Notes under the pieces: model-generated
What the model saw: the letters and a program-made list of their open reading frames with translations, nothing else
Told to the model about the DNA's origin: nothing
The model's database searches: none
NCBI RefSeq assembly: GCF_017086465.1
Contig: NZ_CP070961.1
Span: 3,658,001-3,722,000, forward strand
Length of the DNA: 64,000 bases
Source: Nocardioides sp. zg-1228
GTDB lineage: Bacteria; Actinomycetota; Actinomycetes; Propionibacteriales; Nocardioidaceae
Reading direction: 5' to 3'
Part shown: piece after piece, positions 1 through 64,000 of the stretch
How the letters are laid out: every line of letters starts with the position of its first letter
Numbering within the stretch: position 1 is the first letter of the stretch
Program-made: the position numbers and the translations under genes

Positions 1-1173
1 CCGGGGCAGCAGGCTCGTCACGTCGTCGTAGCGCACGACGACGCCGGCGGCGCCGAAGACCTCGTCGGTCACCGTGCTGTCGTCGATCGCGAGCAGCTCG
101 ACGGGAGCCTCGTAGACCCCCGGCGCGGGGGCGTGCTCGCCCGCCGCGGAGCCCTCGCCCACGACCCGGACGCCCTCGGTGCCTCGCAGGCTGGCGGTGC
201 CGCTGGCGTACGCCTCGGCGATGCCCGGGGTGAGCATCGGCTGGCCGGTGGCCGCGCCCACCGCCTCACCGGCCGCGCGGAGGAAGGCGTCGCCCCGCTC
301 GCCGGACGGCAGGAAGAGCAGGCCGGGGTTGGTGCAGAACTGGCCGGAGCCGAGCGTCAGGCTGCCGACGTAGGCCTCGGCGAGGGCGGCGACGTCGCCC
401 TCGAGGGCGCCGGGCAGCACCACGACCGGGTTGATCGACGACATCTCGGCGTAGACGGGGATCGGCACCTCGCGCTCCGCGGCGGCGCGGACCAGGGCCA
501 GGCCGCCGCCTCGCGAGCCGGTGAAGCCCACCGCGGCGATGCGCGGGTCGGTGACGAGCTCCTGGCCGGTCTCGATGCCGCCGAGCACGAAGGAGAACGT
601 GCCGGCGGGCAGGCCGGCCCGCTCGACCGCGCGGGTGATCGCGCGGGCGACGAGCGTCCCGGTGACCGGGTGGGCCGGGTGGCCCTTGACCACGACCGGG
701 CACCCCGCCGCCAGGGCGGACGCGGTGTCGCCGCCGGCGGTCGAGAAGGCGAGCGGGAAGTTGCTCGCGCCGAACACCGCGACCGGGCCGAGCGGCACCA
801 TCCGCTGGCGGATGTCGGCGCGCGGCAGCGGCGTACGCTCCGGCAGCGCCGGGTCGATGCGCACGCCGAGGTGGTCACCCTGACGCACGACCCCCGCGAA
901 GAGGCGCAGCTGGCCGGTCGTGCGGCCCACCTCGCCGGTGATGCGGCCCTCGGGCAGACCGCTCTCGCGCACCGCCTCCACGATGATCGCGTCCTTGTCG
1001 GACTCGATCTCGCTCGCCACCGCCTCGAGGAACGCCCCGCGCTCCTCCGGGGTGGTGGCGCGGTAGGCCGTGAACGCGTGCGCGGCGGCCGTGGTCGCGG
1101 CCGCGACGTCCGGGTGCTCGGAGTCGGCGCCGGCGATGATCGAGGTGGCGGTGATCGTGGGGCTGTCGGTCAT
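1..1173 (-). CDS. Aldehyde dehydrogenase (NADP+), 2-oxoglutarate semialdehyde dehydrogenase type; 3' end cut by window
   Basis: This gene probably oxidises 2-oxoglutarate semialdehyde (2,5-dioxopentanoate) to 2-oxoglutarate, the last step of glucarate/galactarate breakdown. The 391 visible residues are an aldehyde dehydrogenase fold. The catalytic Cys lies in GSGQFCTNPG at about residue 280, and a Glu in the AEMSS stretch at about 243 fits the general base. The sequence resembles the NADP-dependent ketoglutarate semialdehyde dehydrogenase branch (GASNFPLAFS, GHPAHP). It starts at ATG 1173, 58 bp after the stop of kdgD on the same strand, so the two are likely co-transcribed. The C-terminus lies outside the window. 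The family is certain; the exact substrate is inferred from the neighbour. Confidence 0.88.
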   Translation of the reverse strand, partial: MTDSPTITATSIIAGADSEHPDVAAATTAAAHAFTAYRATTPEERGAFLEAVASEIESDKDAIIVEAVRESGLPEGRITGEVGRTTGQLRLFAGVVRQGDHLGVRIDPALPERTPLPRADIRQRMVPLGPVAVFGASNFPLAFSTAGGDTASALAAGCPVVVKGHPAHPVTGTLVARAITRAVERAGLPAGTFSFVLGGIETGQELVTDPRIAAVGFTGSRGGGLALVRAAAEREVPIPVYAEMSSINPVVVLPGALEGDVAALAEAYVGSLTLGSGQFCTNPGLLFLPSGERGDAFLRAAGEAVGAATGQPMLTPGIAEAYASGTASLRGTEGVRVVGEGSAAGEHAPAPGVYEAPVELLAIDDSTVTDEVFGAAGVVVRYDDVTSLLPR

Positions 1174-1231
1174 GGTGTCCTTCGGATCGGGATGAGTGGT
1201 CGTGGCCGGTCGGGCCCGGGCAGACCCGCGG

Positions 1232-2158
1232 TCAGGCCTGGGAGCCTGCCACCTTGTCCACGAGGGTCTGCAGCTCGCCCCGCTCGGCGTCGGTGAGGTC
1301 GGCGAGCGGCGGACGGACCGGACCGGCCGGGCGACCGACGGCGGCGAGGCCGGCCTTGACGATCGACACCGCGTAGCCGGACTCGCGGTCGCGGATCTTG
1401 GTGTAGGGGATGACGAAGTCGTTGAGCATGGCGTAGACCGTCGTCTGGTCCTGGCGGCGCACGGCGTCGTAGAAGTCGAGCGCGAAGCCCGGCACGAAGT
1501 TGAAGATCGCCGAGCTGTAGGTCGTCACGCCGAGCTGGAGCAGGGGCAGGGCGAACATCTCGGCCGTGGGCAGGCCGCCGATGTAGATCAGCCGGTCGCC
1601 GAGCTGGGCGTAGGTGCGGGTCATCTGCTCGATCGCGCCGACGCCGTCCTTGAAGCCGACGAGGTTGTCGTTGCGGGCGCAGGCCTGCTCGAGGGCGTCG
1701 GTGCCGAGCACGGCGTTGGCGCGGGAGTAGTAGACGACGCCGAGGTCGGTGGCGGCGCACACGGCGCTGATGTGCTCGACCAGGCCGCGCTGGCCGGCCT
1801 CGGTGAGGTAGGGCGGCATCAGCAGGATGCCGTCGGCGCCGGCCTCCTGGGCCGCCTTGACCTGGGCGACCGCGTTGACGGTCGAGCCGGTGGCGGGGCC
1901 CAGGACGGGCACCTTGCCGCCGGCACCGGCGATCGCGGCCCGCACGACGCGGTCGGACTCCTCGGCGTTGAGGGAGAAGCCCTCACCCGTGCCGCCGGCG
2001 GCGAACAGGCCGGCCACCGGATAGCCGCTGAGCCACTCGAGGTGCTCGCGGTAGGCCGGCTCGTCGAACGCGAGGTCGGTGTCGAAGTGGGTGACCGGGA
2101 AGGACAGCAGTCCGCTGCCCAGGGTCTCGGCGAGCTCGGTGGGGCTGTACTTCGTCAC
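1232..2158 (-). CDS. kdgD: 5-dehydro-4-deoxyglucarate dehydratase
   Basis: The enzyme belongs to the DHDPS/NAL class I aldolase family and converts 5-keto-4-deoxyglucarate to 2-oxoglutarate semialdehyde with loss of water and CO2. It is 308 residues, the normal length. The GGTGEG loop lies near residue 60, YYSRAN at about 145-150, and the Schiff-base lysine in GFKDGVG at about 170. The start is GTG 2158, with AAGGA a few bases upstream. It stands first in a two-gene unit with the semialdehyde dehydrogenase, so the pair forms the lower half of the sugar-diacid pathway. Upstream is a promoter block shared with the transporter operon at 8130. Confidence 0.92.
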
Positions 2159-2217
2159 GCTGCGTCCTTCGGTTCGGGCCGTGGCTCCGTGGTCACGGAT
2201 GTGGCGGTGCTCACCAA

Positions 2218-2250
2218 CCTAGGAAGCCCGACGATGCCTGTCCAAGCCCG
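2218..2250 (-). promoter_or_regulatory. Promoter of kdgD, sharing a sequence block with the tctC promoter
   Basis: On the minus strand a TTGGAC (-35-like, 2245-2240) is followed after 18 bases by TAGGTT (-10-like, TANNNT form). The block GGGCTTGGAC-n-GGCATC also occurs upstream of tctC at 8063-8079, again with CCTAG about 17 bases after the TTGGAC. The distance to the kdgD start is about 60 bp. The shared block suggests one regulator for both units, most simply the LysR protein at 7112. Confidence 0.55.
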
Positions 2251-2304
2251 TTTCTGAATCTAGTGATGCTCGTGCGGCATGGTGCGGCCGGTTACCGTGA
2301 CCCC

Positions 2305-3123
2305 GTGACCCCGGACGTCCTCCTCGTCGGCGCCGGCGACCTCGGCGCCACGGTCGGCCTCCGGCTGGCCGCGCTCGGGCACGGGGTGCTCGCCCTGCGG
2401 CGCGACGCCTCGCGGGTGCCCGCCCCTCTCGTCGGCCGCTCGGTCGACCTCACCCGTGCGGCGCCCGACCTGTCCGGCGTACGCCCGAGCCTGGTCGTCG
2501 TCGCCCTCACCGCCCGTCCGCGCACCGAGGAGGCCTACCGCGCGACGTACGTCGAGGGGATGGCGCGCGCGCTCGACGCGCTGGCCGAGGCCCCCGACCG
2601 GGCCGTGCTGGTCTCCTCGACCGCGGTGCACGCCAGCCGCGACCTGCCGGAGGTCGAGGACGAGACCGCTCCCCCGGCCCCGGCCGACGGCCCGGGGCGG
2701 ATGCTCGTGGCCGCCGAGGAGGCCTTCCACGAGCGGATCCCGCACGGGACGGTGCTGCGCCTGTCCGGGCTCTACGGCGGCGCCAGCACGCGGCTGCTCG
2801 ACCAGGTCCGCGAAGGGCGGATCGACGACCCGCACCGCTGGACCAACCGCATCCACCGCCAGGACGCCGCGGCCGCCGTGGTGCACCTGCTGACGATGCC
2901 CGCTCCGCCCGAGCGCCTCTACCTCGGCACCGACGACGAGCCCGCCCAGCTCGGCGACGTGGCGGCGTTCCTCGCCGAGCGCCTCGGCGCACCCGCCCCG
3001 CCTCCGGCCGACCCGGCCCGGGGCCACGGCAAGCGACTGTCCGACGCGCGGCTGCGCGCCACCGGCTGGGCGCCGGCGTACCCCTCCTACCGCGAGGGCT
3101 ACGCCCGCCTGCTGCCGGGCTGA
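2305..3123 (+). CDS. NAD(P)-binding SDR-family protein (YeeZ-like epimerase/dehydratase type)
   Basis: A Rossmann-fold protein of about 272 residues. An N-terminal dinucleotide-binding loop LLVGAGDLG starts right after the chosen GTG, followed by a VLVSSTAVH strand typical of extended/atypical SDRs and a late TNRIHRQDAAAAV segment, common in sugar-nucleotide epimerase relatives. A longer reading frame begins at ATG 2263, but its first 14 residues do not fit the fold, which begins at the GTG. It is divergent from kdgD and has no obvious partner. The substrate is unknown. Confidence 0.75.
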   Translation: MTPDVLLVGAGDLGATVGLRLAALGHGVLALRRDASRVPAPLVGRSVDLTRAAPDLSGVRPSLVVVALTARPRTEEAYRATYVEGMARALDALAEAPDRAVLVSSTAVHASRDLPEVEDETAPPAPADGPGRMLVAAEEAFHERIPHGTVLRLSGLYGGASTRLLDQVREGRIDDPHRWTNRIHRQDAAAAVVHLLTMPAPPERLYLGTDDEPAQLGDVAAFLAERLGAPAPPPADPARGHGKRLSDARLRATGWAPAYPSYREGYARLLPG

Positions 3124-3197
3124 CGGCTTCGGGGGCGCGGGGTGGCGTGCTGGCGCGGGCCGACCGCCGCCGCCCGCGTCTGACATAACGGCGTACC

Positions 3198-3215
3198 TGG
3201 TGGGCGAGTCCGACA
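3198..3215 (+). repeat. 18-bp direct repeat, copy 1
   Basis: The sequence TGGTGGGCGAGTCCGACA recurs with one mismatch (T for C) at 4628-4645 in the same orientation. The two copies bracket the SDR gene and the small gene at 4261. The second copy runs into a strong double hairpin; the first does not. Confidence 0.6.
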
Positions 3216-3251
3216 ACGCGACGACGGCGGCAGCGACACCACCCCCGCCGG

Positions 3252-4172
3252 TCACATGGTGACCGGCTTCCCGCCCGTCACGGCGATGACCTCGCCGGTG
3301 ATGTAGCTCGACTCCGGCGAGGCGAGGTAGACGAACGCCGTGGCGACCTCGGCGGGCTGCCCGGCGCGCCCGAGGGGCGTGTCCTGACCGAAGACCTCGA
3401 CCTTCTCCGGCGGCATGGTCGCCGGGATGAGGGGCGTCCAGATGGGCCCGGGGGCGACGGAGTTGACGCGGATCCCCTTCTCGGCCAGCGTCTGGGCCAG
3501 GCCGCGGGTGAAGTTGACGATCGCCGCCTTCGTGCTGGCGTAGTCGAGCAGCTCCGGCGACGGGGACGACGACTGCACCGACGAGGTGTTGATGATCGAC
3601 GCGCCGGACCTCATGTGCGGCAGCGCCATCCGGCACAGCCAGAACATCGCGTAGACGTTGGTCTTCATCACCCGGTCGAGCTGCTCGGTCGTGATGTCGG
3701 CGAGGCCGCCGGGCTGCGCCATCTGGTAGGCGGCGTTGTTGACGAGGATGTCGATGCGACCGAGCTCGGAGACGGCCGTGTCGACGAGCGCCTGGCACGC
3801 CTCCTCGCGCACGAGGTCGGTCGGCACGAGCACCGCCCGGCGTCCGGCCTCCTCGACGAGTCGTCCGGTCTCGCGCGCGTCCTCGTCCTCGCCCTCGAGG
3901 TAGGCGATCACCACGTCGGCGCCCTCGCGCGCGAACGCGAGCGCGACCGCGCGGCCGATGCCGGAGTCGCCGCCGGTGATCACGGCGACCTGGTCGAGCA
4001 GGCGGTCGTGGCCGACGTACGTCTCCTCGCCGTGGTCGGGCTTCTCGCCCATCTCGCCGGTGACGGAGTCCTCGTCGCCGGGCTTCGGCAGCTGCTCGCC
4101 CTCGGTGTCGGGCTGCTCGTGCAGCTCGGTGGGGTCCTGGCGGGTCTGGTCGGCCTGTCGGTCGTCGCCCAT
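3252..4172 (-). CDS. SDR family oxidoreductase (glucose/general stress type, with N-terminal extension)
   Basis: A classical short-chain dehydrogenase of 306 residues. An acidic, hydrophilic N-terminal extension of about 55 residues carries EEP/GEE-type motifs seen in the YhdG/YhxC-like stress SDR group. After it come the cofactor loop TGGDSGIG (about 66-73), the NNAA stretch, an active-site Ser in NTSSVQ, and the Tyr-Lys pair in YASTK (Tyr about 211). The ending TGGKPVTM is also family-like. The start is ATG 4172; a much longer open frame upstream is not believable because it crosses the inverted repeats at 4.64-4.70 kb. It is divergent from the small gene at 4261. Substrate not known. Confidence 0.85.
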   Translation of the reverse strand: MGDDRQADQTRQDPTELHEQPDTEGEQLPKPGDEDSVTGEMGEKPDHGEETYVGHDRLLDQVAVITGGDSGIGRAVALAFAREGADVVIAYLEGEDEDARETGRLVEEAGRRAVLVPTDLVREEACQALVDTAVSELGRIDILVNNAAYQMAQPGGLADITTEQLDRVMKTNVYAMFWLCRMALPHMRSGASIINTSSVQSSSPSPELLDYASTKAAIVNFTRGLAQTLAEKGIRVNSVAPGPIWTPLIPATMPPEKVEVFGQDTPLGRAGQPAEVATAFVYLASPESSYITGEVIAVTGGKPVTM

Positions 4173-4260
4173 GGTCGTCCGTCCTCTCGGGTTGCCTGCA
4201 TTGCCTGGTCGGCATCGCGGTACCCGGCATACGACGGTCGATGCGGGGCACCGGAAGGCC

Positions 4261-4554
4261 ATGTCACCCAAGGACGCGGCGGTCGCGGCGACCGACCGTT
4301 GGACCGATCCCGACGGCATCCGCGCCCCTGCCGGGCTCGTCCACGCCTGGCTGCGGGGGACCAACCAGACGCTCTGCGGCGTCCCGTTGAGCAAGGCGCG
4401 GCTGCACCGCTTCCCGCACGTGCAGTGGGTCGATGCCCAGCCGGCCACGGGACGCGACGCCGACGAGGTCCGCGAGGTCTGCCGACGGTGCGCCGCGGGG
4501 ATGGGCGCCAAGCGCGACAGCCGGCCGTGGAGGCGGGACAACCCGCGGCCCTGA
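4261..4554 (+). CDS. Small protein with a putative zinc-binding Cys cluster, unknown function
   Basis: A 97-residue protein starting at ATG 4261. Its recognisable features are TLCGVPLSKARLHRFP in the middle and VCRRCAAG towards the end. A Cys-x(n)-C-x2-C pattern of this kind could bind zinc. I know similar short actinobacterial proteins of unknown role but assign no function. It stands 88 bp from the divergent SDR gene and is followed by the double hairpin at 4639-4706, which could terminate its transcript. Confidence 0.6.
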   Translation: MSPKDAAVAATDRWTDPDGIRAPAGLVHAWLRGTNQTLCGVPLSKARLHRFPHVQWVDAQPATGRDADEVREVCRRCAAGMGAKRDSRPWRRDNPRP

Positions 4555-4638
4555 CGCCGATCGCCACGCTCGACCCATTCCGCAGCGGGTCCACCTGTCC
4601 GCCCGACTGAGCAGGCAGCGCCCGACGTGGTGGGCGAG

Positions 4639-4706
4639 TCTGACACCTGGAGGCCTTTGCAACGGCCTCCAGGTGTCGGAGTCCCCGCTCGAGCGGGGAC
4701 TCCGAC
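4639..4706 (+). terminator. Two overlapping inverted repeats (alternative hairpins), plus second 18-bp repeat copy
   Basis: The first stem pairs 4639-4655 with 4664-4680 (17 bp with one G·T, 8-base loop). The second is a perfect 32-bp palindrome at 4675-4706 centred on CTCGAG. The two share bases 4675-4680, so an RNA could not fully form both together. The 18-bp repeat copy 2 is at 4628-4645. The position after a + strand gene suggests a terminator; there is no clear U-run. Confidence 0.5.
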
Positions 4707-4775
4707 AGGCCGAGCCAGCGCGGACCCGCCGGCGGGAGTCACGTCGCCGAAACACGAGGCCACCAGACTGGCGCC

Positions 4776-5240
4776 GTGGAGATCACCCGCGCCGACTTCG
4801 ACGACCCCCGGCTGGCGGCGTTCCTCCGGGCGCACCTCGACGACCTCGCCCCCACCGCGCCGCCGGAGAGCCGCCACGCCCTCGACCTGGCCGCCCTGCG
4901 GGGCGACGGCGTACGCCTGTGGGTGGGCACGGACGACGGGGCGATCGTCGGCACGGCCGCGTTGGCGGCGCTCGGGGACGGCCATGAGGAGCTCAAGAGC
5001 ATGCGCACCGAGCCGCGGGTGCGCGGCACGGGCGTGGCGAGCCGGCTGCTGGCCCACGCCCTGGCCGACGCCCGGGCACGGGGCGTCGGGCGCGTGTCGC
5101 TCGAGACGGGCAGCATGGAGTTCTTCGCGCCCGCGCGCCGGTTCTACGCCCGGGCCGGGTTCGTGCCGTGCCCGCCCTTCGCGTCCTACGCCGACGACCC
5201 GCTGAGCTGCTTCATGACGCTGGTGCTGGCTCCGGGCTGA
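4776..5240 (+). CDS. GNAT family N-acetyltransferase
   Basis: A 154-residue acetyltransferase starting at GTG 4776. The acetyl-CoA loop region reads EPRVRGTGVASRLL (about residues 75-88), followed by SLETGSMEFFAPARRFYARAGF, the typical beta-bulge and final helix of GNAT proteins. The ending (FVPCPPFASYADDPLSCFM) resembles YafP/putative antibiotic-type GNATs. The last 29 bases overlap the end of the convergent histidine kinase gene. The acceptor substrate is unknown. Confidence 0.85.
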   Translation: MEITRADFDDPRLAAFLRAHLDDLAPTAPPESRHALDLAALRGDGVRLWVGTDDGAIVGTAALAALGDGHEELKSMRTEPRVRGTGVASRLLAHALADARARGVGRVSLETGSMEFFAPARRFYARAGFVPCPPFASYADDPLSCFMTLVLAPG

Positions 5241-7017
5241 CGTCGCCGGCCCAGGCCGGGAGCACCACCGTCGCCGTGGTGCCGCGCCCCCGCTCGGAGT
5301 CGATGTCGACCGTGCCGCCGTGGCGGGCCGCGATCCGGGCCACGATCGCGAGCCCGAGGCCGGTGCCCGGTCGCGCCAGCGCCGCGGGGTTGGTGGAGCG
5401 GAAGAACTCGCGGAACAGCTGCGTGCGGTCGGCCTCGGAGATGCCGATGCCCGTGTCGGTGACCGCGACGACGACCGAGTCGTCCTGCCGCGCGACGCGC
5501 ACGGTGACCCGGCCGCCGGGATCGGTGTACTTGATCGCGTTGGTGGCCAGGTTGGTGAGGAGGCGGTGGAGCTCCTCGGCATCACCGGGCACCAGCAGCG
5601 GCTCGTCGGGCAGGTCGGCGTCGCACGTGACGCCTCCGGCGGACGCGGCGGCGTGGCACTCCTCGTAGACGTCGTGCACCACGCGGCGCAGGTCGACCGG
5701 GATCGGGTCGAACTCGCGGTGCGGGTCGGAGACCTGGGCCATCGTCAGCATGTCGTCGATGACGGCCCGCATCCGCCGCGCGCCGCGCGTCGCGGCCGCC
5801 ACCGACCGGCGCCCGTCCTCGTCGAGCCGGTCGGTGTCGAGGAGCTCGAGGTTGGCGCTCATCGAGAAGAGCGGGTTGCGCAGCTCGTGGCCGAGGGTGT
5901 TGACCACCTCGACGCGATAGCTGTCGAGGCGCCGCAGCCGGTCGACGACGGCACGCTCGAGCTCGAGCTGGCGCGCCTTGCCGACGGCCAGGCCCAGGTC
6001 GCGGCCGATGTCGCGCGCCGCCTCGACCTCGACGTCGCTCCACGGACGGGAGGCCGAGACGCGGGTCAGCACGAGGAAGCCGACGCACTCGGGCCCCACT
6101 CCCATCGGCACGAAGAGCACCGACCCGATGCCGATGCCGTCGAGGAACCCGAGCAGCCGCCCGGCGTCCTCAGGGGACAGGCCGGGGTGGTCGAGGTGGT
6201 CGCGGGAGAAGGGCGTCACCACCTGGTCGGCCCAGTAGGTGCGCGCGAGCCCCACCACCACGTCGTCGATGTCGTCGAACGGCGGCACGTCGTAGGTCTC
6301 GTCCACGGCGTACGACGTCGTGGTGGAGCCCGTGCCGTCGGCGTCGAACGCCGTCAGCCACATGCCCACGGCGTCGAAGCAGGACACGACCGCGGCCCGG
6401 CACGCCTCGAGGACGAGCTCGAGGGTCGGCTCCCCGAGCGCCTGGCGCACGATCTGGCGCGCCTGCGCCGCCATCCGCACCTGCTGGCTGAGCTCCTCGC
6501 GCTCGAGCGCGAGCAGGACGAGGGTGCGCGCGAGCCCGGCGTACCTCGTCAGCACCTCCATCTTCGCCGGCGAGGGCAGCCGGCCGTCGTCGGGGATGTC
6601 GACCGACAGCACTCCGCGCAGGCGGCCCTGGTCGTCGTGGACGGGGGCGGCGAGCAGGTCGAGCGGGTGCCAGGCGTCCTCCCCCTCCAGCGGCGTGACG
6701 TCGGGGATGTGGCTGTAGGCCAGGGACTCCGCGCTCGCCCGGTCGTGCGGCACGAAACGCCACACCCCCCACTCGTCGGCGTCCTCGAGCTCGCGCTCGA
6801 TCGACTCGACCGGCACCCGGGTGCCGACGAAGCCGTCCTCGACCCCGGCGGCAGCGACGACCTCGAAGTGGTCGTCGCGGCGCAGTGTGAGGGAGGACTG
6901 GGCGAACCCGGCGAGCGTGGCGACGCCCTCGACCAGCACCTGGAGGTGCTGGCGCGTCTGCTCGTCGTCCCAGGCGGGCTCGGCGGCACGCCGACCCGGA
7001 CGCGGCTCGACCGACAT
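5212..7017 (-). CDS. GAF-domain sensor histidine kinase
   Basis: A soluble sensor kinase of 601 residues. Two GAF-like sensory regions (about 25-165 and 185-355) precede a HisKA domain with the phosphorylated His in TLGHELRNPL (His about 377). The HATPase_c domain follows, with the N-box TNLATNAIKY, VTDTGIGI and the lid GTGLGLAIV. No membrane segment is seen. The start ATG 7017 is chosen over the upstream ATG at 7107 because the extra 30 residues look like leader sequence. No response regulator lies beside it, so it is an orphan kinase here. The stop overlaps the GNAT gene. Confidence 0.9.
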   Translation of the reverse strand: MSVEPRPGRRAAEPAWDDEQTRQHLQVLVEGVATLAGFAQSSLTLRRDDHFEVVAAAGVEDGFVGTRVPVESIERELEDADEWGVWRFVPHDRASAESLAYSHIPDVTPLEGEDAWHPLDLLAAPVHDDQGRLRGVLSVDIPDDGRLPSPAKMEVLTRYAGLARTLVLLALEREELSQQVRMAAQARQIVRQALGEPTLELVLEACRAAVVSCFDAVGMWLTAFDADGTGSTTTSYAVDETYDVPPFDDIDDVVVGLARTYWADQVVTPFSRDHLDHPGLSPEDAGRLLGFLDGIGIGSVLFVPMGVGPECVGFLVLTRVSASRPWSDVEVEAARDIGRDLGLAVGKARQLELERAVVDRLRRLDSYRVEVVNTLGHELRNPLFSMSANLELLDTDRLDEDGRRSVAAATRGARRMRAVIDDMLTMAQVSDPHREFDPIPVDLRRVVHDVYEECHAAASAGGVTCDADLPDEPLLVPGDAEELHRLLTNLATNAIKYTDPGGRVTVRVARQDDSVVVAVTDTGIGISEADRTQLFREFFRSTNPAALARPGTGLGLAIVARIAARHGGTVDIDSERGRGTTATVVLPAWAGDVSPEPAPAS

Positions 7018-7111
7018 CACACCCCCCGTCGTCGCTGTCCTCGGCGCCTGCAGCACTCCGACTCTAGGCGGCGCGGGGCCGCGGGTGCAGGGTTTCCTTG
7101 ACGCCATCTGC

Positions 7112-8017
7112 TCACCCGTGGGCGGCCATGACCTCCAGCACGCGACGGACGACCGGCGTCACCCGCTCCCGCGACCAGATCGCGTGCAGCTCGACGGGCC
7201 GGTCCGCGTCGGCGTCACCCCCCGCGTCGCCGGGCGGGGCCAGCTCCTTGAACACCACCCCGTCGACGTGCAGGGACGCGGCCGACGCCGGCGCGAGGGT
7301 GACCCCCCGCTCGGCGGAGACGAGGAGCATCGCGGTCAGCACCTGGTGCACGCGCTGGTCGACCCGCGGGTGGGCGTTGGCGAAGAAGCGCACCGACAGC
7401 TCGTGGAAGTAGCGCGACTGGTCGGGGTTGTAGCCGATGACGGTCTCACCCTCGAAGTCGTCGGAGGTGAGGGGCCGCGACGCCTCGGCCAGCGGGTGGG
7501 CCACCGGCACGACGGCCATGAACGGCTCGCGCAGCACCACCCGCGAGCGCAGCAGCCCGGTGTCGAACGGCGGGCGTGCCAGGCCGACGTCGAGCTCGCC
7601 GCGCCGGATGCCGTCGACCTGCGCGTTGGTGACCCGCTCGGACAGCACCACCTCCACGTCGGGCAGCTCGGCGGTCAGCCGCCGCAGCAGCGGCCCCAGG
7701 ATCGAGATGGCCGACACGGCGGTGAAGCCCAGGCGTACGACGCCGGCGGCGCCCGCGTCGACCCGGCGGGCGAGGTCGCCGGCTCCCTCGACGAGGTTGA
7801 GCAGCCGGTGCGCCTCGTCGAGGAACGCGGCCCCGGCGCCGGTCAGCTCGACGCGCCGGTTGTCACGCTCGAGCAGGCGCGCGCCGACCGACTTCTCCAG
7901 CTTCTGGATCTGCCGCGACAGCGGCGGCTGGGTCATCTGGAGGCGCTCGGCGGCCCGGCCGAAGTGCAGCTCCTCGGCCACGGCGACGAAGGAGCGGACC
8001 TGGTCGAGGGTGATCAC
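7112..8017 (-). CDS. LysR family transcriptional regulator
   Basis: A 301-residue LysR regulator. The N-terminal winged helix (MITLDQVRSFVAVAEELHFG...QPPLSRQIQKLE) is canonical, and the rest is the two-lobed effector-binding domain. It starts at GTG 8017 and is transcribed divergently from the tripartite transporter operon, the usual arrangement for a LysR protein controlling its neighbour. The intergenic region holds a 22-bp near-palindrome at 8050-8071. The likely ligand is a sugar diacid or an intermediate of the pathway, inferred only from context. Confidence 0.92.
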   Translation of the reverse strand: MITLDQVRSFVAVAEELHFGRAAERLQMTQPPLSRQIQKLEKSVGARLLERDNRRVELTGAGAAFLDEAHRLLNLVEGAGDLARRVDAGAAGVVRLGFTAVSAISILGPLLRRLTAELPDVEVVLSERVTNAQVDGIRRGELDVGLARPPFDTGLLRSRVVLREPFMAVVPVAHPLAEASRPLTSDDFEGETVIGYNPDQSRYFHELSVRFFANAHPRVDQRVHQVLTAMLLVSAERGVTLAPASAASLHVDGVVFKELAPPGDAGGDADADRPVELHAIWSRERVTPVVRRVLEVMAAHG

Positions 8018-8049
8018 CGGGTGAGGGTACGATGCGCCGGGCGTATCAG

Positions 8050-8095
8050 TCCATGCCCAATTGGGCTTGGACCGGCATCATTGCGCAAACCTAGT
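8050..8095 (+). promoter_or_regulatory. LysR operator and promoter of the tctCBA-usp-gudD operon
   Basis: A 22-bp palindrome with one mismatched pair is at 8050-8071; its core is GCCCAATTGGGC. It overlaps a -35-like TTGGAC (8067-8072), followed after 19 bases by TAGTGT (8092-8097, TANNNT). A start about 30 bp before the tctC ATG would follow. Its right half and spacer are repeated upstream of kdgD (2218-2250). Binding by the LysR protein is inferred. Confidence 0.6.
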
Positions 8096-8129
8096 GTCGG
8101 TGGTCACACCACGAACAAGGAGCACCTCC

Positions 8130-9131
8130 ATGCGCAAGCAGACCCTCAGCCTGGCAGCCCTCGCCGCCGGCACCGCTCTCGCCCTGACCGCCTGCGGTGG
8201 GGTCCAGACGACGGCCGGTGGCGGCAGCGACAGCGGCGACTACCCCACCGGGGCGGTCAACATGCCGGTCGGCGCGTCGGCGGGCGGGTCCTCCGACCTG
8301 ATCAGCCGCCAGATCTCGCGCGGGCTGTCCGAGGAGCTCGGCGGCTCGTTCCCCGTCATCAACCGCGAGGGCGCCAACGGCGCGCTGGCGGCCGCGGAGG
8401 TCGCCAAGGCCGACCCGGACGGCTCGACCATCTCGGTCCAGAACGCCTCGCTGTTCACGATCACCCCGCTGGCCGTCCCGGAGGACCAGGCCACCAACAT
8501 CGACGACTTCGACATCGTCCAGGGCGTCTCGCGCGACGACTACGTCCTCGTCGCGAGCAAGGGGTCGGGCTTCGACTCGATCGACTCCTTCGCCGACGCG
8601 AAGGGCAAGGTCACCTACGGCACCACCGGTGTCGGCACCGGCGCCCAGCTCGCCTGCGCGCTCACCTTCAACGTCAACGACACCCCCGCGGAGGCGATCC
8701 CCTTCGACGGCGGCGCCCCGGCCCTCACCGCGCTGCTCGGCGACCAGGTCGACACCGCGTGCCTCCAGATCGGCGAGGCCATCGAGAACATCCGCTCCGG
8801 CAAGCTCACCCCGATCGTGGTCTTCGGCCCCGAGCGCGTCGAGTTCCTGCCCGACGTCCCCACCGCCCAGGAGTCGGGCCTCGAGGTGGAGGTCACGCAG
8901 TACCGCTTCATGACCGTCCCCAAGGGCACGCCGCAGGACGTCAAGGACGCCATCGCCGAGGCCATGCAGGCGACGTTCGAGACCGAGGAGTACCAGGACT
9001 TCAACGCGCAGAACAACCTCACCCCGATGGAGCTCCCCGGCGACGAGGTCGTCGCGCAGCTCGAGGAGGACAAGCAGCGCTACGCCGACCTCGTCGAGGA
9101 GTACGGCATCAACCTCGGCGACGCCAACTGA
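8130..9131 (+). CDS. tctC: Tripartite tricarboxylate transporter substrate-binding lipoprotein
   Basis: The extracytoplasmic solute receptor of a TTT (TctCBA) secondary transporter. It is 333 residues, with a lipoprotein signal peptide ending in LTAC (Cys about 22) and then a Gly/Ser linker. The two-domain binding fold shows the family segments NREGANGALAA, GTTGVGTGAQLA and GGAPALTALLGDQVD. ATG 8130 follows AAGGAG. It is first in the operon tctC-tctB-tctA-usp-gudD. With a glucarate dehydratase in the same unit the substrate is likely a C6 diacid; related receptors also take citrate-like acids. Confidence 0.9.
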   Translation: MRKQTLSLAALAAGTALALTACGGVQTTAGGGSDSGDYPTGAVNMPVGASAGGSSDLISRQISRGLSEELGGSFPVINREGANGALAAAEVAKADPDGSTISVQNASLFTITPLAVPEDQATNIDDFDIVQGVSRDDYVLVASKGSGFDSIDSFADAKGKVTYGTTGVGTGAQLACALTFNVNDTPAEAIPFDGGAPALTALLGDQVDTACLQIGEAIENIRSGKLTPIVVFGPERVEFLPDVPTAQESGLEVEVTQYRFMTVPKGTPQDVKDAIAEAMQATFETEEYQDFNAQNNLTPMELPGDEVVAQLEEDKQRYADLVEEYGINLGDAN

Positions 9132-9135
9132 TCCC

Positions 9136-9187
9136 GGCCGGTCCCGGGCCGGCCACGGGCCGCGGCCCGCGCCGCCCGGGACCGGCC
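9136..9187 (+). promoter_or_regulatory. Intercistronic hairpin between tctC and tctB
   Basis: A perfect 14-bp inverted repeat pairs 9136-9149 with 9174-9187, with a further GC-rich foldable 24-base interior. It begins 5 bases after the tctC stop. Hairpins here often stabilise the 3' end of binding-protein mRNA or partly terminate, so that tctC product exceeds the membrane subunits; that role is inferred. Confidence 0.6.
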
Positions 9188-9250
9188 CGCACCACCCCGA
9201 CGCCCCACCGAGGGGACCCCCGCCCCTCACCGCACGGAGACGAGACCACG

Positions 9251-9814
9251 ATGAGCGAGACCCAGCCCCGCCCGGCGCCCGGATCGGAGCAGGACGACGC
9301 GCACGAGCGCGACATCCTGGCCGAGATCCAGGCCGAGGTCGCCCGGGACCTCGCCGAGGAGCGCCCGCCCGCGGGCGGGCCGGCCTACCAGGTGGTCTCG
9401 GCCGCCGCGCTGCTCGTGCTCGGCCTCGTCGCGGCCTTCCTCGCCCACGGCTACGGGCTCGGCTCGCTGCGGCGCCCCGGACCCGGCCTGTGGCCGTTCA
9501 TCGTCTCGCTCCTCGTCGTGGTCCTCGCCGTGGTGCTGCTGGTCGTGGCGCGTCGGCTGACCGACACCGAGCGGTTCACCCGCTCGAGCCTGCTCGTCCT
9601 CGCCGGCGCCGCCACGTTCGTCGGCCTCGGCGTGCTGCTCCCCGTCGTCGGCTTCGAGATCCCGGCCGTGCTGCTCAGCATCGTCTGGCTCCGCTTCCTC
9701 GGCGGGGAGTCCTGGCGCAGCACGATCGTCATCTCGGTCCTCACCACCGCGGCGTTCTACGGGCTCTTCCTCTACGGCCTGTCGGTCCCGCTGCCCCACC
9801 TGATCGCCTTCTGA
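9251..9814 (+). CDS. tctB: Tripartite tricarboxylate transporter small membrane subunit
   Basis: The small integral membrane protein of the TTT transporter, 187 residues. About 45 hydrophilic, acidic residues precede four predicted membrane segments, starting near VVSAAALLVLGLVAAFLAHG and ending in FYGLFLYGLSVPLP. The RPGPGLWPF motif before the second segment is typical of TctB. ATG 9251 follows a purine-rich ACGGAGACGAG. It lies between tctC and tctA, separated from tctA by 25 bp. Confidence 0.85.
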   Translation: MSETQPRPAPGSEQDDAHERDILAEIQAEVARDLAEERPPAGGPAYQVVSAAALLVLGLVAAFLAHGYGLGSLRRPGPGLWPFIVSLLVVVLAVVLLVVARRLTDTERFTRSSLLVLAGAATFVGLGVLLPVVGFEIPAVLLSIVWLRFLGGESWRSTIVISVLTTAAFYGLFLYGLSVPLPHLIAF

Positions 9815-9839
9815 CCCGAGCGCAGGAAGAGAACCCCCC

Positions 9840-11372
9840 ATGGACCTCAGCGCCTTCCTCGACGGCTTCGGCGTCGTCACCCAGCCCGGCAACCTGCTCT
9901 ACTGCCTGATCGGCGTCGTCGTCGGCATGCTGATCGGCGTCCTCCCCGGACTCGGTCCCGCCGCCACGATGGCCATCCTGCTGCCGGTCGTCTACAGCGC
10001 GCACGACCCGGTCGCGGCCATCATCATGCTCGCCGGCATCTACTACGGAGCCCAGTACGGCGGCACCATCACGTCGGTGCTACTCCGGATCCCGGGCGAG
10101 GCCAGCTCGGTGGTGACGGTCTTCGACGGCTTCGCGCTCGCCAAGCAGGGCAAGGCCGGCACGGCGCTCGGCATCGCCGCGATCGGCTCGTTCGTCGGCG
10201 CGACCATCTCGATCATCGGGCTGACGCTGCTCGGTCCGCTCGTGGCGGAGTTCGCGCTCGACTTCGGCCCGCCGGAGTACGCCGCGCTGGCACTGCTCGG
10301 CGTGCTGCTGGTCGCCACCATCGGCAACGGCAACACCGTCAAGGCCCTCGCGGCCGCCGCGGTCGGCCTGCTCCTGGCGACCGTCGGCAGCGACACCTTC
10401 ACCAGCGCCGACCGCTTCACGTTCGGCAGCCTCAACCTCGAGGACGGCATCGACTTCGTCGTCGTCGCGATGGGCCTCTTCGGCGTCGGCGAGATCCTCT
10501 ACAACCTCGAGGAGCGCTACGGCAAGCCGCACGTCCCGGCCGCCATCGCCAACATCTGGCCCTCCCGCAAGGACCTCCGGCAGGCCGGCCCCGCCATCGG
10601 CCGCGGCTCGCTCATCGGCTTCGTCCTCGGCGTGCTGCCCGGCGGTGGCGCCGTGATGGCCTCGCTGGCGGCGTACGCGGCGGAGAAGCGGGTCGCCAAG
10701 CAGCCCGAGCGCTTCGGCCGCGGTGCCATCGAGGGCGTCGCCGGCCCGGAGTCGGCCAACAACGCCGCCGCCACGTCGTCGTTCATCCCCCTGCTGACGA
10801 TCGGCATCCCGGCCAACGCCTCGATGGCGATGCTCTACGCCGCCCTGCTGGTGGTCGGCGTGACGCCGGGCCCGCAGCTCATCGACGAGCGACCCGACCT
10901 CTTCTGGGGCGTGGTCAACTCGATGTACATCGGCAACCTGATCCTGCTGCTGCTCAGCATCCCGCTCGTCGGCATCTTCGTCCGGATCCTGCGGGTGCGC
11001 CCGGCGATCCTCGCCCCGATCACCGCGCTCATCACGATCCTGGGCGTCTACACGATCCGCAACTCGGTCTTCGACATCTTCTTGATGATCTTCTTCGGCA
11101 TCGTCGGCTACCTGATGAAGAAGACCGGCTTCGAGCCCGGCCCGATGGTGCTGGCGTTCGTCCTCGGCTCGCTCATCGAGTCGAGCTTCCGCCGCTCGAT
11201 GCTGATCTTCGACGGCGACGCGACGGGCTTCGTGACCCGTCCCATCTCCGGCACGATCCTGGCCTTCGTCGTCCTGGTCATCGCGCTCCCGCTGATCAAG
11301 AAGGCCCTCCGCCGCACCACCCCCGCGGCGTCCACCCCCGACAGCGTCCAGCGAGAGGACTCCCTGCGATGA
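9840..11372 (+). CDS. tctA: Tripartite tricarboxylate transporter large permease subunit
   Basis: The 510-residue large permease of the TTT transporter, with about twelve predicted membrane spans. Family hallmarks include [13 protein letters not shown] near residue 40, [20 protein letters not shown] near residue 75, and a second [12 protein letters not shown] repeat near residue 265, followed by GPESANNAA. The stop overlaps the start of the universal stress protein gene by ATGA (11369-11372), showing translational coupling. Confidence 0.93.
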
Positions 11373-11764
11373 CCATCGTGATCGGCTACGTGCCCACCCC
11401 TGCCGGCGAGGCGGCCCTCGAGGCCGGCCTCGAGGAGGCGACCGTCCACGGCGACGAGGTGGTGATCCTCAACAGCCCGCGCCGACGGACCACCGTCGAC
11501 GGCGAGCTCATCGACGAGGCCACCGCCGACGAGCTGGTCGCGCGCGCCACCGCGGCCGGCGTCACCGCCCGCGTCGACCACTCCGACCACGGCGACGACA
11601 TCGTCGAGACCTTCTCCCGGGTCGCCGAGGCGGCGTCCGCCCGCCTCGTGGTGATCGGCCTGCGCCGGCGCTCGCCGGTGGGCAAGCTCGTCACCGGGAG
11701 CGACGCCCAGCGTCTGCTCCTCGACCTCGACGTGCCGATCCTGGCCGTCAAGCCTCCCCGGTGA
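11369..11764 (+). CDS. Universal stress protein (UspA family)
   Basis: A single-domain Usp of 131 residues. The C-terminal nucleotide-binding signature GLRRRSPVGKLVTGSDAQ matches G-2x-G-9x-G(S/T) in outline, followed by LDLDVPILAVKPP. Its start overlaps the tctA stop (ATGA) and its stop is 4 bases before gudD, so it is inside the diacid operon. Usp genes beside secondary transporters are known; this one may tune transport or report energy state, which is inference. Confidence 0.85.
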   Translation: MTIVIGYVPTPAGEAALEAGLEEATVHGDEVVILNSPRRRTTVDGELIDEATADELVARATAAGVTARVDHSDHGDDIVETFSRVAEAASARLVVIGLRRRSPVGKLVTGSDAQRLLLDLDVPILAVKPPR

Positions 11765-11768
11765 CCGC

Positions 11769-13034
11769 GTGAGCCACAGCCGCGTCTCCCGGGTCGTCGT
11801 CACCCCGGTCGCCTTCGAGGACCCGCCGCTGCTCAACGTGGTCGGCGTCCACCAGCCCTACGCCCTGCGCGCGATCGTCGAGCTGCACACCGACTCCGGC
11901 CTGCTCGGGCTCGGCGAGACCTACGCCGACGAGACCCACCTGGGCCGGCTCGAGGCCGTCGCGGCCGCGCTGCCCGGCCACGACCCGTACGACCTCCACG
12001 GACTGCGCCGGCTCGTCACCGACGTGCTGGGCCGCGAGACCGGCGGGGGCGGCGCGTCGTTCGGCGGCATGCTCGACGTCGACTCGGCCGTCGACACCGT
12101 CTACTCCCCCTTCGAGGTCGCCTGCCTCGACCTGCAGGGCCACGAGGCCGGCGTGCCGGTGAGCTCGCTGCTGGGCGGCGCCGTGCGCGAGACCGTCCCG
12201 TTCAGCGGCTACCTCTTCCACAAGTGGGCCGGCCACCCGGGCTTCGCCGACGACGCCTGGGGCGAGGCGCTGACGCCGTCGCAGCTGGTCGCGCAGGCGC
12301 GGCGGATGGTCGACGGCTGGGGCTTCGGCTCGCTCAAGCTCAAGGGGGGCGTGCTGCCCCCCGAGGACGAGTGCGAGGCGATCGAGGCGCTGCGCGACGC
12401 GTTCCCGTCGATGCCGCTGCGGCTCGACCCCAACGGGGCGTGGACCGTCGAGACCTCGATCAAGGTGGCCGAGCGGCTCGCCGGGGTCGTGGAGTACCTC
12501 GAGGACCCCACCCCCGGCATCGAGGGCATGGCGGCCGTCTCGGCCCGCACGGACGTCCCGCTCGCGACCAACATGTGCGTCATCGCGATGGAGCACCTGC
12601 CGCGCGCGATCGCCCAGGACGCCGTGCAGGTCGTGCTGTCCGACCACCACCTGTGGGGCGGGCTGAGGAAGTCGGCACTGCTCGGCGGCATCACCGAGGT
12701 CTGGGACATGGGGCTGTCGATGCACAGCAACAGCCACCTCGGCGTCTCGCTCGCCGCGATGGTCCACCTGGCCGCGGCCACGCCCAACCTCACCTACGCC
12801 TGCGACACCCACTACCCGTGGAAGACCCAGGACGTCGTCGCCGACGACGCCCTGCCGTTCGTCGACGGGTCGGTGGCCGTGCCGACGGGCCCCGGGCTGG
12901 GGATCTCCCTCGACCGCGACCGGATCGGCGAGCTGCACGAGCTCTACCTGTCCTGCGGCGTACGCCGCCGCGAGGACACCGTCTACATGCGCTCCATCCA
13001 GCCCGACTTCGAGGTCAACACCTCCCGCTGGTGA
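11769..13034 (+). CDS. gudD: Glucarate dehydratase, enolase superfamily
   Basis: The enzyme removes water from D-glucarate (and L-idarate) to give 5-keto-4-deoxyglucarate. It is 421 residues. The superfamily residues are visible: the KxK base in SLKLKGG (about 190-195), the metal-binding Asp in DPNGAWT (about 220), EDP, TNMC, and the His of the His-Asp dyad in MHSNSHLG (about 320). DHHLWGGLR is characteristic of glucarate dehydratase. It starts at GTG 11769, 4 bases after the usp stop, as the last gene of the transporter operon. Its product feeds kdgD at 1232. Confidence 0.92.
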   Translation: MSHSRVSRVVVTPVAFEDPPLLNVVGVHQPYALRAIVELHTDSGLLGLGETYADETHLGRLEAVAAALPGHDPYDLHGLRRLVTDVLGRETGGGGASFGGMLDVDSAVDTVYSPFEVACLDLQGHEAGVPVSSLLGGAVRETVPFSGYLFHKWAGHPGFADDAWGEALTPSQLVAQARRMVDGWGFGSLKLKGGVLPPEDECEAIEALRDAFPSMPLRLDPNGAWTVETSIKVAERLAGVVEYLEDPTPGIEGMAAVSARTDVPLATNMCVIAMEHLPRAIAQDAVQVVLSDHHLWGGLRKSALLGGITEVWDMGLSMHSNSHLGVSLAAMVHLAAATPNLTYACDTHYPWKTQDVVADDALPFVDGSVAVPTGPGLGISLDRDRIGELHELYLSCGVRRREDTVYMRSIQPDFEVNTSRW

Positions 13035-13046
13035 GGTCGGGTCGGG

Positions 13047-13099
13047 GTCGAGTCGGCGCGTCCTGACCGCCAGCAGGGGTCGAGCCGGCGCATCCTGAC
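13047..13099 (+). repeat. Two units of the 32-bp intergenic repeat family
   Basis: The 20-mer TCGAGTCGGCGCGTCCTGAC starts at 13048, and a variant with CCGG and CATCC starts 32 bp later at 13080. The same core and the same 32-bp spacing recur at 14129-14371 and 41001-41252. It lies after the gudD stop and before the promoter region at 13121. Confidence 0.75.
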
Positions 13100-13120
13100 C
13101 GGGTACCACCGACGCGCGCG

Positions 13121-13155
13121 ACTCAATAGTCCTTGACTTATATAATTGGTGAGTG
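13121..13155 (+). promoter_or_regulatory. AT-rich promoter/operator region before the SRPBCC-arsR pair
   Basis: This short stretch is strikingly AT-rich for the window. It contains TTGACT (13133-13138) and TATAAT (13141-13146), within outer arms ACTCA (13121) and TGAGT (13150-13154). ArsR-type operators are often imperfect AT-rich inverted repeats, and an ArsR gene lies in the same unit, so autoregulation is likely. The exact -35/-10 pairing is unclear. Confidence 0.45.
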
Positions 13156-13168
13156 AAACTCTCGGGCC

Positions 13169-13810
13169 ATGTTCGACGTTGCCAAGCATCTGGGCGCGGT
13201 GACCCGCGCCGTCGAGGACAGCACCCATGAGGGGACGCCCGTGAAGGTCGTCGTCGCCTCCCGCACCTACCCCACCGACATCGACGACCTCTGGCAGGCC
13301 GTCACGGATCCCGAACGCATCGCGCGCTGGTTCGCCCCGGTGTCCGGCGACCTGCGACTCGGCGGGCGCTTCCAGGTCGAGGGCAACGCCGGCGGCGAGG
13401 TCACCGCCTGCGACGAGCCGAAGCACTTCGCGATCAGCTGGGAGTTCGGCGACCAGACCACCTGGGTCGACGTCGACCTCGAGACGGCAGGCGACACCAC
13501 CACGCTCACCCTGCGGCACGCCGCCGACGTACGCGCGAGCGAGCACTGGGCGACCTACGGACCGGGCGCGGTCGGCGTCGGCTGGGAGCTCGGGCTGATG
13601 GGCCTGGCCGAGCACCTCGCCACCGGCACGCCCATCGCCCACGAGCAGGTCGAGGGGTGGGGCGCGTCCGCCGACGGGCTGGCGTTCATGAGTGGTTCGG
13701 CGACCGAGTGGGGCGAGGCCGACGCGGCCTCGTCCGACGACCCGGCCGCCTCCCGCGCGGCGGCCGCGCGCACCGCGGCGTTCTACACCGGCGCCGAGCC
13801 CTCGGCCTGA
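13169..13810 (+). CDS. SRPBCC (AHSA1-like) family protein
   Basis: A 213-residue START/SRPBCC-fold protein of the AHSA1 type. After a short N-terminal helix region (MFDVAKHLGAVTRAV), the core VVVASRTYPTDIDDLWQAVTDPERIARWF...GDLRLGGRF is diagnostic. The tail carries a divergent Ala-rich segment. ATG 13169 is supported because the same N-terminal helix is common in actinobacterial relatives. It is coupled to the following ArsR gene (1 base between stop and GTG). Such pairs are common; the ligand is unknown. Confidence 0.85.
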   Translation: MFDVAKHLGAVTRAVEDSTHEGTPVKVVVASRTYPTDIDDLWQAVTDPERIARWFAPVSGDLRLGGRFQVEGNAGGEVTACDEPKHFAISWEFGDQTTWVDVDLETAGDTTTLTLRHAADVRASEHWATYGPGAVGVGWELGLMGLAEHLATGTPIAHEQVEGWGASADGLAFMSGSATEWGEADAASSDDPAASRAAAARTAAFYTGAEPSA

Positions 13811-13811
13811 G

Positions 13812-14147
13812 GTGCACGCGTTCGACGTCCTCGGCGACCCGGTGCGCCGTCGGATCCTCGAGCTGCTCGCCGCCGGCGAGACCAGCGCCGGCGAGGTGGC
13901 CGCGATCGTCCGTGGCGAGTTCGGCATCAGCCAGCCGGCGGTGAGCCAGCATCTCAAGGTGTTGCGCGAGCACGGCTTCGCGACCGTCCGCGCCGAGGGC
14001 ACGCGCCGGCTCTACGCCGTCGACCCGACCGGCCTCCGCGAGGCGGATGCATGGGTGGAGCAGTTTCGCGTGTTCTGGGAGCACAAGCTCGATGCACTCG
14101 GCACCGAGGTCGCCCGCGGCAAGCGGCGCCGAGGCGGCGCGTCCTGA
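13812..14147 (+). CDS. ArsR family transcriptional regulator
   Basis: A 111-residue winged-helix regulator starting at GTG 13812. The ArsR signature is clear: FDVLGDPVRRRILELLAAGE, then ISQPAVSQHLKVLREHGF and the wing AEGTRRLYAVD. The FWEHKLDAL tail is typical of ArsR proteins paired with SRPBCC proteins. No Cys metal site is seen, so it is probably not a metal sensor. The last codons and stop are made by the first unit of the 32-bp repeat array. Confidence 0.9.
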   Translation: MHAFDVLGDPVRRRILELLAAGETSAGEVAAIVRGEFGISQPAVSQHLKVLREHGFATVRAEGTRRLYAVDPTGLREADAWVEQFRVFWEHKLDALGTEVARGKRRRGGAS

Positions 14148-14371
14148 CGCATTTCTCGGGTCGAGTCGGCACGTCCTGACACCTCCCGTCGAGAGGATGC
14201 GCCGACTCGACCCACCACAGCCGTCAGGATGCGCCGACTCGACCCACCACAGCCGTCAGGATGCGCCGACTCGACCCACCACAGCCGTCAGGATGCGCCG
14301 ACTCGACCCACCACAGCCGTCAGGATGCGCCCACTCGACCCACCACAGCCGTCAGGACGCGCCCACTCGAC
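14129..14371 (+). repeat. Mirror-image 32-bp repeat array between convergent genes
   Basis: Two left-orientation units (TCGAGTCGGC...GTCCTGAC type) are spaced 32 bp apart, the first inside the arsR stop region (GAG at 14131 and 14163). They are followed by six units in opposite orientation (AGGATGCGCCGACTCGACCC type), five of which have GTCAGG at 14223, 14255, 14287, 14319 and 14351, exactly 32 bp apart. The junction forms a stem of about 18 bp around 14180. It separates arsR (+) from the GntR gene (-), so a bidirectional terminator role is possible. Confidence 0.8.
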
Positions 14372-14381
14372 ACGGGAGGGG

Positions 14382-15053
14382 TCAGGTGACGCGGCGGCGG
14401 GTGTTGCCGAGGTGGAGCCGCATGGCGGCCCGGGCGGTGTCGACGTCGCCGGCGAGGACCGCGGCGGCGACGTTGTCGTGCTCGCGCCGCACGCGCTCGA
14501 CGTGGGTGGCGTCGGTCATCGAGTACGGCTCGGCGAGGCGGGTGCGCGGCAGCATGATCATCATCGGCCCGAGCGAGCCGAGCAGGTCGGCGTAGAACCG
14601 GTTGCCGGTCGCCCGCGCGATGGCGAGGTGGAAGGCGAAGTCGGCCTCGACGGCGCCCACGTGGCCGGCGCGGGTGAAGCCCGCCATCGCCTGCTCGATC
14701 GCGGCGACGTCGGCCGCCGTGTGGTGCAGCGCGGCCAGCCCGGCCGCCTCGCTCTCCACCCCGATGCGGAAGTCGAGCATCGCCAGCACGTCGGCCTGCG
14801 AGCGGATCGCGGACGACTCGACGCTGAACGACGACGCCTCCGGCACCGCGAGCACGAACGACCCGCGGCCCTGCTGGGTCTCGACCAGGCCCTCGGCCCG
14901 CAGCCGGGTGACCGCCTCGCGCACGACGGTGCGCGAGACGCCGTACTCGTCGCTGAGCTCGGTCTCCGACGGCAGCTTGGCCCCGGGAGCGAGGTCGCCG
15001 GCCAGGATCTTGTCCTTGAGGCCGGCGACCACGCTCGCCGACAGGGTGCTCAT
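14382..15053 (-). CDS. GntR family regulator, FCD (FadR) subfamily
   Basis: A 223-residue regulator. The N-terminal winged helix reads LPSETELSDEYGVSRTVVREAVTRLRAEGLVETQQGRGSF in pieces, and the C-terminal all-helical FCD domain carries the metal/ligand-binding residues (D..FH..A, and H near the end). Its ATG (15053-15051) overlaps the stop of the upstream dehydratase as ATGA, so both are translated from one mRNA. The 35-bp inverted repeat at 16249-16283 in front of that operon is the likely operator, implying autoregulation. Confidence 0.9.
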   Translation of the reverse strand: MSTLSASVVAGLKDKILAGDLAPGAKLPSETELSDEYGVSRTVVREAVTRLRAEGLVETQQGRGSFVLAVPEASSFSVESSAIRSQADVLAMLDFRIGVESEAAGLAALHHTAADVAAIEQAMAGFTRAGHVGAVEADFAFHLAIARATGNRFYADLLGSLGPMMIMLPRTRLAEPYSMTDATHVERVRREHDNVAAAVLAGDVDTARAAMRLHLGNTRRRVT

Positions 15054-16225
15054 GCCGAGAAGGTAGCGGTCTCCACCGTGAGCTCGCGCATCCGCTCGGT
15101 GAGGGTGAACCCGAGGCCCGGACGCTCCGGCACGAAGATCCGCCCGTCGCGGATCTCGATGCGCTCCTCGAAGAGCGGGTTGAGCCACTCGAAGTGCTCG
15201 ACCCACGGCTCGGTGGGGTAGGTCGCCGCGAGGTGGAGGTGGATCTCCATCGCGTAGTGCGGCGCCAGGTCGAGGCGGTGGTGGGCGGCGAGGGTGGCGA
15301 AGCGGAGGAACGGCGTGATGCCGCCGATGCGCGGGGCGTCGGGCTGCACGATGCCGCGGTAGCCGGCGTCGACCAGGCCCATGTGCTCGTCGACCGAGGT
15401 CAGCATCTCGCCGGTGGCGATCGGGGTGTCGAAGGTCTGCGACAGGTCGGCGTGGCCGACGTGGTCCCAGGCGTCGAGCGGCTCCTCGATCCAGATCAGG
15501 TCGAACTGCTCGAGCTCACGGCACATCCGGCGCGCGCGGGCGCGGTCCCACTGCTGGTTGGCGTCGACCATGAGCGGGCCGTCACCGAGGTGCTCGCGCA
15601 GCGCGGCGACGCGGCGCAGGTCCTCGCGCCAGTCGGGCTGGCCGACCTTGATCTTGATGCCACCGATGCCGGACGCGAGGGAGGCGGTCGCCTTCTCCTT
15701 GATCTCCTCGACGGAGGCCTGGAGGAAGCCGCCGGAGGTGTTGTAGACACGGCACGAGTCCCGGTGCGCGCCGAGCAGCTTGGCCAGCGGCAGCCCCGCC
15801 CGGCGGGCCTTGAGGTCGTAGAGCGCGACGTCGAGCGCGGCGACGGCCTGGGTCGCGACGCCGGAGCGGCCGACGGAGGCGCCGGCCCACATCAGCGACT
15901 CGTAGATCTTGGCGATGTCGCTGGGGTCCTGGCCGATCGCGACCTCGACGACCTCCTTGAGGTGGGCGTACTGCGCCTTGCCGCCCGCGCGCTTGCTGTA
16001 GCTGAAGCCCATGCCCTCGAAGCCCTGCTCGGTCGTGAGCTCGACGAAGAGCATGACCGTCTCGGTCAACGGCTTCTGCCGGCCGGTGAGCACCTTGGCG
16101 TCGCTGACCGGGTTGGGCAGCGGCAGTACGACGTGGGACAGCGTCACGCTCCGGATGCGGTCGCCGGTGCCGGGCCCGGTGGCAACAGCCGACGAGGTGG
16201 CCGGGGCGGTGGGGGTCTGGGTCAT
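15050..16225 (-). CDS. L-talarate/galactarate dehydratase, enolase superfamily
   Basis: The protein closely resembles Salmonella-type L-talarate/galactarate dehydratase. In 391 residues it has GFSYSKRAGG, WAGASVGRSG, the base KIKVGQP (about 190-195), DANQQWD (about 220), EEPLDA, TGEMLTS, QPDAPRIGGI and the catalytic His in APHYAMEIH (about 322). The reaction yields 5-keto-4-deoxyglucarate, the same intermediate as gudD, so it should feed kdgD. ATG 16225 is used. It is first in a unit with the GntR regulator and divergent from the hydroxy-acid oxidase. Confidence 0.9.
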   Translation of the reverse strand: MTQTPTAPATSSAVATGPGTGDRIRSVTLSHVVLPLPNPVSDAKVLTGRQKPLTETVMLFVELTTEQGFEGMGFSYSKRAGGKAQYAHLKEVVEVAIGQDPSDIAKIYESLMWAGASVGRSGVATQAVAALDVALYDLKARRAGLPLAKLLGAHRDSCRVYNTSGGFLQASVEEIKEKATASLASGIGGIKIKVGQPDWREDLRRVAALREHLGDGPLMVDANQQWDRARARRMCRELEQFDLIWIEEPLDAWDHVGHADLSQTFDTPIATGEMLTSVDEHMGLVDAGYRGIVQPDAPRIGGITPFLRFATLAAHHRLDLAPHYAMEIHLHLAATYPTEPWVEHFEWLNPLFEERIEIRDGRIFVPERPGLGFTLTERMRELTVETATFSA

Positions 16226-16248
16226 GGGGATTCCTCGGGTCGTCGCAA

Positions 16249-16283
16249 ACTTGTATGATGAGTCTGCAACTCATTACACAAGT
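16249..16283 (+). promoter_or_regulatory. 35-bp inverted-repeat operator in the divergent dehydratase/oxidase promoter region
   Basis: Two 15-base arms, ACTTGTATGATGAGT and ACTCATTACACAAGT, match in 13 of 15 positions as inverted repeats around a 5-base centre CTGCA. The element is AT-rich against its surroundings and fills most of the gap between two divergent genes. It fits a dimeric or tetrameric FCD-type GntR site; the regulator is encoded in the left-hand operon. Confidence 0.7.
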
Positions 16284-16310
16284 ACGTCAAGCCACGGTCA
16301 GGAGCACTCG

Positions 16311-17543
16311 ATGACGCAGGTCCGCAGCAGCCGGCAGGTCCCGCGGTGGCACGACCTCGAGCCGTTCCTCCACCCGCGGCCGGTCGAGCGGACCGCCGTG
16401 GGCCGTCGGCTGGCGCGGTGCCTGTCGGTCGACGACGTCGAGCGGTTGGCCCGCCGCCGGGTGCCGGGAGCGGTGTGGGACTACGTCGAGGGCGGCTCCG
16501 ACGGCGAGCACGCCATGCGCCGCAACCGTGACGCGTTCGACCGTGTCGAGCTGCGCCCGACCTCCTTCGAGCAGGTCGCCGAGCCCGACACCGCGACCAC
16601 GCTCCTCGGCCGTCCCACGGCCGCGCCGATCGTCCTCGCCCCCACCGGCTACACCCGGCTCAGCCACCACACCGGCGAGCGCGCGGTGGCCGCGGCGGCC
16701 GCGCAGGCCGGGCTCCCCTACACGCTCTCGACCTACGCCACCACGTCGATCACCGACGTCGCGAGCGCGGCGCCGGGCGCGAGGAACTGGTTCCAGGTCT
16801 ACCTGATGAAGGACCGCGCCGTGACCCGCGCGCACCTCGACGAGGCACGCGCCCAGGGCTACGAGGCGCTGATGCTGACCATCGACACGACCATGACCGG
16901 CATGAAGCGCAAGGACAAGCACAACGGCTTCGCGATCCCGCCCCAGCTCACCGCGCGCACGGTGGGCGGCATGGCGCGCCACCCGCGCTGGGTCGCCGAC
17001 ATCCTCACCACCGAGCCGCTGCGGTTCGCCACCTTCCCCGAGGGCTCGACGTACGCCCGGTGGGGGATGTCCAACGAGCTGCGCGAGCAGCAGATCCGGC
17101 CCGCCGACATCGCCTGGCTGCGCGAGCAGTGGGACGGCCCCGTCGTGGTCAAGGGCGTGCAGTCGGCGCGCGACGCGGTGACCGCCGTCGACGCGGGCGC
17201 GCACGCGATCGTGCTGTCCAACCACGGCGGTCGCCAGCTCGACCGCGCGCCCGTGCCGCTCGAGCTGCTGCCCGACGTGGTGGACGCGGTGGACGGGCGG
17301 GCGGAGGTGCTGCTCGACTCGGGCGTACGCACCGGGGGCGACGTCGTCGCGGCCGTCGCGCTCGGCGCCACGGCGGTGCTGGTGGGGCGCGCCTACCTCT
17401 ACGGCCTGATGGTCGGCGGCCAGCGCGGCGTGAGCCACGTGCTCGACCTGCTCACCGGGGAGATGCGCCGCGCGATGAGCATGATGGGAGCGCCGAGCGT
17501 CGCCGCCCTCACCCCGGACCACGCGCGGCTGAGGGACCGATGA
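16311..17543 (+). CDS. FMN-dependent alpha-hydroxy-acid oxidase/dehydrogenase
   Basis: A 410-residue member of the L-lactate dehydrogenase/glycolate oxidase family. The FMN TIM barrel starts after about 45 residues, with YVEGGSDGE, APTGYTRL, LMLTIDT and the catalytic His in LSNHGGRQLD (about 305), then VLLDSGVRTGGDVV and VGRAYLYGL binding the FMN phosphate. ATG 16311 follows AGGAGCACTCG. It is divergent from the talarate dehydratase and shares the 35-bp operator region, so the 2-hydroxy acid substrate may come from the same growth substrate; that is inference. Confidence 0.9.
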   Translation: MTQVRSSRQVPRWHDLEPFLHPRPVERTAVGRRLARCLSVDDVERLARRRVPGAVWDYVEGGSDGEHAMRRNRDAFDRVELRPTSFEQVAEPDTATTLLGRPTAAPIVLAPTGYTRLSHHTGERAVAAAAAQAGLPYTLSTYATTSITDVASAAPGARNWFQVYLMKDRAVTRAHLDEARAQGYEALMLTIDTTMTGMKRKDKHNGFAIPPQLTARTVGGMARHPRWVADILTTEPLRFATFPEGSTYARWGMSNELREQQIRPADIAWLREQWDGPVVVKGVQSARDAVTAVDAGAHAIVLSNHGGRQLDRAPVPLELLPDVVDAVDGRAEVLLDSGVRTGGDVVAAVALGATAVLVGRAYLYGLMVGGQRGVSHVLDLLTGEMRRAMSMMGAPSVAALTPDHARLRDR

Positions 17544-17554
17544 GGAGCGCCGGC

Positions 17555-18487
17555 TCAGCCGACCGGGGTCACCAGCTCGCCGCGCTCCAGGAACGCCGCG
17601 ACGTTGTCGAGCACCAGCCGGGCCATCGCCTCGCGGGTCTCGACCGTGGCGCTGCCGACGTGCGGCAGCAGCACGACGTCGTCGCGCGCGAGCAGCGCCT
17701 CGGGCACGTGCGGCTCGTCGGCGAAGACGTCGAGCCCCGCGCCGGCGATCCGGCCGTCCTCCAGCGCGGCGACCAGCGCGTCCTCGTCGACGACCGAGCC
17801 GCGGGCGACGTTGACGAGGTGGCCCTCGGGGCCGAGGGCGTCGAGCACGTCGGCGTCCACCAGCTTGTCCGTGCCCGCACCGCCCGGGGTGAGCACGACC
17901 AGCACGTCGCTCGCGCGGGCGAGCGCGACCGGGCTGTCGTGGTAGGTCCACGCGACGTCCTTGGGGCTGCGCGAGTGGTAGTGCACGACCGCGCCGAAGG
18001 CCTCCAGCCGCTCGGCGGCGGCCGTGCCGATGCGCCCCAGACCGAGCACCCCGACGACGGCCCCGCGCACGTCGCGGGTCAACGGCATCCGCTCACCCCG
18101 GGCCCACGCCCCGCTGCGCACGAACCGGTCGGCCGCCGTGATCCCGCGCAGCACGTCGACGACGAGGAAGGCCGCGAGGTCGGCCACCGCGTCGGTGAGG
18201 ACGTCGGGGGTGTTGGACACGACGATGCCGCGGCGGCGCGCCTCCTCCACGTCCACGTTGTCGTAGCCGACGCCGAAGTTGACGATCGCGCCGAGGTCGG
18301 GGAGCGCGTCCATCTCGGCCGCGCCGGCGCGCGCCCCGCCGCCGACCACCGCGACGCGCACGCCCGAGGGGTCGGACAGGTCGGCGAGCGACGGGGCGGC
18401 GTAGCGCTCGGCGAGCCACTCGCGCACGAAGGGCATCAGCCCTCCGAGCTGGACGACGCGGACCGGGTGCTGGGTGTCGGAGGTCAC
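17555..18487 (-). CDS. D-2-hydroxyacid dehydrogenase (NAD(P)-dependent)
   Basis: A dehydrogenase of about 310 residues with the split catalytic/Rossmann arrangement. The cofactor loop VLGLGRIG lies at about 148-155. The catalytic Arg sits in NVARGSVVDEDAL, the Glu in DVFADEPHVPE and the His in LLPHVGSATVE. These resemble the hydroxypyruvate/glyoxylate reductase group. Two tandem GTG codons could start it (18490 or 18487); AAGGA is better spaced for 18487. It converges with the FMN oxidase, 11 bp between stops. Confidence 0.88.
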   Translation of the reverse strand: MTSDTQHPVRVVQLGGLMPFVREWLAERYAAPSLADLSDPSGVRVAVVGGGARAGAAEMDALPDLGAIVNFGVGYDNVDVEEARRRGIVVSNTPDVLTDAVADLAAFLVVDVLRGITAADRFVRSGAWARGERMPLTRDVRGAVVGVLGLGRIGTAAAERLEAFGAVVHYHSRSPKDVAWTYHDSPVALARASDVLVVLTPGGAGTDKLVDADVLDALGPEGHLVNVARGSVVDEDALVAALEDGRIAGAGLDVFADEPHVPEALLARDDVVLLPHVGSATVETREAMARLVLDNVAAFLERGELVTPVG

Positions 18488-18564
18488 CACGCCATCCTTG
18501 CGGGGCCACGGTCGCCGCGTCCAAGACGGGCTGGCTATCGCACGATGCACCGGACGGGGGAGCG

Positions 18565-19476
18565 ATGGACCTGCTGACCGGCTTCGCGACCATCCTGGTC
18601 GTGATCGCCGCCGGCGCCGGGCTCGCGCACGCCGGTGTCCTCGACCGGCGCTCGCAGCGCACGCTCGGCGAGATCGCGTTCTTCGTCGCCTCCCCTACGC
18701 TGCTGCTCGTCACCATCAGCCGGGTGCACCTGGAGTCGGCGGCGATCAACCTCGTCGCCTCGTCGGTGTCGCTGGGCGTCGTGTTCGCGACGTACGCCGT
18801 GGTGGCGCGGCTGCGCTGGCGGCTCTCCACGGGCCCGCTGCTGATCGGCGCGCTGTCGTCGTCCTACGTCAACGCGGGCAACCTCGGCATCGCCATCGCG
18901 GCCTACGTCGTCGGCGACATCACCGTGGTGGTGCCCGCGCTGCTGGTGCAGATGCTGCTGGTGCAGCCGCCCTCCCTGGTCGTCCTCGACCGGATCACCG
19001 GACGCGGCAACGGCGTCCGCGCGGTGGCCCGGCGGCTGGTGACCAACCCGCTCACCGTCGCCGCCGTGGTCGGGGTGGTCCTGGCGGCCACCGGGTGGAC
19101 GTTGCCGCAGGTGGTCCTCGACCCGCTCGAGCTGCTCGGCGGCGCGGCGATCCCGCTGCTGCTGATGTCGTACGGCGCCGCGCTGAGGCTGAGCCCCCCG
19201 CTCGGCCGGGCGGGCCACAACGGCGAGGTGCTGCTGGCGAGCGTGCTCAAGCTCCTCGTCATGCCGGCCGTCGCCTGGGCCGTGGCCGCCGGCCTCGGGC
19301 TGGACGGCCGCGCCCTGCTGGGCGTGGTGATCACCGCGGCGCTGCCGACCGCCCAGAACATCTTCCTGCACGCCACCCGCTACCGCGTCGGCGAGGATGT
19401 CTCCCGCGAGACCATCCTGGTCACCACCGTGGCCTCGCTGCCCGTGGTGCTGCTCATCGCCCTCGTGCTCGGCTGA
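18565..19476 (+). CDS. AEC family transporter (auxin efflux carrier-like permease)
   Basis: A 303-residue membrane protein with about ten predicted spans in two five-span halves. The family pattern is visible: the ASPTLLLVTISR stretch early, YVNAGNLGIAIAAYV in the first half (N-x-G-N motif), and TAALPTAQNIFLHA in the second half. ATG 18565 follows GGGGGAGCG. AEC carriers move organic acids such as malate or lactate, and here it sits with hydroxy-acid enzymes and 21 bp before a GlcD-like oxidase, so a 2-hydroxy acid is a likely cargo. Confidence 0.87.
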   Translation: MDLLTGFATILVVIAAGAGLAHAGVLDRRSQRTLGEIAFFVASPTLLLVTISRVHLESAAINLVASSVSLGVVFATYAVVARLRWRLSTGPLLIGALSSSYVNAGNLGIAIAAYVVGDITVVVPALLVQMLLVQPPSLVVLDRITGRGNGVRAVARRLVTNPLTVAAVVGVVLAATGWTLPQVVLDPLELLGGAAIPLLLMSYGAALRLSPPLGRAGHNGEVLLASVLKLLVMPAVAWAVAAGLGLDGRALLGVVITAALPTAQNIFLHATRYRVGEDVSRETILVTTVASLPVVLLIALVLG

Positions 19477-19497
19477 CCCACCCCCTGAGGAGACCCC

Positions 19498-20961
19498 GTG
19501 ACCGACCTGCCCGACCGCCTGCCCGCCCGCCTGCCCGACCGCCTGCTCGACCGCCTGCGCGACGCCGTCGGCGAGGCGCACGTGCTGAGCGCCGAGGCCG
19601 ACGTCGCGCCCTACGTCGTCGACTGGACCGGCGTGCACCGCGGCAGCGCGCTCGCCGTGGTCCGCCCCGGCTCCACCGACGAGGTGGCTGCGGTGCTGCG
19701 CGCCTGCCACGAGGCGCGTACGCCGGTCGTCCCGCAGGGCGGCAACACCGGGCTGGTCGGCGGCGGGGTGCCGGACGGGTCGGGCCGCCAGGTCGTGCTG
19801 TCGCTCGGCCGGATGCGCGACGTGCGCGACGTCGACCCGGTGGCCGGGACGATCACCGTCGACGCCGGCGTCGTGCTCGCCGACGTGCGGGCCGCGGCCG
19901 CGGAGGCCGGACGGCTGTTCCCGATGTCGCTGGGCTCGGAGGGCAGCTGCACGATCGGCGGCAACCTCGCCACCAACGCCGGCGGCACGGCCGTGCTGCG
20001 CTACGGCATGACCCGCGAGCTGGTGCTCGGCCTCGAGGTCGTGCTGCCCGACGGCCGGGTGTGGGACGGCCTGCGCGGGCTGCGCAAGGACAACACCGGC
20101 TACGACCTGACGCAGCTGTTCGTGGGCTCCGAGGGCACGCTGGGCGTCATCACCGGCGCGGTGCTGCGGCTGTTCCCCGCCACGCCGCGCCGCGCCACCG
20201 CCTGGGTCGCGGTGCCGTCGGTCGCCGCCGCGGTGTCACTGCTCGCCTTCGCCCAGCAGCACGCCGGGGTGCACCTGTCGACGTTCGAGATCGCCAACCG
20301 CCAGGCCATCGACCTCGTCCTCGCCCACCTGCCCGGTGCGAGCGACCCCCTCGCCGCCCCGAGCGACTGGTACGTCCTGGTGGAGCTCGCGGGGTCCGCC
20401 GTGGACGACGGTCTCGACGAGGCCCTCGAGTCGCTGCTCGGCGCGGCGGTCGAGGCAGGCGTGGCGTCCGACGCGGCGATCGCCGGCAGCCCGGCCCAGC
20501 GCTCGGCGCTCTGGGCACTGCGCGAAGGGATCTCGGAGGTGCAGAAGGTCGAGGGCGCCACGTTGAAGCACGACGTCACGCTGCCCATCGCCCGGCTCGC
20601 CGCGTGGACCGAGGCCACGGCGCCGCTGCTGCAGGAGGTCTGCCCCGGGGTGCGGCCGGTGACCTACGGCCACGTCGGCGACGGCAACCTGCACTACAAC
20701 CTCAACGCCCCCCTGACCGACGGTCGCAGCGACGACGACGCGCTGCGCGCCGCGGCCGCCGACCTGACCGCGACGATCTACGACACGGTCGCTCGCGAGG
20801 ACGGCTCGATCAGCGCCGAGCACGGCCTCGGTCGCACCAAGGCGGCCGCGGCGGCGTCCTACAAGTCGGACGTCGAGGTCGACCTGATGCGCGCGGTCAA
20901 GCAGGCCCTCGACCCGGCCGGCCTGATGAACCCCGGGGTGCTGCTCCCGCCCGGCTCGTAG
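19498..20961 (+). CDS. FAD-linked oxidase, GlcD/D-lactate dehydrogenase type
   Basis: A 487-residue FAD-binding protein of the VAO/PCMH type. The PP-loop region reads VVPQGGNTGLVGGGVPD (about 78-94), and a second FAD segment contains GSEGSCTIGGNLATNAGG (about 143-160). The C-terminal domain has GHVGDGNLHYN (about 395) and SAEHGLGRTK (about 440), as in glycolate oxidase GlcD, D-lactate and D-2-hydroxyglutarate dehydrogenases. It begins at GTG 19498 after GAGGAG and likely forms an operon with the AEC carrier. The exact hydroxy-acid substrate is not readable. Confidence 0.9.
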   Translation: MTDLPDRLPARLPDRLLDRLRDAVGEAHVLSAEADVAPYVVDWTGVHRGSALAVVRPGSTDEVAAVLRACHEARTPVVPQGGNTGLVGGGVPDGSGRQVVLSLGRMRDVRDVDPVAGTITVDAGVVLADVRAAAAEAGRLFPMSLGSEGSCTIGGNLATNAGGTAVLRYGMTRELVLGLEVVLPDGRVWDGLRGLRKDNTGYDLTQLFVGSEGTLGVITGAVLRLFPATPRRATAWVAVPSVAAAVSLLAFAQQHAGVHLSTFEIANRQAIDLVLAHLPGASDPLAAPSDWYVLVELAGSAVDDGLDEALESLLGAAVEAGVASDAAIAGSPAQRSALWALREGISEVQKVEGATLKHDVTLPIARLAAWTEATAPLLQEVCPGVRPVTYGHVGDGNLHYNLNAPLTDGRSDDDALRAAAADLTATIYDTVAREDGSISAEHGLGRTKAAAAASYKSDVEVDLMRAVKQALDPAGLMNPGVLLPPGS

Positions 20962-20994
20962 GCCCCGATCCACACCCCGACCTAGGGTGGCGCC

Positions 20995-21432
20995 ATGAAG
21001 GCACAGACCCTCGGTCGCGTCCTGCTCGGCTCGGCGATGGTGGGCGCGGGGGTGATGCACCTGACCACGCAGCGCGAGGAGTTCCAGGCGCAGGTCCCCG
21101 ACTGGTTCCCGGTCGACGAGGACCTCACCGTGCTCGGCTCCGGTGTCGTGGAGATCGCGCTGGGCGGCGCGTTCGTCGCGCTGCCGAGGCACCGGCGCAC
21201 GATCGGCGCGCTGATGGCCGCCTTCTTCGTCGCGATCTTCCCCGGCAACATCGCGCAGTACGTCGAGGGCACCGACGCGTTCGGGCTCGACACCGACCGC
21301 GCGCGGCTGGTGCGGCTGTTCTTCCAACCGCTGCTCGTCGTGTGGGCGCTCTGGGCCGGCGGGATGCTCGGCCGGCGCCGCCCGGTCGTCGCCGAGCGGG
21401 AGCAGCGCGAGGAGGTCGAGACGGGCGAATAG
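20995..21432 (+). CDS. DoxX-like small membrane protein
   Basis: A 145-residue protein with about four predicted membrane segments (GRVLLGSAMVGAGVMHLT, the VEIALGG region, AAFFVAIFPGNIAQY and LLVVWALWAGGML). The segment GNIAQYVEGTDAFGLDTDRARLVRLFFQPLLV is typical of DoxX-family membrane proteins of unknown role in actinobacteria. ATG 20995 is 33 bp after the oxidase gene. No function is assigned. Confidence 0.75.
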   Translation: MKAQTLGRVLLGSAMVGAGVMHLTTQREEFQAQVPDWFPVDEDLTVLGSGVVEIALGGAFVALPRHRRTIGALMAAFFVAIFPGNIAQYVEGTDAFGLDTDRARLVRLFFQPLLVVWALWAGGMLGRRRPVVAEREQREEVETGE

Positions 21433-21498
21433 CCCGCCCGGCGCGGGTTTGCGGCGCGCCACGCGGGGCACGAAGGGTCCGACAGAGAGGGGGACTCC

Positions 21499-23361
21499 GT
21501 GCCCATCACCGTGCCCATCCGCAGGAGCACCAGCAGGACACTCGTCGGCGTCGCCGGCCTGTGCGCCCTTGCCCTGACCGCCACCATGGTGCCCGCCACC
21601 ACCGCCAGCGCGTCCCGCGGCGACGACCAGCGAGCCGTCGAGCTGCTCGGCCCCGCCGGGACCGGCCGCCAGGCCGATGCAGAGTCTCGGGCGGCAGCCG
21701 ACGAGCGCTCGCGTCCCGTCGACGTCGACGCGGCCGCGCTCGACGACGTACGAGCCGGTGACCGCATCAGCCTGACGGTGTTCGACGACACCACGATCAC
21801 CGCGGCCGTCGGCGACCGCACCTCCGCCGACGGCGTCACGTCGTGGACCGGGTCCCTCGTGGGCACCACCGGCACGTTCACCGCCGTGGAGGTCGACGGC
21901 GTCGTCCGGATGCAGGTGGCGTCAGCCGCCGACGGCACCTTCGAGGTGAGCAGCGTCCCCGGCGGCGGCTACGAGGTCACCGAGGTGCCGTCCCCGTCCG
22001 ACGCCCACGACGACGCCGTGCGTCCCGCCGAGCAGGCAGCGATCCACGCCGACCACGCGCACGCCAAGGTCCCGGCCGGGCGCGGCGGCGATGTGCCGGT
22101 CGCCGCCGACGAGCCGTCGACCGTCGACGTCGCCATCGTCTACTCCGCCTCGCTGCCCGCGTCGGCGGGTGGGGAGGCCGCGATGCAGGCGCAGTTCGCC
22201 CTCGGCATCACCCAGACCAACCAGGCGTTCGCCGCCTCGGGCATCGGCACGCAGCTCCGGCTGGTCGGCACCCGGCAGGTCGCCGCGGCGCCGTACTCCT
22301 CGCTCGACGCCAACTACCGCGCGCTCGGCACGCCGGGCGACGGCGTGTTCGACGAGGCCCAGGCGCTGCGCGAGGAGACCCACGCCGACCTGGTCAGCCT
22401 GTGGCTCGGTGGTCCCTACCCCGCCGGCAGCTACTGCGGCCTCGGCTCCCTCGGCGGCACCAGCCCTGCCTACGACCCCGAGCGCGCGGCGTGGACGGTC
22501 GTGTGGGCCGACAAGTGCGCCACCGCCAACCTCACCTTCGCCCACGAGATCGGCCACAACCTCAGTGCCGACCACGACCCCGGCGCGTCCTCTCCTCCGA
22601 TCGGCGGCGGAAAGCCCTACGCCCGCGGCTACGTCGACGTGCCGGGCAACTTCCGCACGGTGATGTCCTACCCGACCACGTGCCAGGGCTGCGCCGCCGT
22701 CACCCACTTCTCCAACCCCAACGTGGCCTACGGCGGCCGCACCACCGGCGCCGCCGCAGCCAACAACGCCCAGGCCATCAACGAGCAGATCGCGGCCGTG
22801 GCCAACTACCGCCAGTCGCAGATCTACCCGGGCGTGACCACCGTCGGCGGCAGTCCGCGCTTCAAGGGCATGGCCACGGCCACCACGACGCCGTGGTCGC
22901 CGACGGTCACCTTGGGCTACCAGTGGCTGCTCGACGGCGTCGCCGTCCCGGGTGCCACCACGAGCACCTTCTCGCTGTCGCGACGCGACATCGGCAAGAG
23001 CCTCAGTGTGCAGGTCGTGGGCTCCGCGCCCTTCTACCCGTCGGTGGCGACGGTCTCGGCCCCGGTCGTGGTCGGCAAGGCATCGTTCCGCACGAAGCGA
23101 CCCAAGCTCCGTGGCGTGCCGCGCGCCGGCCGGGTCCTCTCGGTCAAGGTGAAGGGCTGGAAGCCCAAGCCGGCGAAGAAGAACGTCAAGGTCCGCTACC
23201 AGTGGCTGCGCAACGGCAAGGCGATCAAGGGCGCCAAGAAGGCCGCCTACCGCGTCCGCGCCAAGGACCGCGGCAAGAAGATCTCCGTGCAGGTCACCGC
23301 GAAGGCCAAGGGCTACGAGAAGGCACGGCGGTCCTCCAAGAAGGTCAAGATCCGTCGATGA
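21499..23361 (+). CDS. Secreted reprolysin-like metzincin peptidase with C-terminal Ig-like repeats
   Basis: A secreted zinc peptidase of 620 residues starting at GTG 21499. A basic N-terminus, hydrophobic core and Ala cleavage region (to about 40) form a signal peptide. A propeptide-like segment follows. The catalytic domain carries HEIGHNLSADHD (His about 349, 353, 359), the HExxHxxGxxH motif, followed by an MSYP Met-turn. The C-terminus has two repeats containing YQWL(L/R)(D/N)G (about 474 and 570), a bacterial Ig-like/wall-associated pattern, and is Lys-rich. It converges with the CPBP gene. Confidence 0.85.
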   Translation: MPITVPIRRSTSRTLVGVAGLCALALTATMVPATTASASRGDDQRAVELLGPAGTGRQADAESRAAADERSRPVDVDAAALDDVRAGDRISLTVFDDTTITAAVGDRTSADGVTSWTGSLVGTTGTFTAVEVDGVVRMQVASAADGTFEVSSVPGGGYEVTEVPSPSDAHDDAVRPAEQAAIHADHAHAKVPAGRGGDVPVAADEPSTVDVAIVYSASLPASAGGEAAMQAQFALGITQTNQAFAASGIGTQLRLVGTRQVAAAPYSSLDANYRALGTPGDGVFDEAQALREETHADLVSLWLGGPYPAGSYCGLGSLGGTSPAYDPERAAWTVVWADKCATANLTFAHEIGHNLSADHDPGASSPPIGGGKPYARGYVDVPGNFRTVMSYPTTCQGCAAVTHFSNPNVAYGGRTTGAAAANNAQAINEQIAAVANYRQSQIYPGVTTVGGSPRFKGMATATTTPWSPTVTLGYQWLLDGVAVPGATTSTFSLSRRDIGKSLSVQVVGSAPFYPSVATVSAPVVVGKASFRTKRPKLRGVPRAGRVLSVKVKGWKPKPAKKNVKVRYQWLRNGKAIKGAKKAAYRVRAKDRGKKISVQVTAKAKGYEKARRSSKKVKIRR

Positions 23362-23367
23362 ACGCCC

Positions 23368-23416
23368 CTCGCCGGGCGGGTCACAGGGTCGGCAGCCAGT
23401 CGACCCGCCCGGCGAG
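23368..23416. terminator. Bidirectional terminator-like hairpin between convergent genes
   Basis: A perfect 15-bp inverted repeat pairs 23368-23382 with 23402-23416 across a 19-base loop. It starts just after the metzincin stop and overlaps the last codons of the convergent CPBP gene. No long T-run is present, which is usual in this GC range. Confidence 0.6.
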
Positions 23417-24211
23417 CACGGCGTACCCCACGAACGCCCCCACGTCGAGCAGCGTGTGGGCGACCACGAACGGCATCACCCGGCCCCAGCGACGGAAGAG
23501 CCAGCCGAACAGCAGGCCCATCGCGAGGTTGCCGACGAAGCCGCCGAGGCCCTGGTAGAGGTGGTAGCTGCCGCGCAGCAGGGCCGCGAGGCCGATGGCA
23601 GCGGTGTCGCCGAAGCCGATCTGGCGCAGCCGCACCTGCACGAAGCCGAGCACCACGAGCTCCTCGAGCACGGCGTTCTCCGCCGCCGCCAGCACCAGCA
23701 CCGGCACCCGCCACCACTCCCCCGGCAACGACTGCGCGACGACGGTGAGGTTGGTGCCGAGCGCGTAGGTCGCGAGGTAGAACACCACGCCCACCGACCC
23801 GACGCCGGCCGCCAGCCAGGCGCCGCGGCCCCAGTCGCGCCACGTGCTCCCGCCGCCGTCGCGTGCCCACACCTCGCGCAGCCGGGTGCCGGAGCGGACC
23901 AGCAGGTAGGCCGCCAGCGCGACCGGCACCAGCGCGAAGCCGATCCGCAGCAGCTGGTAGGTCAGGTCGAGCCACGGCCGGTCGGGGGCCAGCGAGTTGT
24001 TGAGGTTGGCCGCCTGCGACGACAGCGGACCCGGGGCGGTGAGCGCCGAGACGATGCTGACGACCGAATAGACCGCGCTGCGCCCGAGCGAGAGGAGCAG
24101 GACGATGGCGAGCTCGGCCCACAGCAGCGCCTTCGCCAGGTCGGGCACCCCGCCCGGGACGGGGGTGTCCCGCAGCCGCCACCACGGGCGTACGTCATCG
24201 GTGGTCGTCAC
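23381..24211 (-). CDS. CPBP family intramembrane metalloprotease (divergent motif 1)
   Basis: A 276-residue multi-span membrane protein of the CAAX-protease/bacteriocin-processing (ABI) family. The conserved Glu pair is in VLEELVVLGF (about 180-185), motif 2 is SYHLYQG, and motif 3 is AHTLLDVGAF. The Arg that normally follows the Glu pair (EExxxR) is not present; VLGF is there instead, so activity may differ. The start is GTG 24211; the open frame continues upstream through a tandem repeat and is not coding-like. Confidence 0.78.
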   Translation of the reverse strand: MTTTDDVRPWWRLRDTPVPGGVPDLAKALLWAELAIVLLLSLGRSAVYSVVSIVSALTAPGPLSSQAANLNNSLAPDRPWLDLTYQLLRIGFALVPVALAAYLLVRSGTRLREVWARDGGGSTWRDWGRGAWLAAGVGSVGVVFYLATYALGTNLTVVAQSLPGEWWRVPVLVLAAAENAVLEELVVLGFVQVRLRQIGFGDTAAIGLAALLRGSYHLYQGLGGFVGNLAMGLLFGWLFRRWGRVMPFVVAHTLLDVGAFVGYAVLAGRVDWLPTL

Positions 24212-24237
24212 GGGACCAGCATCCCCCAGCAGGCCGC

Positions 24238-24281
24238 GACCCCGCCGAGACCCCGCCGAGACCTCGCCGAGGCCCCGGCGG
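24238..24281 (+). repeat. Four 11-bp tandem repeats
   Basis: The unit GACCCCGCCGA starts at 24238 and repeats at 24249, 24260 and 24271, with decay in the last two copies. It lies in the divergent gap between the CPBP gene and the lipoprotein gene. Confidence 0.7.
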
Positions 24282-24324
24282 GAGCCGCCGGTTTGTCCGG
24301 GCCCGGCGAGGGCACACTGCTCCC

Positions 24325-25401
24325 ATGCCCACCGGCCCCCGCACGCGCACGCCGCTCGCAGCAGTGCTCGCCACAGCACTGCTGCTGGGCGCGGGCTGCT
24401 CCGACACCCCCGGCGAGGGCGAGCGCGGGACCGAGGGCACGGGCGGCGGAGGTGCCGGGGGGAAGGGGACCAGCGGGCCGCCCGACGACACGGCGTGGAC
24501 GACGAGCTCCGACCCCGTCGAGGCCGGCGGCCTGGTGTGGGCCTCCGGCGGCGTCGTCCACCTCTCCGACGGCACCACCGTCGACGTCGGCGGCCCGATG
24601 GCGACCTACGTCGTGGCCGGTGACGGCGTCTACTTCACCCCTGCCGCGAGCGACGCGGCCGCCACCGAGCACGGCTCCATGACGACCGGGCCCCTGCGCT
24701 TCGCCGACCGCGACGGGGTGAGCGACACCGGGCTGACGGTCTACGTCGAGTCCATCGGCAGCTCACCCGACGGGCGCTACGTGGGCTTCGTCGACGCCAC
24801 CTCGGGACCCGCCGACCGCTTCAGCGGGCACCCCCGGGGCACGGCGGTGGTCGTGGACCTCACCTCCGGGGAGCGGGTCGTCGAGACCGCCGACGCGATG
24901 GGCGACCCGGAGCAGGACGACCTGGCGCGCGACTACGCGGAGGTCGACCTCGGGGTGCGCTTCGCCGACGCCGGGAGTGCGGTCGTCGAGGGGCTGGGCG
25001 ACGTCCTCGTCTCCCTCCCCGACGGCGAGGTGACGCCGACCGACCAGTCTCCACGCAGCCCCGCCGACCCGGTCAGCCCGGACGGGGCGTGGTCGATCGA
25101 CGACCGTGGCCTGGACGACCGGATCGTCTCGCGGGAGGGTCGCCCGGTGCCGGTCCGGACCGGCACGCCACGGCGAGACCTGCGGTGGTGGCTCGACGAC
25201 TCGACCGTGGTCGGGATCGCGATCTCCGGCCCGGCGACGGGGCAGCAGATCGGTCCCGGCACCACCTCGACGCTGGTCACCTGCCAGGTTCCCGACGGCA
25301 GGTGCACCCCCGTCGACGGCACCACGGACGAGCGCATCCTCTTCCCCGTCGGCGCCGGCGACGAGGCACTCGACCTCGACCCGACAGGAGGTGGGTCGTG
25401 A
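24325..25401 (+). CDS. Lipoprotein of unknown function
   Basis: A 358-residue protein with a lipoprotein signal ending in LLLGAGC (Cys about 25), then a Gly/Thr-rich linker. The remainder is rich in short beta strands and turn motifs (VHLSDGTTVDVGG, SSPDGRYVGFVD, DGAWSIDD), which suggests a beta-propeller. I recognise no family. The stop overlaps the GTG of the next gene as GTGA, so it is made together with the T7SS-like propeller protein, and the two may act on the outer face of the membrane. Confidence 0.7.
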   Translation: MPTGPRTRTPLAAVLATALLLGAGCSDTPGEGERGTEGTGGGGAGGKGTSGPPDDTAWTTSSDPVEAGGLVWASGGVVHLSDGTTVDVGGPMATYVVAGDGVYFTPAASDAAATEHGSMTTGPLRFADRDGVSDTGLTVYVESIGSSPDGRYVGFVDATSGPADRFSGHPRGTAVVVDLTSGERVVETADAMGDPEQDDLARDYAEVDLGVRFADAGSAVVEGLGDVLVSLPDGEVTPTDQSPRSPADPVSPDGAWSIDDRGLDDRIVSREGRPVPVRTGTPRRDLRWWLDDSTVVGIAISGPATGQQIGPGTTSTLVTCQVPDGRCTPVDGTTDERILFPVGAGDEALDLDPTGGGS

Positions 25402-27068
25402 TCGACCCGGAGATCGACCACCGGCGCATCGTGTCGGGTGACCGGAGCGCCCTCACCGGCGCCTCGGACACCCTCGCCGACGTGGGGCACGACCTCGACG
25501 ACGCCCGGGGCCGCATCCACGACGCGGCCGCCACGACCGACTGGAGCGGGCCGGGCGCCGTCGGCTTCCAGGCCCGCATCGTGCAGCTCGCCAACGGGGT
25601 GTCGGTCAACCGCTCCGCGCTCGCCCGGGCGCGCGGCGCCCTCGACGTCGCCGCGACGGCGTACGGCACCGCGGTGCAGCACGCCGACCACTACATCTCC
25701 TTCTGGCGCAACCGCCCCGGCGACCTCGTTCCCGTCGTCGAGCAGCTCCTCGCGATGGTGGTGCGCACCCGGCTCGTCGAGGTGGGCGCCACCTACGGCC
25801 AGCAGCTGACCGCGGTGGCGGCGGTGATCAAGGGGGAGGACGTCGACCTCGACAGCCTCGACGAGGAGACCCGCGAGTGGGTCGAGCAGGGGCTGGAGAA
25901 GAACAAGGAGTGGGCCGGGGAGAGCGGCAGCACCTTCGGTCCGCTCATCCCCAACACCCTCGCGACCGGCGACGATCGCGGGCTCATCCCGCAGGGGCTG
26001 GCCTACGACCCGCGCACCGGCACCTACGTGATGAGCTACTACACCCCCGACGGGAGGTCCACCCTGGCCCTGGTCGACTCCGTCACCGGTCAGGAGATCG
26101 GAGACGTCGACCTCGCTGGCGTCCACGACCCCTACGCCGACCCGCCCGCTCCCGGACCGTCGCACGCCGGCGGGGTCAGCGTGCACGGCGACCAGGTCAT
26201 CGTCGTCGACAAGGGCACGATCTACACCTACTCGATGTCGGACATCCGGGGCCGGAGCAACGGCGGCAGCGTCAACGCCACCAGCGTCCAGGAAGGCGTC
26301 TCCGGAGGGTCCTACTCCGCCGTCCACGACGGCAGGCTCTACCTCGGCGACTACGGGGCCGACAAGCTCCACGTCTACGAGATGGGCCCGTCCGGGTGGC
26401 AGCCGGTGCTGGACGCCAGCGGCAAGCCGGAGGTCCACGACACCCCCGACAAGTCCCAGGGGCTGGTCGTGCGCGACGGGGAGTTCGTCTTCAGCACCTC
26501 TCCCAACCGCTTCGACGACGGCTCCCTCGTCGTCCAGGACCGCGACTCGGGCGAGCGCAGCGACCCCTACCCGCTGCCCACCATGGCGGAGGGGGTCGTG
26601 GAGGTCGACGGCAACCTCGTCACGACCTTCGAGTCGACAGCCGCGAAGTACTCCGACGACGGCAGCGACTGGGGCTGGGTCCCCGGCGTGCCGGACGACG
26701 ACGACCTCTGGGCCAACCCCTACCTCGCGGTCACCCCGCTTGCCGCGCTCGGCCTGTCCGCGGACTTCGAGGTGCAGCCGGGCACGCTGCGCGAGGCCTC
26801 CCACGCCCTCGACAAGCCGAGCGGCCAGCTGTCCGCAGCGTCGTCGACGGTGCGCGGGGTGCGGGTCGAGGCGGCCGACCTCGGCGAGGTGCCCGGCGCG
26901 GCCGTCTTCGCCGCGGCCGTCACGACCCTGCTCGGCGCGGCGTCCGACAGCCTGCGCTCCGGGTCGAAGGCGGTCGCGCTCGCCTCCGACAACCTGATGG
27001 ACTCCGCGCGCGACTACCAGCGCACCGACGGGGTCGTCGGCGGTGCCTTCCGCGGCCTCACGCCCTGA
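25398..27068 (+). CDS. Chimeric protein: WXG-like helical domain, beta-propeller, and T7SS-target-like C-terminal domain
   Basis: A 556-residue protein starting at GTG 25398. Residues 1-120 look like a WXG100-type helical hairpin (DWSGPGAVGFQARIV at about 48, then a long helix). About 190-440 is a series of beta-propeller-like blades (LIPQGLAYDPRTGTYVMSYY, SHAGGVSVHGDQVIVVDKG, YSAVHDGRLYLGDYG). Residues 460-556 resemble the ESX-1 secretion-associated/DUF2580 helical family (FEVQPGTLREASHALD, then ADLGEVPGAAVF). No signal peptide is seen, so export by a T7SS-like route is possible. The domain combination is unusual and the function is unknown. Confidence 0.65.
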   Translation: MIDPEIDHRRIVSGDRSALTGASDTLADVGHDLDDARGRIHDAAATTDWSGPGAVGFQARIVQLANGVSVNRSALARARGALDVAATAYGTAVQHADHYISFWRNRPGDLVPVVEQLLAMVVRTRLVEVGATYGQQLTAVAAVIKGEDVDLDSLDEETREWVEQGLEKNKEWAGESGSTFGPLIPNTLATGDDRGLIPQGLAYDPRTGTYVMSYYTPDGRSTLALVDSVTGQEIGDVDLAGVHDPYADPPAPGPSHAGGVSVHGDQVIVVDKGTIYTYSMSDIRGRSNGGSVNATSVQEGVSGGSYSAVHDGRLYLGDYGADKLHVYEMGPSGWQPVLDASGKPEVHDTPDKSQGLVVRDGEFVFSTSPNRFDDGSLVVQDRDSGERSDPYPLPTMAEGVVEVDGNLVTTFESTAAKYSDDGSDWGWVPGVPDDDDLWANPYLAVTPLAALGLSADFEVQPGTLREASHALDKPSGQLSAASSTVRGVRVEAADLGEVPGAAVFAAAVTTLLGAASDSLRSGSKAVALASDNLMDSARDYQRTDGVVGGAFRGLTP

Positions 27069-27081
27069 GACCCCCGGGGGG

Positions 27082-29664
27082 TCAGCTGAGCACGAGCCCG
27101 TCCTCACCCACGTCGACGGTGACCGAGCCGCCGTCGGTGACCTGGCCCGCGATCAGCATCCGGGCCAGCGGGTCGCCGATCGCCGACTGGATCAGCCGGC
27201 GCAGCGGTCGGGCGCCGTAGGCGGGGTCGTAGCCGGTCTCGGCGAGCCAGGCGCGCGCGGCGTCGGTGACCGAGATGCTGATCCGCCGCACCGCCAACCG
27301 CTTCTCCAGCAGCGCGAGCTGCAGGTCGACGATGTGCGCCAGGTCGTCCTTGGTGAGCGCGTCGAACATGACGACCTCGTCGAGGCGGTTGAGGAACTCG
27401 GGCTTGAAGTGCGCGCGCACGACGCCCATCACCGACTCCTTCTTCACCTCCGGCTCCATCAGCGGGTCCACGAGGAAGTGGGAGCCGAGGTTGGAGGTGA
27501 GGATCAGCAGGGTGTTGCGGAAGTCGACCGTGCGACCCTGGCCGTCGGTGAGCCGACCGTCGTCGAGCACCTGCAGGAGGATGTCGAACACCTCGGGGTG
27601 CGCCTTCTCGACCTCGTCGAGCAGCACCACGCTGTAGGGCCGGCGCCGCACCGCCTCGGTCAGCTGGCCGCCCTCGTCGTAGCCGACGTAGCCGGGAGGG
27701 GCGCCGACGAGCCGCGAGACCGAGTGCTTCTCGCTGTACTCGCTCATGTCGATGCGCACGATCGCCCGCTCGTCGTCGAACAGGAAGTCGGCCAGCGCCT
27801 TGGCCAGCTCGGTCTTGCCGGTGCCGGTCGGGCCGAGGAAGAGGAACGACCCGGTCGGCCGGTTGGGGTCGGCGATGCCGGCGCGCGAGCGGCGTACGGC
27901 GTCGCTGACCGCGGTGACCGCCTCGCGCTGGCCGATCAGGCGCTGGCCGATGACCGACTCCATCTCGAGGAGCTTGGCGGTCTCGCCCTGCAGCATCTTG
28001 CCGGTGGGGATGCCGGTCCAGGCCTCGACGACGTCGGCGATCTGCTCGGCACCGACCTCCTCGCCGACCAGCGGCTCGATGTCGGCGCCCTCGGCCCTCT
28101 CGACCTCGGCGATCTGCTTCTCGAGCTCGGGGATCTGGCCGTACTGGATCTCCGAGGCGCCGGCGAGGTCGCCCTCGCGCAGCTTCTTGTCCGCCTCGAT
28201 CTTGAGCGCGTCGAGCTGACGGCGCAGCTCACCCTCGCCCTGGAGCTGGTCGCGCTCGCGCTCCCAGCGGGCCTCGAGGCCGCGCAGCTCCTCCTCGCGG
28301 TCGGCGAGGTCCTTGCGCAGCACCTCGAGCCGCTCCGCGGAGGCCGGGTCGGTCTCCTTCTGCAGCGCGAACTGCTCCATCTTGAGCCGGTCGACCTGGC
28401 GGCGGAGCACGTCGATCTCCTCGGGGCTCGACTCGTGCTCCATGCGCAGCCGGGAGGCGGCCTCGTCGATGAGGTCGATCGCCTTGTCGGGCAGCTGGCG
28501 CCCGGGGATGTAGCGGTCGCTCAGGGTGGCCGCGGCGACCAGCGCGGCGTCGGTGATCCGGACGCCGTGGTGCGCCTCGTACTTCTCCTGGATGCCGCGC
28601 AGGATCTGGATGGTGTCCTCGACGCTCGGCTCGCCGACGAAGACCTGCTGGAAGCGCCGTTCCAGTGCGGGGTCCTTCTCGATCCGCTCGCGGTACTCGT
28701 CGAGCGTGGTCGCGCCGATCATGTGGAGCTCGCCGCGCGCCAGCATCGGCTTGAGCATGTTGCCGGCGTCCATCGCGGAGTCGCCGCCGGCGCCCGCGCC
28801 GACCACGGTGTGCAGCTCGTCGATGAAGGTGATGACCTGCCCGCCGGCGTCCTTGATCTCCTCGAGCACGGCCTTGAGCCGCTCCTCGAACTCGCCGCGG
28901 TACTTCGCGCCTGCGACCATCGCCGCGAGATCGAGGGCCAGCACCCGGCGACCCTTGAGGGAGTCGGGCACGTCACCGGCGACCACGCGCTGGGCGAGGC
29001 CCTCCACGACGGCGGTCTTGCCGACGCCGGGCTCACCGATCAGCACCGGGTTGTTCTTGGTGCGCCGCGAGAGCACCTGGACCACCCGGCGGATCTCGGC
29101 GTCACGGCCGATGACGGGGTCGAGGCGACCCTCCTCGGCGGCCTGGGTGAGGTCGACGGAGTACTTCTCGAGCGACTCGTACGACGCCTCGGCGCTCTCG
29201 CTGGTCACCCGCCGGTTGCCGCGCACGGCGGTGATCGCCTCGCGCAGCCCGGACTCCGTCAGGCCGGCGTCGGTGAGCACCTTCTGCGCGCTCGACTCGA
29301 CGGTCGCGGTGGCGACCAGCAGGTGGTCGGTGGCGACGTACTCGTCCTTCATCGAGCCGGCCAGGTCGAGGGCCGTGGCGAGCACCCGGGTCAGGGCGGC
29401 CGACGCGCTGGGCTGCTGCACGGTCGAGCCGGTGGCGCGGGGCAGCTGCTGCTGCGCGCGCTCGGCCTGGGCGAGCAGCGTGGCCGGGTCGACGCCCGCC
29501 TTCTGCACGAGGCTGCGGGTGGCGCCGTCCTCCTGCCGCAGCAGGGCGACGAGCAGGTGGATGGGCTCGGTGGTGGTGTTGCCGCCGGTGGTCGCGGCGA
29601 GCTGGGCGGCCTCGATGACCTCGCGGCTGCGGGTGGTGAACTTGTCGGCACCGAACTGGCTCAA
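27082..29664 (-). CDS. clpB: ATP-dependent disaggregase ClpB
   Basis: The Hsp100 disaggregase that works with DnaK. It has 860 residues: N-domain with two Clp-N repeats (1-145), AAA1 with Walker A GEPGVGKT (about 210), a coiled-coil middle domain (about 400-520), and AAA2 with [12 protein letters not shown] (about 610). The C-terminal end is normal for ClpB. ATG 29664 is used. An HspR/HAIR-type inverted repeat lies 66 bp upstream (29730-29750), so it should be induced with the dnaK operon. It converges with the propeller gene, 13 bp apart. Confidence 0.96.
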
Positions 29665-29729
29665 CTCTTCCTCCGTCTGCGTCGTCGTGTGGTGACCACT
29701 GTGGTCCCGTCAGTCCCAACGCGCCAGAA

Positions 29730-29750
29730 GTTGAGTCGATTCCCCTCAAC
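29730..29750 (-). promoter_or_regulatory. HAIR operator of clpB (HspR site)
   Basis: On the minus strand GTTGAGG-N7-ACTCAAC matches the HspR consensus CTTGAGT-N7-ACTCAAG in 11 of 14 positions. With its flanks the palindrome runs 29728-29752. The HspR gene is at 36324. Confidence 0.8.
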
Positions 29751-29814
29751 TTCAGTTTTTTGCCGCCCGCTGCCGCTCGGGCAGCGGTCCGGGCCGGGTT
29801 CGGGTCGCCGGGGC

Positions 29815-30315
29815 TCAGGCGAACGGGTCGGGCAGCGCGCCCGGCAGGCCGGCCAGCAGCTCGCGCGCCCGCGCGGCGTGCTTGTGCTCGACCAGCACCT
29901 CGTACTTCGTCGCCACCACCTGCGTCACCGAGGAGAAGTCGCGCCGCCCGCGCGTGAACGCGTAGCCGATGAGGGCCCAGATCAGGCCGAAGGTGGCACC
30001 GATGAACGCCGTGCTGAGCAGCACCTGCCACAGGTTGGCGGTCGTGAACAGGGCGAAGACCAGCCCGATGAAGACGCCGAACCACAGCCCGGACAGCATC
30101 CCGCCGACGGCGATCTTCGACCAGGTCAGCCTCCCGGTGACGCGCTCGATCCGCTTGAGGTCGGTGCCCACGATCATCAGCTGGTCGACCGGGAAGTCGG
30201 CGTCGGCGAGGAAGTCCACGCTCCTCTGCGCCTTGGCGTAGTCGTCGTAGACCGCCAGCGACTGCGGGAACTGCAGCTTGAGCGGGGACGCGGGGGTCGG
30301 GGCCTGGGTCGACAT
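29815..30315 (-). CDS. General stress protein (Gsp17M-like membrane protein)
   Basis: A 166-residue protein. A cytosolic N-terminal part reads SLAVYDDYAKAQRSVDFLADADFPVDQLMIVGTDLKRIERVTGRLTW in pieces and matches the general-stress (17M-like) family. Two hydrophobic segments follow (GGMLSGLWFGVFIGLVFALF, LLSTAFIGATFGLIWALIGY), then a soluble end. ATG 30315 is chosen; an upstream ATG adds 21 basic residues that do not look like the family. It stands alone, downstream of nothing on its strand within 90 bp. Confidence 0.82.
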   Translation of the reverse strand: MSTQAPTPASPLKLQFPQSLAVYDDYAKAQRSVDFLADADFPVDQLMIVGTDLKRIERVTGRLTWSKIAVGGMLSGLWFGVFIGLVFALFTTANLWQVLLSTAFIGATFGLIWALIGYAFTRGRRDFSSVTQVVATKYEVLVEHKHAARARELLAGLPGALPDPFA

Positions 30316-30407
30316 GCATCCACGATACGACCGCCTGCGGGCAGGCTGGCCAGAATCTTTACCGAGCGCCTGTTTCATTCCGCGAACAACCGGGCAAGGG
30401 TGGTGCT

Positions 30408-30509
30408 ATGGGCAAGCTGATCTTCGACAACCGAGCGGTCGGCGCGCTTTTCGTCTTCCTCCTCGTGGTCAACGCGTTCGCCATCCAGCACGGGTGGTAC
30501 GGCGCCTGA
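30408..30509 (+). CDS. Very small single-span membrane protein (33 residues)
   Basis: ATG 30408 opens a 33-codon frame ending in TGA. The peptide MGKLIFDNRAVGAL continues into a hydrophobic run (FVFLLVVNAFAI) and ends QHGWYGA. One membrane helix with a basic/aromatic border on each side is predicted. AAGGGTGGT lies about 3-11 bases upstream as a weak ribosome site. The upstream 60 bases are less GC-rich than the surroundings. It is not a shadow of a gene on the other strand. Function unknown. Confidence 0.5.
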   Translation: MGKLIFDNRAVGALFVFLLVVNAFAIQHGWYGA

Positions 30510-30552
30510 GGACCCTCCCGGTCCCTCACCACGCGCGTGCGACGATCCCCGG

Positions 30553-31350
30553 GTGGCGACACCCGGGTTGAGCTCCGACTGCTCGCGCTGCTTCGCACTG
30601 TGCTGCGTCCTGCTGCCCTACTCCGCCGACGCCGGCTTCGGCGCCGACAAGGCGGGCGGGCGCCCGTGTCTCAACCTGCTCGAGGACGACGGCTGCCGCA
30701 TCCACGCGACACTGCGCGAGGACGGCTGGCCGGGCTGCACGGTCTTCGAGTGCTTCGGCGCGGGCCAGCAGGTCTCGCAGGTGAGCTACGCAGGCGTGTC
30801 GTGGCGCGAGCCCGGCAATCCGCCGCACCGGCTGGCCGAGATGGGCGCGGTGCTGACGGTGATGCGCCAGCTGCACGAGATGCTCGCCCACCTCGTCGAG
30901 GTCGCCCGGCGCTCGCCCGACCCGGCCGCCGACGCGGTCCGCACCGAGATCGAGGACCTGACCGGCGCCGACCCGGAGACGATCCTGCTCGCCGACCTCG
31001 ACTCCCTCCACGACCGGGTCGGGCGGCTGCTGGCCGAGGCCAGTGCGCGCGTACGGCGACCGTGGCCCGCCGGGCGGGACCACACGCGCGCCGACCTGGC
31101 CGGGCAGCGGGTCACCGGCGACCACCGCGGCTCGACCTTCCGGGGCGCCCTGCTGATCGGGGCGGACCTCCGCGGCGCCGACCTGCGCGACGCCGACCTC
31201 CTCGGCGCCGACCTGCGCGACGCCGACGTGCGGGGCTGCGACCTCTCGAGCGCCCTGTTCCTCACCCAGCCCCAGGTCAACGCGGCGCTCGGCGACGTCG
31301 CGACCACCCTTCCCGGCGGGCTGTCCCGTCCGGGCCAGTGGGGGGCGTGA
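30553..31350 (+). CDS. Pentapeptide-repeat protein with Cys-rich N-terminal domain
   Basis: A 265-residue protein starting at GTG 30553. The N-terminal 70 residues contain eight Cys (CSRCFALCCVLLPYSADAGF, then PCLNL, GCRIH, GCTVFECFGAGQ), a pattern seen in YkgJ-like Fe-S or zinc-binding proteins. The C-terminal part (about 185-230) is a short right-handed pentapeptide repeat (TFRGALLIGADLRGADLRDA and onward). I know actinobacterial proteins of this architecture but no function. The Cys could bind a cluster or zinc. Confidence 0.75.
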   Translation: MATPGLSSDCSRCFALCCVLLPYSADAGFGADKAGGRPCLNLLEDDGCRIHATLREDGWPGCTVFECFGAGQQVSQVSYAGVSWREPGNPPHRLAEMGAVLTVMRQLHEMLAHLVEVARRSPDPAADAVRTEIEDLTGADPETILLADLDSLHDRVGRLLAEASARVRRPWPAGRDHTRADLAGQRVTGDHRGSTFRGALLIGADLRGADLRDADLLGADLRDADVRGCDLSSALFLTQPQVNAALGDVATTLPGGLSRPGQWGA

Positions 31351-31356
31351 GGCGCC

Positions 31357-31779
31357 TCAGGCGGTCAGCAGGCCGACGCCCAGGCTCGTCAGGCTGACCG
31401 CGAGGAGCGCCGCACCGGCGAGCACCAGCACGACCAGGCCGTTGGGTCGCGTGCGGCCGGGGCCCATCGAGGAGAAGAAGAAGCCGGCGGGCATCAGCAG
31501 CGCGGACACGGCCACGCCGGAGCGCGAGAGCCAGTCGAGCGCCCCGGCCTGGGCCGTCGAGTCCGCGAGCACCTGGCACACCAGGGCGAGGACGAGCAGC
31601 ACCCCGGCGTGCGCGTGGCCGGCGCGGGCGAACCTCTCCTGGAACGGCGTCACCTCGACCGCGCCGCGCGCGAGCCTCAGCAGGTAGAGCCCGCCGGTCT
31701 CGACCGTCACCAGCGAGAGCAGCAGGATCCCGGCGAGGATCCGGGACTCGTCGGACAGGACGTAGGACGCAGGCTCCAT
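31357..31779 (-). CDS. Four-span membrane protein of unknown function
   Basis: A 140-residue protein starting at ATG 31779 with about four predicted membrane helices (AGILLLSLVTVETGGLYLL, AHAGVLLVLALVCQVLAD, GVAVSALLMPAGFFFSS, VLVLAGAALLAVSLTSLGVG). The RFARAGHAHAGVL segment is a recurring motif in actinobacterial membrane proteins of unknown role. It is divergent from the MerR regulator at 31857, with two operator-like sites between, so it is probably that regulator's target. Confidence 0.75.
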   Translation of the reverse strand: MEPASYVLSDESRILAGILLLSLVTVETGGLYLLRLARGAVEVTPFQERFARAGHAHAGVLLVLALVCQVLADSTAQAGALDWLSRSGVAVSALLMPAGFFFSSMGPGRTRPNGLVVLVLAGAALLAVSLTSLGVGLLTA

Positions 31780-31789
31780 GGTGACCCCT

Positions 31790-31832
31790 TTGGATAGTCG
31801 ACTCTCCAATAATTGGACAGTATGGTCTCCAA
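31790..31832 (+). promoter_or_regulatory. Two tandem TTGGA-N10-TCCAA operators between divergent genes
   Basis: Two 20-bp inverted repeats of the form TTGGA-N10-TCCAA occur at 31790-31809 and 31813-31832, 23 bp apart (about two helical turns). The first also has an inner AGTCGACT core. They fill the gap between the four-span protein gene and the MerR gene and are likely the MerR binding sites. Confidence 0.65.
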
Positions 31833-31856
31833 AGCAACCCCTGAGGAGGACGTTCC

Positions 31857-32486
31857 ATGTGGATGGCCGAGCTGGCCGAGCGCAGCGGCGTGCCCGTGCC
31901 GACCGTGAAGTTCTACCTGCGCGAGCGGCTGCTCCCGCGGGGCGAGGCGCGCGGGGCGACCCGCGCGTCGTACGACATGGCGCACGTCAGGCGGCTGCGG
32001 CTGATCCGGGCGCTGGTCGATGTCGCCGGCTTCGGGCTCGACCGGGTGCGGCAGGTGCTGGCCGTGCTCGACGACTCCCGCACCACGCTGCACGAGGCCC
32101 TCGCCGCCGCCCACCAGCTGCTGTCCCCCGAGCCCGACATCCCGCCGTCGGAGGAGAGCCGCGCGGCGGTGGCGGCGCTCCTGGCCGCGCGAGACTCGCG
32201 CGCCGACGTCGACGGACGTCACGCGACGGCGCTCGCCGCGGCGCTCGACGCGATGGCGCGCGCCGGCCAGCCGCTGTCCGCCGACGGGCTCGCCCGCTAC
32301 GCCGCGGCGATGGCCGACGTCGCCCGCGCCGAGGTCGGCGGCGTGCTGGAGGACGACCGCGACGAGGCGGTGACCTACGCGCTGCTCGGCAGCATCCTGG
32401 CCGAGCCCGTCCTGCTCGGCCTGCGCCGGCTCGCCCACGAGGACGAGTCGCTGCGCCGCTTCACCGACCTCGCCCCACCCTCCTGA
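31857..32486 (+). CDS. MerR family transcriptional regulator
   Basis: A 209-residue regulator. The first 70 residues are a MerR HTH (MAELAERSGVPVPTVKFYLRERLLPRGE, then RLRLIRALVDVAGFGLDRVRQVLAVLD). The rest is a helical ligand/dimer region of unknown specificity. ATG 31857 has GAGGAGG 7 bases upstream. No Cys metal site is evident. Two operator-like repeats lie directly upstream, so it likely regulates itself and the divergent membrane protein. Confidence 0.88.
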   Translation: MWMAELAERSGVPVPTVKFYLRERLLPRGEARGATRASYDMAHVRRLRLIRALVDVAGFGLDRVRQVLAVLDDSRTTLHEALAAAHQLLSPEPDIPPSEESRAAVAALLAARDSRADVDGRHATALAAALDAMARAGQPLSADGLARYAAAMADVARAEVGGVLEDDRDEAVTYALLGSILAEPVLLGLRRLAHEDESLRRFTDLAPPS

Positions 32487-32531
32487 GCGGGGCGACGGAA
32501 TACCTCCCGGTCCGGACGGGCTGTGCCTGGC

Positions 32532-33377
32532 ATGACCGTTCCCCGTATCCAGCTCCACGACGGCACGTCCATCCCGCAGCTCGGCTTCGGCGTGTTCCAG
32601 ATCGACCCCGCCGAGACGGCGGAGGCGGTGTCGCGCGCCCTCGAGGTGGGCTACCGCCACATCGACACCGCCGAGATGTACGGCAACGAGAAGGAGGTGG
32701 GTGAGGCGCTGCGCTCGTCCGGCGTGCCGCGCGAGGAGGTCTTCGTGACCTCCAAGCTCAACAACGGCTTCCACGAGCCCGCGGAGGCCGAGCGCGCGTT
32801 CGACAAGACGCTCGCCGACCTCGGCCTCGACCGCATCGACCTGTTCCTCATCCACTGGCCGCTGCCCACGCGCTACGACGGGGACTTCGTCTCGACCTGG
32901 CGCACGATGGCGTCCTTCGTCGAGGACGGGCGGGCCGCGTCCGTGGGCGTGTCCAACTTCCAGCCCGCCCACCTGCAGCGCATCGTCGACGAGACCGGCG
33001 TGGTGCCGGTCGTCAACCAGGTCGAGGTGCATCCCTACTTCACCAACGACGCGGTCCGCGCCGCCAACGCCTCCCACGGCGTCGCCACCGAGGCGTGGTC
33101 GCCGATCGCGCAGGGCGCGGTGCTCGACGACGCGGTGATCACCGAGATCGCGGAGGCGAAGGGCCGGTCGGCCGCCCAGGTCACCCTGCGCTGGCACGTC
33201 GAGCGCGGCGACATCGTCTTCCCCAAGTCGGTCAACCCCGAGCGGATGAGGGAGAACTTCGAGATCTTCGACTTCTCGCTCACCGACGACGAGGTGGCCC
33301 GGATCTCCGGGCTCGACCGCGGGGAGCCCGGGCGCACCGGCCCCAACCCCGACACGTTCGACTACATCCCCGGCTGA
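32532..33377 (+). CDS. Aldo/keto reductase (2,5-diketogluconate reductase-like)
   Basis: A 281-residue NADPH-dependent aldo/keto reductase. The catalytic Tyr is in DTAEMYGNE (about 50), Lys in VTSKLNN, and His in DLFLIHWPLP (about 107), with Asp before (HIDTAE). The cofactor-binding end reads VFPKSVNPERMRENFEIFDF. ATG 32532 is preferred over a GTG 9 bases upstream. It resembles the 2,5-diketo-D-gluconate reductase group; the real substrate cannot be read. Confidence 0.88.
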   Translation: MTVPRIQLHDGTSIPQLGFGVFQIDPAETAEAVSRALEVGYRHIDTAEMYGNEKEVGEALRSSGVPREEVFVTSKLNNGFHEPAEAERAFDKTLADLGLDRIDLFLIHWPLPTRYDGDFVSTWRTMASFVEDGRAASVGVSNFQPAHLQRIVDETGVVPVVNQVEVHPYFTNDAVRAANASHGVATEAWSPIAQGAVLDDAVITEIAEAKGRSAAQVTLRWHVERGDIVFPKSVNPERMRENFEIFDFSLTDDEVARISGLDRGEPGRTGPNPDTFDYIPG

Positions 33378-33402
33378 GCGAGCCGCTCCCGGACGCCATG
33401 AC

Positions 33403-33465
33403 GGCAGTTCGCCCATCGGGTCGCCGCGCTGAGCGCGGCCTCCCAGATGGCGGTCGCGAACTGCC
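33403..33465 (+). terminator. Nested hairpin between the aldo/keto reductase and acyltransferase genes
   Basis: The outer stem pairs GGCAGTTCGC (33403-33412) with GCGAACTGCC (33456-33465). A second stem pairs 33413-33417 with 33446-33450, and an inner perfect stem CCGCGC-TGA-GCGCGG lies at 33424-33438. It lies 25 bp after the reductase stop and just before the acyltransferase start; likely a terminator. Confidence 0.5.
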
Positions 33466-33468
33466 TTC

Positions 33469-34302
33469 GTGGTGGCGGCAGGACCGGTGCGCGTACTCAT
33501 GCGCGCCACCCTGCGGCTGCTCGACACTCGGCGCATGGACCCCAGCACCTGGCAGCGCCCGGGCCTTCGCGCCGCCCTCCTCTACGCCGTCGCCGCCGGC
33601 CTCCTCGGCGCCATCGTGTCCGTGGTCAGCCGACTCGAGCTCACCCGGCGCGCCCTCCCCGACACCCGGCTCCCCGACGGGCCGCTCATCGTCGTCGCCA
33701 ACCACACCAGCTTCGCCGACGGGATCCTGCTGGCCCTCGTCGGACGCCGCCACGGCCGCTCACTGCGGCTGATGGCGACCGGCGGGGTCTTCCGTTCCGG
33801 TCTCGTGGGGCCGTTCGTGCGCCGCCTGGGGTTCATCCCGGTGCTGCGCGGGACCGACGCGGCGGCCGGCTCGCTCGACGCCGCGGCGCTGGCGCTCGCC
33901 GCCGGCGAGGCAGTGGGCCTGTTCCCCGAGGGTCGGATCAGCCGCGACCCGCAGCACTGGCCCGAGCGGTCCAAGACCGGTGCCGTCAGGCTCGCGCTCC
34001 GCACCGGGGCGCCGATCGTGCCGGTCGCGCTCGTCGGCGCCCACCAGGTCGTCGGCACGAGCGGGGTGGTGCGGCGGCTGCTGCGCAACACGGTGCTGCG
34101 CCCGCGCGTGCGGGTGGCGGTCGGCGAGCCCATCGACGTACGCCGCCTCGCGGGCGTCGCCGACGGCCCGATCGCCGACGAGGCGACGGTGCGGTGGCTC
34201 GCCGACGAGGTCATGGCCACGCTGGTGGCCCAGGTCGCGGAGCTGCGCGGCGAGCCGGCGCCGCACCCGACCGGCGTGCCGGCCGAGGCGCTCAGCGCCT
34301 GA
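33469..34302 (+). CDS. 1-acylglycerol-3-phosphate O-acyltransferase-like (PlsC family)
   Basis: A PlsC-type acyltransferase of up to 277 residues. One membrane segment (AALLYAVAAGLLGAIVSVV) precedes the HX4D motif in VVANHTSFADG (about 85), the GGVFRSGLVG block, and the FPEGRISRD motif (about 148), followed by TGAPIVPVALVGAHQV. The start is uncertain: GTG 33469, or ATG at 33499 or 33535, all in frame. It likely acts at the inner membrane on lysophosphatidic acid or a related lysolipid. Confidence 0.82.
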   Translation: MVAAGPVRVLMRATLRLLDTRRMDPSTWQRPGLRAALLYAVAAGLLGAIVSVVSRLELTRRALPDTRLPDGPLIVVANHTSFADGILLALVGRRHGRSLRLMATGGVFRSGLVGPFVRRLGFIPVLRGTDAAAGSLDAAALALAAGEAVGLFPEGRISRDPQHWPERSKTGAVRLALRTGAPIVPVALVGAHQVVGTSGVVRRLLRNTVLRPRVRVAVGEPIDVRRLAGVADGPIADEATVRWLADEVMATLVAQVAELRGEPAPHPTGVPAEALSA

Positions 34303-34313
34303 GCGCAGCGGGC

Positions 34314-34583
34314 TCAGGAGTAGCGGTGGCTCTTCTGCGGGTGGCCCTGCTCGCGGGTGCAGGTGCGCCCGCTCATGTTGCGGTGGCCGCACAGCTCCTC
34401 GGTCGCCGGCTGGTCGGCCCCGACCTCCGGCTGCGCTGCCGACCTGGCCGGCGTCCTCGCAGCCGCAGCAGGCGGCGCGACGGGCGCCGCAGCCCTCGGG
34501 CGCGCCGGCGCGGAGCTCGAGCGCTTCTGCGCCTCGGCGTACTTCGCCTCGCGCATCGCACGCAGGTTGTCCATCTTGCTCAT
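34314..34583 (-). CDS. Small Cys/His protein downstream of the retron reverse transcriptase, unknown function
   Basis: An 89-residue protein: a basic N-terminus (MSKMDNLRAMREAKYAEAQK), an Ala/Pro-rich linker (about 25-55), and a C-terminal cluster with CGHRNMSGRTCTREQGH ending in KSHRYS, which may bind zinc. The start ATG is the fourth ATG of an 11-base tandem repeat. It lies 104 bp after the RT stop on the same strand, so it could belong to the retron unit, but similar small proteins exist alone in actinobacteria as far as I know. No function is assigned. Confidence 0.62.
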   Translation of the reverse strand: MSKMDNLRAMREAKYAEAQKRSSSAPARPRAAAPVAPPAAAARTPARSAAQPEVGADQPATEELCGHRNMSGRTCTREQGHPQKSHRYS

Positions 34584-34616
34584 CGCTTGCTCATCGCTTG
34601 CTCATCGCCTGCTCAT
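34581..34616 (-). promoter_or_regulatory. Chain of three overlapping four-codon mini-ORFs made by an 11-bp tandem repeat
   Basis: The unit ATGAGCAAGCG is repeated so that ATGs fall at 34616, 34605, 34594 and 34583 (minus strand). The first three each read Met-Ser-(Arg/Lys)-Arg-stop, and each TGA overlaps the next ATG as ATGA. The fourth ATG opens the 89-residue protein. This layout would permit stepwise termination-reinitiation or slip-based changes in unit number. Confidence 0.65.
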
Positions 34617-34687
34617 CGCTTGGTCGTCGCTCGCTCACTCACGTGATGAACCTACGCGCTCGCACCGACAGCAGCGGACGAGGGTGG

Positions 34688-35998
34688 TCACCGGCTCCAG
34701 TCGATCGCGTCGTGGACGTCCTGCAGCCGGCGTCCGCGCACCGGGTCGTGCTGGGCCACCCAGGCGATCCGGCCGCGCAGGTGGTCCTCGAAGGCCGGCA
34801 CGTCGTCGCGGTTCTGCGTGCTCGGACCGTGCCGGTGGCAGTTGTGCAGGATCGCCCGCAGCACGTCGACCTGGTGGCGCGCGACCTTCGGGCGTTCGTT
34901 GACGACCAGACCGCCGAGCGTCTGCCGGCCGGCGCGTGGCATCACGCCGGTCTTGCGGGCGTTGAGGCGGAAGCCCTCGTCCCGGACGATCGCCTCGATC
35001 GCGTCGATCAGGCGCGAGGTGCCGGTGCCCCACCCGCGCTCGCCGGAGAACGCCAGGTCGTCGGCGTACCTCGTGTAGCGCCCGCCCCACGACCGGGCCA
35101 GCGCCGTGAGGCGCACGTCGAGCCGGAAGGCCGCGAGGTTGGCCATCGCCGGCGACGTGGGCGCACCCTGCGGCAGGTGCGGCGCGGCCAGGCGGCGGCC
35201 GAGGCGCCAGTGGGCGTCGAGCAGCCCGTCGTCGGCCGGCGGCGGGACGGCCCGCCACTGCGCGAGGGGCAGGACGCTGGTCACGAGCCCGGCCAGGCAG
35301 TGCGCGACCGGCTCCGGGTAGCCGGCGGTGCGCCAGATGCCGTAGACGCGGGAGACGGTCACGCTGGCGAAGAACGCCTCGAGGTCGAGCCGCAGGACGA
35401 CGCTCCGGTCGGCGTGGGGTGCGGCGTAGGACCGCACCGAGCCCCCGGGCCGGAAGCCCCTGGCCGCGTCGTGCGGCGGGATGAGGGCGGCGATCTCGTG
35501 GAGCAGCCGGCGCTGCACGGCCTTGAGTCGCGGCTTGGGTGCCTCGAGCACGCGGATCGCCCCGCTGGGTGCGACACGGTGGCTGACGCGGTAGTGCTGG
35601 AGGCGGACCTCGGAGGCGCTGCGCGCCAGGTGTCGCGGGTCGGCGAACCAGTCGAGGTCTGCGGCGCTGAGGCGCACGAACGACGCCACGTCCGCGAGGT
35701 CGTCGAGCACCGGCAGCCGCCACCGGTTGGCTGCCATCTGCGTGGCGACGACCGGTCGCACCAGGGGGACCGCGCGCTGTGCCTTCGCCGCCGCGGGACG
35801 CGAGGCGAGGTTGGCGGCGAGCTCCCGGGGACGGTCGAGCGGTGCGCGCGGGTAGAGCGCGAGCGTCTGGCGCACGAGCGGCGGCAGCCACCGCGCCCGG
35901 CGACCCAGCACGGTCGTCCCGCTCGCGACCATGCCCTCATGGGTCCACTCACCGGCGAGGAAGGCGGCCGCCAGGGCGCGCGCCAGGTCGGACCTCAT
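34688..35998 (-). CDS. Retron-type reverse transcriptase
   Basis: A 436-residue reverse transcriptase that should copy the upstream structured RNA into multicopy single-stranded DNA. An N-terminal region of about 115 residues precedes the retron-like entry ALKR-type segment VLEAPKPRLKAVQRRLL (about 160-175). Catalytic motifs follow: LRLDLEAFFASV (about 203-213, first Asp), LPQGAPTSPAMAN (about 276-288), and YTRYADDLAFSG (YADD about 311-314). The end has GLVVNERPKVAR (about 362-373), the place of the retron VTG motif, here LGG. Overall it most resembles myxobacterial Mx162-type RTs from memory. ATG 35998 lies 26 bp after the a2 repeat. No fused effector is seen. Confidence 0.88.
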   Translation of the reverse strand: MRSDLARALAAAFLAGEWTHEGMVASGTTVLGRRARWLPPLVRQTLALYPRAPLDRPRELAANLASRPAAAKAQRAVPLVRPVVATQMAANRWRLPVLDDLADVASFVRLSAADLDWFADPRHLARSASEVRLQHYRVSHRVAPSGAIRVLEAPKPRLKAVQRRLLHEIAALIPPHDAARGFRPGGSVRSYAAPHADRSVVLRLDLEAFFASVTVSRVYGIWRTAGYPEPVAHCLAGLVTSVLPLAQWRAVPPPADDGLLDAHWRLGRRLAAPHLPQGAPTSPAMANLAAFRLDVRLTALARSWGGRYTRYADDLAFSGERGWGTGTSRLIDAIEAIVRDEGFRLNARKTGVMPRAGRQTLGGLVVNERPKVARHQVDVLRAILHNCHRHGPSTQNRDDVPAFEDHLRGRIAWVAQHDPVRGRRLQDVHDAIDWSR

Positions 35999-36024
35999 CC
36001 GGCGGCCGACCCGTGGGCCGGACG

Positions 36025-36201
36025 GGGGTGCGGCAGCGCAGCCCGACCTGTCCCGTCGTGCGCGCGATGACCTGCAGCGGAGCGCAGCGAGTCGCGCGCG
36101 GTGCCGTGCCCGAACGATCCGGTGGTCCCCGGGGTAGCCCCGGAGAAGCCGACCGGTGACGCGCACCGGTCCGCCGTCTCGAGATTGCGCTGCCGCACCC
36201 C
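36025..36201 (-). ncRNA. Retron msr-msd non-coding RNA (predicted)
   Basis: Directly upstream of the RT, on its strand, a perfect 16-bp inverted repeat pairs a1 (36201-36186, GGGGTGCGGCAGCGCA) with a2 (36040-36025). Between them are a hairpin with an 8-bp stem and 5-base loop (36171-36151), a 6-bp stem with CTA loop (36143-36129), and a larger hairpin with an 8-bp GCGCGCGA stem (36099-36092 with 36067-36060) around a 24-base loop. This order of a1, short msr hairpins, long msd hairpin, a2, RT is that of retrons. The branching G is not certain; it would lie near the end of a1. The gap between hspR and the RT (36 kb) holds nothing else. Confidence 0.8.
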
Positions 36202-36323
36202 GCGCACAGTAGCGGCAGGCCGCGACACCCGGGGCCGGTTGCGCCGCGAGCCAGGCCGCTCGGTCGGCCGGCGACGCATCGTGCCCCTGCTGGGGCGCGT
36301 CGACGTCGATGGCGGGAGCTACG

Positions 36324-36737
36324 TCAGGACCCGCGGCGCCAGACGACGAGGGACTGGCTGACGGACTGGTGCCGCACGGGGAGCTTGTTGTCCGAGCGGG
36401 CGGCTGCCCGCAAGGCCAGCCCGCGGCGCAGGGCCTCGAGCTCGCCGTCGAGCTCGGCGTTGCGGGCGCGGAGGTCGTCGACCTGCCGCTCGAGGTCCAT
36501 GATCCGCCGCACTCCCTCGATGCCGATGCCGGCCCGGGTCAGCTCCGCGATCTCGCGCAGCCGCTCGATGTCGCGGTGGGAGTAGCGGCGCCCACCGCCC
36601 CCCGTGCGGCCGGGCCGGATCAGCCCCATCCGCTCGTAGGCGCGCAGCGTCTGCGGGTGCAGGCCGGTGAGCTCGGCCGCCACGGAGATGACGTACACCG
36701 CCGCGTCGGGCGAAGGGGGGTGGAGCGCCCCGCTCAT
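36324..36737 (-). CDS. hspR: Heat shock repressor HspR (MerR family)
   Basis: A 137-residue MerR-type repressor that binds HAIR sites, usually helped by DnaK. The HTH (VYVISVAAELTGLHPQTLRAYERMGLI in pieces, then GGGRRYSHRDIERLREIAELT) is diagnostic for HspR, and a coiled coil follows (about 85-115). The ATG overlaps the dnaJ stop as ATGA (36737-36734). It is the last gene of dnaK-grpE-dnaJ-hspR, with HAIR sites in front of dnaK and clpB, so it represses its own operon. The retron begins 122 bp downstream. Confidence 0.93.
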   Translation of the reverse strand: MSGALHPPSPDAAVYVISVAAELTGLHPQTLRAYERMGLIRPGRTGGGGRRYSHRDIERLREIAELTRAGIGIEGVRRIMDLERQVDDLRARNAELDGELEALRRGLALRAAARSDNKLPVRHQSVSQSLVVWRRGS

Positions 36738-37921
36738 GAGTCGAAGAGCCCTGCTCGCAGCGGCTTGCCGGCGGTCGCCGCCCGGTAGGCCTCGAGGGCC
36801 TCGCGAGCGGTCGGGTCGAGGTGGGCCGGGACCTGGACCTCGACGGTGGCCAACAGGTCGCCCTTGCTGCCGTCGCGCCGGGTGGCGCCCTTGCCGCGCA
36901 CCCGGAAGGTGCGTCCGTTGGGCGTGCCCGCCGGGATCTTGAGGGTCACCGGCGCGCCCCCGAGGGTCGGGATCTTCACCTCGGCACCGAGGGCGGCCTC
37001 GTCGAACGAGACGGGCACGTCGATGGTGAGGTTGTCGTCCTTGCGACCGAACACGCGGTGCGGCGTGACCTTGACCTTGACGAACAGGTCGCCGGCGGGT
37101 CCGCCGTTCTCCCCCGGCGCGCCCTTGCCCTTGAGCCGGATCCGGGCGCCGTCCTTGACGCCGGCCGGGATCCGGGCCTGGATCGTGCGCGAGGAGGTGC
37201 CGCGACCGCTGCCGTGGCAGGTCGGGCACGGCTCGTCGTAGACCAGCTGACGGCCGCCGCAGGCGGGGCAGGTCTCGTTGATGGAGAACGCCCCGCCCGT
37301 GCCGGACACGACGAATCCCGCGCCCTCGCACTCGGGGCAGATGTGCGGCCGGGTGCCCGGCTTGCCGCCGGTGCCCTGGCACGTCGGACAGGCCGAGTCG
37401 GAGGTCAGCCGGAGCGAGACGGTCACGCCGTCGAGCGCGTCGGTGAACCCGATCGTGGCCGAGCTCTCCACGTCGGCTCCCCGACGCGGCCGCGGCTGCT
37501 GGCCACGGCCGCGCTGGGCGCCGCCGAAGAGGTCGCCGAACATGTCGCCGATCCCACCGCCGGCGCCGGCCCTGTCGCGGAGCAGGTCGTCGAGGTTGAA
37601 GCCGCCCCCGCCGAACCCGCCACCACCGCCGCCGAAGCCGCCGCCCATGCCGGTGCCGAACCCGCCCTGGGCCTGCAGCGCGCGGAACTCGTCGTACTTG
37701 GCGCGCTTGGCCTCGTCGCCGATGACGTCGTAGGCCTCGGCGACGGCCTTGAACTTCTCGTGCTTGGCCTCGTCGCCCGGGTTGGAGTCGGGGTGGTTGG
37801 CGCGCGCCAGCTTGCGGTAGGCCTTCTTGATGTCGGCCGCGCTGGCGTCCTTGGCCACGCCGAGGACCTGGTAGAAGTCTTTGGTCGCCCAGTCGTTGCG
37901 GAAACCTTCGTTGTCAGCCAC
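36734..37921 (-). CDS. dnaJ: Co-chaperone DnaJ
   Basis: A 395-residue type I J-protein. The J-domain with HPD (ARANHPDSNPGD, about residue 44) is followed by a long Gly/Phe-rich linker (about 85-125). Four CxxCxGxG zinc-finger repeats (CPTCQGTG, CPECEGAG, CPACGG, CPTCHGSG) and the substrate-binding C-terminus follow. The N-terminal NDWATKDFYQVLGV matches actinobacterial DnaJ1. It lies 72 bp after grpE and overlaps hspR. Confidence 0.96.
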   Translation of the reverse strand: MADNEGFRNDWATKDFYQVLGVAKDASAADIKKAYRKLARANHPDSNPGDEAKHEKFKAVAEAYDVIGDEAKRAKYDEFRALQAQGGFGTGMGGGFGGGGGGFGGGGFNLDDLLRDRAGAGGGIGDMFGDLFGGAQRGRGQQPRPRRGADVESSATIGFTDALDGVTVSLRLTSDSACPTCQGTGGKPGTRPHICPECEGAGFVVSGTGGAFSINETCPACGGRQLVYDEPCPTCHGSGRGTSSRTIQARIPAGVKDGARIRLKGKGAPGENGGPAGDLFVKVKVTPHRVFGRKDDNLTIDVPVSFDEAALGAEVKIPTLGGAPVTLKIPAGTPNGRTFRVRGKGATRRDGSKGDLLATVEVQVPAHLDPTAREALEAYRAATAGKPLRAGLFDS

Positions 37922-37993
37922 GGATCAACCTCCCTTCGTCCTCGACGTGGTCATCGGTGCGTGTGCTCGATCGCGACATCGGCCGGCGCCGGG

Positions 37994-38658
37994 TCAGGCG
38001 TCGGCGGGCTCGACCACGAGCACCTGGGCGGCCCGCACGACGCGGTCGCCCATCCGGTAGCCGCCCTTGGCGACGTGCTTGACGGTCGTCACCTCGACGG
38101 CAGGGTCGGCGCCCATGTTGCTCAGTGCCTCGTGCATGGTCGGGTCGAACGCGTCACCCGGCTCGCCGAAGCGCACCAGGCCTGCCGCGGCGACCACCCG
38201 CTCGAGCTGGTCGGCCACCGCCTTGAGGCCACCCTCGAGCTCGCCGTGCTCGCGGGCACGGTCGATGGTGTCGAGGACCTCGATCACGGGGGTCAGCGCC
38301 TTGTAGGCCGCGGACTCGGCGACGAACTGCCGGTCGCGGTCGACCCGCTTGCGGTAATTGGCGTACTCGGCCTGGACGCGCTTGAGGTCGTTGGTGAGGT
38401 CGGCGACCGCCTTCCTCAGCGACTCCCCGTCGTCCTGGCCCGCGTCGTCCGGGCCGTCGGGGCGCTCCTCGGCGGTGCCGGGGGCGTCACCGGCGACGGC
38501 GTCACCGGCGACCTGCTCCTCGACCTCGGTCTGGGCGGGGGCCTCGCCCGCGGCGGCGCCGAAGCCGCCGGAGCCCTCCGGAGAGGGAGCCGCGGTGGGC
38601 TCCCCCTCCGGGAGGTCGGTCGCCTCGGTGCCCGTCATGGGCTCGTCGGGGCGCTGCG

Positions 38659-38662
<4 letters not shown>
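37994..38662 (-). CDS. grpE: Nucleotide exchange factor GrpE
   Basis: A 222-residue GrpE with an acidic, disordered N-terminal extension of about 75 residues, a long coiled coil (about 80-130, with [15 protein letters not shown]) and the C-terminal beta domain ([28 protein letters not shown]). It catalyses ADP release from DnaK. The GTG start overlaps the dnaK stop (GTGA, 38662-38659), showing tight translational coupling. Confidence 0.95.
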
Positions 38663-40521
<1,859 letters not shown>

Positions 40522-40597
40522 GGTGTTACCTCCTGCGTGTGGATGACGGTGAGTCTGCGTGCCATCCTGCCGTGTGGTCCACGGAGGAGGCAAAACA

Positions 40598-40618
40598 GTT
40601 GAGTCGATCTGACTCAAG
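40598..40618 (-). promoter_or_regulatory. HAIR operator of the dnaK operon (HspR site)
   Basis: On the minus strand CTTGAGT-N7-ACTCAAC matches the HAIR consensus in 13 of 14 positions. It lies about 77 bp before the dnaK ATG, and TTGAGT could double as the -35 hexamer. The other direction leads to the Dabb gene at 40709, whose start is 90 bp away. Confidence 0.85.
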
Positions 40619-40708
40619 TCTGTTCATGGGGTACAACGCAGGGCGCACCCAGATGTTCCCCGATCGGCGCACTCGTGATGTGACGTGGATCGCTCTAGCC
40701 TTGCGCGC

Positions 40709-40999
40709 ATGATCCGCCACACCGTCGCCTTCCGGCTCCACCACGCCCCCGGCTCCGCGGAGGAGGCCGACTTCCTGGCCGCCGCCCGGGCGCTCGCCGA
40801 CGTCCCCGGCGTCACGGCGTACGAGCAGCTGCGCCAGACCAGCGCGAAGAACGACTTCACCTTCGGCTTCTCGATGGAGTTCGCCGACCAGGCGGCGTAC
40901 GACGGCTACACCGAGCACCCGGTCCACACCGCGTTCGTCGCGGAGCGGTGGGTGCCGGAGGTCGCCGACTTCCTCGAGATCGACTACACGCCGCTCTGA
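40709..40999 (+). CDS. Dabb family (stress-responsive alpha/beta barrel) protein
   Basis: A 96-residue Dabb-domain protein: MIRHTVAFRLHHAPGSAEEADFLAAA, then YDGYTEHPVHTAFVAERWVPEVADFLEIDY, the typical ferredoxin-like dimer signature with the HPxH motif. ATG 40709 is preferred over an in-frame GTG 24 bases upstream. It is divergent from dnaK and near its HAIR site, so heat control is possible. Small Dabb proteins include enzymes and stress proteins; the role here is unknown. Confidence 0.85.
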   Translation: MIRHTVAFRLHHAPGSAEEADFLAAARALADVPGVTAYEQLRQTSAKNDFTFGFSMEFADQAAYDGYTEHPVHTAFVAERWVPEVADFLEIDYTPL

Positions 41000-41000
41000 C

Positions 41001-41252
41001 CCGAGCCGGCCTCCTGACCCGCATACGCCGCCGAGCCGGCGCGTCCTGACCCGCATACGCCGCCGAGCCGGCGCGTCCTGACGTGGTGGCCAGGCAGCTG
41101 ACGCGCAGGACGCGCCGACTCGACCGCCATTCAGCGCCAGGACGCGCCGCCTCGACCACGATTCAGCGCCAGGACGCGCCGACTCGACCGCCATTCAGCG
41201 CCAGGACGCGCCGCCTCGACCGCCATTCAGCGCCAGAACGCGCCGCCTCGGG
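41001..41252 (+). repeat. Second mirror-image 32-bp repeat array between convergent genes
   Basis: Three units with CCGAGCCGG start at 41001, 41031 and 41063 (period 32, first with a 2-base deletion). Five inverted units with AGGACG (or AGAACG) start at 41107, 41139, 41171, 41203 and 41235, exactly 32 bp apart. The layout copies the array at 14129-14371 and again lies between two convergent genes; the last unit abuts the GNAT stop codon. Confidence 0.8.
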
Positions 41253-42053
41253 TCAGCGGGACCAGACGTAGGGCGTGGTGGTGGTGACCGCGCGGAGGCC
41301 GGAGCGCTCGAGGATGGGGCGGGACATGTCGGTGCAGTCGGAGTGGATGTAGCGGATGCCGCGCTGGAGGGCGGAGCGGGCGCGAGCGGCGACGAGGGCG
41401 CGGTAGATCCCGCGGCCGCGGAGCTCGGGGAGGGTCGCGCCGCCCCAGATCCCGGCGAACTCGGTGCCCTCGACGGGGGTGAGGCGGCCCGCGCACACCA
41501 CCCGGTCCCCGACCTCGGCCACCCAGAGCTCGGAGCGGCCGGTCTCGAGCTCGGCCAGGGTCGCGGCGAGCGAGGGGCCGCGGCCGTTGCCGAAGACCGA
41601 CTCCTGGGCGGCGAGCATCCGGGCGACGTCGGCGGCGGCGGTCGGACCCGGCTCCAGCCGGCGGAGCACGACGGGGCCCTCGGCCGTGTCCGCGAGGGGC
41701 ACCGCGACGTCGAGCAGCGCCGCCTCGCCGATCATCACGGTCTCCTGCGGCTCGGCCGCGAGGCCGTGGGCGAGGAGCCGCGCGCCGAGGTCGGCCGGGC
41801 AATCGTGGCCGCGCGACTTCCACTCGAACGACGTCACGTCGGTGTCGTCGCGGTAGTGGGCGACGGTGCGCGCGATCAGCGCGTCGAGGTCGTCGCCCTC
41901 GACACCGCCGAGGTCGCGGTAGGACACGAAGCCGCCGTGCTCGAAGACCCCCCACCACAGCGGGCCCTCGCGTCGTACGCCCTGCGCCCCGGCCATCTCG
42001 GCGTCGGTGCGCAGCTGCTCGTCGTAGGCCGCCAGCAGCGGGTCCGTCGTCAT
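41253..42053 (-). CDS. GNAT family N-acetyltransferase (two-lobed)
   Basis: A 266-residue protein. The C-terminal half is a GNAT domain with AGIWGGATLPELRGRGIYRALVAARARSA in pieces (acetyl-CoA loop about 205-215) and LERSGLRAVTTTTPYVW at the end. The N-terminal half (FVSYRDLGG..., FEWKSRGHDCPADLGARL) is characteristic of a mycobacterial/actinobacterial GNAT subfamily. ATG 42053 is used; longer frames upstream run through the divergent gene. Substrate unknown. Confidence 0.83.
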   Translation of the reverse strand: MTTDPLLAAYDEQLRTDAEMAGAQGVRREGPLWWGVFEHGGFVSYRDLGGVEGDDLDALIARTVAHYRDDTDVTSFEWKSRGHDCPADLGARLLAHGLAAEPQETVMIGEAALLDVAVPLADTAEGPVVLRRLEPGPTAAADVARMLAAQESVFGNGRGPSLAATLAELETGRSELWVAEVGDRVVCAGRLTPVEGTEFAGIWGGATLPELRGRGIYRALVAARARSALQRGIRYIHSDCTDMSRPILERSGLRAVTTTTPYVWSR

Positions 42054-42137
42054 GGGTGGACACCCTAGGCCGGGAGTCGGGGGAATCTCAGGGGTTTTCC
42101 GCTGCGCGGGGCCGGGCCGTGGGCGCACACTTGTCCT

Positions 42138-42848
42138 GTGCCGCAGGCAGGAAGCCCGCGCCGGGTCGCCGGCGCCTCGGGAGTCGTGCTGCTGCTCGCC
42201 GCCCTCCTGGCGTTCTACGTCGCCGACGTCGCCGGCGCCGGCCCGTCCCGGTGCCAGCAGCACCGCGTCGAGGCCCGCGAGCGCGCGCGCGCCGTGACCG
42301 GCGACGGCTCCCCCGTGCTCGTGGTCGGCGACTCGTGGTCCGTCGGGCTCGGCCTGGACGACCCGGTCGGGTCGTGGGCGAGTCGCCTCCCCGGCGAGGT
42401 GCACGTCCGCGGCTTCTCCGGCTCCGGCTTCAGTGCCCGGGCCAGCGGCTGCGGCCGCGTGTCGTTCCACGACCGCGCTCCGACGGCGTTGGGCGTGCGT
42501 CCACAGCTCGTCGTCGTCGCCGGCGGGCTCAACGACTACGACCAGCCCGCCCGCGCCATCGACCGCGGCTTCCGCGCCCTGATGGCCGACCTGCGAGGCC
42601 ACCACGTGGTGGTCGTCGGCCCCGCGAGCGCTCCGCTGCGCGCGGGCGCCGTGCCGAGGGTGGACGAGCAGCTGGCCCGGCTCGCCGCGCTCTACGGCGT
42701 GCCCTACGTCCCCACCGGCGACCTCGACCTCGACTACCTCGACGACCGGCTCCACCTCACCGCGGGCGGGCACCGCGCGTTCGGCGACGCGGTGGCCGCG
42801 CGGCTGGCGGACGTACGCCCGACGCGCCCGGCCGTGCTGGCGCGCTGA
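42138..42848 (+). CDS. Secreted or membrane-anchored SGNH/GDSL hydrolase
   Basis: A 236-residue esterase-like protein starting at GTG 42138. A basic N-terminus and hydrophobic segment (SGVVLLLAALLAFYVADVAG) make a signal anchor. The SGNH blocks are visible: the nucleophile Ser in VVGDSWSVGLG (about 66), Gly in the SGSGFSARA region, Asn in AGGLNDY (about 132) and the Asp-x-x-His in LDDRLHLTAGGH (about 202). Probable esterase or lipase at the cell surface; substrate unknown. Confidence 0.83.
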   Translation: MPQAGSPRRVAGASGVVLLLAALLAFYVADVAGAGPSRCQQHRVEARERARAVTGDGSPVLVVGDSWSVGLGLDDPVGSWASRLPGEVHVRGFSGSGFSARASGCGRVSFHDRAPTALGVRPQLVVVAGGLNDYDQPARAIDRGFRALMADLRGHHVVVVGPASAPLRAGAVPRVDEQLARLAALYGVPYVPTGDLDLDYLDDRLHLTAGGHRAFGDAVAARLADVRPTRPAVLAR

Positions 42849-43057
42849 CCCGCACCGGTCGGTGACCGGTCGCCCGCCGTCGACTATCGGACACTTCCGC
42901 CGACGATCGGCCGAACGGTGCAGGTTCTCGCGTTGCACGAACACGCAGATCGGCGCTCATTGACGGGGTGGTCGGCGATTGCGACTTTGTGCAGAGGTCC
43001 GCAGCACCCAATCCACCCTCGCGTCCGCCGGGCGCGAACTCACGATTGGACATCCCA

Positions 43058-45067
43058 GTGAAATCACTCCGTCCGGCCTTCCTGGCCGGTATCGCAGCGT
43101 CAGCCGTCGCTGCGTCCTTCCTGGCACCGGCCGCCACCTCGGCCGGCGCCTCCCCCGCGGCGGGCGACCCCCGTCTCGAGGCCCAGCAGGCGGCGTCCGC
43201 CTGGGTCAAGGGCCACTCCCGCGCGCTCGAACGGGCCGCAGCGGACGCCTTCGTCCGCACCGGCACGTTCGAGGGCGACAGCGGCATCTACGCGATGGCC
43301 TACGAGCGGACCCACGAGGGCCTGCGCGTCGTCGGCGGCGACTTCGTCGTCCTCGCCGACGCCGACGGCCAGGTGGTCGGGTCGTCGGTCGCCCAGGAGG
43401 CGCCCGTCGCGATCAGCGACACCACCGCCTCGGTCCCCGCGGCGCGCGCGAGCGCCGTCGCGACGGGACGACTCGACGAGGTGGCCGACGCCTCGGCGCC
43501 CGAGCTCGTGGTCTGGCACCGCGACGCCGGCACCCGCCTCGCCTACGAGGTCGAGGTGCGCGGCACCGACGCCGGCGAGGTGTCGTGGCAGAAGGTCTGG
43601 GTCGACGCCGAGGACGGCAGCGTCCTCGAGGCGCGCGAGCAGATCGCCCACGGCACCGGCACGGCGGCCTACTCCGGCCCCAACCCCCTGCCGATCGCCA
43701 CCAGCGGCTCGGGCAGCAGCTACTCGATGACCGACCCGACGGCGACCACGCTGCGCTGCCAGGACGCCGCCACCAACACGACCTTCACCGGCAGCGACGA
43801 CGTGTGGGGCAACGGCAACGCGACCAACCGCGAGACCGGCTGCGTCGACGCGCTCTACGCCGCCCAGCAGATGAAGGCGATGATGTCGTCGTGGCTGGGC
43901 CGCAACGGGATGAACGGCTCGGGCGGGTGGGTGCCGATCCGCGTCGGGCTCAACGACATCAACGCCTACTACGACGGCACGCAGGTCCAGATCGGCAAGA
44001 ACCAGGCCGGCGCCTGGATCTCCGCGATGGACGTGGTGGCGCACGAGTTCGGCCACGGCGTCGACGACAAGACGCCCGGCGGCATCTCCGGCGGCGGCAC
44101 CCAGGAGTTCATCGGCGACGCGCTCGCCGCGGCCACCGAGTACTACGACGGCCAGGCCGCGCCGTACGACTCCCCCGACCACACCGTCGGCGAGGAGGTC
44201 AACCTCGTCGGGCAGGGCCCGATCCGCGACGGCTCCAACCCGGCCAACGTCGGCGACCCGTCGTGCTACACCAGCTCGATCCCCACCGCCGAGGTCCACG
44301 CGGCCGCCGGCCCCGGCGACCACTGGTTCTACCTGCTCTCACGTGGCGGGGTGTCGAAGTGCGACGGCACCTCGACGACCGGCATCGGCGAGCAGGCGGC
44401 CATCAAGGTCCTCTACAACGCGATGCTGATGAAGACCAGCTCGTCGAACTACCTCAAGTACCGCACCTGGACGCTCACCGCGGCGAAGAACCTGGACAGC
44501 ACGTGCGCCCAGTTCAACGCCGTCAAGAACGCCTGGGACGCGGTCAACGTGCCCGCCCAGACCGCCGACCCGACCTGCGGTGGCGGCACCACACCGCCCC
44601 CGACGACCGGCGGCAACATCCTGGCCAACCCGGGCTTCGAGTCCGGCGCGACCGGCTGGACGGGCAACACCGGCGTGATCACCTCCAGCACCAGCCGTCC
44701 GGCCCGCACCGGCTCCTTCAAGGCCTGGCTCGGCGGCAACGGCCGGACCAGCACGGAGACGATCAACCAGACGGTGACGATCCCGGCCAGCGCGACGGCG
44801 GCCACGCTGTCCTACTGGATCCGCACCGACACCGCCGAGAGCGGCTCGACGGCGTACGACCGGATGCGGGTGCAGGTCGTCGACGGGTCGACGGCCACCA
44901 CGGTGCGCACCTTCACCAACGTGGGCACCAGCACGACGTACACGCAGTACTCGCACAGCCTCACCTCCTACAAGGGCAGGACGGTCACCATCCGCTTCAC
45001 GATGACCGAGGACGCCTCGCTCCAGACCAGCTTCGTGGTCGACGACACCGCGCTGAACGTCTCCTGA
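43058..45067 (+). CDS. Secreted M4-family (thermolysin-like) metallopeptidase with C-terminal jelly-roll-type module
   Basis: A 669-residue secreted peptidase. The GTG 43058 start gives a clean signal peptide (KSLRPAFLAGIAASAVAASF). A FTP/PepSY-type propeptide follows (about 45-200). The catalytic domain has VVAHEFGHGVDD (His about 329, 333), TQEFIGDALAAATEYY (Glu about 352) and GDHWFYLLSRGG, as in the M4 family. A Thr/Pro linker (about 525) leads to a 145-residue module (NPGFESGATGWTGNTGV onward) shared with the next gene. Upstream 210 bp hold no gene. Confidence 0.88.
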   Translation: MKSLRPAFLAGIAASAVAASFLAPAATSAGASPAAGDPRLEAQQAASAWVKGHSRALERAAADAFVRTGTFEGDSGIYAMAYERTHEGLRVVGGDFVVLADADGQVVGSSVAQEAPVAISDTTASVPAARASAVATGRLDEVADASAPELVVWHRDAGTRLAYEVEVRGTDAGEVSWQKVWVDAEDGSVLEAREQIAHGTGTAAYSGPNPLPIATSGSGSSYSMTDPTATTLRCQDAATNTTFTGSDDVWGNGNATNRETGCVDALYAAQQMKAMMSSWLGRNGMNGSGGWVPIRVGLNDINAYYDGTQVQIGKNQAGAWISAMDVVAHEFGHGVDDKTPGGISGGGTQEFIGDALAAATEYYDGQAAPYDSPDHTVGEEVNLVGQGPIRDGSNPANVGDPSCYTSSIPTAEVHAAAGPGDHWFYLLSRGGVSKCDGTSTTGIGEQAAIKVLYNAMLMKTSSSNYLKYRTWTLTAAKNLDSTCAQFNAVKNAWDAVNVPAQTADPTCGGGTTPPPTTGGNILANPGFESGATGWTGNTGVITSSTSRPARTGSFKAWLGGNGRTSTETINQTVTIPASATAATLSYWIRTDTAESGSTAYDRMRVQVVDGSTATTVRTFTNVGTSTTYTQYSHSLTSYKGRTVTIRFTMTEDASLQTSFVVDDTALNVS

Positions 45068-45083
45068 CGCCAGCCACTCCGTG

Positions 45084-45117
45084 ACGGGGCGGGGCAGCGA
45101 CCGCTGCCCCGCCCCGT
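45084..45117 (+). terminator. Strong GC-rich hairpin terminator after the M4 peptidase
   Basis: A perfect inverted repeat of up to 16 bp (ACGGGGCGGGGCAGCG and its complement) centred at 45100 is followed by TTCCCCT. It lies 17 bp after the M4 stop and 28 bp before the M28 start, and it separates the two peptidase genes. Confidence 0.75.
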
Positions 45118-45144
45118 TCCCCTGTCCAGCACCCGGGAGATCCC

Positions 45145-46584
45145 ATGCGCTCGCTCCGTACGCCCGTCCTGTCCGCCGTGGCCACCGCCGCCCTCGTCGC
45201 CGGCGCGCTCGTCGGCGGCACCCCGCCCGCGGTCGCGGCCCCGTCGCCCGACCTCAGCATCGCCAACGTCACCGCCCACCTCCAGCAGCTGCAGTCGATC
45301 GCCACCGCCAACGGCGGCAACCGCGCCACCGGCCGTCCCGGCTACAAGGCCTCGCTCGACTGGGTGCGCGCCAGGCTCGACGCCGTCGGCTACACGACGC
45401 AGGTGCAGCAGCTCTCGACCTCCTCGGGGACGTCCTACAACCTCGTGGCCGACTGGCCGGGCGGCGACCCCGAGCACGTGGTGATGACCGGCGCCCACCT
45501 CGACAGCGTCGCCGCAGGCCCCGGCATCAACGACAACGGCACCGGCTCGGCCGCCGTGCTCGAGGCCGCCCTCGCCTGGGCCGCGAGCGGCAACACCCCC
45601 CGCAACCACCTGCGGTTCGCGTGGTGGGGCGCGGAGGAGCAGGGCCTGCTCGGCAGCAACCACTACATGCGCACCCTGCCGGCCGCCGACAAGGACCGCA
45701 TCGAGCTCTACATGAACTTCGACATGGTCGGCTCGCCCAACCCCGGCTACTTCGTCTACGACGACAACCTGGCCGGCAACGGCGCCCGCGACGCGATGAC
45801 GGCGTACTACACGTCCAAGGGCATCGCGTGGGAGTACATCGACGTGCAGGGCCGCTCGGACCACGCGTCGTTCCGCAGCCAGGGCATCGCCACGACGGGC
45901 ATGTACTCCGGCGGCGAGACCACCAAGACCGCCGCGCAGGCGTCGAAGTGGGGCGGCACCGCCGGGCGGGCGTTCGACCCCTGCTACCACCGCGCGTGCG
46001 ACACGACGGCCAACGTCGACACCACCGCGCTCGACCGCAACCTCGACATGATCGGCCACATGGTGTGGCTCCACGCCGACAAGGACTACGGCGCCACCAC
46101 CCCGCCGCCGACGACTCCCCCCGCCGGCACCAACCTGCTCGTCAACCCCGGTTTCGAGTCCGGGGCGAGCGGCTGGTCGGGCACGTCGGGAGCGATCACC
46201 AGCAGCGCCTCGCGCCCGGCGCGCACCGGGACGTGGAAGGCGTGGCTGGGCGGCAACGGGCGGACGACGTCGGAGAACGTCTCCCAGCAGGTGAGCATCC
46301 CGGCGTCCGCCACCGCGGCGTCGCTGGCCTACTGGCTCCGCACCGACACCGCCGAGTCCGGCTCGACGGCGTACGACACCCTCAAGGTGCAGGTGATCAG
46401 CGCCGGCACGACGACCACCCTGCGCACCTTCTCCAACGTGGGCGCCGGCGCGGGCTACGCGCAGTTCTCCCACAGCCTGCTCGCCTACCGCGGCAAGACC
46501 GTCACCGTGCGGTTCCTGATGAGCGAGGACGCGTCGCTGCAGACGAGCTTCGTGCTCGACGACACCTCGGTGACGACGAGCTGA
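45145..46584 (+). CDS. Secreted M28-family aminopeptidase with C-terminal jelly-roll-type module
   Basis: A 479-residue secreted zinc aminopeptidase like Streptomyces griseus aminopeptidase. A signal peptide ends near AAPSPDL (about 35). The two-zinc ligands are seen in MTGAHLDSV (His about 119), INDNGTGS (Asp about 129), WWGAEEQGLLG (Glu-Glu about 164), FDMVGSP (Asp) and CYHRACDT (His). A Pro/Thr linker (about 320) is followed by the same module as the M4 peptidase. ATG 45145 is used. Confidence 0.92.
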   Translation: MRSLRTPVLSAVATAALVAGALVGGTPPAVAAPSPDLSIANVTAHLQQLQSIATANGGNRATGRPGYKASLDWVRARLDAVGYTTQVQQLSTSSGTSYNLVADWPGGDPEHVVMTGAHLDSVAAGPGINDNGTGSAAVLEAALAWAASGNTPRNHLRFAWWGAEEQGLLGSNHYMRTLPAADKDRIELYMNFDMVGSPNPGYFVYDDNLAGNGARDAMTAYYTSKGIAWEYIDVQGRSDHASFRSQGIATTGMYSGGETTKTAAQASKWGGTAGRAFDPCYHRACDTTANVDTTALDRNLDMIGHMVWLHADKDYGATTPPPTTPPAGTNLLVNPGFESGASGWSGTSGAITSSASRPARTGTWKAWLGGNGRTTSENVSQQVSIPASATAASLAYWLRTDTAESGSTAYDTLKVQVISAGTTTTLRTFSNVGAGAGYAQFSHSLLAYRGKTVTVRFLMSEDASLQTSFVLDDTSVTTS

Positions 46585-46600
46585 GGCCGCCGCGCAGGCG

Positions 46601-46618
46601 AGGGCCGGTCCTGGCCCT
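46601..46618. terminator. Short hairpin between convergent M28 and M3 peptidase genes
   Basis: AGGGCC and GGCCCT pair around the six-base loop GGTCCT, 16 bp after the M28 stop and 14 bp before the M3 gene end. It could serve both directions. Confidence 0.45.
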
Positions 46619-46632
46619 CCCGGTCGCCCGGC

Positions 46633-48579
46633 TCACTCGGCGAGCCAGGCAGCCCAGCTGTCGAAGGAGTAGGGCCGGCCCAGGAAGTCGGCGACGAGGT
46701 CGGCGGCGTCCTTGCGCCCACCCATCGCCAGCACCTTGTCGCGGTAGGCGTGGGCGACCCCGGCGGCGAAGAGGTCGTCGGGGTCGAAGGCGGAGAACAG
46801 GTCCTTCGCGATCACCAGCGACCACATGTAGGTGTAGTAGCCCGACGAGTAGCCGTCGAGGTGGCCGAAGGCGCAGTGCATGTGCGCGCCCTCGAGCGGC
46901 GGGATCACCGAGTAGCGGCGCTGCAGCTCGTCGCCGTAGGCGGTGAGGTCGTCGTGCGGGCCCGCGTGGAACCAGTAGGACCGGGCGGCGTACGACATCT
47001 GCTGGACGGCGTAGAGGCCCTTGCCGAAGTGGTCGGCCCGGCGCATCGCCGCGACCAGCTCGGCCGGGATCGTCTCACCGGCCTCGTTGCGGGCGAAGGT
47101 GGCGAGCACGTCGGCGTCCCACGCCCACTCCTCGAGCATCTGGCTCGGCGCCTCGACGAAGTCCCACTCCGTGGCGACGCCGGAGAAGCGGGCCCACTCG
47201 CCCTGACCGGCGAGGACGTGGTGGACCAGGTGGCCGAACTCGTGGAAGAGCGTGACCACCTCGTCGTGCTCCATCAGGCCGCGGGCGAAGTTGCACACCA
47301 GGACCCCCTCGGGCAGCTGCTCGCCGGCGATGCCCTTGACGAGGTCGAACTGGGCGGCGTGCTTGAACTTGCCCTCGCGTGGGTGCAGGTCGAGGTGGAT
47401 GCGCCCGATCCGGGTGCCGTCGAGCTCGACGTCATAGCTGGCGACGTCCCCGTGCCAGGTGCCGGCCTCCTCACGGGCGACCGGCGTCCAGGTCAGGCCG
47501 AACAGCCGACCGGTCACGTCGAGCAGGCCCTGCCGCACCTGCTCGAAACCGAAGTAGGTGCGCACGACCTGCCCGTCGACGTCGTACTGCTCGCGGCGCA
47601 CGATCTCGGAGTAGTAGCGCGAGTCGTAGCCGGTCACGGTGTCGGCGGTGGGGTCGTCGACGCGCTTGCGCTCGAGCAGGACGGCGACCTCCTGGCCCGC
47701 CCGCTCCTTGGCGGCCTCGCCGATCCGGTCGATGAAGTCGGCGACGGCCTGGCCGCTCCCGATCATCTTCACCTCGGTGTCGTAGTCGGGCCACGAGTCG
47801 TAGCCGAGCAGCTGCGCGGTCTCGCGACGCACGGCCAGCAGGTCCTGCAGGACCTGGTCGTTGGCCGGCCAGGCCACGTTGCTGTGCGCGAGCGCGAGGT
47901 CGTGGCGGGCCTCGGCGTCGGAGCCGAAGGTGAGGAAGGGGACCAGGTCGGGGTAGTCGGTGGTGAGGGTGACCAGGCCGTCGTCGTCGGGGGCGTGGGC
48001 GGCGCGGTAGTCGTCGGGCAGGCCGGCGAGCCGCTCCGGGGCGATCCGGATGGAGCGGACGTCGTCGCGGATGGTGCGCCCGAAGTCCTGCGACAGCTTC
48101 ACGGCCTGCTCGCTGAGCGCGCGGAGCCGGTCACGGGTGGCGTCGTCACGGTCGACGCCCGCGCGCCGGAAGTCACGCAGCGTGTGGTCGAGGACGCGGC
48201 GCGCGTCGGCGTCGAGGGCGGTGAGGTCGGAGGACGTCGCCAACCGGTCGAGGACGGCGTAGAGGTCGCGGTCGAGCCCGAGCTCGGTGACATACTTCTG
48301 GACCTCCTGGCCCAGGTCGTCGGCCCGGTCGCGGACCGCGGCGTCGGGGTGCACCTCGGCCCACAGCGCCACGGCCTCGGCGTTGGCGAGGGCGGTCTCG
48401 GCCTTGTTCCACGCGACGAGGACGACGGGGGCGTCGGAAGAGCCGGCCTTGACCAGCCCGACCTGGCGGCGAGCCTCCTCGAGCTGGTCGTGGCAGCGCC
48501 GCGTCACCCAGTCGAGCCAGTCGCCGTCGCCGGGAAGGGTGATGGGGGCAGGAGCGGGGGCGAGGGGATCGGTCGGCAC
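46633..48579 (-). CDS. M3-family (thimet oligopeptidase-like) zinc peptidase
   Basis: A 648-residue cytosolic oligopeptidase. The zinc site is TLFHEFGHLVHHV (His about 446, Glu 447, His 450), followed by the third ligand Glu in EAPSQMLEEWAWD (about 475). The late block HAGPHDDL...HMHCAFGHLDGYSSGYYTYMWS in pieces is typical of M3 enzymes (His/Tyr substrate clamp). No signal peptide. ATG 48579 is used. It likely trims short peptides. Confidence 0.93.
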   Translation of the reverse strand: MPTDPLAPAPAPITLPGDGDWLDWVTRRCHDQLEEARRQVGLVKAGSSDAPVVLVAWNKAETALANAEAVALWAEVHPDAAVRDRADDLGQEVQKYVTELGLDRDLYAVLDRLATSSDLTALDADARRVLDHTLRDFRRAGVDRDDATRDRLRALSEQAVKLSQDFGRTIRDDVRSIRIAPERLAGLPDDYRAAHAPDDDGLVTLTTDYPDLVPFLTFGSDAEARHDLALAHSNVAWPANDQVLQDLLAVRRETAQLLGYDSWPDYDTEVKMIGSGQAVADFIDRIGEAAKERAGQEVAVLLERKRVDDPTADTVTGYDSRYYSEIVRREQYDVDGQVVRTYFGFEQVRQGLLDVTGRLFGLTWTPVAREEAGTWHGDVASYDVELDGTRIGRIHLDLHPREGKFKHAAQFDLVKGIAGEQLPEGVLVCNFARGLMEHDEVVTLFHEFGHLVHHVLAGQGEWARFSGVATEWDFVEAPSQMLEEWAWDADVLATFARNEAGETIPAELVAAMRRADHFGKGLYAVQQMSYAARSYWFHAGPHDDLTAYGDELQRRYSVIPPLEGAHMHCAFGHLDGYSSGYYTYMWSLVIAKDLFSAFDPDDLFAAGVAHAYRDKVLAMGGRKDAADLVADFLGRPYSFDSWAAWLAE

Positions 48580-48667
48580 CGGGCGAGCCTACGGCCGCGC
48601 GCCCGTGCGCTCCAGCACGCCCGTCGGGGTCGTCCGCATCGAGGGCCGCGGGCCGTAGCGTGTGCGC

Positions 48668-49894
48668 GTGAGCACCTCGGGGGACGTCGCGTTCCGCTTC
48701 CGCGACATCTGGCTGGTGGCCTACGGGCCCTCGATGGTCTCCGCCATCGGCCACGGCGCGATCATGCCGGTGCTGGCGCTGCGGGCGCGCGACCTCGGTG
48801 CCGACGTCTCCACCGCCGCCGCGATCGTGGCCCTCACCGGCGTCGGCATGCTGCTGGCCAGCCTCCCGTCGGGCGCGCTGGTGGCCCGGGTGGGCGAGCG
48901 CCGGGCCCTCGTGGGCGCGGGGATCCTCGACGCGGCGGCGATGGCCTTCGCCGCGCTCACCGACTCCGTCGCCGGGCTCGCGGTCGGGGTGCTGCTCAGC
49001 GGCGTGTGCTGGACGCTCTTCCTCATCGCCCGGCAGGGCTTCATGATCGACGCGGTCCCCGAGACCCACCGCGCCCGGGCGATGTCGCTGCTCGGCGGCT
49101 CCCACCGGGTGGGCGTGCTCGTCGGTCCGCTCATCGGCGCCGGCCTGATCGAGGTCACCGACCTGACCAGCGTCTTCTGGCTCGGTGCGGCGATGTCGGT
49201 CCTCGCGGCCCTCCTCGCCGCCACGATGCCCGACCTCGGCGAGGAGAAGCGAGCGGCGGAGCGGGCACGTGGCCACGTCGGCGTGTGGTCGGTCATCGTC
49301 GCGCACCGCCGGCTCCTGGCCACCCTCGGCACGGCCGTCATGGTCCTGGGCGTCAGTCGGTCGCTGCGGCTCAGCCTGCTGCCGCTGTGGGCCGACCACA
49401 TCGGGCTCTCGGCGTCCACCACGTCGCTGATCTTCGCGGGGGCGTCCGCCATCGACGTGGCGTTCATGTGGCCGGGCGGCTGGCTGATGGACGCCCGGGG
49501 CCGGATGGTGGTCGCGGTGCCGGTGGTGCTGTCGATGGCCGTCGCGTGCCTCCTGCTCCCCCTGGCCACGAGCGCGCTCACGGTCGCGCTCGTCATGGCC
49601 CTCATCGCGTGCGGCAACGGCCTCGGGTCGGGCATCGTGATGACGCTCGGGGCGGATGCCGCGCCGGAGGGCGGCCGGTCGCAGTTCCTCGGCGCGTGGC
49701 GGCTGTGCGGCGACATCGGCAACACCGGCGGTCCCCTGCTGGTGAGCGCGGTGGCCGCCGTCGCGCCGCTGGCTGCGGCGAGCGTGGTGGTCGGCGTGCT
49801 GGGCCTGGCCGGGGCGGGGTGGGTGGGCTACTGGACGCGGAGGGTGGACCTCGCGCGGACGAACGCGGTGCCGGTCAGCCGACCGTCACCGTGA
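48668..49894 (+). CDS. MFS transporter
   Basis: A major facilitator with about twelve predicted spans in 408 residues. The RVGERRALVGAG segment after span 2 stands for the loop 2-3 MFS motif, and the RARAMSLLGGSHRVGVLVGPLIGAG segment includes the span-5 signature of drug exporters. Two in-frame GTG codons (48662, 48668) could start it. It ends with a 20-base overlap with the convergent gene at 49875. Substrate unknown. Confidence 0.82.
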   Translation: MSTSGDVAFRFRDIWLVAYGPSMVSAIGHGAIMPVLALRARDLGADVSTAAAIVALTGVGMLLASLPSGALVARVGERRALVGAGILDAAAMAFAALTDSVAGLAVGVLLSGVCWTLFLIARQGFMIDAVPETHRARAMSLLGGSHRVGVLVGPLIGAGLIEVTDLTSVFWLGAAMSVLAALLAATMPDLGEEKRAAERARGHVGVWSVIVAHRRLLATLGTAVMVLGVSRSLRLSLLPLWADHIGLSASTTSLIFAGASAIDVAFMWPGGWLMDARGRMVVAVPVVLSMAVACLLLPLATSALTVALVMALIACGNGLGSGIVMTLGADAAPEGGRSQFLGAWRLCGDIGNTGGPLLVSAVAAVAPLAAASVVVGVLGLAGAGWVGYWTRRVDLARTNAVPVSRPSP

Positions 49895-50405
49895 CCTCGT
49901 TGGACACGACCTCGGAGTCGGTGTCGACCACGCGGAACTTGTTGGGCCCGGTGCGGCTGGTCTGGACGTAGGTGGCGAACGTGCCGCCACTGACCGACAT
50001 CGTCACCGGGAAGTCCGACCACGTGCCGTTCTCCATCCGCTGCACCTGCAGGATCGCCCCCTCGCCGGCCGGGTAGGTGCCGGTGAGGTCGATCTGCTGC
50101 ATAGGGCTCACCGACTGCTGGTCGGCCGTCAGCGAGATGCCCTCCGCGGGCGCCTCCGAGGTCGACTCCTCACCCGGGTTGGGCTCCGACGCCTCGGCGG
50201 AGCCGGCCTCGGTGCTGGTCTCGGTGGGCTTGGGCAGGCGGAAGGTGGCCGAGGAGCTCGGCGCGCCGCTGGCCTCGGTGTCGTCGCCGATGCCGGTCAC
50301 CTTGACCCCGACGAGGACCGCGAGCCCGCCGAGCAGGCCGATGACCACGGCGACCCCGACCAGGGCGATGAGCCCCGTCAGGACGGGGCGGTTCTCGGTG
50401 TCCAT
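49875..50405 (-). CDS. Membrane-anchored extracellular protein of unknown function
   Basis: A 176-residue protein starting at ATG 50405. One N-terminal membrane helix (GLIALVGVAVVIGLLGGLAVLVGV) is followed by a Ser/Thr/Glu-rich linker (about 45-95). A small C-terminal beta domain follows (ISLTADQQSVSPMQQIDLTGTYP, then LQVQRMENGTWSDF, then KFRVVDTDSEVVSNEVTVTVG), which resembles a bacterial Ig/SH3-like adhesion module. The outside position of the C-terminus is inferred. Its end overlaps the convergent MFS gene. Confidence 0.7.
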   Translation of the reverse strand: MDTENRPVLTGLIALVGVAVVIGLLGGLAVLVGVKVTGIGDDTEASGAPSSSATFRLPKPTETSTEAGSAEASEPNPGEESTSEAPAEGISLTADQQSVSPMQQIDLTGTYPAGEGAILQVQRMENGTWSDFPVTMSVSGGTFATYVQTSRTGPNKFRVVDTDSEVVSNEVTVTVG

Positions 50406-50542
50406 GTCGGTGGGGAGGGACCTTTCGCGCGGGGTGCGGGGCCTCGTTGTCGGCGGGGCCATTGTCCGGGAGGGGCGGGTGCGCGGCCAAGTCGGCCGGT
50501 GCGTCGGTGGGCGTGCCACCCCGCGTCGGACAGGATGGGCAC

Positions 50543-51340
50543 ATGCAGTCACCGTTGCGACACGGCAAGGCCGCCATCGGCACGACCCTAGCGGGCGGAG
50601 CGCTGGCCGCGCTGTCCTCTGCCCCGGAGCGCGCCTCCCGCCTGCTGCGCCACCGCTACCCCACGGTCGCCGTGACCGGCATGACGGGCGTGGGCAAGAC
50701 CCGCCTGGCCGACCGCCTCTCCCGGCGCGCGAGCGCTGAGTCGGGCGGCTCGGAGGGGGGCCCGGAGGTGGGCTCGGCCGTCATGGAGCGTCGTACGCGC
50801 CGCAACGCGCGGCTGCGCGGCTACCGCTTCCGCGTCGTGCCCGGCGAGAACGCCGCCACCCGCCTCGGCGCCCTCGACGAGGTCTTCCACGACGAGCCGG
50901 TCGACGGGGTGCTGCACGTGGTCGCGTGGGGCCACGCCACCCCGCGGCGCACCGCCGGCACCACCGGCGCGGCGCTCGCCACGCGCGAGGAGCAGCTCGC
51001 CGCCGAGCTCGACGACTGGGCCATCACGGCCCACCGCATCGCCAGCATGGCGGTGCGACGCGACCGGCCGACCTGGCTGGTCGTCGCGGTCACCAAGGCC
51101 GACCTGTTCCCCGACGACGTCGACGAGGCGGTGCGCTACTACTCCCCCGGCAGCGGCTCCCCCTTCGCCGAGCGCCTCGACGAGCTCCGCGCCCTGGCCG
51201 GCGGCGCCAGGCTGTCGATCGACGTGCTGCCGGTGTGCTCACAGGGCGGCGACAAGCGCTCCCCCATGCCCGAGAAGGCGTGCAGCGACCTCCTCGGTCG
51301 CCTCGAGCTGCGGATGGCCCAGCTGAGCGGGCACGTGTGA
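50543..51340 (+). CDS. P-loop NTPase, GTPase-like, unknown function
   Basis: A 265-residue protein with a Walker A motif AVTGMTGVGKTRLAD (about 45-55), a VLHVVAWGH strand in place of the switch II/Walker B region, and a VVAVTKADLF element (about 178) matching the G4 N/TKxD motif. A Rab/dynamin-like or Era-type GTPase fold is likely. The N-terminus has a short amphipathic helix. The stop overlaps the next gene by GTGA, so the two are coupled. Function unknown. Confidence 0.72.
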   Translation: MQSPLRHGKAAIGTTLAGGALAALSSAPERASRLLRHRYPTVAVTGMTGVGKTRLADRLSRRASAESGGSEGGPEVGSAVMERRTRRNARLRGYRFRVVPGENAATRLGALDEVFHDEPVDGVLHVVAWGHATPRRTAGTTGAALATREEQLAAELDDWAITAHRIASMAVRRDRPTWLVVAVTKADLFPDDVDEAVRYYSPGSGSPFAERLDELRALAGGARLSIDVLPVCSQGGDKRSPMPEKACSDLLGRLELRMAQLSGHV

Positions 51341-51849
51341 GGGGTGCCGGCCGCCGCGCCCTCCTCGTGGTCGGCGCGGCGTACGTCGCGGCGCTGGCGT
51401 GGGCCGCCGTCGTCCTGCCCGACCGGGTGCCCACCCACTTCGACGCCGCCGGCCGGGTGGACGAGTGGTCGTCGCGCACCGCGCTGATGGTGACCTGGGT
51501 CGTCCTCGGCGTGGTCGTGCTCGCCGGCATCCCGGCGCTGACCCGGGCGCTGACCGCCGGCGACGGCACCTGGGTCAACATGCCGCAGGCGTCGAAGGAC
51601 TACTGGTTCGCCCCGGAGCGGCGCGCCGAGTTCGCCGTGCGCTTCCAGGACGACATGGAGGCCGTCACCGCGCTCACCGGGGCCCTGCTCGTGGCCGCGC
51701 TGGTCCTCACGACCCGGGTCGGCGTCACCGGCCGGGACGGCGCTCCCTCGTGGGCGTTCCCGGTGCTGGTGGGGGGCTACCTCGTGCTGACGGCACTCTG
51801 GACGGTGCGCCTGCTGCGGGCCTACCGGCCGCCGGTCCAGACCGGATGA
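51337..51849 (+). CDS. DUF1648-type membrane protein
   Basis: A 170-residue protein starting at GTG 51337 with about four membrane segments. The sequence VVLPDRVPTHFDAAGRVDEWSSRTALMV (about 25-52) is the hallmark of DUF1648/YfhL-type proteins (LPDxxPxHF). It overlaps the GTPase gene and is probably its partner. Function unknown; relatives are linked to regulator/immunity membrane proteins (SdpI-like). Confidence 0.8.
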   Translation: MRGAGRRALLVVGAAYVAALAWAAVVLPDRVPTHFDAAGRVDEWSSRTALMVTWVVLGVVVLAGIPALTRALTAGDGTWVNMPQASKDYWFAPERRAEFAVRFQDDMEAVTALTGALLVAALVLTTRVGVTGRDGAPSWAFPVLVGGYLVLTALWTVRLLRAYRPPVQTG

Positions 51850-51912
51850 GCGCGTAGCCCACAGGAGCACGACTCCTGGTTTCGACACCGGCCCGGAGGG
51901 CACAAGGCCCCC

Positions 51913-52212
51913 ATGAGGCCGATCGCGATCAACCAGCGGGCGCTGCGGGGCGCCAAGGAGGAGCTCGACTCCGCGCGGGAGGCGTTGCGCGGCGCGCTGG
52001 GCGACATCGACCACCCCGCCGACGACTTCCCGTGGCGCGACCTGGTGGTCGAGGGCGTGCGCGCCCTGGTCGACGACGCCGAGCAGGTCGCGAAGTGGTG
52101 CCGCACCCTCGCCGGCGCGATCGACGACTCCGTCGTCGACTTCGACGAGCTCGACCTCATGGTCGGGGAGGCCGCCGCCGTCGCCGCGAGGCTCGACCAG
52201 GTCACGCCATGA
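51913..52212 (+). CDS. Small helical T7SS-like protein
   Basis: A 99-residue acidic, all-helical protein (MRPIAINQRALRGAKEELDSAREAL...; WRDLVVEGVRALVDDAEQVAKW) without a signal peptide. Size and helical pattern fit WXG100/ESX-like or a partner of a larger T7SS substrate, but a clear WxG is missing. The stop overlaps the next gene (ATGA). Function inferred only from the neighbour. Confidence 0.58.
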   Translation: MRPIAINQRALRGAKEELDSAREALRGALGDIDHPADDFPWRDLVVEGVRALVDDAEQVAKWCRTLAGAIDDSVVDFDELDLMVGEAAAVAARLDQVTP

Positions 52213-53201
52213 CCAGGATCGTGACCGACCGGGTCGAGACCCAGGAGGACCGCTTCCAGTTCGGCGACCCGATCGGCTGCCGCTACCACTGGCTCGATCC
52301 CGACGAGGTCGACTCCTACGGCGACTCGGTGCGCCGGCTGTCGGCCAAGGTCGAGCTCGCCGTCGACGCCTTCGCGCGCACCTCGACGCTCTCCGAGGAC
52401 GTCTTCGCCGGAGAGGCCGCCGACACGCTCCGCGACCGCGCCGCCCGCCGGCACGAGGAGTCGGCGGGCGTCCGCGACGACCTGCGCGGCCTCGGCCGGG
52501 CGATCAACGCCTACGCCGACGTCCTGCGCCGCCACCGTGAGGGACTCGAGGAGCTGCGCGCCTCCGCCGTGAGCACGGGCCTCGAGGTGCGCGAGCACCG
52601 CATCTGGCCCCCGGTCGCCACCCTGCCCGGTGACGCCACCCAGCGGCAGGCCGACGCGTGGGAGGCCGAGTGGAGGGCCTACCAGGCCTGCTTCGAGACC
52701 AAGCTGGAGCTGCGTGACGCCCGGCGTGCGGGTGCCCGCGAGCTCGTGCGGGCGCTCGCCGAGCACGCCGGCGTGCATCCCGACCAGGACCGGGCGAAGG
52801 TCGTCGCCGCCGGCCACCGTGGGGTCACGTTCGGCGAGCTGCGCCGCGAGGCCGCCGAGGAGGCCCGGGAGGCCGTCGACGCCGCGGACGCCGCGGACGC
52901 GGCCCGCGGCACCGTCGACGCGCTCAGGCGGCGCGAGCAGTCCGCGCTCGAGAGCCTCGAGCGGCTCGTCCTCGCCGAGGCGCCGCACGAGGAGATCGAC
53001 GCCCAGGCGGGGAAGGTCCAGGCGCTGCACCGCGAGCTGGACGACGCCCGGGCCGAGGCCCGCGACGCCGAGGCCGCAGCCGACAGCGAGCAGGCTCAGG
53101 CCAACCGCGCGGCGCGCGACCTCCGGGCCGCGGAGGAGGGCGGGCCGCGCCTGATCGCCCAGCGCCGGCCCGCCGGCGACCTGGGGGACCGGCTCGGCTG
53201 A
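52209..53201 (+). CDS. Long helical protein, T7SS effector-scaffold-like
   Basis: A 330-residue, Ala/Arg/Glu-rich helical protein. The first 130 residues (GDPIGCRYHWLDPDEVDSYGDSVRRLSAKVEL, FAGEAADTLRDRAARR) resemble the putative T7SS secreted-protein helical domain. About 175-310 is a long coiled coil with heptad-like Ala/Leu/Glu runs. It is translationally coupled to the 99-residue gene. No toxin domain is visible at the end. Confidence 0.62.
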   Translation: MTRIVTDRVETQEDRFQFGDPIGCRYHWLDPDEVDSYGDSVRRLSAKVELAVDAFARTSTLSEDVFAGEAADTLRDRAARRHEESAGVRDDLRGLGRAINAYADVLRRHREGLEELRASAVSTGLEVREHRIWPPVATLPGDATQRQADAWEAEWRAYQACFETKLELRDARRAGARELVRALAEHAGVHPDQDRAKVVAAGHRGVTFGELRREAAEEAREAVDAADAADAARGTVDALRRREQSALESLERLVLAEAPHEEIDAQAGKVQALHRELDDARAEARDAEAAADSEQAQANRAARDLRAAEEGGPRLIAQRRPAGDLGDRLG

Positions 53202-53236
53202 GCGTCGGTCCCGAGCGTCCGGGCCGCGGCTTCCGG

Positions 53237-54532
53237 CTAGGCGGGCGGAGACGCGCCCGTCGCGCGGCGCCCGCGCTCGGCGACGGCGTGCTCGTCGGTG
53301 CGCGAGTCGTAGGACCAGAAGTCGCGCAGTGCGACCGCGGTCAGCAGGACCCCGCCGACGCACGCCACGCCACCGCTCACGATCGCCCCGCGCACCGACC
53401 AGGCGTCGGCCACGAAGCCCGCGCGCGTCTCGCCGACCATCGGACCGACCGAGTAGGACAGCATCTCGATGCCGGCGAGGCGCCCGCGCATGGTGTCGGG
53501 GATCGTCTGGTTCCACACCGTCGAGCGGAAGACCGCCGAGACCATGTCGGCCGCCCCGGCGAGCGCCAGGAACAGGCACGCCAGCCCGAACGACGGCATC
53601 AGCCCGGCGAGCGCGATGCAGCCGCCGTAGAGGCTGGCGGCGATGACGATCGCCCGGCCGTGGTGGTGCACCCGCCCGATCCACCCGCTGAGCGCGGTGG
53701 CGACCAGGGCACCGACGGTCTCGGCCGAGTAGAGCAGCCCCAGCAGCTCGGGCCGGTCGAACACCTCGTGCGCCAGGGCGGGGAACAGCACCACCGGGAT
53801 GGCCAGCATCATCGCGGCGATGTCGACGACGTAGGTGCCGAGGAGGTCGCGACGCCGCAGCGCGTAGGTGAGACCCTCGTGCACGCCGCGCAGGCTCGGC
53901 GGCGTGGTCTCGCCGTCGTGCGGGTAGGGCCGCATGGCCGCGAACAGCACCGTGGCGACCGCGTAGCCCGCCATGCCCGCCACGAAGCACCACCCGACGC
54001 CGACGTAGGCCATCAGCAGGCCGCCGATGAGCGGTCCGAGCAGGACGCCGAGCTGCATCGCGAAGCTGCTGAGCGCGTTGGCGGCGGCGATCTGGTCGTG
54101 CCGCACGGTGCGCGGCTCGAGCGCCTCCCGCGACGGACGCTGCATCGAGCTCGCGGCCGCGTAGAGCGCGGCGACGACGAAGATCAGCCAGACCCTGGGG
54201 TGCGCGGAGAACGCGTTCCACGCGAACACGCCCATCAGCACGACCTGGACGACCCCGGTCACCACGAGCAGCCGGCGCCGGTCGACGTGGTCGGCCAGCG
54301 CGCCGCCGTAGAGCCCGAACACGATCAGCGGCCCGAGCTCGACCAGGCCCACGAGCCCGACGAGGAGGTTGGACCCGGTGAGGTCGTAGATCGCGAACGG
54401 CACGGCGACGTAGGCGACCATGCTGCCGAGGTAGAACACGCTGCCGGCGGTGAACAGCAGCCGGAAGTCGCGCGACTCGCGCAGCGGGGTCACATCCATC
54501 CGCAGGGAGCGGAGTCGGTCGGTCCAGGTCAC
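53237..54532 (-). CDS. MFS transporter
   Basis: An MFS exporter of about 431 residues with twelve predicted spans, of the enterobactin-exporter/EntS-like (MFS_3) group. Features are SRDFRLLFTAGSVFYLGSMV at the start, GALADHVDRRRLLVVTG in loop 2-3, and SSMQRPSREALEPRTV in the middle. GTG 54532 is preferred because VTWTDRLRSLRMDVTPLRES is the usual start of this group; an ATG at 54577 is also in frame. It is followed on the same strand by nothing close. Substrate unknown. Confidence 0.82.
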   Translation of the reverse strand: MTWTDRLRSLRMDVTPLRESRDFRLLFTAGSVFYLGSMVAYVAVPFAIYDLTGSNLLVGLVGLVELGPLIVFGLYGGALADHVDRRRLLVVTGVVQVVLMGVFAWNAFSAHPRVWLIFVVAALYAAASSMQRPSREALEPRTVRHDQIAAANALSSFAMQLGVLLGPLIGGLLMAYVGVGWCFVAGMAGYAVATVLFAAMRPYPHDGETTPPSLRGVHEGLTYALRRRDLLGTYVVDIAAMMLAIPVVLFPALAHEVFDRPELLGLLYSAETVGALVATALSGWIGRVHHHGRAIVIAASLYGGCIALAGLMPSFGLACLFLALAGAADMVSAVFRSTVWNQTIPDTMRGRLAGIEMLSYSVGPMVGETRAGFVADAWSVRGAIVSGGVACVGGVLLTAVALRDFWSYDSRTDEHAVAERGRRATGASPPA

Positions 54533-54628
54533 GAGCGACCAGTCTCCCCGATCGCGGCGCGCCGGCGCACCCGACATTGCGCACGACGTGCCCGGCCTCG
54601 TGTCCGGCCTCGTGCCCGCGCGGGTCCG

Positions 54629-55531
54629 TCAGGAGACGGCGCGGACCTCGACCACCTCGTGGCGCGGCACGGCGCTCTCGCGGCGGGCCGAGCAGGTGAG
54701 CCGGTGGGTCGTCTCCCCCGGCACCCGGCGCACGACGACCTCGACCGGCTCGTGCCCGCGCACCTCGAACCGGGCGGTGGTCAGGTCGCCGTCCACGCGG
54801 ACGGCGCCCGGGCGCACGTCGTCGAGGCCGACGAGGCCGTGCTCGTGGCGCAGCGCCACGTCGGCCGCCTGGACCGCCATCGGCAGGTCGGACCGGCCGC
54901 GGAGGTGCTCGAGCAACACCTCGCCCGCCGCCGTGGCAGCGGCGACGCGCTGCGCGGACCCGGCATCGAGGTCGCCGTAGTAGAGCCCGCGCGGCAGCAC
55001 GACGAGGTTGCCGGCGAACCGGTCACCCCCGACGTGGGACACCTCCCACACGGCGTCGGCGTGCGGGCCGTCGGCGAGCGCCCGCGCGACCGGTCGGCCG
55101 CGCTCGGCGCAGCACGCGTCGTGGCGTCCGTGGGTGCAGACCGCGAGCACCGGGGCCGGCTCGGGTGGGAGGCCGAGGCTCTGCCCACGGCCGAGGGCGG
55201 CCAGGTCGAGGTCGCGCACGTCCTGCACGCGGTCGAGGTCGACCGCCTCGGCCCAGGAGCCCGGGCCGGCGACGCGTGCGGCGACGACGCGGGTCGGACC
55301 GCCGGGGGCGCTGCGGCCGGGACGGCGGACCAGGAGCACGCGTACGCGGTGGCGCCGGGACTGCTCCTGCAGGTGGGCGCCGACGCCGTCGGGGAGCCGA
55401 GCGTCGCGCAGCGCGTCCGCGCCCCACGGCCCGGGGTGCTCGACCAGCAGGAAGCTGCGCACGGTGGAGGCGGTGCCGGCAAGCTGGTCGCCGCGCTCGC
55501 GGCTGGCCGGGGCGCACCGGAAGGCGGTCAC
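54629..55531 (-). CDS. Suc_Fer-like (sucrase/ferredoxin-like) protein
   Basis: A 300-residue protein of the Suc_Fer-like family, with a thioredoxin-like [2Fe-2S]-type region: VCTHGRHDACCAERGRPVARAL (Cys residues about 138-148) and EVSHVGGDRFAGNLVVLPRGLYYG (about 170-193), both diagnostic. It starts at GTG 55531, overlapping the cupin gene stop as GTGA. Such proteins may carry electrons; here it is coupled to an oxygenase, which fits supplying it with electrons. The exact role is not known. Confidence 0.82.
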   Translation of the reverse strand: MTAFRCAPASRERGDQLAGTASTVRSFLLVEHPGPWGADALRDARLPDGVGAHLQEQSRRHRVRVLLVRRPGRSAPGGPTRVVAARVAGPGSWAEAVDLDRVQDVRDLDLAALGRGQSLGLPPEPAPVLAVCTHGRHDACCAERGRPVARALADGPHADAVWEVSHVGGDRFAGNLVVLPRGLYYGDLDAGSAQRVAAATAAGEVLLEHLRGRSDLPMAVQAADVALRHEHGLVGLDDVRPGAVRVDGDLTTARFEVRGHEPVEVVVRRVPGETTHRLTCSARRESAVPRHEVVEVRAVS

Positions 55532-56544
55532 CGCACGACCTCGAGCAGCCCTTCCCGGACCAGCCGGCGGCACAGCACCAGCGCGCTCTCGGCGTCGAGC
55601 GGGGCGAGGTCGCCCGGCGTCAGCTCCGCGTGGGCGGCGACGTGCTCCAGGGCCGGACGGACCCGCGCCGGCACCCGGACGACGCGGTCGCCGATCAGCA
55701 CCCGGACCGTGCCACCGTCGTCGACCAGCACGCAGGGATGTCCGCGCCGGCGGCGCAGGCGGGTGTCGGCGTCGATCGTGGCCAGCGACGCGCGGTCGAG
55801 CAGGGCACCCGCCAGGCGCGGCGGGCGGTGGCTGACGAACCGCTCTGCCTGTCCGGCGGCGAGCGCCGCGGGGTCGAGCCGGCGGACGGCGTCGGCGAGG
55901 GTCGTGAGGTGGCCCGACAGTCCCGCGGCCAGGCGGGCCGGGTCGCTGAGGTAGCCGGCGGGCAGGTGGTCGTCGGGCACGTCGGCGAGCAGCCCCTCGA
56001 CCTCACGGGCGAGGAGGGCCCGCCAGGTCAGCTGGTTGATGCCGATGGTCAGGTGGAGCGAGACGGACTCCTGCGCACGCGCGGCGTGGGGGGTGCCGGT
56101 TGGGAGGTAGGCCACCACCCCCGGCTCGAGCAGCAGGTCGCCGGGCCCGCCCTCGCCGTGCACCTCCCACCTCTTCGTGCCGTGGGTCTGCACCACGAAC
56201 ACGTCGTGGGAGTCGGAGTGGACCGCGAAGCCCTGCGCCCCGGGCGGGGTGAGGTAGGCGTTGGCCTGGCAGGGGTGGCCGAGCTCGAGCTCGAGCTCGG
56301 CGACGAGGTCGCCGACGGGCGAGCAGTAGCGCTGGAGGCCCTGCAGCACGATCGTCGCGCCCTCGTCGTGCAGGCGCATCAACTTCTCCGGGTCGACCAG
56401 CCCGGTCAGCGGCCTGCCGGCGAGGCTGCCGCCGCGGGTGAAGGACGACTCCGGCAGCACCGACCCGTTGCGGGCGACCCGCACGGCCGGCGTGCGGATC
56501 GCGGTCTGGGTCAGGAGATGGTCGACGTCGGCGAGCGAGAGCAC
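55528..56544 (-). CDS. JmjC/cupin-type oxygenase (Fe(II)/2-oxoglutarate-dependent, ribosomal-oxygenase-like)
   Basis: A cupin of 338 residues from GTG 56544, probably longer. The JmjC core reads NAYLTPPGAQGFAVHSDSHDVFVVQTHGTKRWEV, with the His-x-Asp iron site in HSD and the distal His in PTGTPHAARAQE, followed by the winged C-terminal domain seen in ribosomal oxygenases. The open frame continues 35 codons upstream with family-like residues (LDRLTGDAQTFLDKVWASS), but has no ATG/GTG there; a CTG at 56649-56647, overlapping the stop of the Asp-rich gene as CTGA, could be the true start. Confidence 0.8.
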   Translation of the reverse strand: MLSLADVDHLLTQTAIRTPAVRVARNGSVLPESSFTRGGSLAGRPLTGLVDPEKLMRLHDEGATIVLQGLQRYCSPVGDLVAELELELGHPCQANAYLTPPGAQGFAVHSDSHDVFVVQTHGTKRWEVHGEGGPGDLLLEPGVVAYLPTGTPHAARAQESVSLHLTIGINQLTWRALLAREVEGLLADVPDDHLPAGYLSDPARLAAGLSGHLTTLADAVRRLDPAALAAGQAERFVSHRPPRLAGALLDRASLATIDADTRLRRRRGHPCVLVDDGGTVRVLIGDRVVRVPARVRPALEHVAAHAELTPGDLAPLDAESALVLCRRLVREGLLEVVR

Positions 56545-56645
56545 CTCGGCGCCGTAGGCCGGATCGGTGCGGTGGACGTGGACGGACGACGCCCAGACCT
56601 TGTCGAGGAAGGTCTGGGCGTCGCCCGTGAGGCGGTCGAGAGCGC

Positions 56646-56879
56646 TCAGAGCGCGGTCCCGTCGGTGCCGTCGGCGTCGGTCGAGTCGCCGTCGGTGGCA
56701 TCGGTCGAGTCACCGTCGGTGCCGTCGGCGTCCGCGCCGTCGGCGTCGGTCGAGTCGCCGTCGGTGCCGTCGGCGTCGGTGCCGTCGGCATCCGTCCCGG
56801 GACCGGCCGCGACGCCGGTGGGGTCGACGCCCTCGGTGCTCATCTCGTCGTCGCCGAGGGGGTTGTCAGGAGTCGTCAT
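56646..56879 (-). CDS. Small Asp-rich repetitive protein
   Basis: A 77-residue acidic protein. ATG 56879 has GGGAGGAA at a good distance. The first 28 residues (MTTPDNPLGDDEMSTEGVDP...) are distinctive, and the rest is a low-complexity tract built from DADGTDGDST-type units at DNA level (repeats of GACGGCACC-like codons). The tract could bind calcium or act as a peptide substrate. It is the first of three tightly coupled genes (Asp-rich, cupin, Suc_Fer). Confidence 0.65.
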   Translation of the reverse strand: MTTPDNPLGDDEMSTEGVDPTGVAAGPGTDADGTDADGTDGDSTDADGADADGTDGDSTDATDGDSTDADGTDGTAL

Positions 56880-56985
56880 GGGTTCCTCCCAGTCGCACCG
56901 TGACGGTCGGTCCGTCCCGGGTCTGTGTCGAGTCTGGCGCTCGGTGTCCCTCCCGTTCCACACCCCGGTGGACGGGGTCTCGTCC

Positions 56986-58065
56986 TCAGTAGCGCTGGTC
57001 CTGCCAGAGCAGGCCCGCCGCGGCGTACTCGGTGGGGTTGCAGTAGCCGCCGTAGGTGCGGTAGCGCTCGGGCGAGATGAGCTCCTTGGCGCAGTCGGCG
57101 GCGTGCTCGAGCGGCGCCCAGTCGGGTGCCATCGGGACGGTCGGCACCGCGGGGTCGGGGTTGACGTCGGGGACGAACACCTCGGCGGAGCGGGCCACGA
57201 GCTCGTCCCAGCCCTCCCGGGTCCCGCCCCAGTTGTAGAACTGCTTCATGTGCGCGCACTCGTGGATCGCGATCCCGAGCTTGCTGATCTCCGGCTCGGC
57301 CGTGAGCGTCGCGAGAGTGGCGGCGTCCATGGTGATGCCGTGCTGCCAGCTGAAGACGCCGGTGCGGTCCCCGGTGATACCGGTGGTGTCGATCGTGATG
57401 TTGGCGTTGGGGCACAGCGAGGCGATGGGCGCGTAGAAGCGCGCCTGGTCACCGGTGTACATCGCCTGGTTCTCGAACCTGACGCTCACCGGCTTGGAGG
57501 CCACGCTGCGGCGCGCGCGCCGCGGGCCCTTGGTGATCTTCTTGGTCTTGAGGCGGTAGTCGACCTGCTGCGCGGGGACACCGGCGGGCACCACGTGGGC
57601 CGGGATCCGGGCGGTGACGAGCTGGCGGCCGATCTTGCCGCGGGCCCCGCTGACCTTGCGCCACTTGCCTCCGTCGACCCGCGCCTGCACGAAGACCTTC
57701 TTGGGCTTGATGGGCTTGACGCCCCGGTAGGTCTTCCACGCCGCCTGGACCTGGACGCCGGTGCCGGAGCCGCGGATGGCGGTGCTGAAGCCGAAGCCGT
57801 CGATGCGGTTGTACTTCTTGCCCCAGAAGGCGAAGAGCGGCCTGCGCGCGGCGCGGGCGGAGGACGTGCGTGCCGAGCCGGGTGCCTCCACCACGAGCGG
57901 CGCCGGCGGGGGCAGTGGCTGCACGTCGCGGGTCGTCAGCGCCACGTCGGGAGGAGTGCGGCGCTCGGCGTCGGGGGCGGCCGCGACGGGACCGGCGACG
58001 AACGCCGTGGACAGGACCACCCCCGCCGCTGCCAGTGCGGTGGTGAGACGTCGACCTGCTCGCAT
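56986..58065 (-). CDS. Secreted protein with HExxH-like motif, unknown family
   Basis: A 359-residue secreted protein. ATG 58065 starts a signal peptide (MRAGRRLTTALAAAGVVLSTAF...VAAAPD, cleavage near 30). A Lys-rich beta region (about 85-210, with AAWKTYRGVKPIKPKKVFVQARVDGGKW) resembles the Ig-like/fibronectin repeats. The C-terminal part contains AIHECAHMKQFYN (about 270), an HExxH zinc motif, and two Cys pairs. It may be a metallopeptidase, but I do not recognise the family. Confidence 0.68.
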   Translation of the reverse strand: MRAGRRLTTALAAAGVVLSTAFVAGPVAAAPDAERRTPPDVALTTRDVQPLPPPAPLVVEAPGSARTSSARAARRPLFAFWGKKYNRIDGFGFSTAIRGSGTGVQVQAAWKTYRGVKPIKPKKVFVQARVDGGKWRKVSGARGKIGRQLVTARIPAHVVPAGVPAQQVDYRLKTKKITKGPRRARRSVASKPVSVRFENQAMYTGDQARFYAPIASLCPNANITIDTTGITGDRTGVFSWQHGITMDAATLATLTAEPEISKLGIAIHECAHMKQFYNWGGTREGWDELVARSAEVFVPDVNPDPAVPTVPMAPDWAPLEHAADCAKELISPERYRTYGGYCNPTEYAAAGLLWQDQRY

Positions 58066-58164
58066 GTGTTTCGCTCCGTGTCGGGTGGGGTGTCGGGTGG
58101 GATGCCGGGGTCCCCCCTGCCTACCCGGCGGAGCCGGAGGGCAAACGCCCGGCACGCGGTCGGG

Positions 58165-61092
58165 TCACAGCAACCCCCGGCGCCGGGCGACGGCCGCGGC
58201 CTCGGTGCGCGAGGCGGCGTCGAGCTTGGCAAGGATGTGGGAGACGTGGACCGAGACGGTCTTGGTGCTGATGAAGAGCTGCTTGCCGATCTCGCCGTTG
58301 GACCTGCCCTCCGCGACGAGGGCGAGGACCTCCGCCTCCCGCGGCGTCAGGCTCGCCGCGTGCTCGGAGGTGGCCGGGGTGGCGGTGGAGCCCTGCGCGG
58401 TGAGCTCGTCGAGCATCGGCTGGGCGCCGATCGCCCGGGCCACCTCGCGCGCCAGGTCGGCGACCTGCCGGGCGCCGTCGGCGTCGCCGGCCGCGCGCAG
58501 CACCCCGGCCAGCCGGACCCGGGTCTGGGCGAGCTCGGGGACGCTGCCGTAGGCCACGGCGGCCTCCTCGGCCGTGCGCCAGGCCGACACGAGCTCGTCG
58601 GCCGATGGCGGGCCGACCTGGGCCAGCCAGCGCCACCGCAGGTGCTCGGCGGTGCGGCGCGCGACCCACATCCGGTATTCGGGGCCCTGGCTGTCGTCGT
58701 AGGGGGCGTAGAAGTCGATCACCCGGCCGCCGTCGGCCGCCAGCCGCTCGACGTCGCGCGCGGCGCACTCGCGCTCGTCGGCCGACTGGCGATGGGCGGC
58801 GGCCGCGAACGCGGTGAGCGCCAGCGTCGCGAGCCGCAGCCGGGCCTGGAACCACTCGTGCCACAGCGGCACGACCGCGGTGACGACGTCGTCGTAGACC
58901 GACAGTGCGAGCGCCCCGTCGCCGGCGGCGGCGGCGCGCAGGATCTCGGCCGCGGCCGACGAGATCGCGGTCAGCCCGTCGGTGGTCCAGTGCTCGCGCA
59001 GCCGCTCCAACGCCTGGGCCTTGGATCTGCCACGCAGGCCGATGACGATGAACATCTGGTGCGCGAAGTAGGCCCACTCCGAGACCATGGGCGGGCTCTG
59101 CCCGCTCACGTCGAGGAGCTCCCACGCCTCGTCGAGCAGGCCCTGGTGGGTGAGCACGACGGCGAGCAGCAGCCGCGCCTCGGCGGGGTAGGGCGACCAG
59201 GTCAGACCGCCGACCTCGCTGCGGGCGATCACCTCGCGATAGACCTCGACCGCCGCGGCGAGGTCGCCGCCGTCGTGGTGCGCGCGCCCGAGCAGGTAGA
59301 GCGCCCGCAGCTCCGGCTCGATCAGGCCGGCACGACGCGCCCGGTCGGCCGCCGCCCGCCACCCGACGACCGCACTGGACCCACCCTCGGGGTCGAGGCC
59401 GGCGACGGTGGCGTGGAGCTCGACGGCCAGGCTGGCGAGGTCGTGGCGCTCGGCGAGCTCGAGGGCCGGCAGCGCGACCGCCCGCGCCTGGTCGTCGTGC
59501 CAGCCGACCAGGGTCTGGGCGTGCACCAGCAGGGCCCGGGCCAGCAGCTTGGGCGGCCCCGTGCGCAGCAGCTCGACGGCCTCGGCGGCGGTCTCGCTGG
59601 GCGACTCGGGGCTGTCGGTGAGCAGCAGCGCGGAGGCCAGCGCCGTCAGCAGCTGGCCGCGGTCGACGTCGGCGCCCTCGGCGGGCAGGGCGGCCAGCCG
59701 GGCGCGCAGCACCTTGACGGCTTTGGCGACCCGGCCCGAGGCGATCAGCGCCTCGGCGCAGCGGCGGGCGAGGGCGAAGTCGTCGATCCCGGGCACCGGC
59801 TCGCGGGAGGTGTCGACGAGCTCGAGCGCGTCGAGGAAGTGGGTGGCCGCCTCGGCCGGACCGCCGACGGCCAGCGCCTCCTCGCCCGCCTCGATCGAGG
59901 CGCGGACGGCGACGGGAACGTCGTGGGCCCGGCGGGCGTGCTGCGCGAGCTCGGCCGCCGTGCCGACCGCGCGGCCCTCGCCGAGGGCGGCGACGAAGTC
60001 GGCGTGCAGCCGCATGCGCTCGCCCGGCAGCAGGTCGTCGTAGACGGCCTCGCCGAGCAGCGCGTGGCGGAAGGCGTAGGTGTCGCCGCGGGAGGCGATC
60101 AGCACGTGGGCGTCGACCGCGGCGCGCAGCGCGGCCTCGAGCGCGGCGGCGTCGAGGTCGGAGACGGCGGCGAGCAGGCCGTGGCTGACCTGGCGGCCGG
60201 CGACCGACACGATGCGCACGACCTGGCGCGTCGTCTCGTCGAGGCGGTCGAGGTGGACGAGCAGCACGTCGGCGAGCTCGCCGGGCACCTGCCCGGACCA
60301 CGCGGCGTCGACGAGCTCCTCGATGAAGAACGGGTTGCCCTCGGCGCGGTCGACGATGGAGGTGTACTCCGCCTCGGACAGCGTCGAGGGGTGCAGCGCG
60401 CGGACGAGGAGGCGTACGGCGTCGGCGGCGAGCGGCTCGAGCTGGAGGCGGTCGACGCCACGCAGGCGCATCCACTCCGCCACCTGGCGACGCAGCGGGT
60501 GGCGGCGGTGCAGGTCGTCGGCACGGTAGGACACGACCAGGGCGACGCCCGGGACGGGGCGGGAGAAGAGATAGCTGAGCATGTCGCGCGTGGACTCGTC
60601 GGCCCAGTGGGCGTCCTCGACGATCACCAAGACCGGGGCGTGCTCGGCGGCGGCGGCGAGGAGGTGGCCGAACGCGTCGTAGACGTTGCCGCGGTCGAGG
60701 GCCTGGTCGCCCGAGGCGCTCTCGCCGCTGCGGATGCGCCGGCCGGGCTGGAGGCGGGCGAGGGTGGGGTGGGCCTCGAGGACGCGGCCGGTGACATCGG
60801 GGTGGTCGGCGACGAGCCCGCCGAGGATCTCGGAGAAGGGGAGGTAGGGCAGGGAGCTGTCGGCGAGGTCGAGGCAGTGTCCGGCGACGACCTGCCAGTC
60901 GGCGTCGAGGGCGGCGTCGCGCAGCGCCATCAGCAGTCGGGTCTTGCCCACACCCGCGTCGCCGGCGACGAGCATCGACCGGACCGTCTGGCCGGTCCCG
61001 GACGTGCGGATGCCGAGCTGGGCGGTCAGCTGCTCCAGCTCGGCATCGCGTCCGATCAGATCGGTGGTCCGCAGGGCCGGCACGGACGCCAT
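58165..61092 (-). CDS. Large LuxR-family transcriptional activator with AAA/STAND ATPase domain
   Basis: A 975-residue regulator of the LAL/MalT class. An N-terminal P-loop ATPase carries Walker A VAGDAGVGKT (about 44-51) and Walker B VLVIVEDAHWAD (about 155-165). A TPR-like helical region (about 430-880) and a C-terminal LuxR HTH follow (SLTPREAEVLALVAEGRSNGEIGKQLFISTKTVSVHVSHIL, about 905-945, in pieces). ATG 61092 is used. Ligand and targets are unknown; the 38-residue gene upstream may be linked. Confidence 0.9.
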   Translation of the reverse strand: MASVPALRTTDLIGRDAELEQLTAQLGIRTSGTGQTVRSMLVAGDAGVGKTRLLMALRDAALDADWQVVAGHCLDLADSSLPYLPFSEILGGLVADHPDVTGRVLEAHPTLARLQPGRRIRSGESASGDQALDRGNVYDAFGHLLAAAAEHAPVLVIVEDAHWADESTRDMLSYLFSRPVPGVALVVSYRADDLHRRHPLRRQVAEWMRLRGVDRLQLEPLAADAVRLLVRALHPSTLSEAEYTSIVDRAEGNPFFIEELVDAAWSGQVPGELADVLLVHLDRLDETTRQVVRIVSVAGRQVSHGLLAAVSDLDAAALEAALRAAVDAHVLIASRGDTYAFRHALLGEAVYDDLLPGERMRLHADFVAALGEGRAVGTAAELAQHARRAHDVPVAVRASIEAGEEALAVGGPAEAATHFLDALELVDTSREPVPGIDDFALARRCAEALIASGRVAKAVKVLRARLAALPAEGADVDRGQLLTALASALLLTDSPESPSETAAEAVELLRTGPPKLLARALLVHAQTLVGWHDDQARAVALPALELAERHDLASLAVELHATVAGLDPEGGSSAVVGWRAAADRARRAGLIEPELRALYLLGRAHHDGGDLAAAVEVYREVIARSEVGGLTWSPYPAEARLLLAVVLTHQGLLDEAWELLDVSGQSPPMVSEWAYFAHQMFIVIGLRGRSKAQALERLREHWTTDGLTAISSAAAEILRAAAAGDGALALSVYDDVVTAVVPLWHEWFQARLRLATLALTAFAAAAHRQSADERECAARDVERLAADGGRVIDFYAPYDDSQGPEYRMWVARRTAEHLRWRWLAQVGPPSADELVSAWRTAEEAAVAYGSVPELAQTRVRLAGVLRAAGDADGARQVADLAREVARAIGAQPMLDELTAQGSTATPATSEHAASLTPREAEVLALVAEGRSNGEIGKQLFISTKTVSVHVSHILAKLDAASRTEAAAVARRRGLL

Positions 61093-61136
61093 TGTGTCGT
61101 GCCCGTCCGACACTCGCGGGTCGATCGCGGTGCGGG

Positions 61137-61253
61137 TCACTTCCCGGTGTCGTCGGCGCGGACGCGGGTCCAGCGGCGCCGGCCGTAGTCCTTGCGGATC
61201 CTGTCGTGTCGGTAGTTGATCTCGGCGCTCAGGAAGCTGTCGGTGGCGAACAT
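61137..61253 (-). CDS. 38-residue basic protein upstream of the LuxR regulator
   Basis: ATG 61253 has a strong GAGGAGAAGG ribosome site. The peptide MFATDSFLSAEINYRHDRIR continues as KDYGRRRWTRVRADDTGK: a helical, basic, Tyr/Arg-rich small protein. The open frame extends 22 codons upstream, but the internal ATG has the ribosome site. It lies 44 bp before the LuxR ATG on the same strand. I recognise no function; similar short proteins (starting with a TDxFL-AEI-YR pattern) appear familiar from actinobacteria. Confidence 0.62.
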   Translation of the reverse strand: MFATDSFLSAEINYRHDRIRKDYGRRRWTRVRADDTGK

Positions 61254-61419
61254 GTCCTTCTCCTCGTCTCCCGATCCCGTCTGGATCGATGTGTCGAGGT
61301 TGCGCCCGTGAGGTAGCACCCGGCATCGGGTGCGTGCCCTATCCGCGGCCGGCCGGCTACCTCAGATGCCCCGCCCGGCGCGTACGACGCCCGCCTGAGG
61401 TAGCCGGTGGGCCACCGGC

Positions 61420-62610
61420 CTACCGCGGGACGACCACCGGGCGGCCGGCCTGCCAGACCCCGGCGACGAGCGGGACGCCGGGGCGGTAGGCCAGGTGGAC
61501 GTGGGAGGGCGCGTCGAGCAGGACCAGGTCGGCGGCCCTGCCGGGGGCGAGCACGCCGACGTCGGCGCGGTCGAGGGCGGCGGCTCCCATGGCGGTGGCG
61601 GCGTGGAGCGCCTCAGCGGGGGTCATCCGCATCTCCCGGACGGCGAGCGCGACGCAGAGCGCCATCGAGGAGGTGAAGCACGACCCGGGGTTGCAGTCGC
61701 TGGCCAGTGCCACGCGGACGCCGGCGTCGAGCAATCGCCGGGCGTCGGGGTAGGGCTGCCGGGTGGAGAACTCCACGCCGGGCAGCAGCGTCGCGATGGT
61801 GCCCGACCCCGCGAGCGCGGAGACGTCGGCGTCGGTCAGGAACGTGCAGTGGTCGACGGCGGCCAGGCCCAGCTCGCAGGCCAGCCGCACCCCGCCGCCG
61901 TAGGTCAGCTGGTTGGCGTGGAGCCGACCGCGCAGGCCGCTGTCGGACCCCGCCGCCAGGATGGCGCGTGCCTGGTCGACGTCGAAGGCGCCGTCCTCGC
62001 AGAACACGTCGATCCACCGGGCGTGCGGTGCCGCCGCCGCGAGCATGGGGCCGGTGACGAGGTCGACGTAGTCCTCGGGGGTGGTGCCGTCGGGGACGAC
62101 GTGGGCACCGAGGAACGTGGTCTCGTCGGTGAGCTGGCGGGCCACCGCGAGACTGCGCGCCTCGTCGTGCACCGACAACCCGTAGCCGCTCTTGATCTCG
62201 ACGGTGGTGGTGCCCTGGGCCCGCATCTCGGCGACGAGCCGGGCGACATGCGAGGTGAGCTGGTCGTCGGTGGCGGCACGCGTCCTGGCGACGGTGGCGC
62301 GGATGCCGCCCGCCGTGTAGGGCTCGCCGGTCATCCGCGCCTCGAACTCGGCGGAGCGGTCGCCGGCGAAGACGAGGTGGCTGTGGGAGTCGACGAAGCC
62401 GGGGATGACCGCGCGGCCGCCGGCGTCGACGCGCACGTCGGCGGCGGGCGCCTCGGCGGCGGGTCCGACCCAGGCCACCCGGCTGCCCTCGATCACGACG
62501 GCGGCGTCGCGGACGAGGCCGAGCAGGCCGCCCTGCGCGGCGCGGGCCGGGTCGTTGGTGACGAGCTCGCCGATCCCGGTGATCACGCTCGCGAGCGGTC
62601 CGGGCGTCAT
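61420..62610 (-). CDS. hutI: Imidazolonepropionase
   Basis: The third enzyme of histidine degradation: it opens 4-imidazolone-5-propionate to N-formimidoyl-glutamate. It is 396 residues, an amidohydrolase. [11 protein letters not shown] holds the metal-binding His pair (about 75), EIKSGYGLS is diagnostic for Hut[10 protein letters not shown] and [12 protein letters not shown] hold further ligands, and [10 protein letters not shown] (about 310) the Asp. ATG 62610 overlaps the hutF stop (ATGA), so it is co-translated with hutF. Confidence 0.95.
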
Positions 62611-63920
62611 CGGTCCTCCCCCCAGATGCGCGCGACGGCGGCCTCGAGCTCGAGGCCGATGTCGTAGCGCTCGCCCTCCTCGACGATCCACCGGCCGTCG
62701 GCCATGACGCGCTGCACGTCCTCGGCGCACGCGGCGAACACGACCGCGCCCTCGTCGCGGCCGGCGCCCGCGGTGCGCGGGCTGGCCGGGTCGACGACGA
62801 CGAGGTCGGCGCGCTGCCCGACCGCGATCGCGCCGGCGTCGGGCCAGCCGAGCGACGCGTGGCCGGTGACGGTGGCGGCGTCGAGCAGCTCGTCGGCGCT
62901 CCAGTGACCGCGCCGCTGGGTGGCGAGCCGCTCGTCGAGCTCGACGGCGCGCATCTCCTCGAAGAGGTCGATCACCGCGTGGCTGTCCGAGCCGAGGGTC
63001 AGCCGGGCGCCCGCGTCGTGCAGGCGCCGCGACGGGCCGATGCCGTCGCCGAGGTCGCGCTCGGTGGTCGGGCAGAAGGCGGCGTACGCCCCCGCGCGAC
63101 CGATCAGCGCGACGTCGTCGTCGGTGAGGTGGGTGGCGTGGACGACGCTCGTGGTGGGCCGCAGCAGCCCGTGCTCGTCGAGCAGGCGTGCGGGGGTGAG
63201 CCCGTAGGCCTCCAGGCAGGCCTGGTTCTCGGCGACCTGCTCGGACAGGTGGACGTGGAACGGCCGCCCGCCGACCCAGTCGGCGACCGTGCCGAGCGCG
63301 TGGTCGGGCACGGCGCGCACCGAGTGGACGGCGGCGCCGACCCGGGCGTGGGGGTCGACGTCGAGCGCGTCGACCCGCTCGGCCCACGCCTGGGCCGAGT
63401 CGTCGCTGTAGCGCAGCTGGGCGCCCTGTGGTGCGGCACCGAAGCCGGCCGACAGGTAGAGGGTGTCGAGCAGGGTGATGCGCACGCCCGCCTGTCGCGC
63501 CGCCTCGACCAGCGCCCGGCCCATCTCGTTGGGGTCGGCGTAGCGGGCGCCGTCGGGTCGGTGGTGCACGTAGTGGAACTCCCCGACGCAGGTGATGCCC
63601 GCCGCGGCCATCTCGCGGAACGTCGCGCGGGCGAGGGCGAGGTAGGTGTCGGGGTCGAGCCGCGCGGCCACGGCGTACATCTGGTCGCGCCAGGTCCAGA
63701 ACGTGCCGCGCTCGCGCTGCGTGCGCCCCCGCAGGGCCCGGTGGAACGCGTGGCTGTGGGTGTTGGCGAGGCCGGGCACCACGAGGCCCCGCACGGGGAC
63801 GGCGCGGCGGGGGTCGGCGTCCGGGGTCACGGAGGTGAAGCGGCCGTCCTCGACCTCGACGAGCACGTCGTCGAGGAAGCGGTCGCCCACCCAGGCGCGC
63901 TCGAGGAGGTAGGCCGTCAC
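62607..63920 (-). CDS. hutF: Formimidoylglutamate deiminase
   Basis: Deiminates N-formimidoyl-L-glutamate to N-formyl-L-glutamate in the five-step histidine pathway. It is 437 residues. [17 protein letters not shown] (about 52-68) holds the metal site, [11 protein letters not shown] (about 114) is diagnostic, and [20 protein letters not shown] (about 305-322) holds the Asp and active-site residues. It starts at GTG 63920, overlapping the upstream partial gene (GTGA). Presence of HutF implies a deformylase (HutG2-type) elsewhere or nearby. Confidence 0.95.
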
Positions 63921-64000
63921 GCGGGGGCCCCGGTGAGCTCGGCCAGCACGTCGGCGAGCGCCTCGACCCCGGCCAGGCAGTCGGCGGTCTCGGCGCGCTC
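63917..64000 (-). CDS. 3' end of an upstream gene, possibly M20-family amidohydrolase (allantoate amidohydrolase-like)
   Basis: Only the last 27 codons are inside the window ([19 protein letters not shown] and on to a TGA). The -DCxAGVxALAxVLAxL ending is typical of M20-family allantoate amidohydrolase/N-carbamoylase proteins, which often precede hutF in actinobacteria. The stop overlaps the hutF GTG. The call rests on very little sequence. Confidence 0.45.

What the first reader, a model, noticed from the sequence alone, without database searches (positions are those of the whole stretch)
54629..56879. Coupled unit: Asp-rich peptide, JmjC/cupin oxygenase and Suc_Fer-like protein
Three genes are joined by overlaps (CTGA or close, then GTGA). 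JmjC-type oxygenases can hydroxylate Asp, Asn, His or Arg side chains. The small first gene makes a distinctive leader-like N-terminus followed by a repetitive Asp tract. The Suc_Fer-like protein could deliver electrons. Together this could be a peptide-modifying (RiPP-like) system, not one I know to be described.
Basis: inference. Interest (0 to 1): 0.66.

Follow-up and report, generated by a model that had tools for sequence, protein, structure and literature searches.

The report
Asp-repeat peptide, JmjC oxygenase, ferredoxin unit
A three-gene unit that recurs across the actinobacterial phylum pairs a small aspartate-repeat peptide with an iron-dependent oxygenase and a ferredoxin-like protein, so it probably makes a heavily modified peptide of a kind I found no description of.

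Summary
On the minus strand, peptide (56879-56646), JmjC/Cupin_4 oxygenase (56649-55528) and Suc_Fer protein (55531-54629) overlap by CTGA and GTGA. The unit is far wider than this genome. Among 394 Actinomycetes-class genomes, 75 cupins score at least 300 bits against a family profile: 73 have an Asp-rich peptide upstream and 64 a Suc_Fer downstream. Of 35 lower-scoring homologues fetched, one, apparently a broken family member, has both. Other classes of the phylum have the unit too. Genomes with several DGGADGGA-coding matches nearly always carry the cupin (35 of 37). The peptide is under purifying selection. The cupin has the ribosomal-oxygenase architecture with intact Fe ligands and a winged-helix C-terminus, and is not a RoxA (uL16) orthologue. 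Its partner Suc_Fer has HX3D where most stand-alone paralogues have HX3H. JmjC hydroxylases of RiPPs are known (biphenomycin BipG), so this is a new variant. Best reading: multi-site oxidation, probably hydroxylation, of Asp in a RiPP-like precursor, with the ferredoxin feeding electrons. No modification is shown. Against a textbook RiPP: no protease or exporter seen to be conserved, some peptides lack the leader, three genomes lack any Suc_Fer.

The parts
56646..56879 (-). Asp-repeat peptide gene (77 aa): N-terminal segment MTTPDNPLGDDEMSTEGVDPTGVAAGP, then (T)DADGTDGDSTD-type repeats
   Evidence: related upstream peptides
56880..56905 (-). stretch upstream of the peptide ATG with a ribosome-binding site GGGAGG (read by eye)
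55528..56649 (-). JmjC/Cupin_4 (JmjC_2) oxygenase, 373 aa from a CTG start that overlaps the peptide stop (CTGA)
55531..55758 (-). C-terminal part of the oxygenase (about residues 298-373): beta-beta-beta-alpha-alpha winged-helix/RRE-like element
   Evidence: AlphaFold2 model; whole-protein match to NO66/MINA/YcfD
54629..55531 (-). Suc_Fer-like protein, 300 aa, thioredoxin-like [2Fe-2S] ferredoxin fold, CX8C...HX3D motif; GTGA overlap with the oxygenase stop
53237..54577 (-). MFS transporter directly downstream, same strand; possible exporter in close relatives only, not part of the conserved unit

Best explanation
The three genes are one functional unit in which the JmjC oxygenase uses iron, 2-oxoglutarate and O2 to oxidise many Asp residues of the neighbouring repeat peptide, most likely to beta-hydroxy-Asp. 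In most members it recognises the N-terminal L-x-D-[DE]-[DE]-[IM] segment, perhaps through its C-terminal winged-helix domain, and works along the repeats. The Suc_Fer protein is a dedicated thioredoxin-like [2Fe-2S] ferredoxin that keeps the iron reduced or otherwise supplies electrons. The product would be a disordered poly-hydroxyaspartyl peptide suited to binding metal ions. Shown by computation: the unit, its conservation, conserved Fe-ligand residues, predicted folds of the two proteins, selection on the peptide. Inferred: that the peptide is the substrate (about 0.8), that the change is Asp hydroxylation (about 0.5-0.6), that the ferredoxin serves the oxygenase (about 0.4), metal binding (about 0.3).
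For: Co-occurrence: of 75 class-level cupins with 300 bits or more, 73 have the peptide by a composition filter and 64 a downstream Suc_Fer; of 35 lower-scoring places fetched (75 such places were listed), the filter passes 2 and 1 has Suc_Fer on the same strand, and the one with both (L160) looks like a broken member of the family. Close relatives: 50 of 52 loci have the peptide, the two others start at a contig end, and 52 of 52 have Suc_Fer. Reverse direction: of 37 genomes (388 searched) with three or more DGGADGGA-coding matches, 35 carry the high-scoring cupin (by eye). Other classes: 38 genomes; of 37 loci fetched from them, 28 have both genes by the filter and two more on a closer look. 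Selection: 450 DGGA units have 48 DNA spellings and differ at 42.5% of third positions within a peptide; leader differences 0.039/0.084/0.250 at codon positions 1/2/3. Target: Asp is 27% of the last 60 residues, Cys absent. Enzyme: H143, D145, H187, K158 (numbering) invariant in 27 sequences; model pLDDT 90 matching NO66, MINA53, YcfD along its length. Precedent: the JmjC protein BipG hydroxylates Orn in the biphenomycin precursor peptide (PMC12707348 passages). Suc_Fer: model pLDDT 93.7, top seven PDB matches all thioredoxin-like [2Fe-2S] ferredoxins. The HX3D type follows the system in trans as well.
Against: No chemistry is shown. Precursors in part of the DGGA clade have almost no leader (e.g. 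L096, L119, L122, L125). Of the 11 loci (of 75) without adjacent Suc_Fer, 4 genomes have an HX3D form elsewhere, 4 only the HX3H form (G119, G309, G098, G290) and 3 none at all though their peptides are repetitive (G133, G234, G156); five of 37 loci from other classes also lack it with 1.5-2.5 kb of downstream sequence. No conserved protease or exporter was seen within about 6-8 kb, though the gene calls were crude and blind below 80 aa. The cupin/Suc_Fer distance correlation (r 0.845, n 111) is inflated by shared descent. Nearest solved relatives are named His or Arg hydroxylases, plus one putative asparaginyl hydroxylase, none Asp.
Confidence: 0.55

Rival explanations
1. The oxygenase acts on the peptide but the change is not simple hydroxylation: crosslinks, decarboxylation, desaturation or aspartimide/isoaspartate chemistry at the many Asp-Gly sites, with the ferredoxin as a true redox partner of that reaction.
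For: In the last 60 residues of 160 peptides Asp is followed by Gly 1364 times, Ala 641, Ser 305, Thr 103; a separate redox protein is unusual for an ordinary 2-oxoglutarate hydroxylase (established knowledge). A 2025 report of 2-oxoglutarate-dependent macrocyclisation in RiPPs exists; I saw only its title in a reference list.
Against: The cores have no Cys and almost no aromatic residue or Lys as partner for crosslinks; no further enzyme gene was seen to be conserved nearby.
Confidence: 0.2
2. The peptide is a metal (iron) buffer and the Suc_Fer protein acts on the peptide-bound metal, for example as a ferric reductase, rather than on the oxygenase.
For: Poly-acidic, Cys-free, probably disordered peptides without an obvious signal sequence (by eye) or a conserved exporter; the HX3D Suc_Fer stays with the system even when not adjacent. 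Beta-hydroxyaspartate is a known Fe(III) ligand in siderophores (recalled).
Against: I did not look for iron-regulated promoters; no iron-uptake gene was noted among conserved neighbours; three genomes with repeat peptides have no Suc_Fer.
Confidence: 0.25
3. The oxygenase is a ribosomal oxygenase (uL16 or similar) and the small ORF is only an attenuator or a binding partner.
For: Architecture is that of ribosomal oxygenases; the own genome has no other PF08007 protein.
Against: E. coli RoxA sits on a branch of 3.57 outside the family clades and E. coli YcfD is matched far more weakly (44 bits) than NO66 (117 bits); only 75 places in 394 genomes reach 300 bits; third-position-biased changes show that the peptide sequence itself is selected.
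Confidence: 0.06
4. A repetitive, low-complexity ORF by chance or slippage beside an ordinary operon.
For: Asp-Gly repeats are easy to make in GC-rich DNA, and two other frames of the window have Asp-rich stretches.
Against: Phylum-wide position, leader motif, synonymous diversity between repeat units.
Confidence: 0.01

Closest known systems
JmjC/cupin hydroxylases of RiPP pathways (BipG, BpmG, PbsQ of biphenomycin-type clusters)
   Same: JmjC/cupin 2-oxoglutarate oxygenase that hydroxylates a side chain of a ribosomal precursor peptide (PMC12707348 and PMC12257519, passages)
   Different: There the residue is Orn, and MNIO, B12-radical SAM, arginase and TldD-type protease genes lie in the cluster; here only an Asp-repeat peptide and a Suc_Fer. 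I did not compare the sequences
Ribosomal oxygenases of the Cupin_4/JmjC_2 family (NO66, MINA53, YcfD/RoxA)
   Same: Full-length fold, HxD...H ligands, Lys at the 2-oxoglutarate position, C-terminal winged helix
   Different: Own clades tied to a repeat peptide and mostly a Suc_Fer; not grouped with RoxA; ribosomal substrate untested
RRE-like JmjC proteins noted in RiPP-like contexts
   Same: PMC12710340 (passage) reports RRE-like domains fused to JmjC PF08007 in fish and algae and says that the closest bacterial homologues appear in RiPP-like contexts
   Different: The passage names no Asp-repeat precursor or Suc_Fer; whether it covers this family cannot be told from it
Suc_Fer / bis-histidinyl thioredoxin-like ferredoxins (Apd1, Aim32)
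   Same: PF06999 domain, CX8C and first His, thioredoxin-like ferredoxin fold (motif CX8CXnHX3H from PMC8482512, passages and a section heading)
   Different: Second His replaced by Asp in 147 of 150 unit proteins, Cys in 2, Gly in 1
JmjC-peptide pair without Suc_Fer in Streptomyces clavuligerus (WP_009999493.1/WP_009999494.1)
   Same: Small acidic peptide with a similar leader (SLEPDEIEV) just upstream of a homologous cupin
   Different: Short core without long repeats; cupin 267 bits; no Suc_Fer in the 13 kb seen

Membership tests
Cupin_4/JmjC_2 oxygenase | Pfam PF08007 match over cut-off | tested here: met
   70 bits against cut-off 22
Cupin_4/JmjC_2 oxygenase | Fe(II) ligands HxD...H and 2-oxoglutarate Lys conserved | tested here: met
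   H143, D145, H187, K158 invariant in 27 sequences, aligned to NO66; roles of the residues recalled
Cupin_4/JmjC_2 oxygenase | JmjC, middle and winged-helix parts as in ribosomal oxygenases | tested here: met
   predicted model and Foldseek matches over the whole chain
uL16 arginine hydroxylase (RoxA) | Grouping with RoxA | tested here: not met
   RoxA branch 3.57, outside the family clades, basal joins weak; profile finds NO66 at 117 bits and E. coli YcfD at 44
RiPP system | Small precursor gene conserved beside the modifying enzyme | tested here: met
   73 of 75; 160 of 168 in the merged, partly redundant set, where 5 of 8 misses lie at contig ends and L251 was missed only by the filter
RiPP system | Conserved leader, variable core | tested here: inconclusive
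   A loose leader pattern in 91 of 120 non-redundant peptides; some of the 29 misses have a leader just outside the pattern, others (part of the DGGA clade) have none
RiPP system | Leader-binding (RRE-like) domain | tested here: inconclusive
   beta-beta-beta-alpha-alpha C-terminus in the model; binding not tested
RiPP system | Post-translational modification of the peptide | not testable with these tools
   needs mass spectrometry
RiPP system | Dedicated protease or exporter (usual, not obligatory) | tested here: not met
   none seen to be conserved in 73 neighbourhoods with crude gene calls of 80 aa or more
Bis-histidinyl thioredoxin-like ferredoxin (Apd1/Aim32 type) | CX8CXnHX3H cluster ligands | tested here: not met
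   HX3D in 147 of 150, HX3C in 2, Gly in 1
Suc_Fer-like PF06999 | Pfam match over cut-off | tested here: met
   66.3 bits against 34.9
Known anti-phage defence proteins | PADLOC model match | tested here: not met
   0 matches at E 0.01 for the three proteins

The most novel reading that the evidence does not exclude
A new class of ribosomal peptide, found across a bacterial phylum: a relative of the JmjC ribosomal oxygenases hydroxylates dozens of Asp residues in a repeat precursor to make an intracellular poly-beta-hydroxyaspartyl metal-binding peptide, assisted by a ferredoxin with a Cys2-His-Asp [2Fe-2S] cluster, a ligand set that I have not seen reported for thioredoxin-like ferredoxins.
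Probability: 0.25. Interest if true: 0.88.

Novelty: new variant of a known kind. Interest (0 to 1): 0.72.

Why it matters
It would give relatives of the JmjC ribosomal oxygenases a second large role, peptide tailoring, in bacteria. It would add a RiPP-like class defined by acidic repeats, and link the poorly understood Suc_Fer family to a concrete partner. The natural variation (Suc_Fer next to the oxygenase, elsewhere, or missing; leader present or missing; repeat or plain acidic peptide) offers ready-made tests. The HX3D/HX3H split gives a sequence mark for the specialised ferredoxin.

Tried and rejected
Ribosomal oxygenase of the uL16 type: disfavoured by tree and profile scores. Slippage or chance ORF: rejected on synonymous diversity and position. 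Defence system: no PADLOC match. The MFS gene as a part: its cluster is in 11 of 73 neighbourhoods, two of these more than 2 kb away. The putative secreted HECAH-motif protein upstream as leader protease: same cluster in 3 of 73 neighbourhoods. An ABC-transporter ATPase cluster is the next most frequent across distant loci (6 of 20, plus 2 of 53), but where its place was visible it lay 1.7-5.5 kb away in either orientation; the output was cut. A second Suc_Fer upstream of the unit in some Nocardioides has the stand-alone HX3H motif and no peptide beside it in the five looked at (motif).

Literature: nine searches aimed at the trio or at related RiPP enzymes and one on Apd1/Aim32. None of the listings showed a paper on this trio; the library holds open-licence papers only and most listed papers were not opened, so this is a weak negative. 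Seen: PMC12710340 abstract, outline, passages and part 2 of its reference list; PMC7794033 passages, no cupin or JmjC in it; PMC8482512, PMC12707348 and PMC12257519 passages; all others search listings only. The JACS 2025 paper on 2-oxoglutarate macrocyclisation is not held; only its title was seen. No search was made for Asp-ligated thioredoxin-like ferredoxins beyond.

Limits of the counts: the peptide filter (Asp at least 12%, Arg under 6%, D+G+E+A+S+T over 70%) was mine; it missed L251 and L288, which have peptides on a looser reading, and passed L140, whose peptide is acidic but not repetitive. Of 75 places listed under 300 bits I fetched 35, picked by hand; one search says that more were not listed, and one unfetched fragment, G135, has an adjacent Suc_Fer. 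Loci of several searches overlap, so the 168 are partly redundant; its distance window also drops L093 and L156, whose Suc_Fers are adjacent, hence 62 against 64. The 37 genomes and the adjacency were read off the tables by eye.

Full report
OBSERVATION. The unit is on the minus strand. Peptide 56879-56646 (77 aa, no Pfam or NCBIfam match), oxygenase 56649-55528 (JmjC_2, PF08007) and Suc_Fer protein 55531-54629 (PF06999) are joined by CTGA and GTGA overlaps. The oxygenase frame has no ordinary start at the overlap, only CTG; of 43 Nocardioidaceae loci where the position was found, 21 have CTG, 6 GTG, 4 TTG and 12 other codons. The next in-frame start, GTG 56544, would cut 35 residues. Close relatives are Nocardioides species (cupin up to 89% identical). 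The own genome has one PF08007 and one PF06999 protein, both in this unit.

CONSERVATION OF THE TRIO. In 39 genomes (the own one and relatives), 21 had the cupin; 53 loci came from the species-level genome collection, one of them (L083) a weak partial match. Of the 52 others, 50 have the peptide, two begin at a contig end, and 52 have Suc_Fer just downstream. A 27-sequence profile (A1) was run on 394 genomes of the class: 129 have a match at 1e-20, and 75 places reach 300 bits. I took neighbourhoods of all 75, and of 35 of the 75 listed places below 300 bits. Of the high 75, 73 have an Asp-rich peptide by a composition filter and 64 a same-strand Suc_Fer. Of the 35, the filter passes 2 (L160, apparently a broken member of the family, and L175), L160 alone has Suc_Fer on the same strand, and L189 has one on the opposite strand. 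A profile search over 396 genomes of the phylum found 53 with a match at 1e-60, 38 of them in other classes. Of 37 loci fetched from those, 28 have both genes by the filter; L251 and L288 have a peptide on a looser reading; L284 and L286 end before it; L248, L249, L250 and L287 have no Suc_Fer in 1.5-2.5 kb; L276 has no Suc_Fer and ends 136 bases upstream of the cupin.

THE REVERSE TEST. A DNA pattern coding DGGADGGA was searched in 388 genomes of the class: 118 have at least one match, 37 have three or more, and 35 of these 37 carry the high-scoring cupin; each of the other two (G279, G390) has two overlapping matches on one contig and one on another (one search read against by eye). I did not place every match beside its cupin. 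The test is blind to the clade A repeats of the window.

THE PEPTIDE. Two main core types largely follow two clades of the oxygenase. Clade A (the window, Nocardioidaceae, other classes) has mostly D[AGS]DGTDGDSTD-like repeats; clade B mostly EGPADGGAxxGxxDGGADGGA-like repeats, with exceptions such as L156 and L158. Many peptides of both clades share an N-terminal L-x-D-[DE]-[DE]-[IM] segment, for example PLGDDEMSTEG (window), LDDDDMTTSG, GLTDEDIETV. A loose pattern of it is in 91 of 120 non-redundant peptides; some of the 29 misses are near variants, but part of clade B (L096, L119, L122, L125 and others) begins almost directly with repeats. The last 60 residues of 160 peptides, which were chosen by composition, are 27% Asp, 27% Gly, 16% Ala, 11% Thr, 7% Ser, with no Cys. 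Selection acts on the amino acids: 450 DGGA units in 51 loci have 48 DNA spellings and differ within a peptide at 42.5% of third positions; over 25 leader codons, 16 Nocardioides sequences differ at 0.039, 0.084 and 0.250 per site at codon positions 1, 2, 3.

THE OXYGENASE. The model (pLDDT 90) matches NO66, MINA53 and YcfD along the chain; by sequence NO66 is nearest (117 bits), E. coli YcfD far (44 bits). H143, D145, H187 and K158 (numbering) are invariant in 27 sequences and align with NO66 residues (their roles as metal and co-substrate ligands are recalled). The C-terminus is beta-beta-beta-alpha-alpha. In a quick tree of 161 rows the high-scoring cupins need 5 label changes against a shuffled mean of 31.1; two of them, L143 and L287, fall outside the two main clades on long branches, L159 (low) falls inside clade A, E. 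coli RoxA sits on a branch of 3.57 outside both, and basal joins are weak.

THE SUC_FER PROTEIN. Its model (pLDDT 93.7) matches thioredoxin-like [2Fe-2S] ferredoxins best, at modest E-values (best 0.008) over about 100 of 301 residues. Apd1/Aim32-type proteins have CX8CXnHX3H ligands (PMC8482512, passages and heading). In unit proteins the last position is Asp in 147 of 150, Cys in 2, Gly in 1. Suc_Fers not next to the cupin: 8 of 13 have His and 5 Asp, all five in one family (f31) whose genomes have the cupin, four of them without an adjacent Suc_Fer, 14 of 20 have His and 6 Asp, five of these in one genus (g45) whose genomes carry lower-scoring cupins, at least one of them (G381) behind a short peptide ending DITAGGDSDGTDSSSDFI, and one, G054, without a cupin at 1e-20. 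With the unit Suc_Fer profile on 394 genomes, places of 287 bits or more lie next to a cupin or a cupin fragment with one exception, in G338 (by eye). So the HX3D form mostly follows the oxygenase-peptide system, even in trans. Counter-cases: G133, G234 and G156 have repeat peptides but no Suc_Fer; G290 has a repeat peptide, 1.1 kb of downstream sequence and only an HX3H form elsewhere; G119 and G309, with plain acidic peptides, and G098, without one, have only the HX3H form. Cupin and Suc_Fer distance matrices correlate (r 0.845, 111 loci, best of 1000 permutations 0.115), which common descent alone can largely explain.

NEIGHBOURS. In 73 neighbourhoods the cupin cluster and the Suc_Fer cluster are the only ones widespread across families; the short peptides did not cluster by BLAST between families and were found by their own scan. 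Gene calls were crude and blind below 80 aa. An MFS transporter follows Suc_Fer within about 1 kb in nine neighbourhoods, all on the Nocardioidaceae side. The peptide has no obvious signal sequence (by eye).

MECHANISM. The simplest account is that the peptide is the substrate, Asp the target (the residue that the cores share in quantity besides small ones) and the winged helix the docking site where a leader exists. JmjC hydroxylation of a ribosomal precursor has precedent: BipG of biphenomycin biosynthesis is a gamma-Orn hydroxylase (PMC12707348 passages), and PbsQ is a cupin-like Orn hydroxylase (PMC12257519 passages). Relatives of the ribosomal-oxygenase type hydroxylate His or Arg at the beta carbon (established knowledge), so beta-hydroxy-Asp is the nearest chemistry. 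A dedicated ferredoxin is plausible because bacteria generally lack ascorbate to re-reduce stalled Fe(III) (established knowledge), but it could also act on metal bound by the product. Neither step is shown.

NOVELTY. PMC12710340 already says that bacterial homologues of RRE-bearing JmjC PF08007 proteins sit in RiPP-like contexts (passage); whether that includes this family cannot be told. None of nine searches of an open-licence library listed a paper on this trio (calls named in Tried and rejected). I place it as a new variant of a known kind (RiPP-like peptide modification by a JmjC oxygenase), with a possible step beyond it if the product proves an intracellular metal-binding polymer and the ferredoxin cluster has an Asp ligand.

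Noticed in passing
L168, L169, L171, L173 (upstream of the cupin): Lower-scoring JmjC cupins have a different short peptide upstream, like ...EVEVEELAEVTSRDITAGGDSDGTDSSSDFI; five genomes of genus g45, which holds some of them, have an HX3D Suc_Fer elsewhere in the genome.
   Followed up: partly
L176-L181, L188-L190, L193 (upstream of the cupin): Further small peptides with a similar middle and an SDG-like tail (e.g. ...AVEEITTERSRGDQPSDGGGTGRSDTNDGIR) precede other JmjC cupins: apparently more JmjC-peptide families without an adjacent Suc_Fer on the same strand.
   Followed up: no
L275:5769-7164: Streptomyces clavuligerus plasmid: hypothetical peptide WP_009999493.1 with leader SLEPDEIEV and DPDPFDP-like core just before cupin WP_009999494.1.
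   Followed up: partly
window 55528-56649: The oxygenase seems to start at CTG inside a CTGA overlap; annotation from the next ordinary start would lose 35 residues. Same codon in 21 of 43 Nocardioidaceae loci.
   Followed up: yes
window 56986-58155 (-): Putative secreted protein with an HECAH (HExxH) motif and no Pfam match, upstream of the peptide; same cluster in only 3 of 73 neighbourhoods.
   Followed up: partly
window 58165-61326 (-): Large regulator with AAA_16 and LuxR-type GerE domains, its cluster found on the unit's strand in 27 of 73 neighbourhoods, all Nocardioidaceae-side; synteny or regulation.
   Followed up: no
L135, L140: Two genomes of one genus (g65) have a high-scoring cupin with a non-repetitive acidic peptide ending ...PTVEPGA/PTIEPGA and only an HX3H Suc_Fer: a natural contrast case.
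   Followed up: partly
L096, L097 against window: Within one genus both the clade A (window) and clade B form of the unit occur, and the window's clade A also holds rows of other classes, which suggests horizontal transfer.
   Followed up: no
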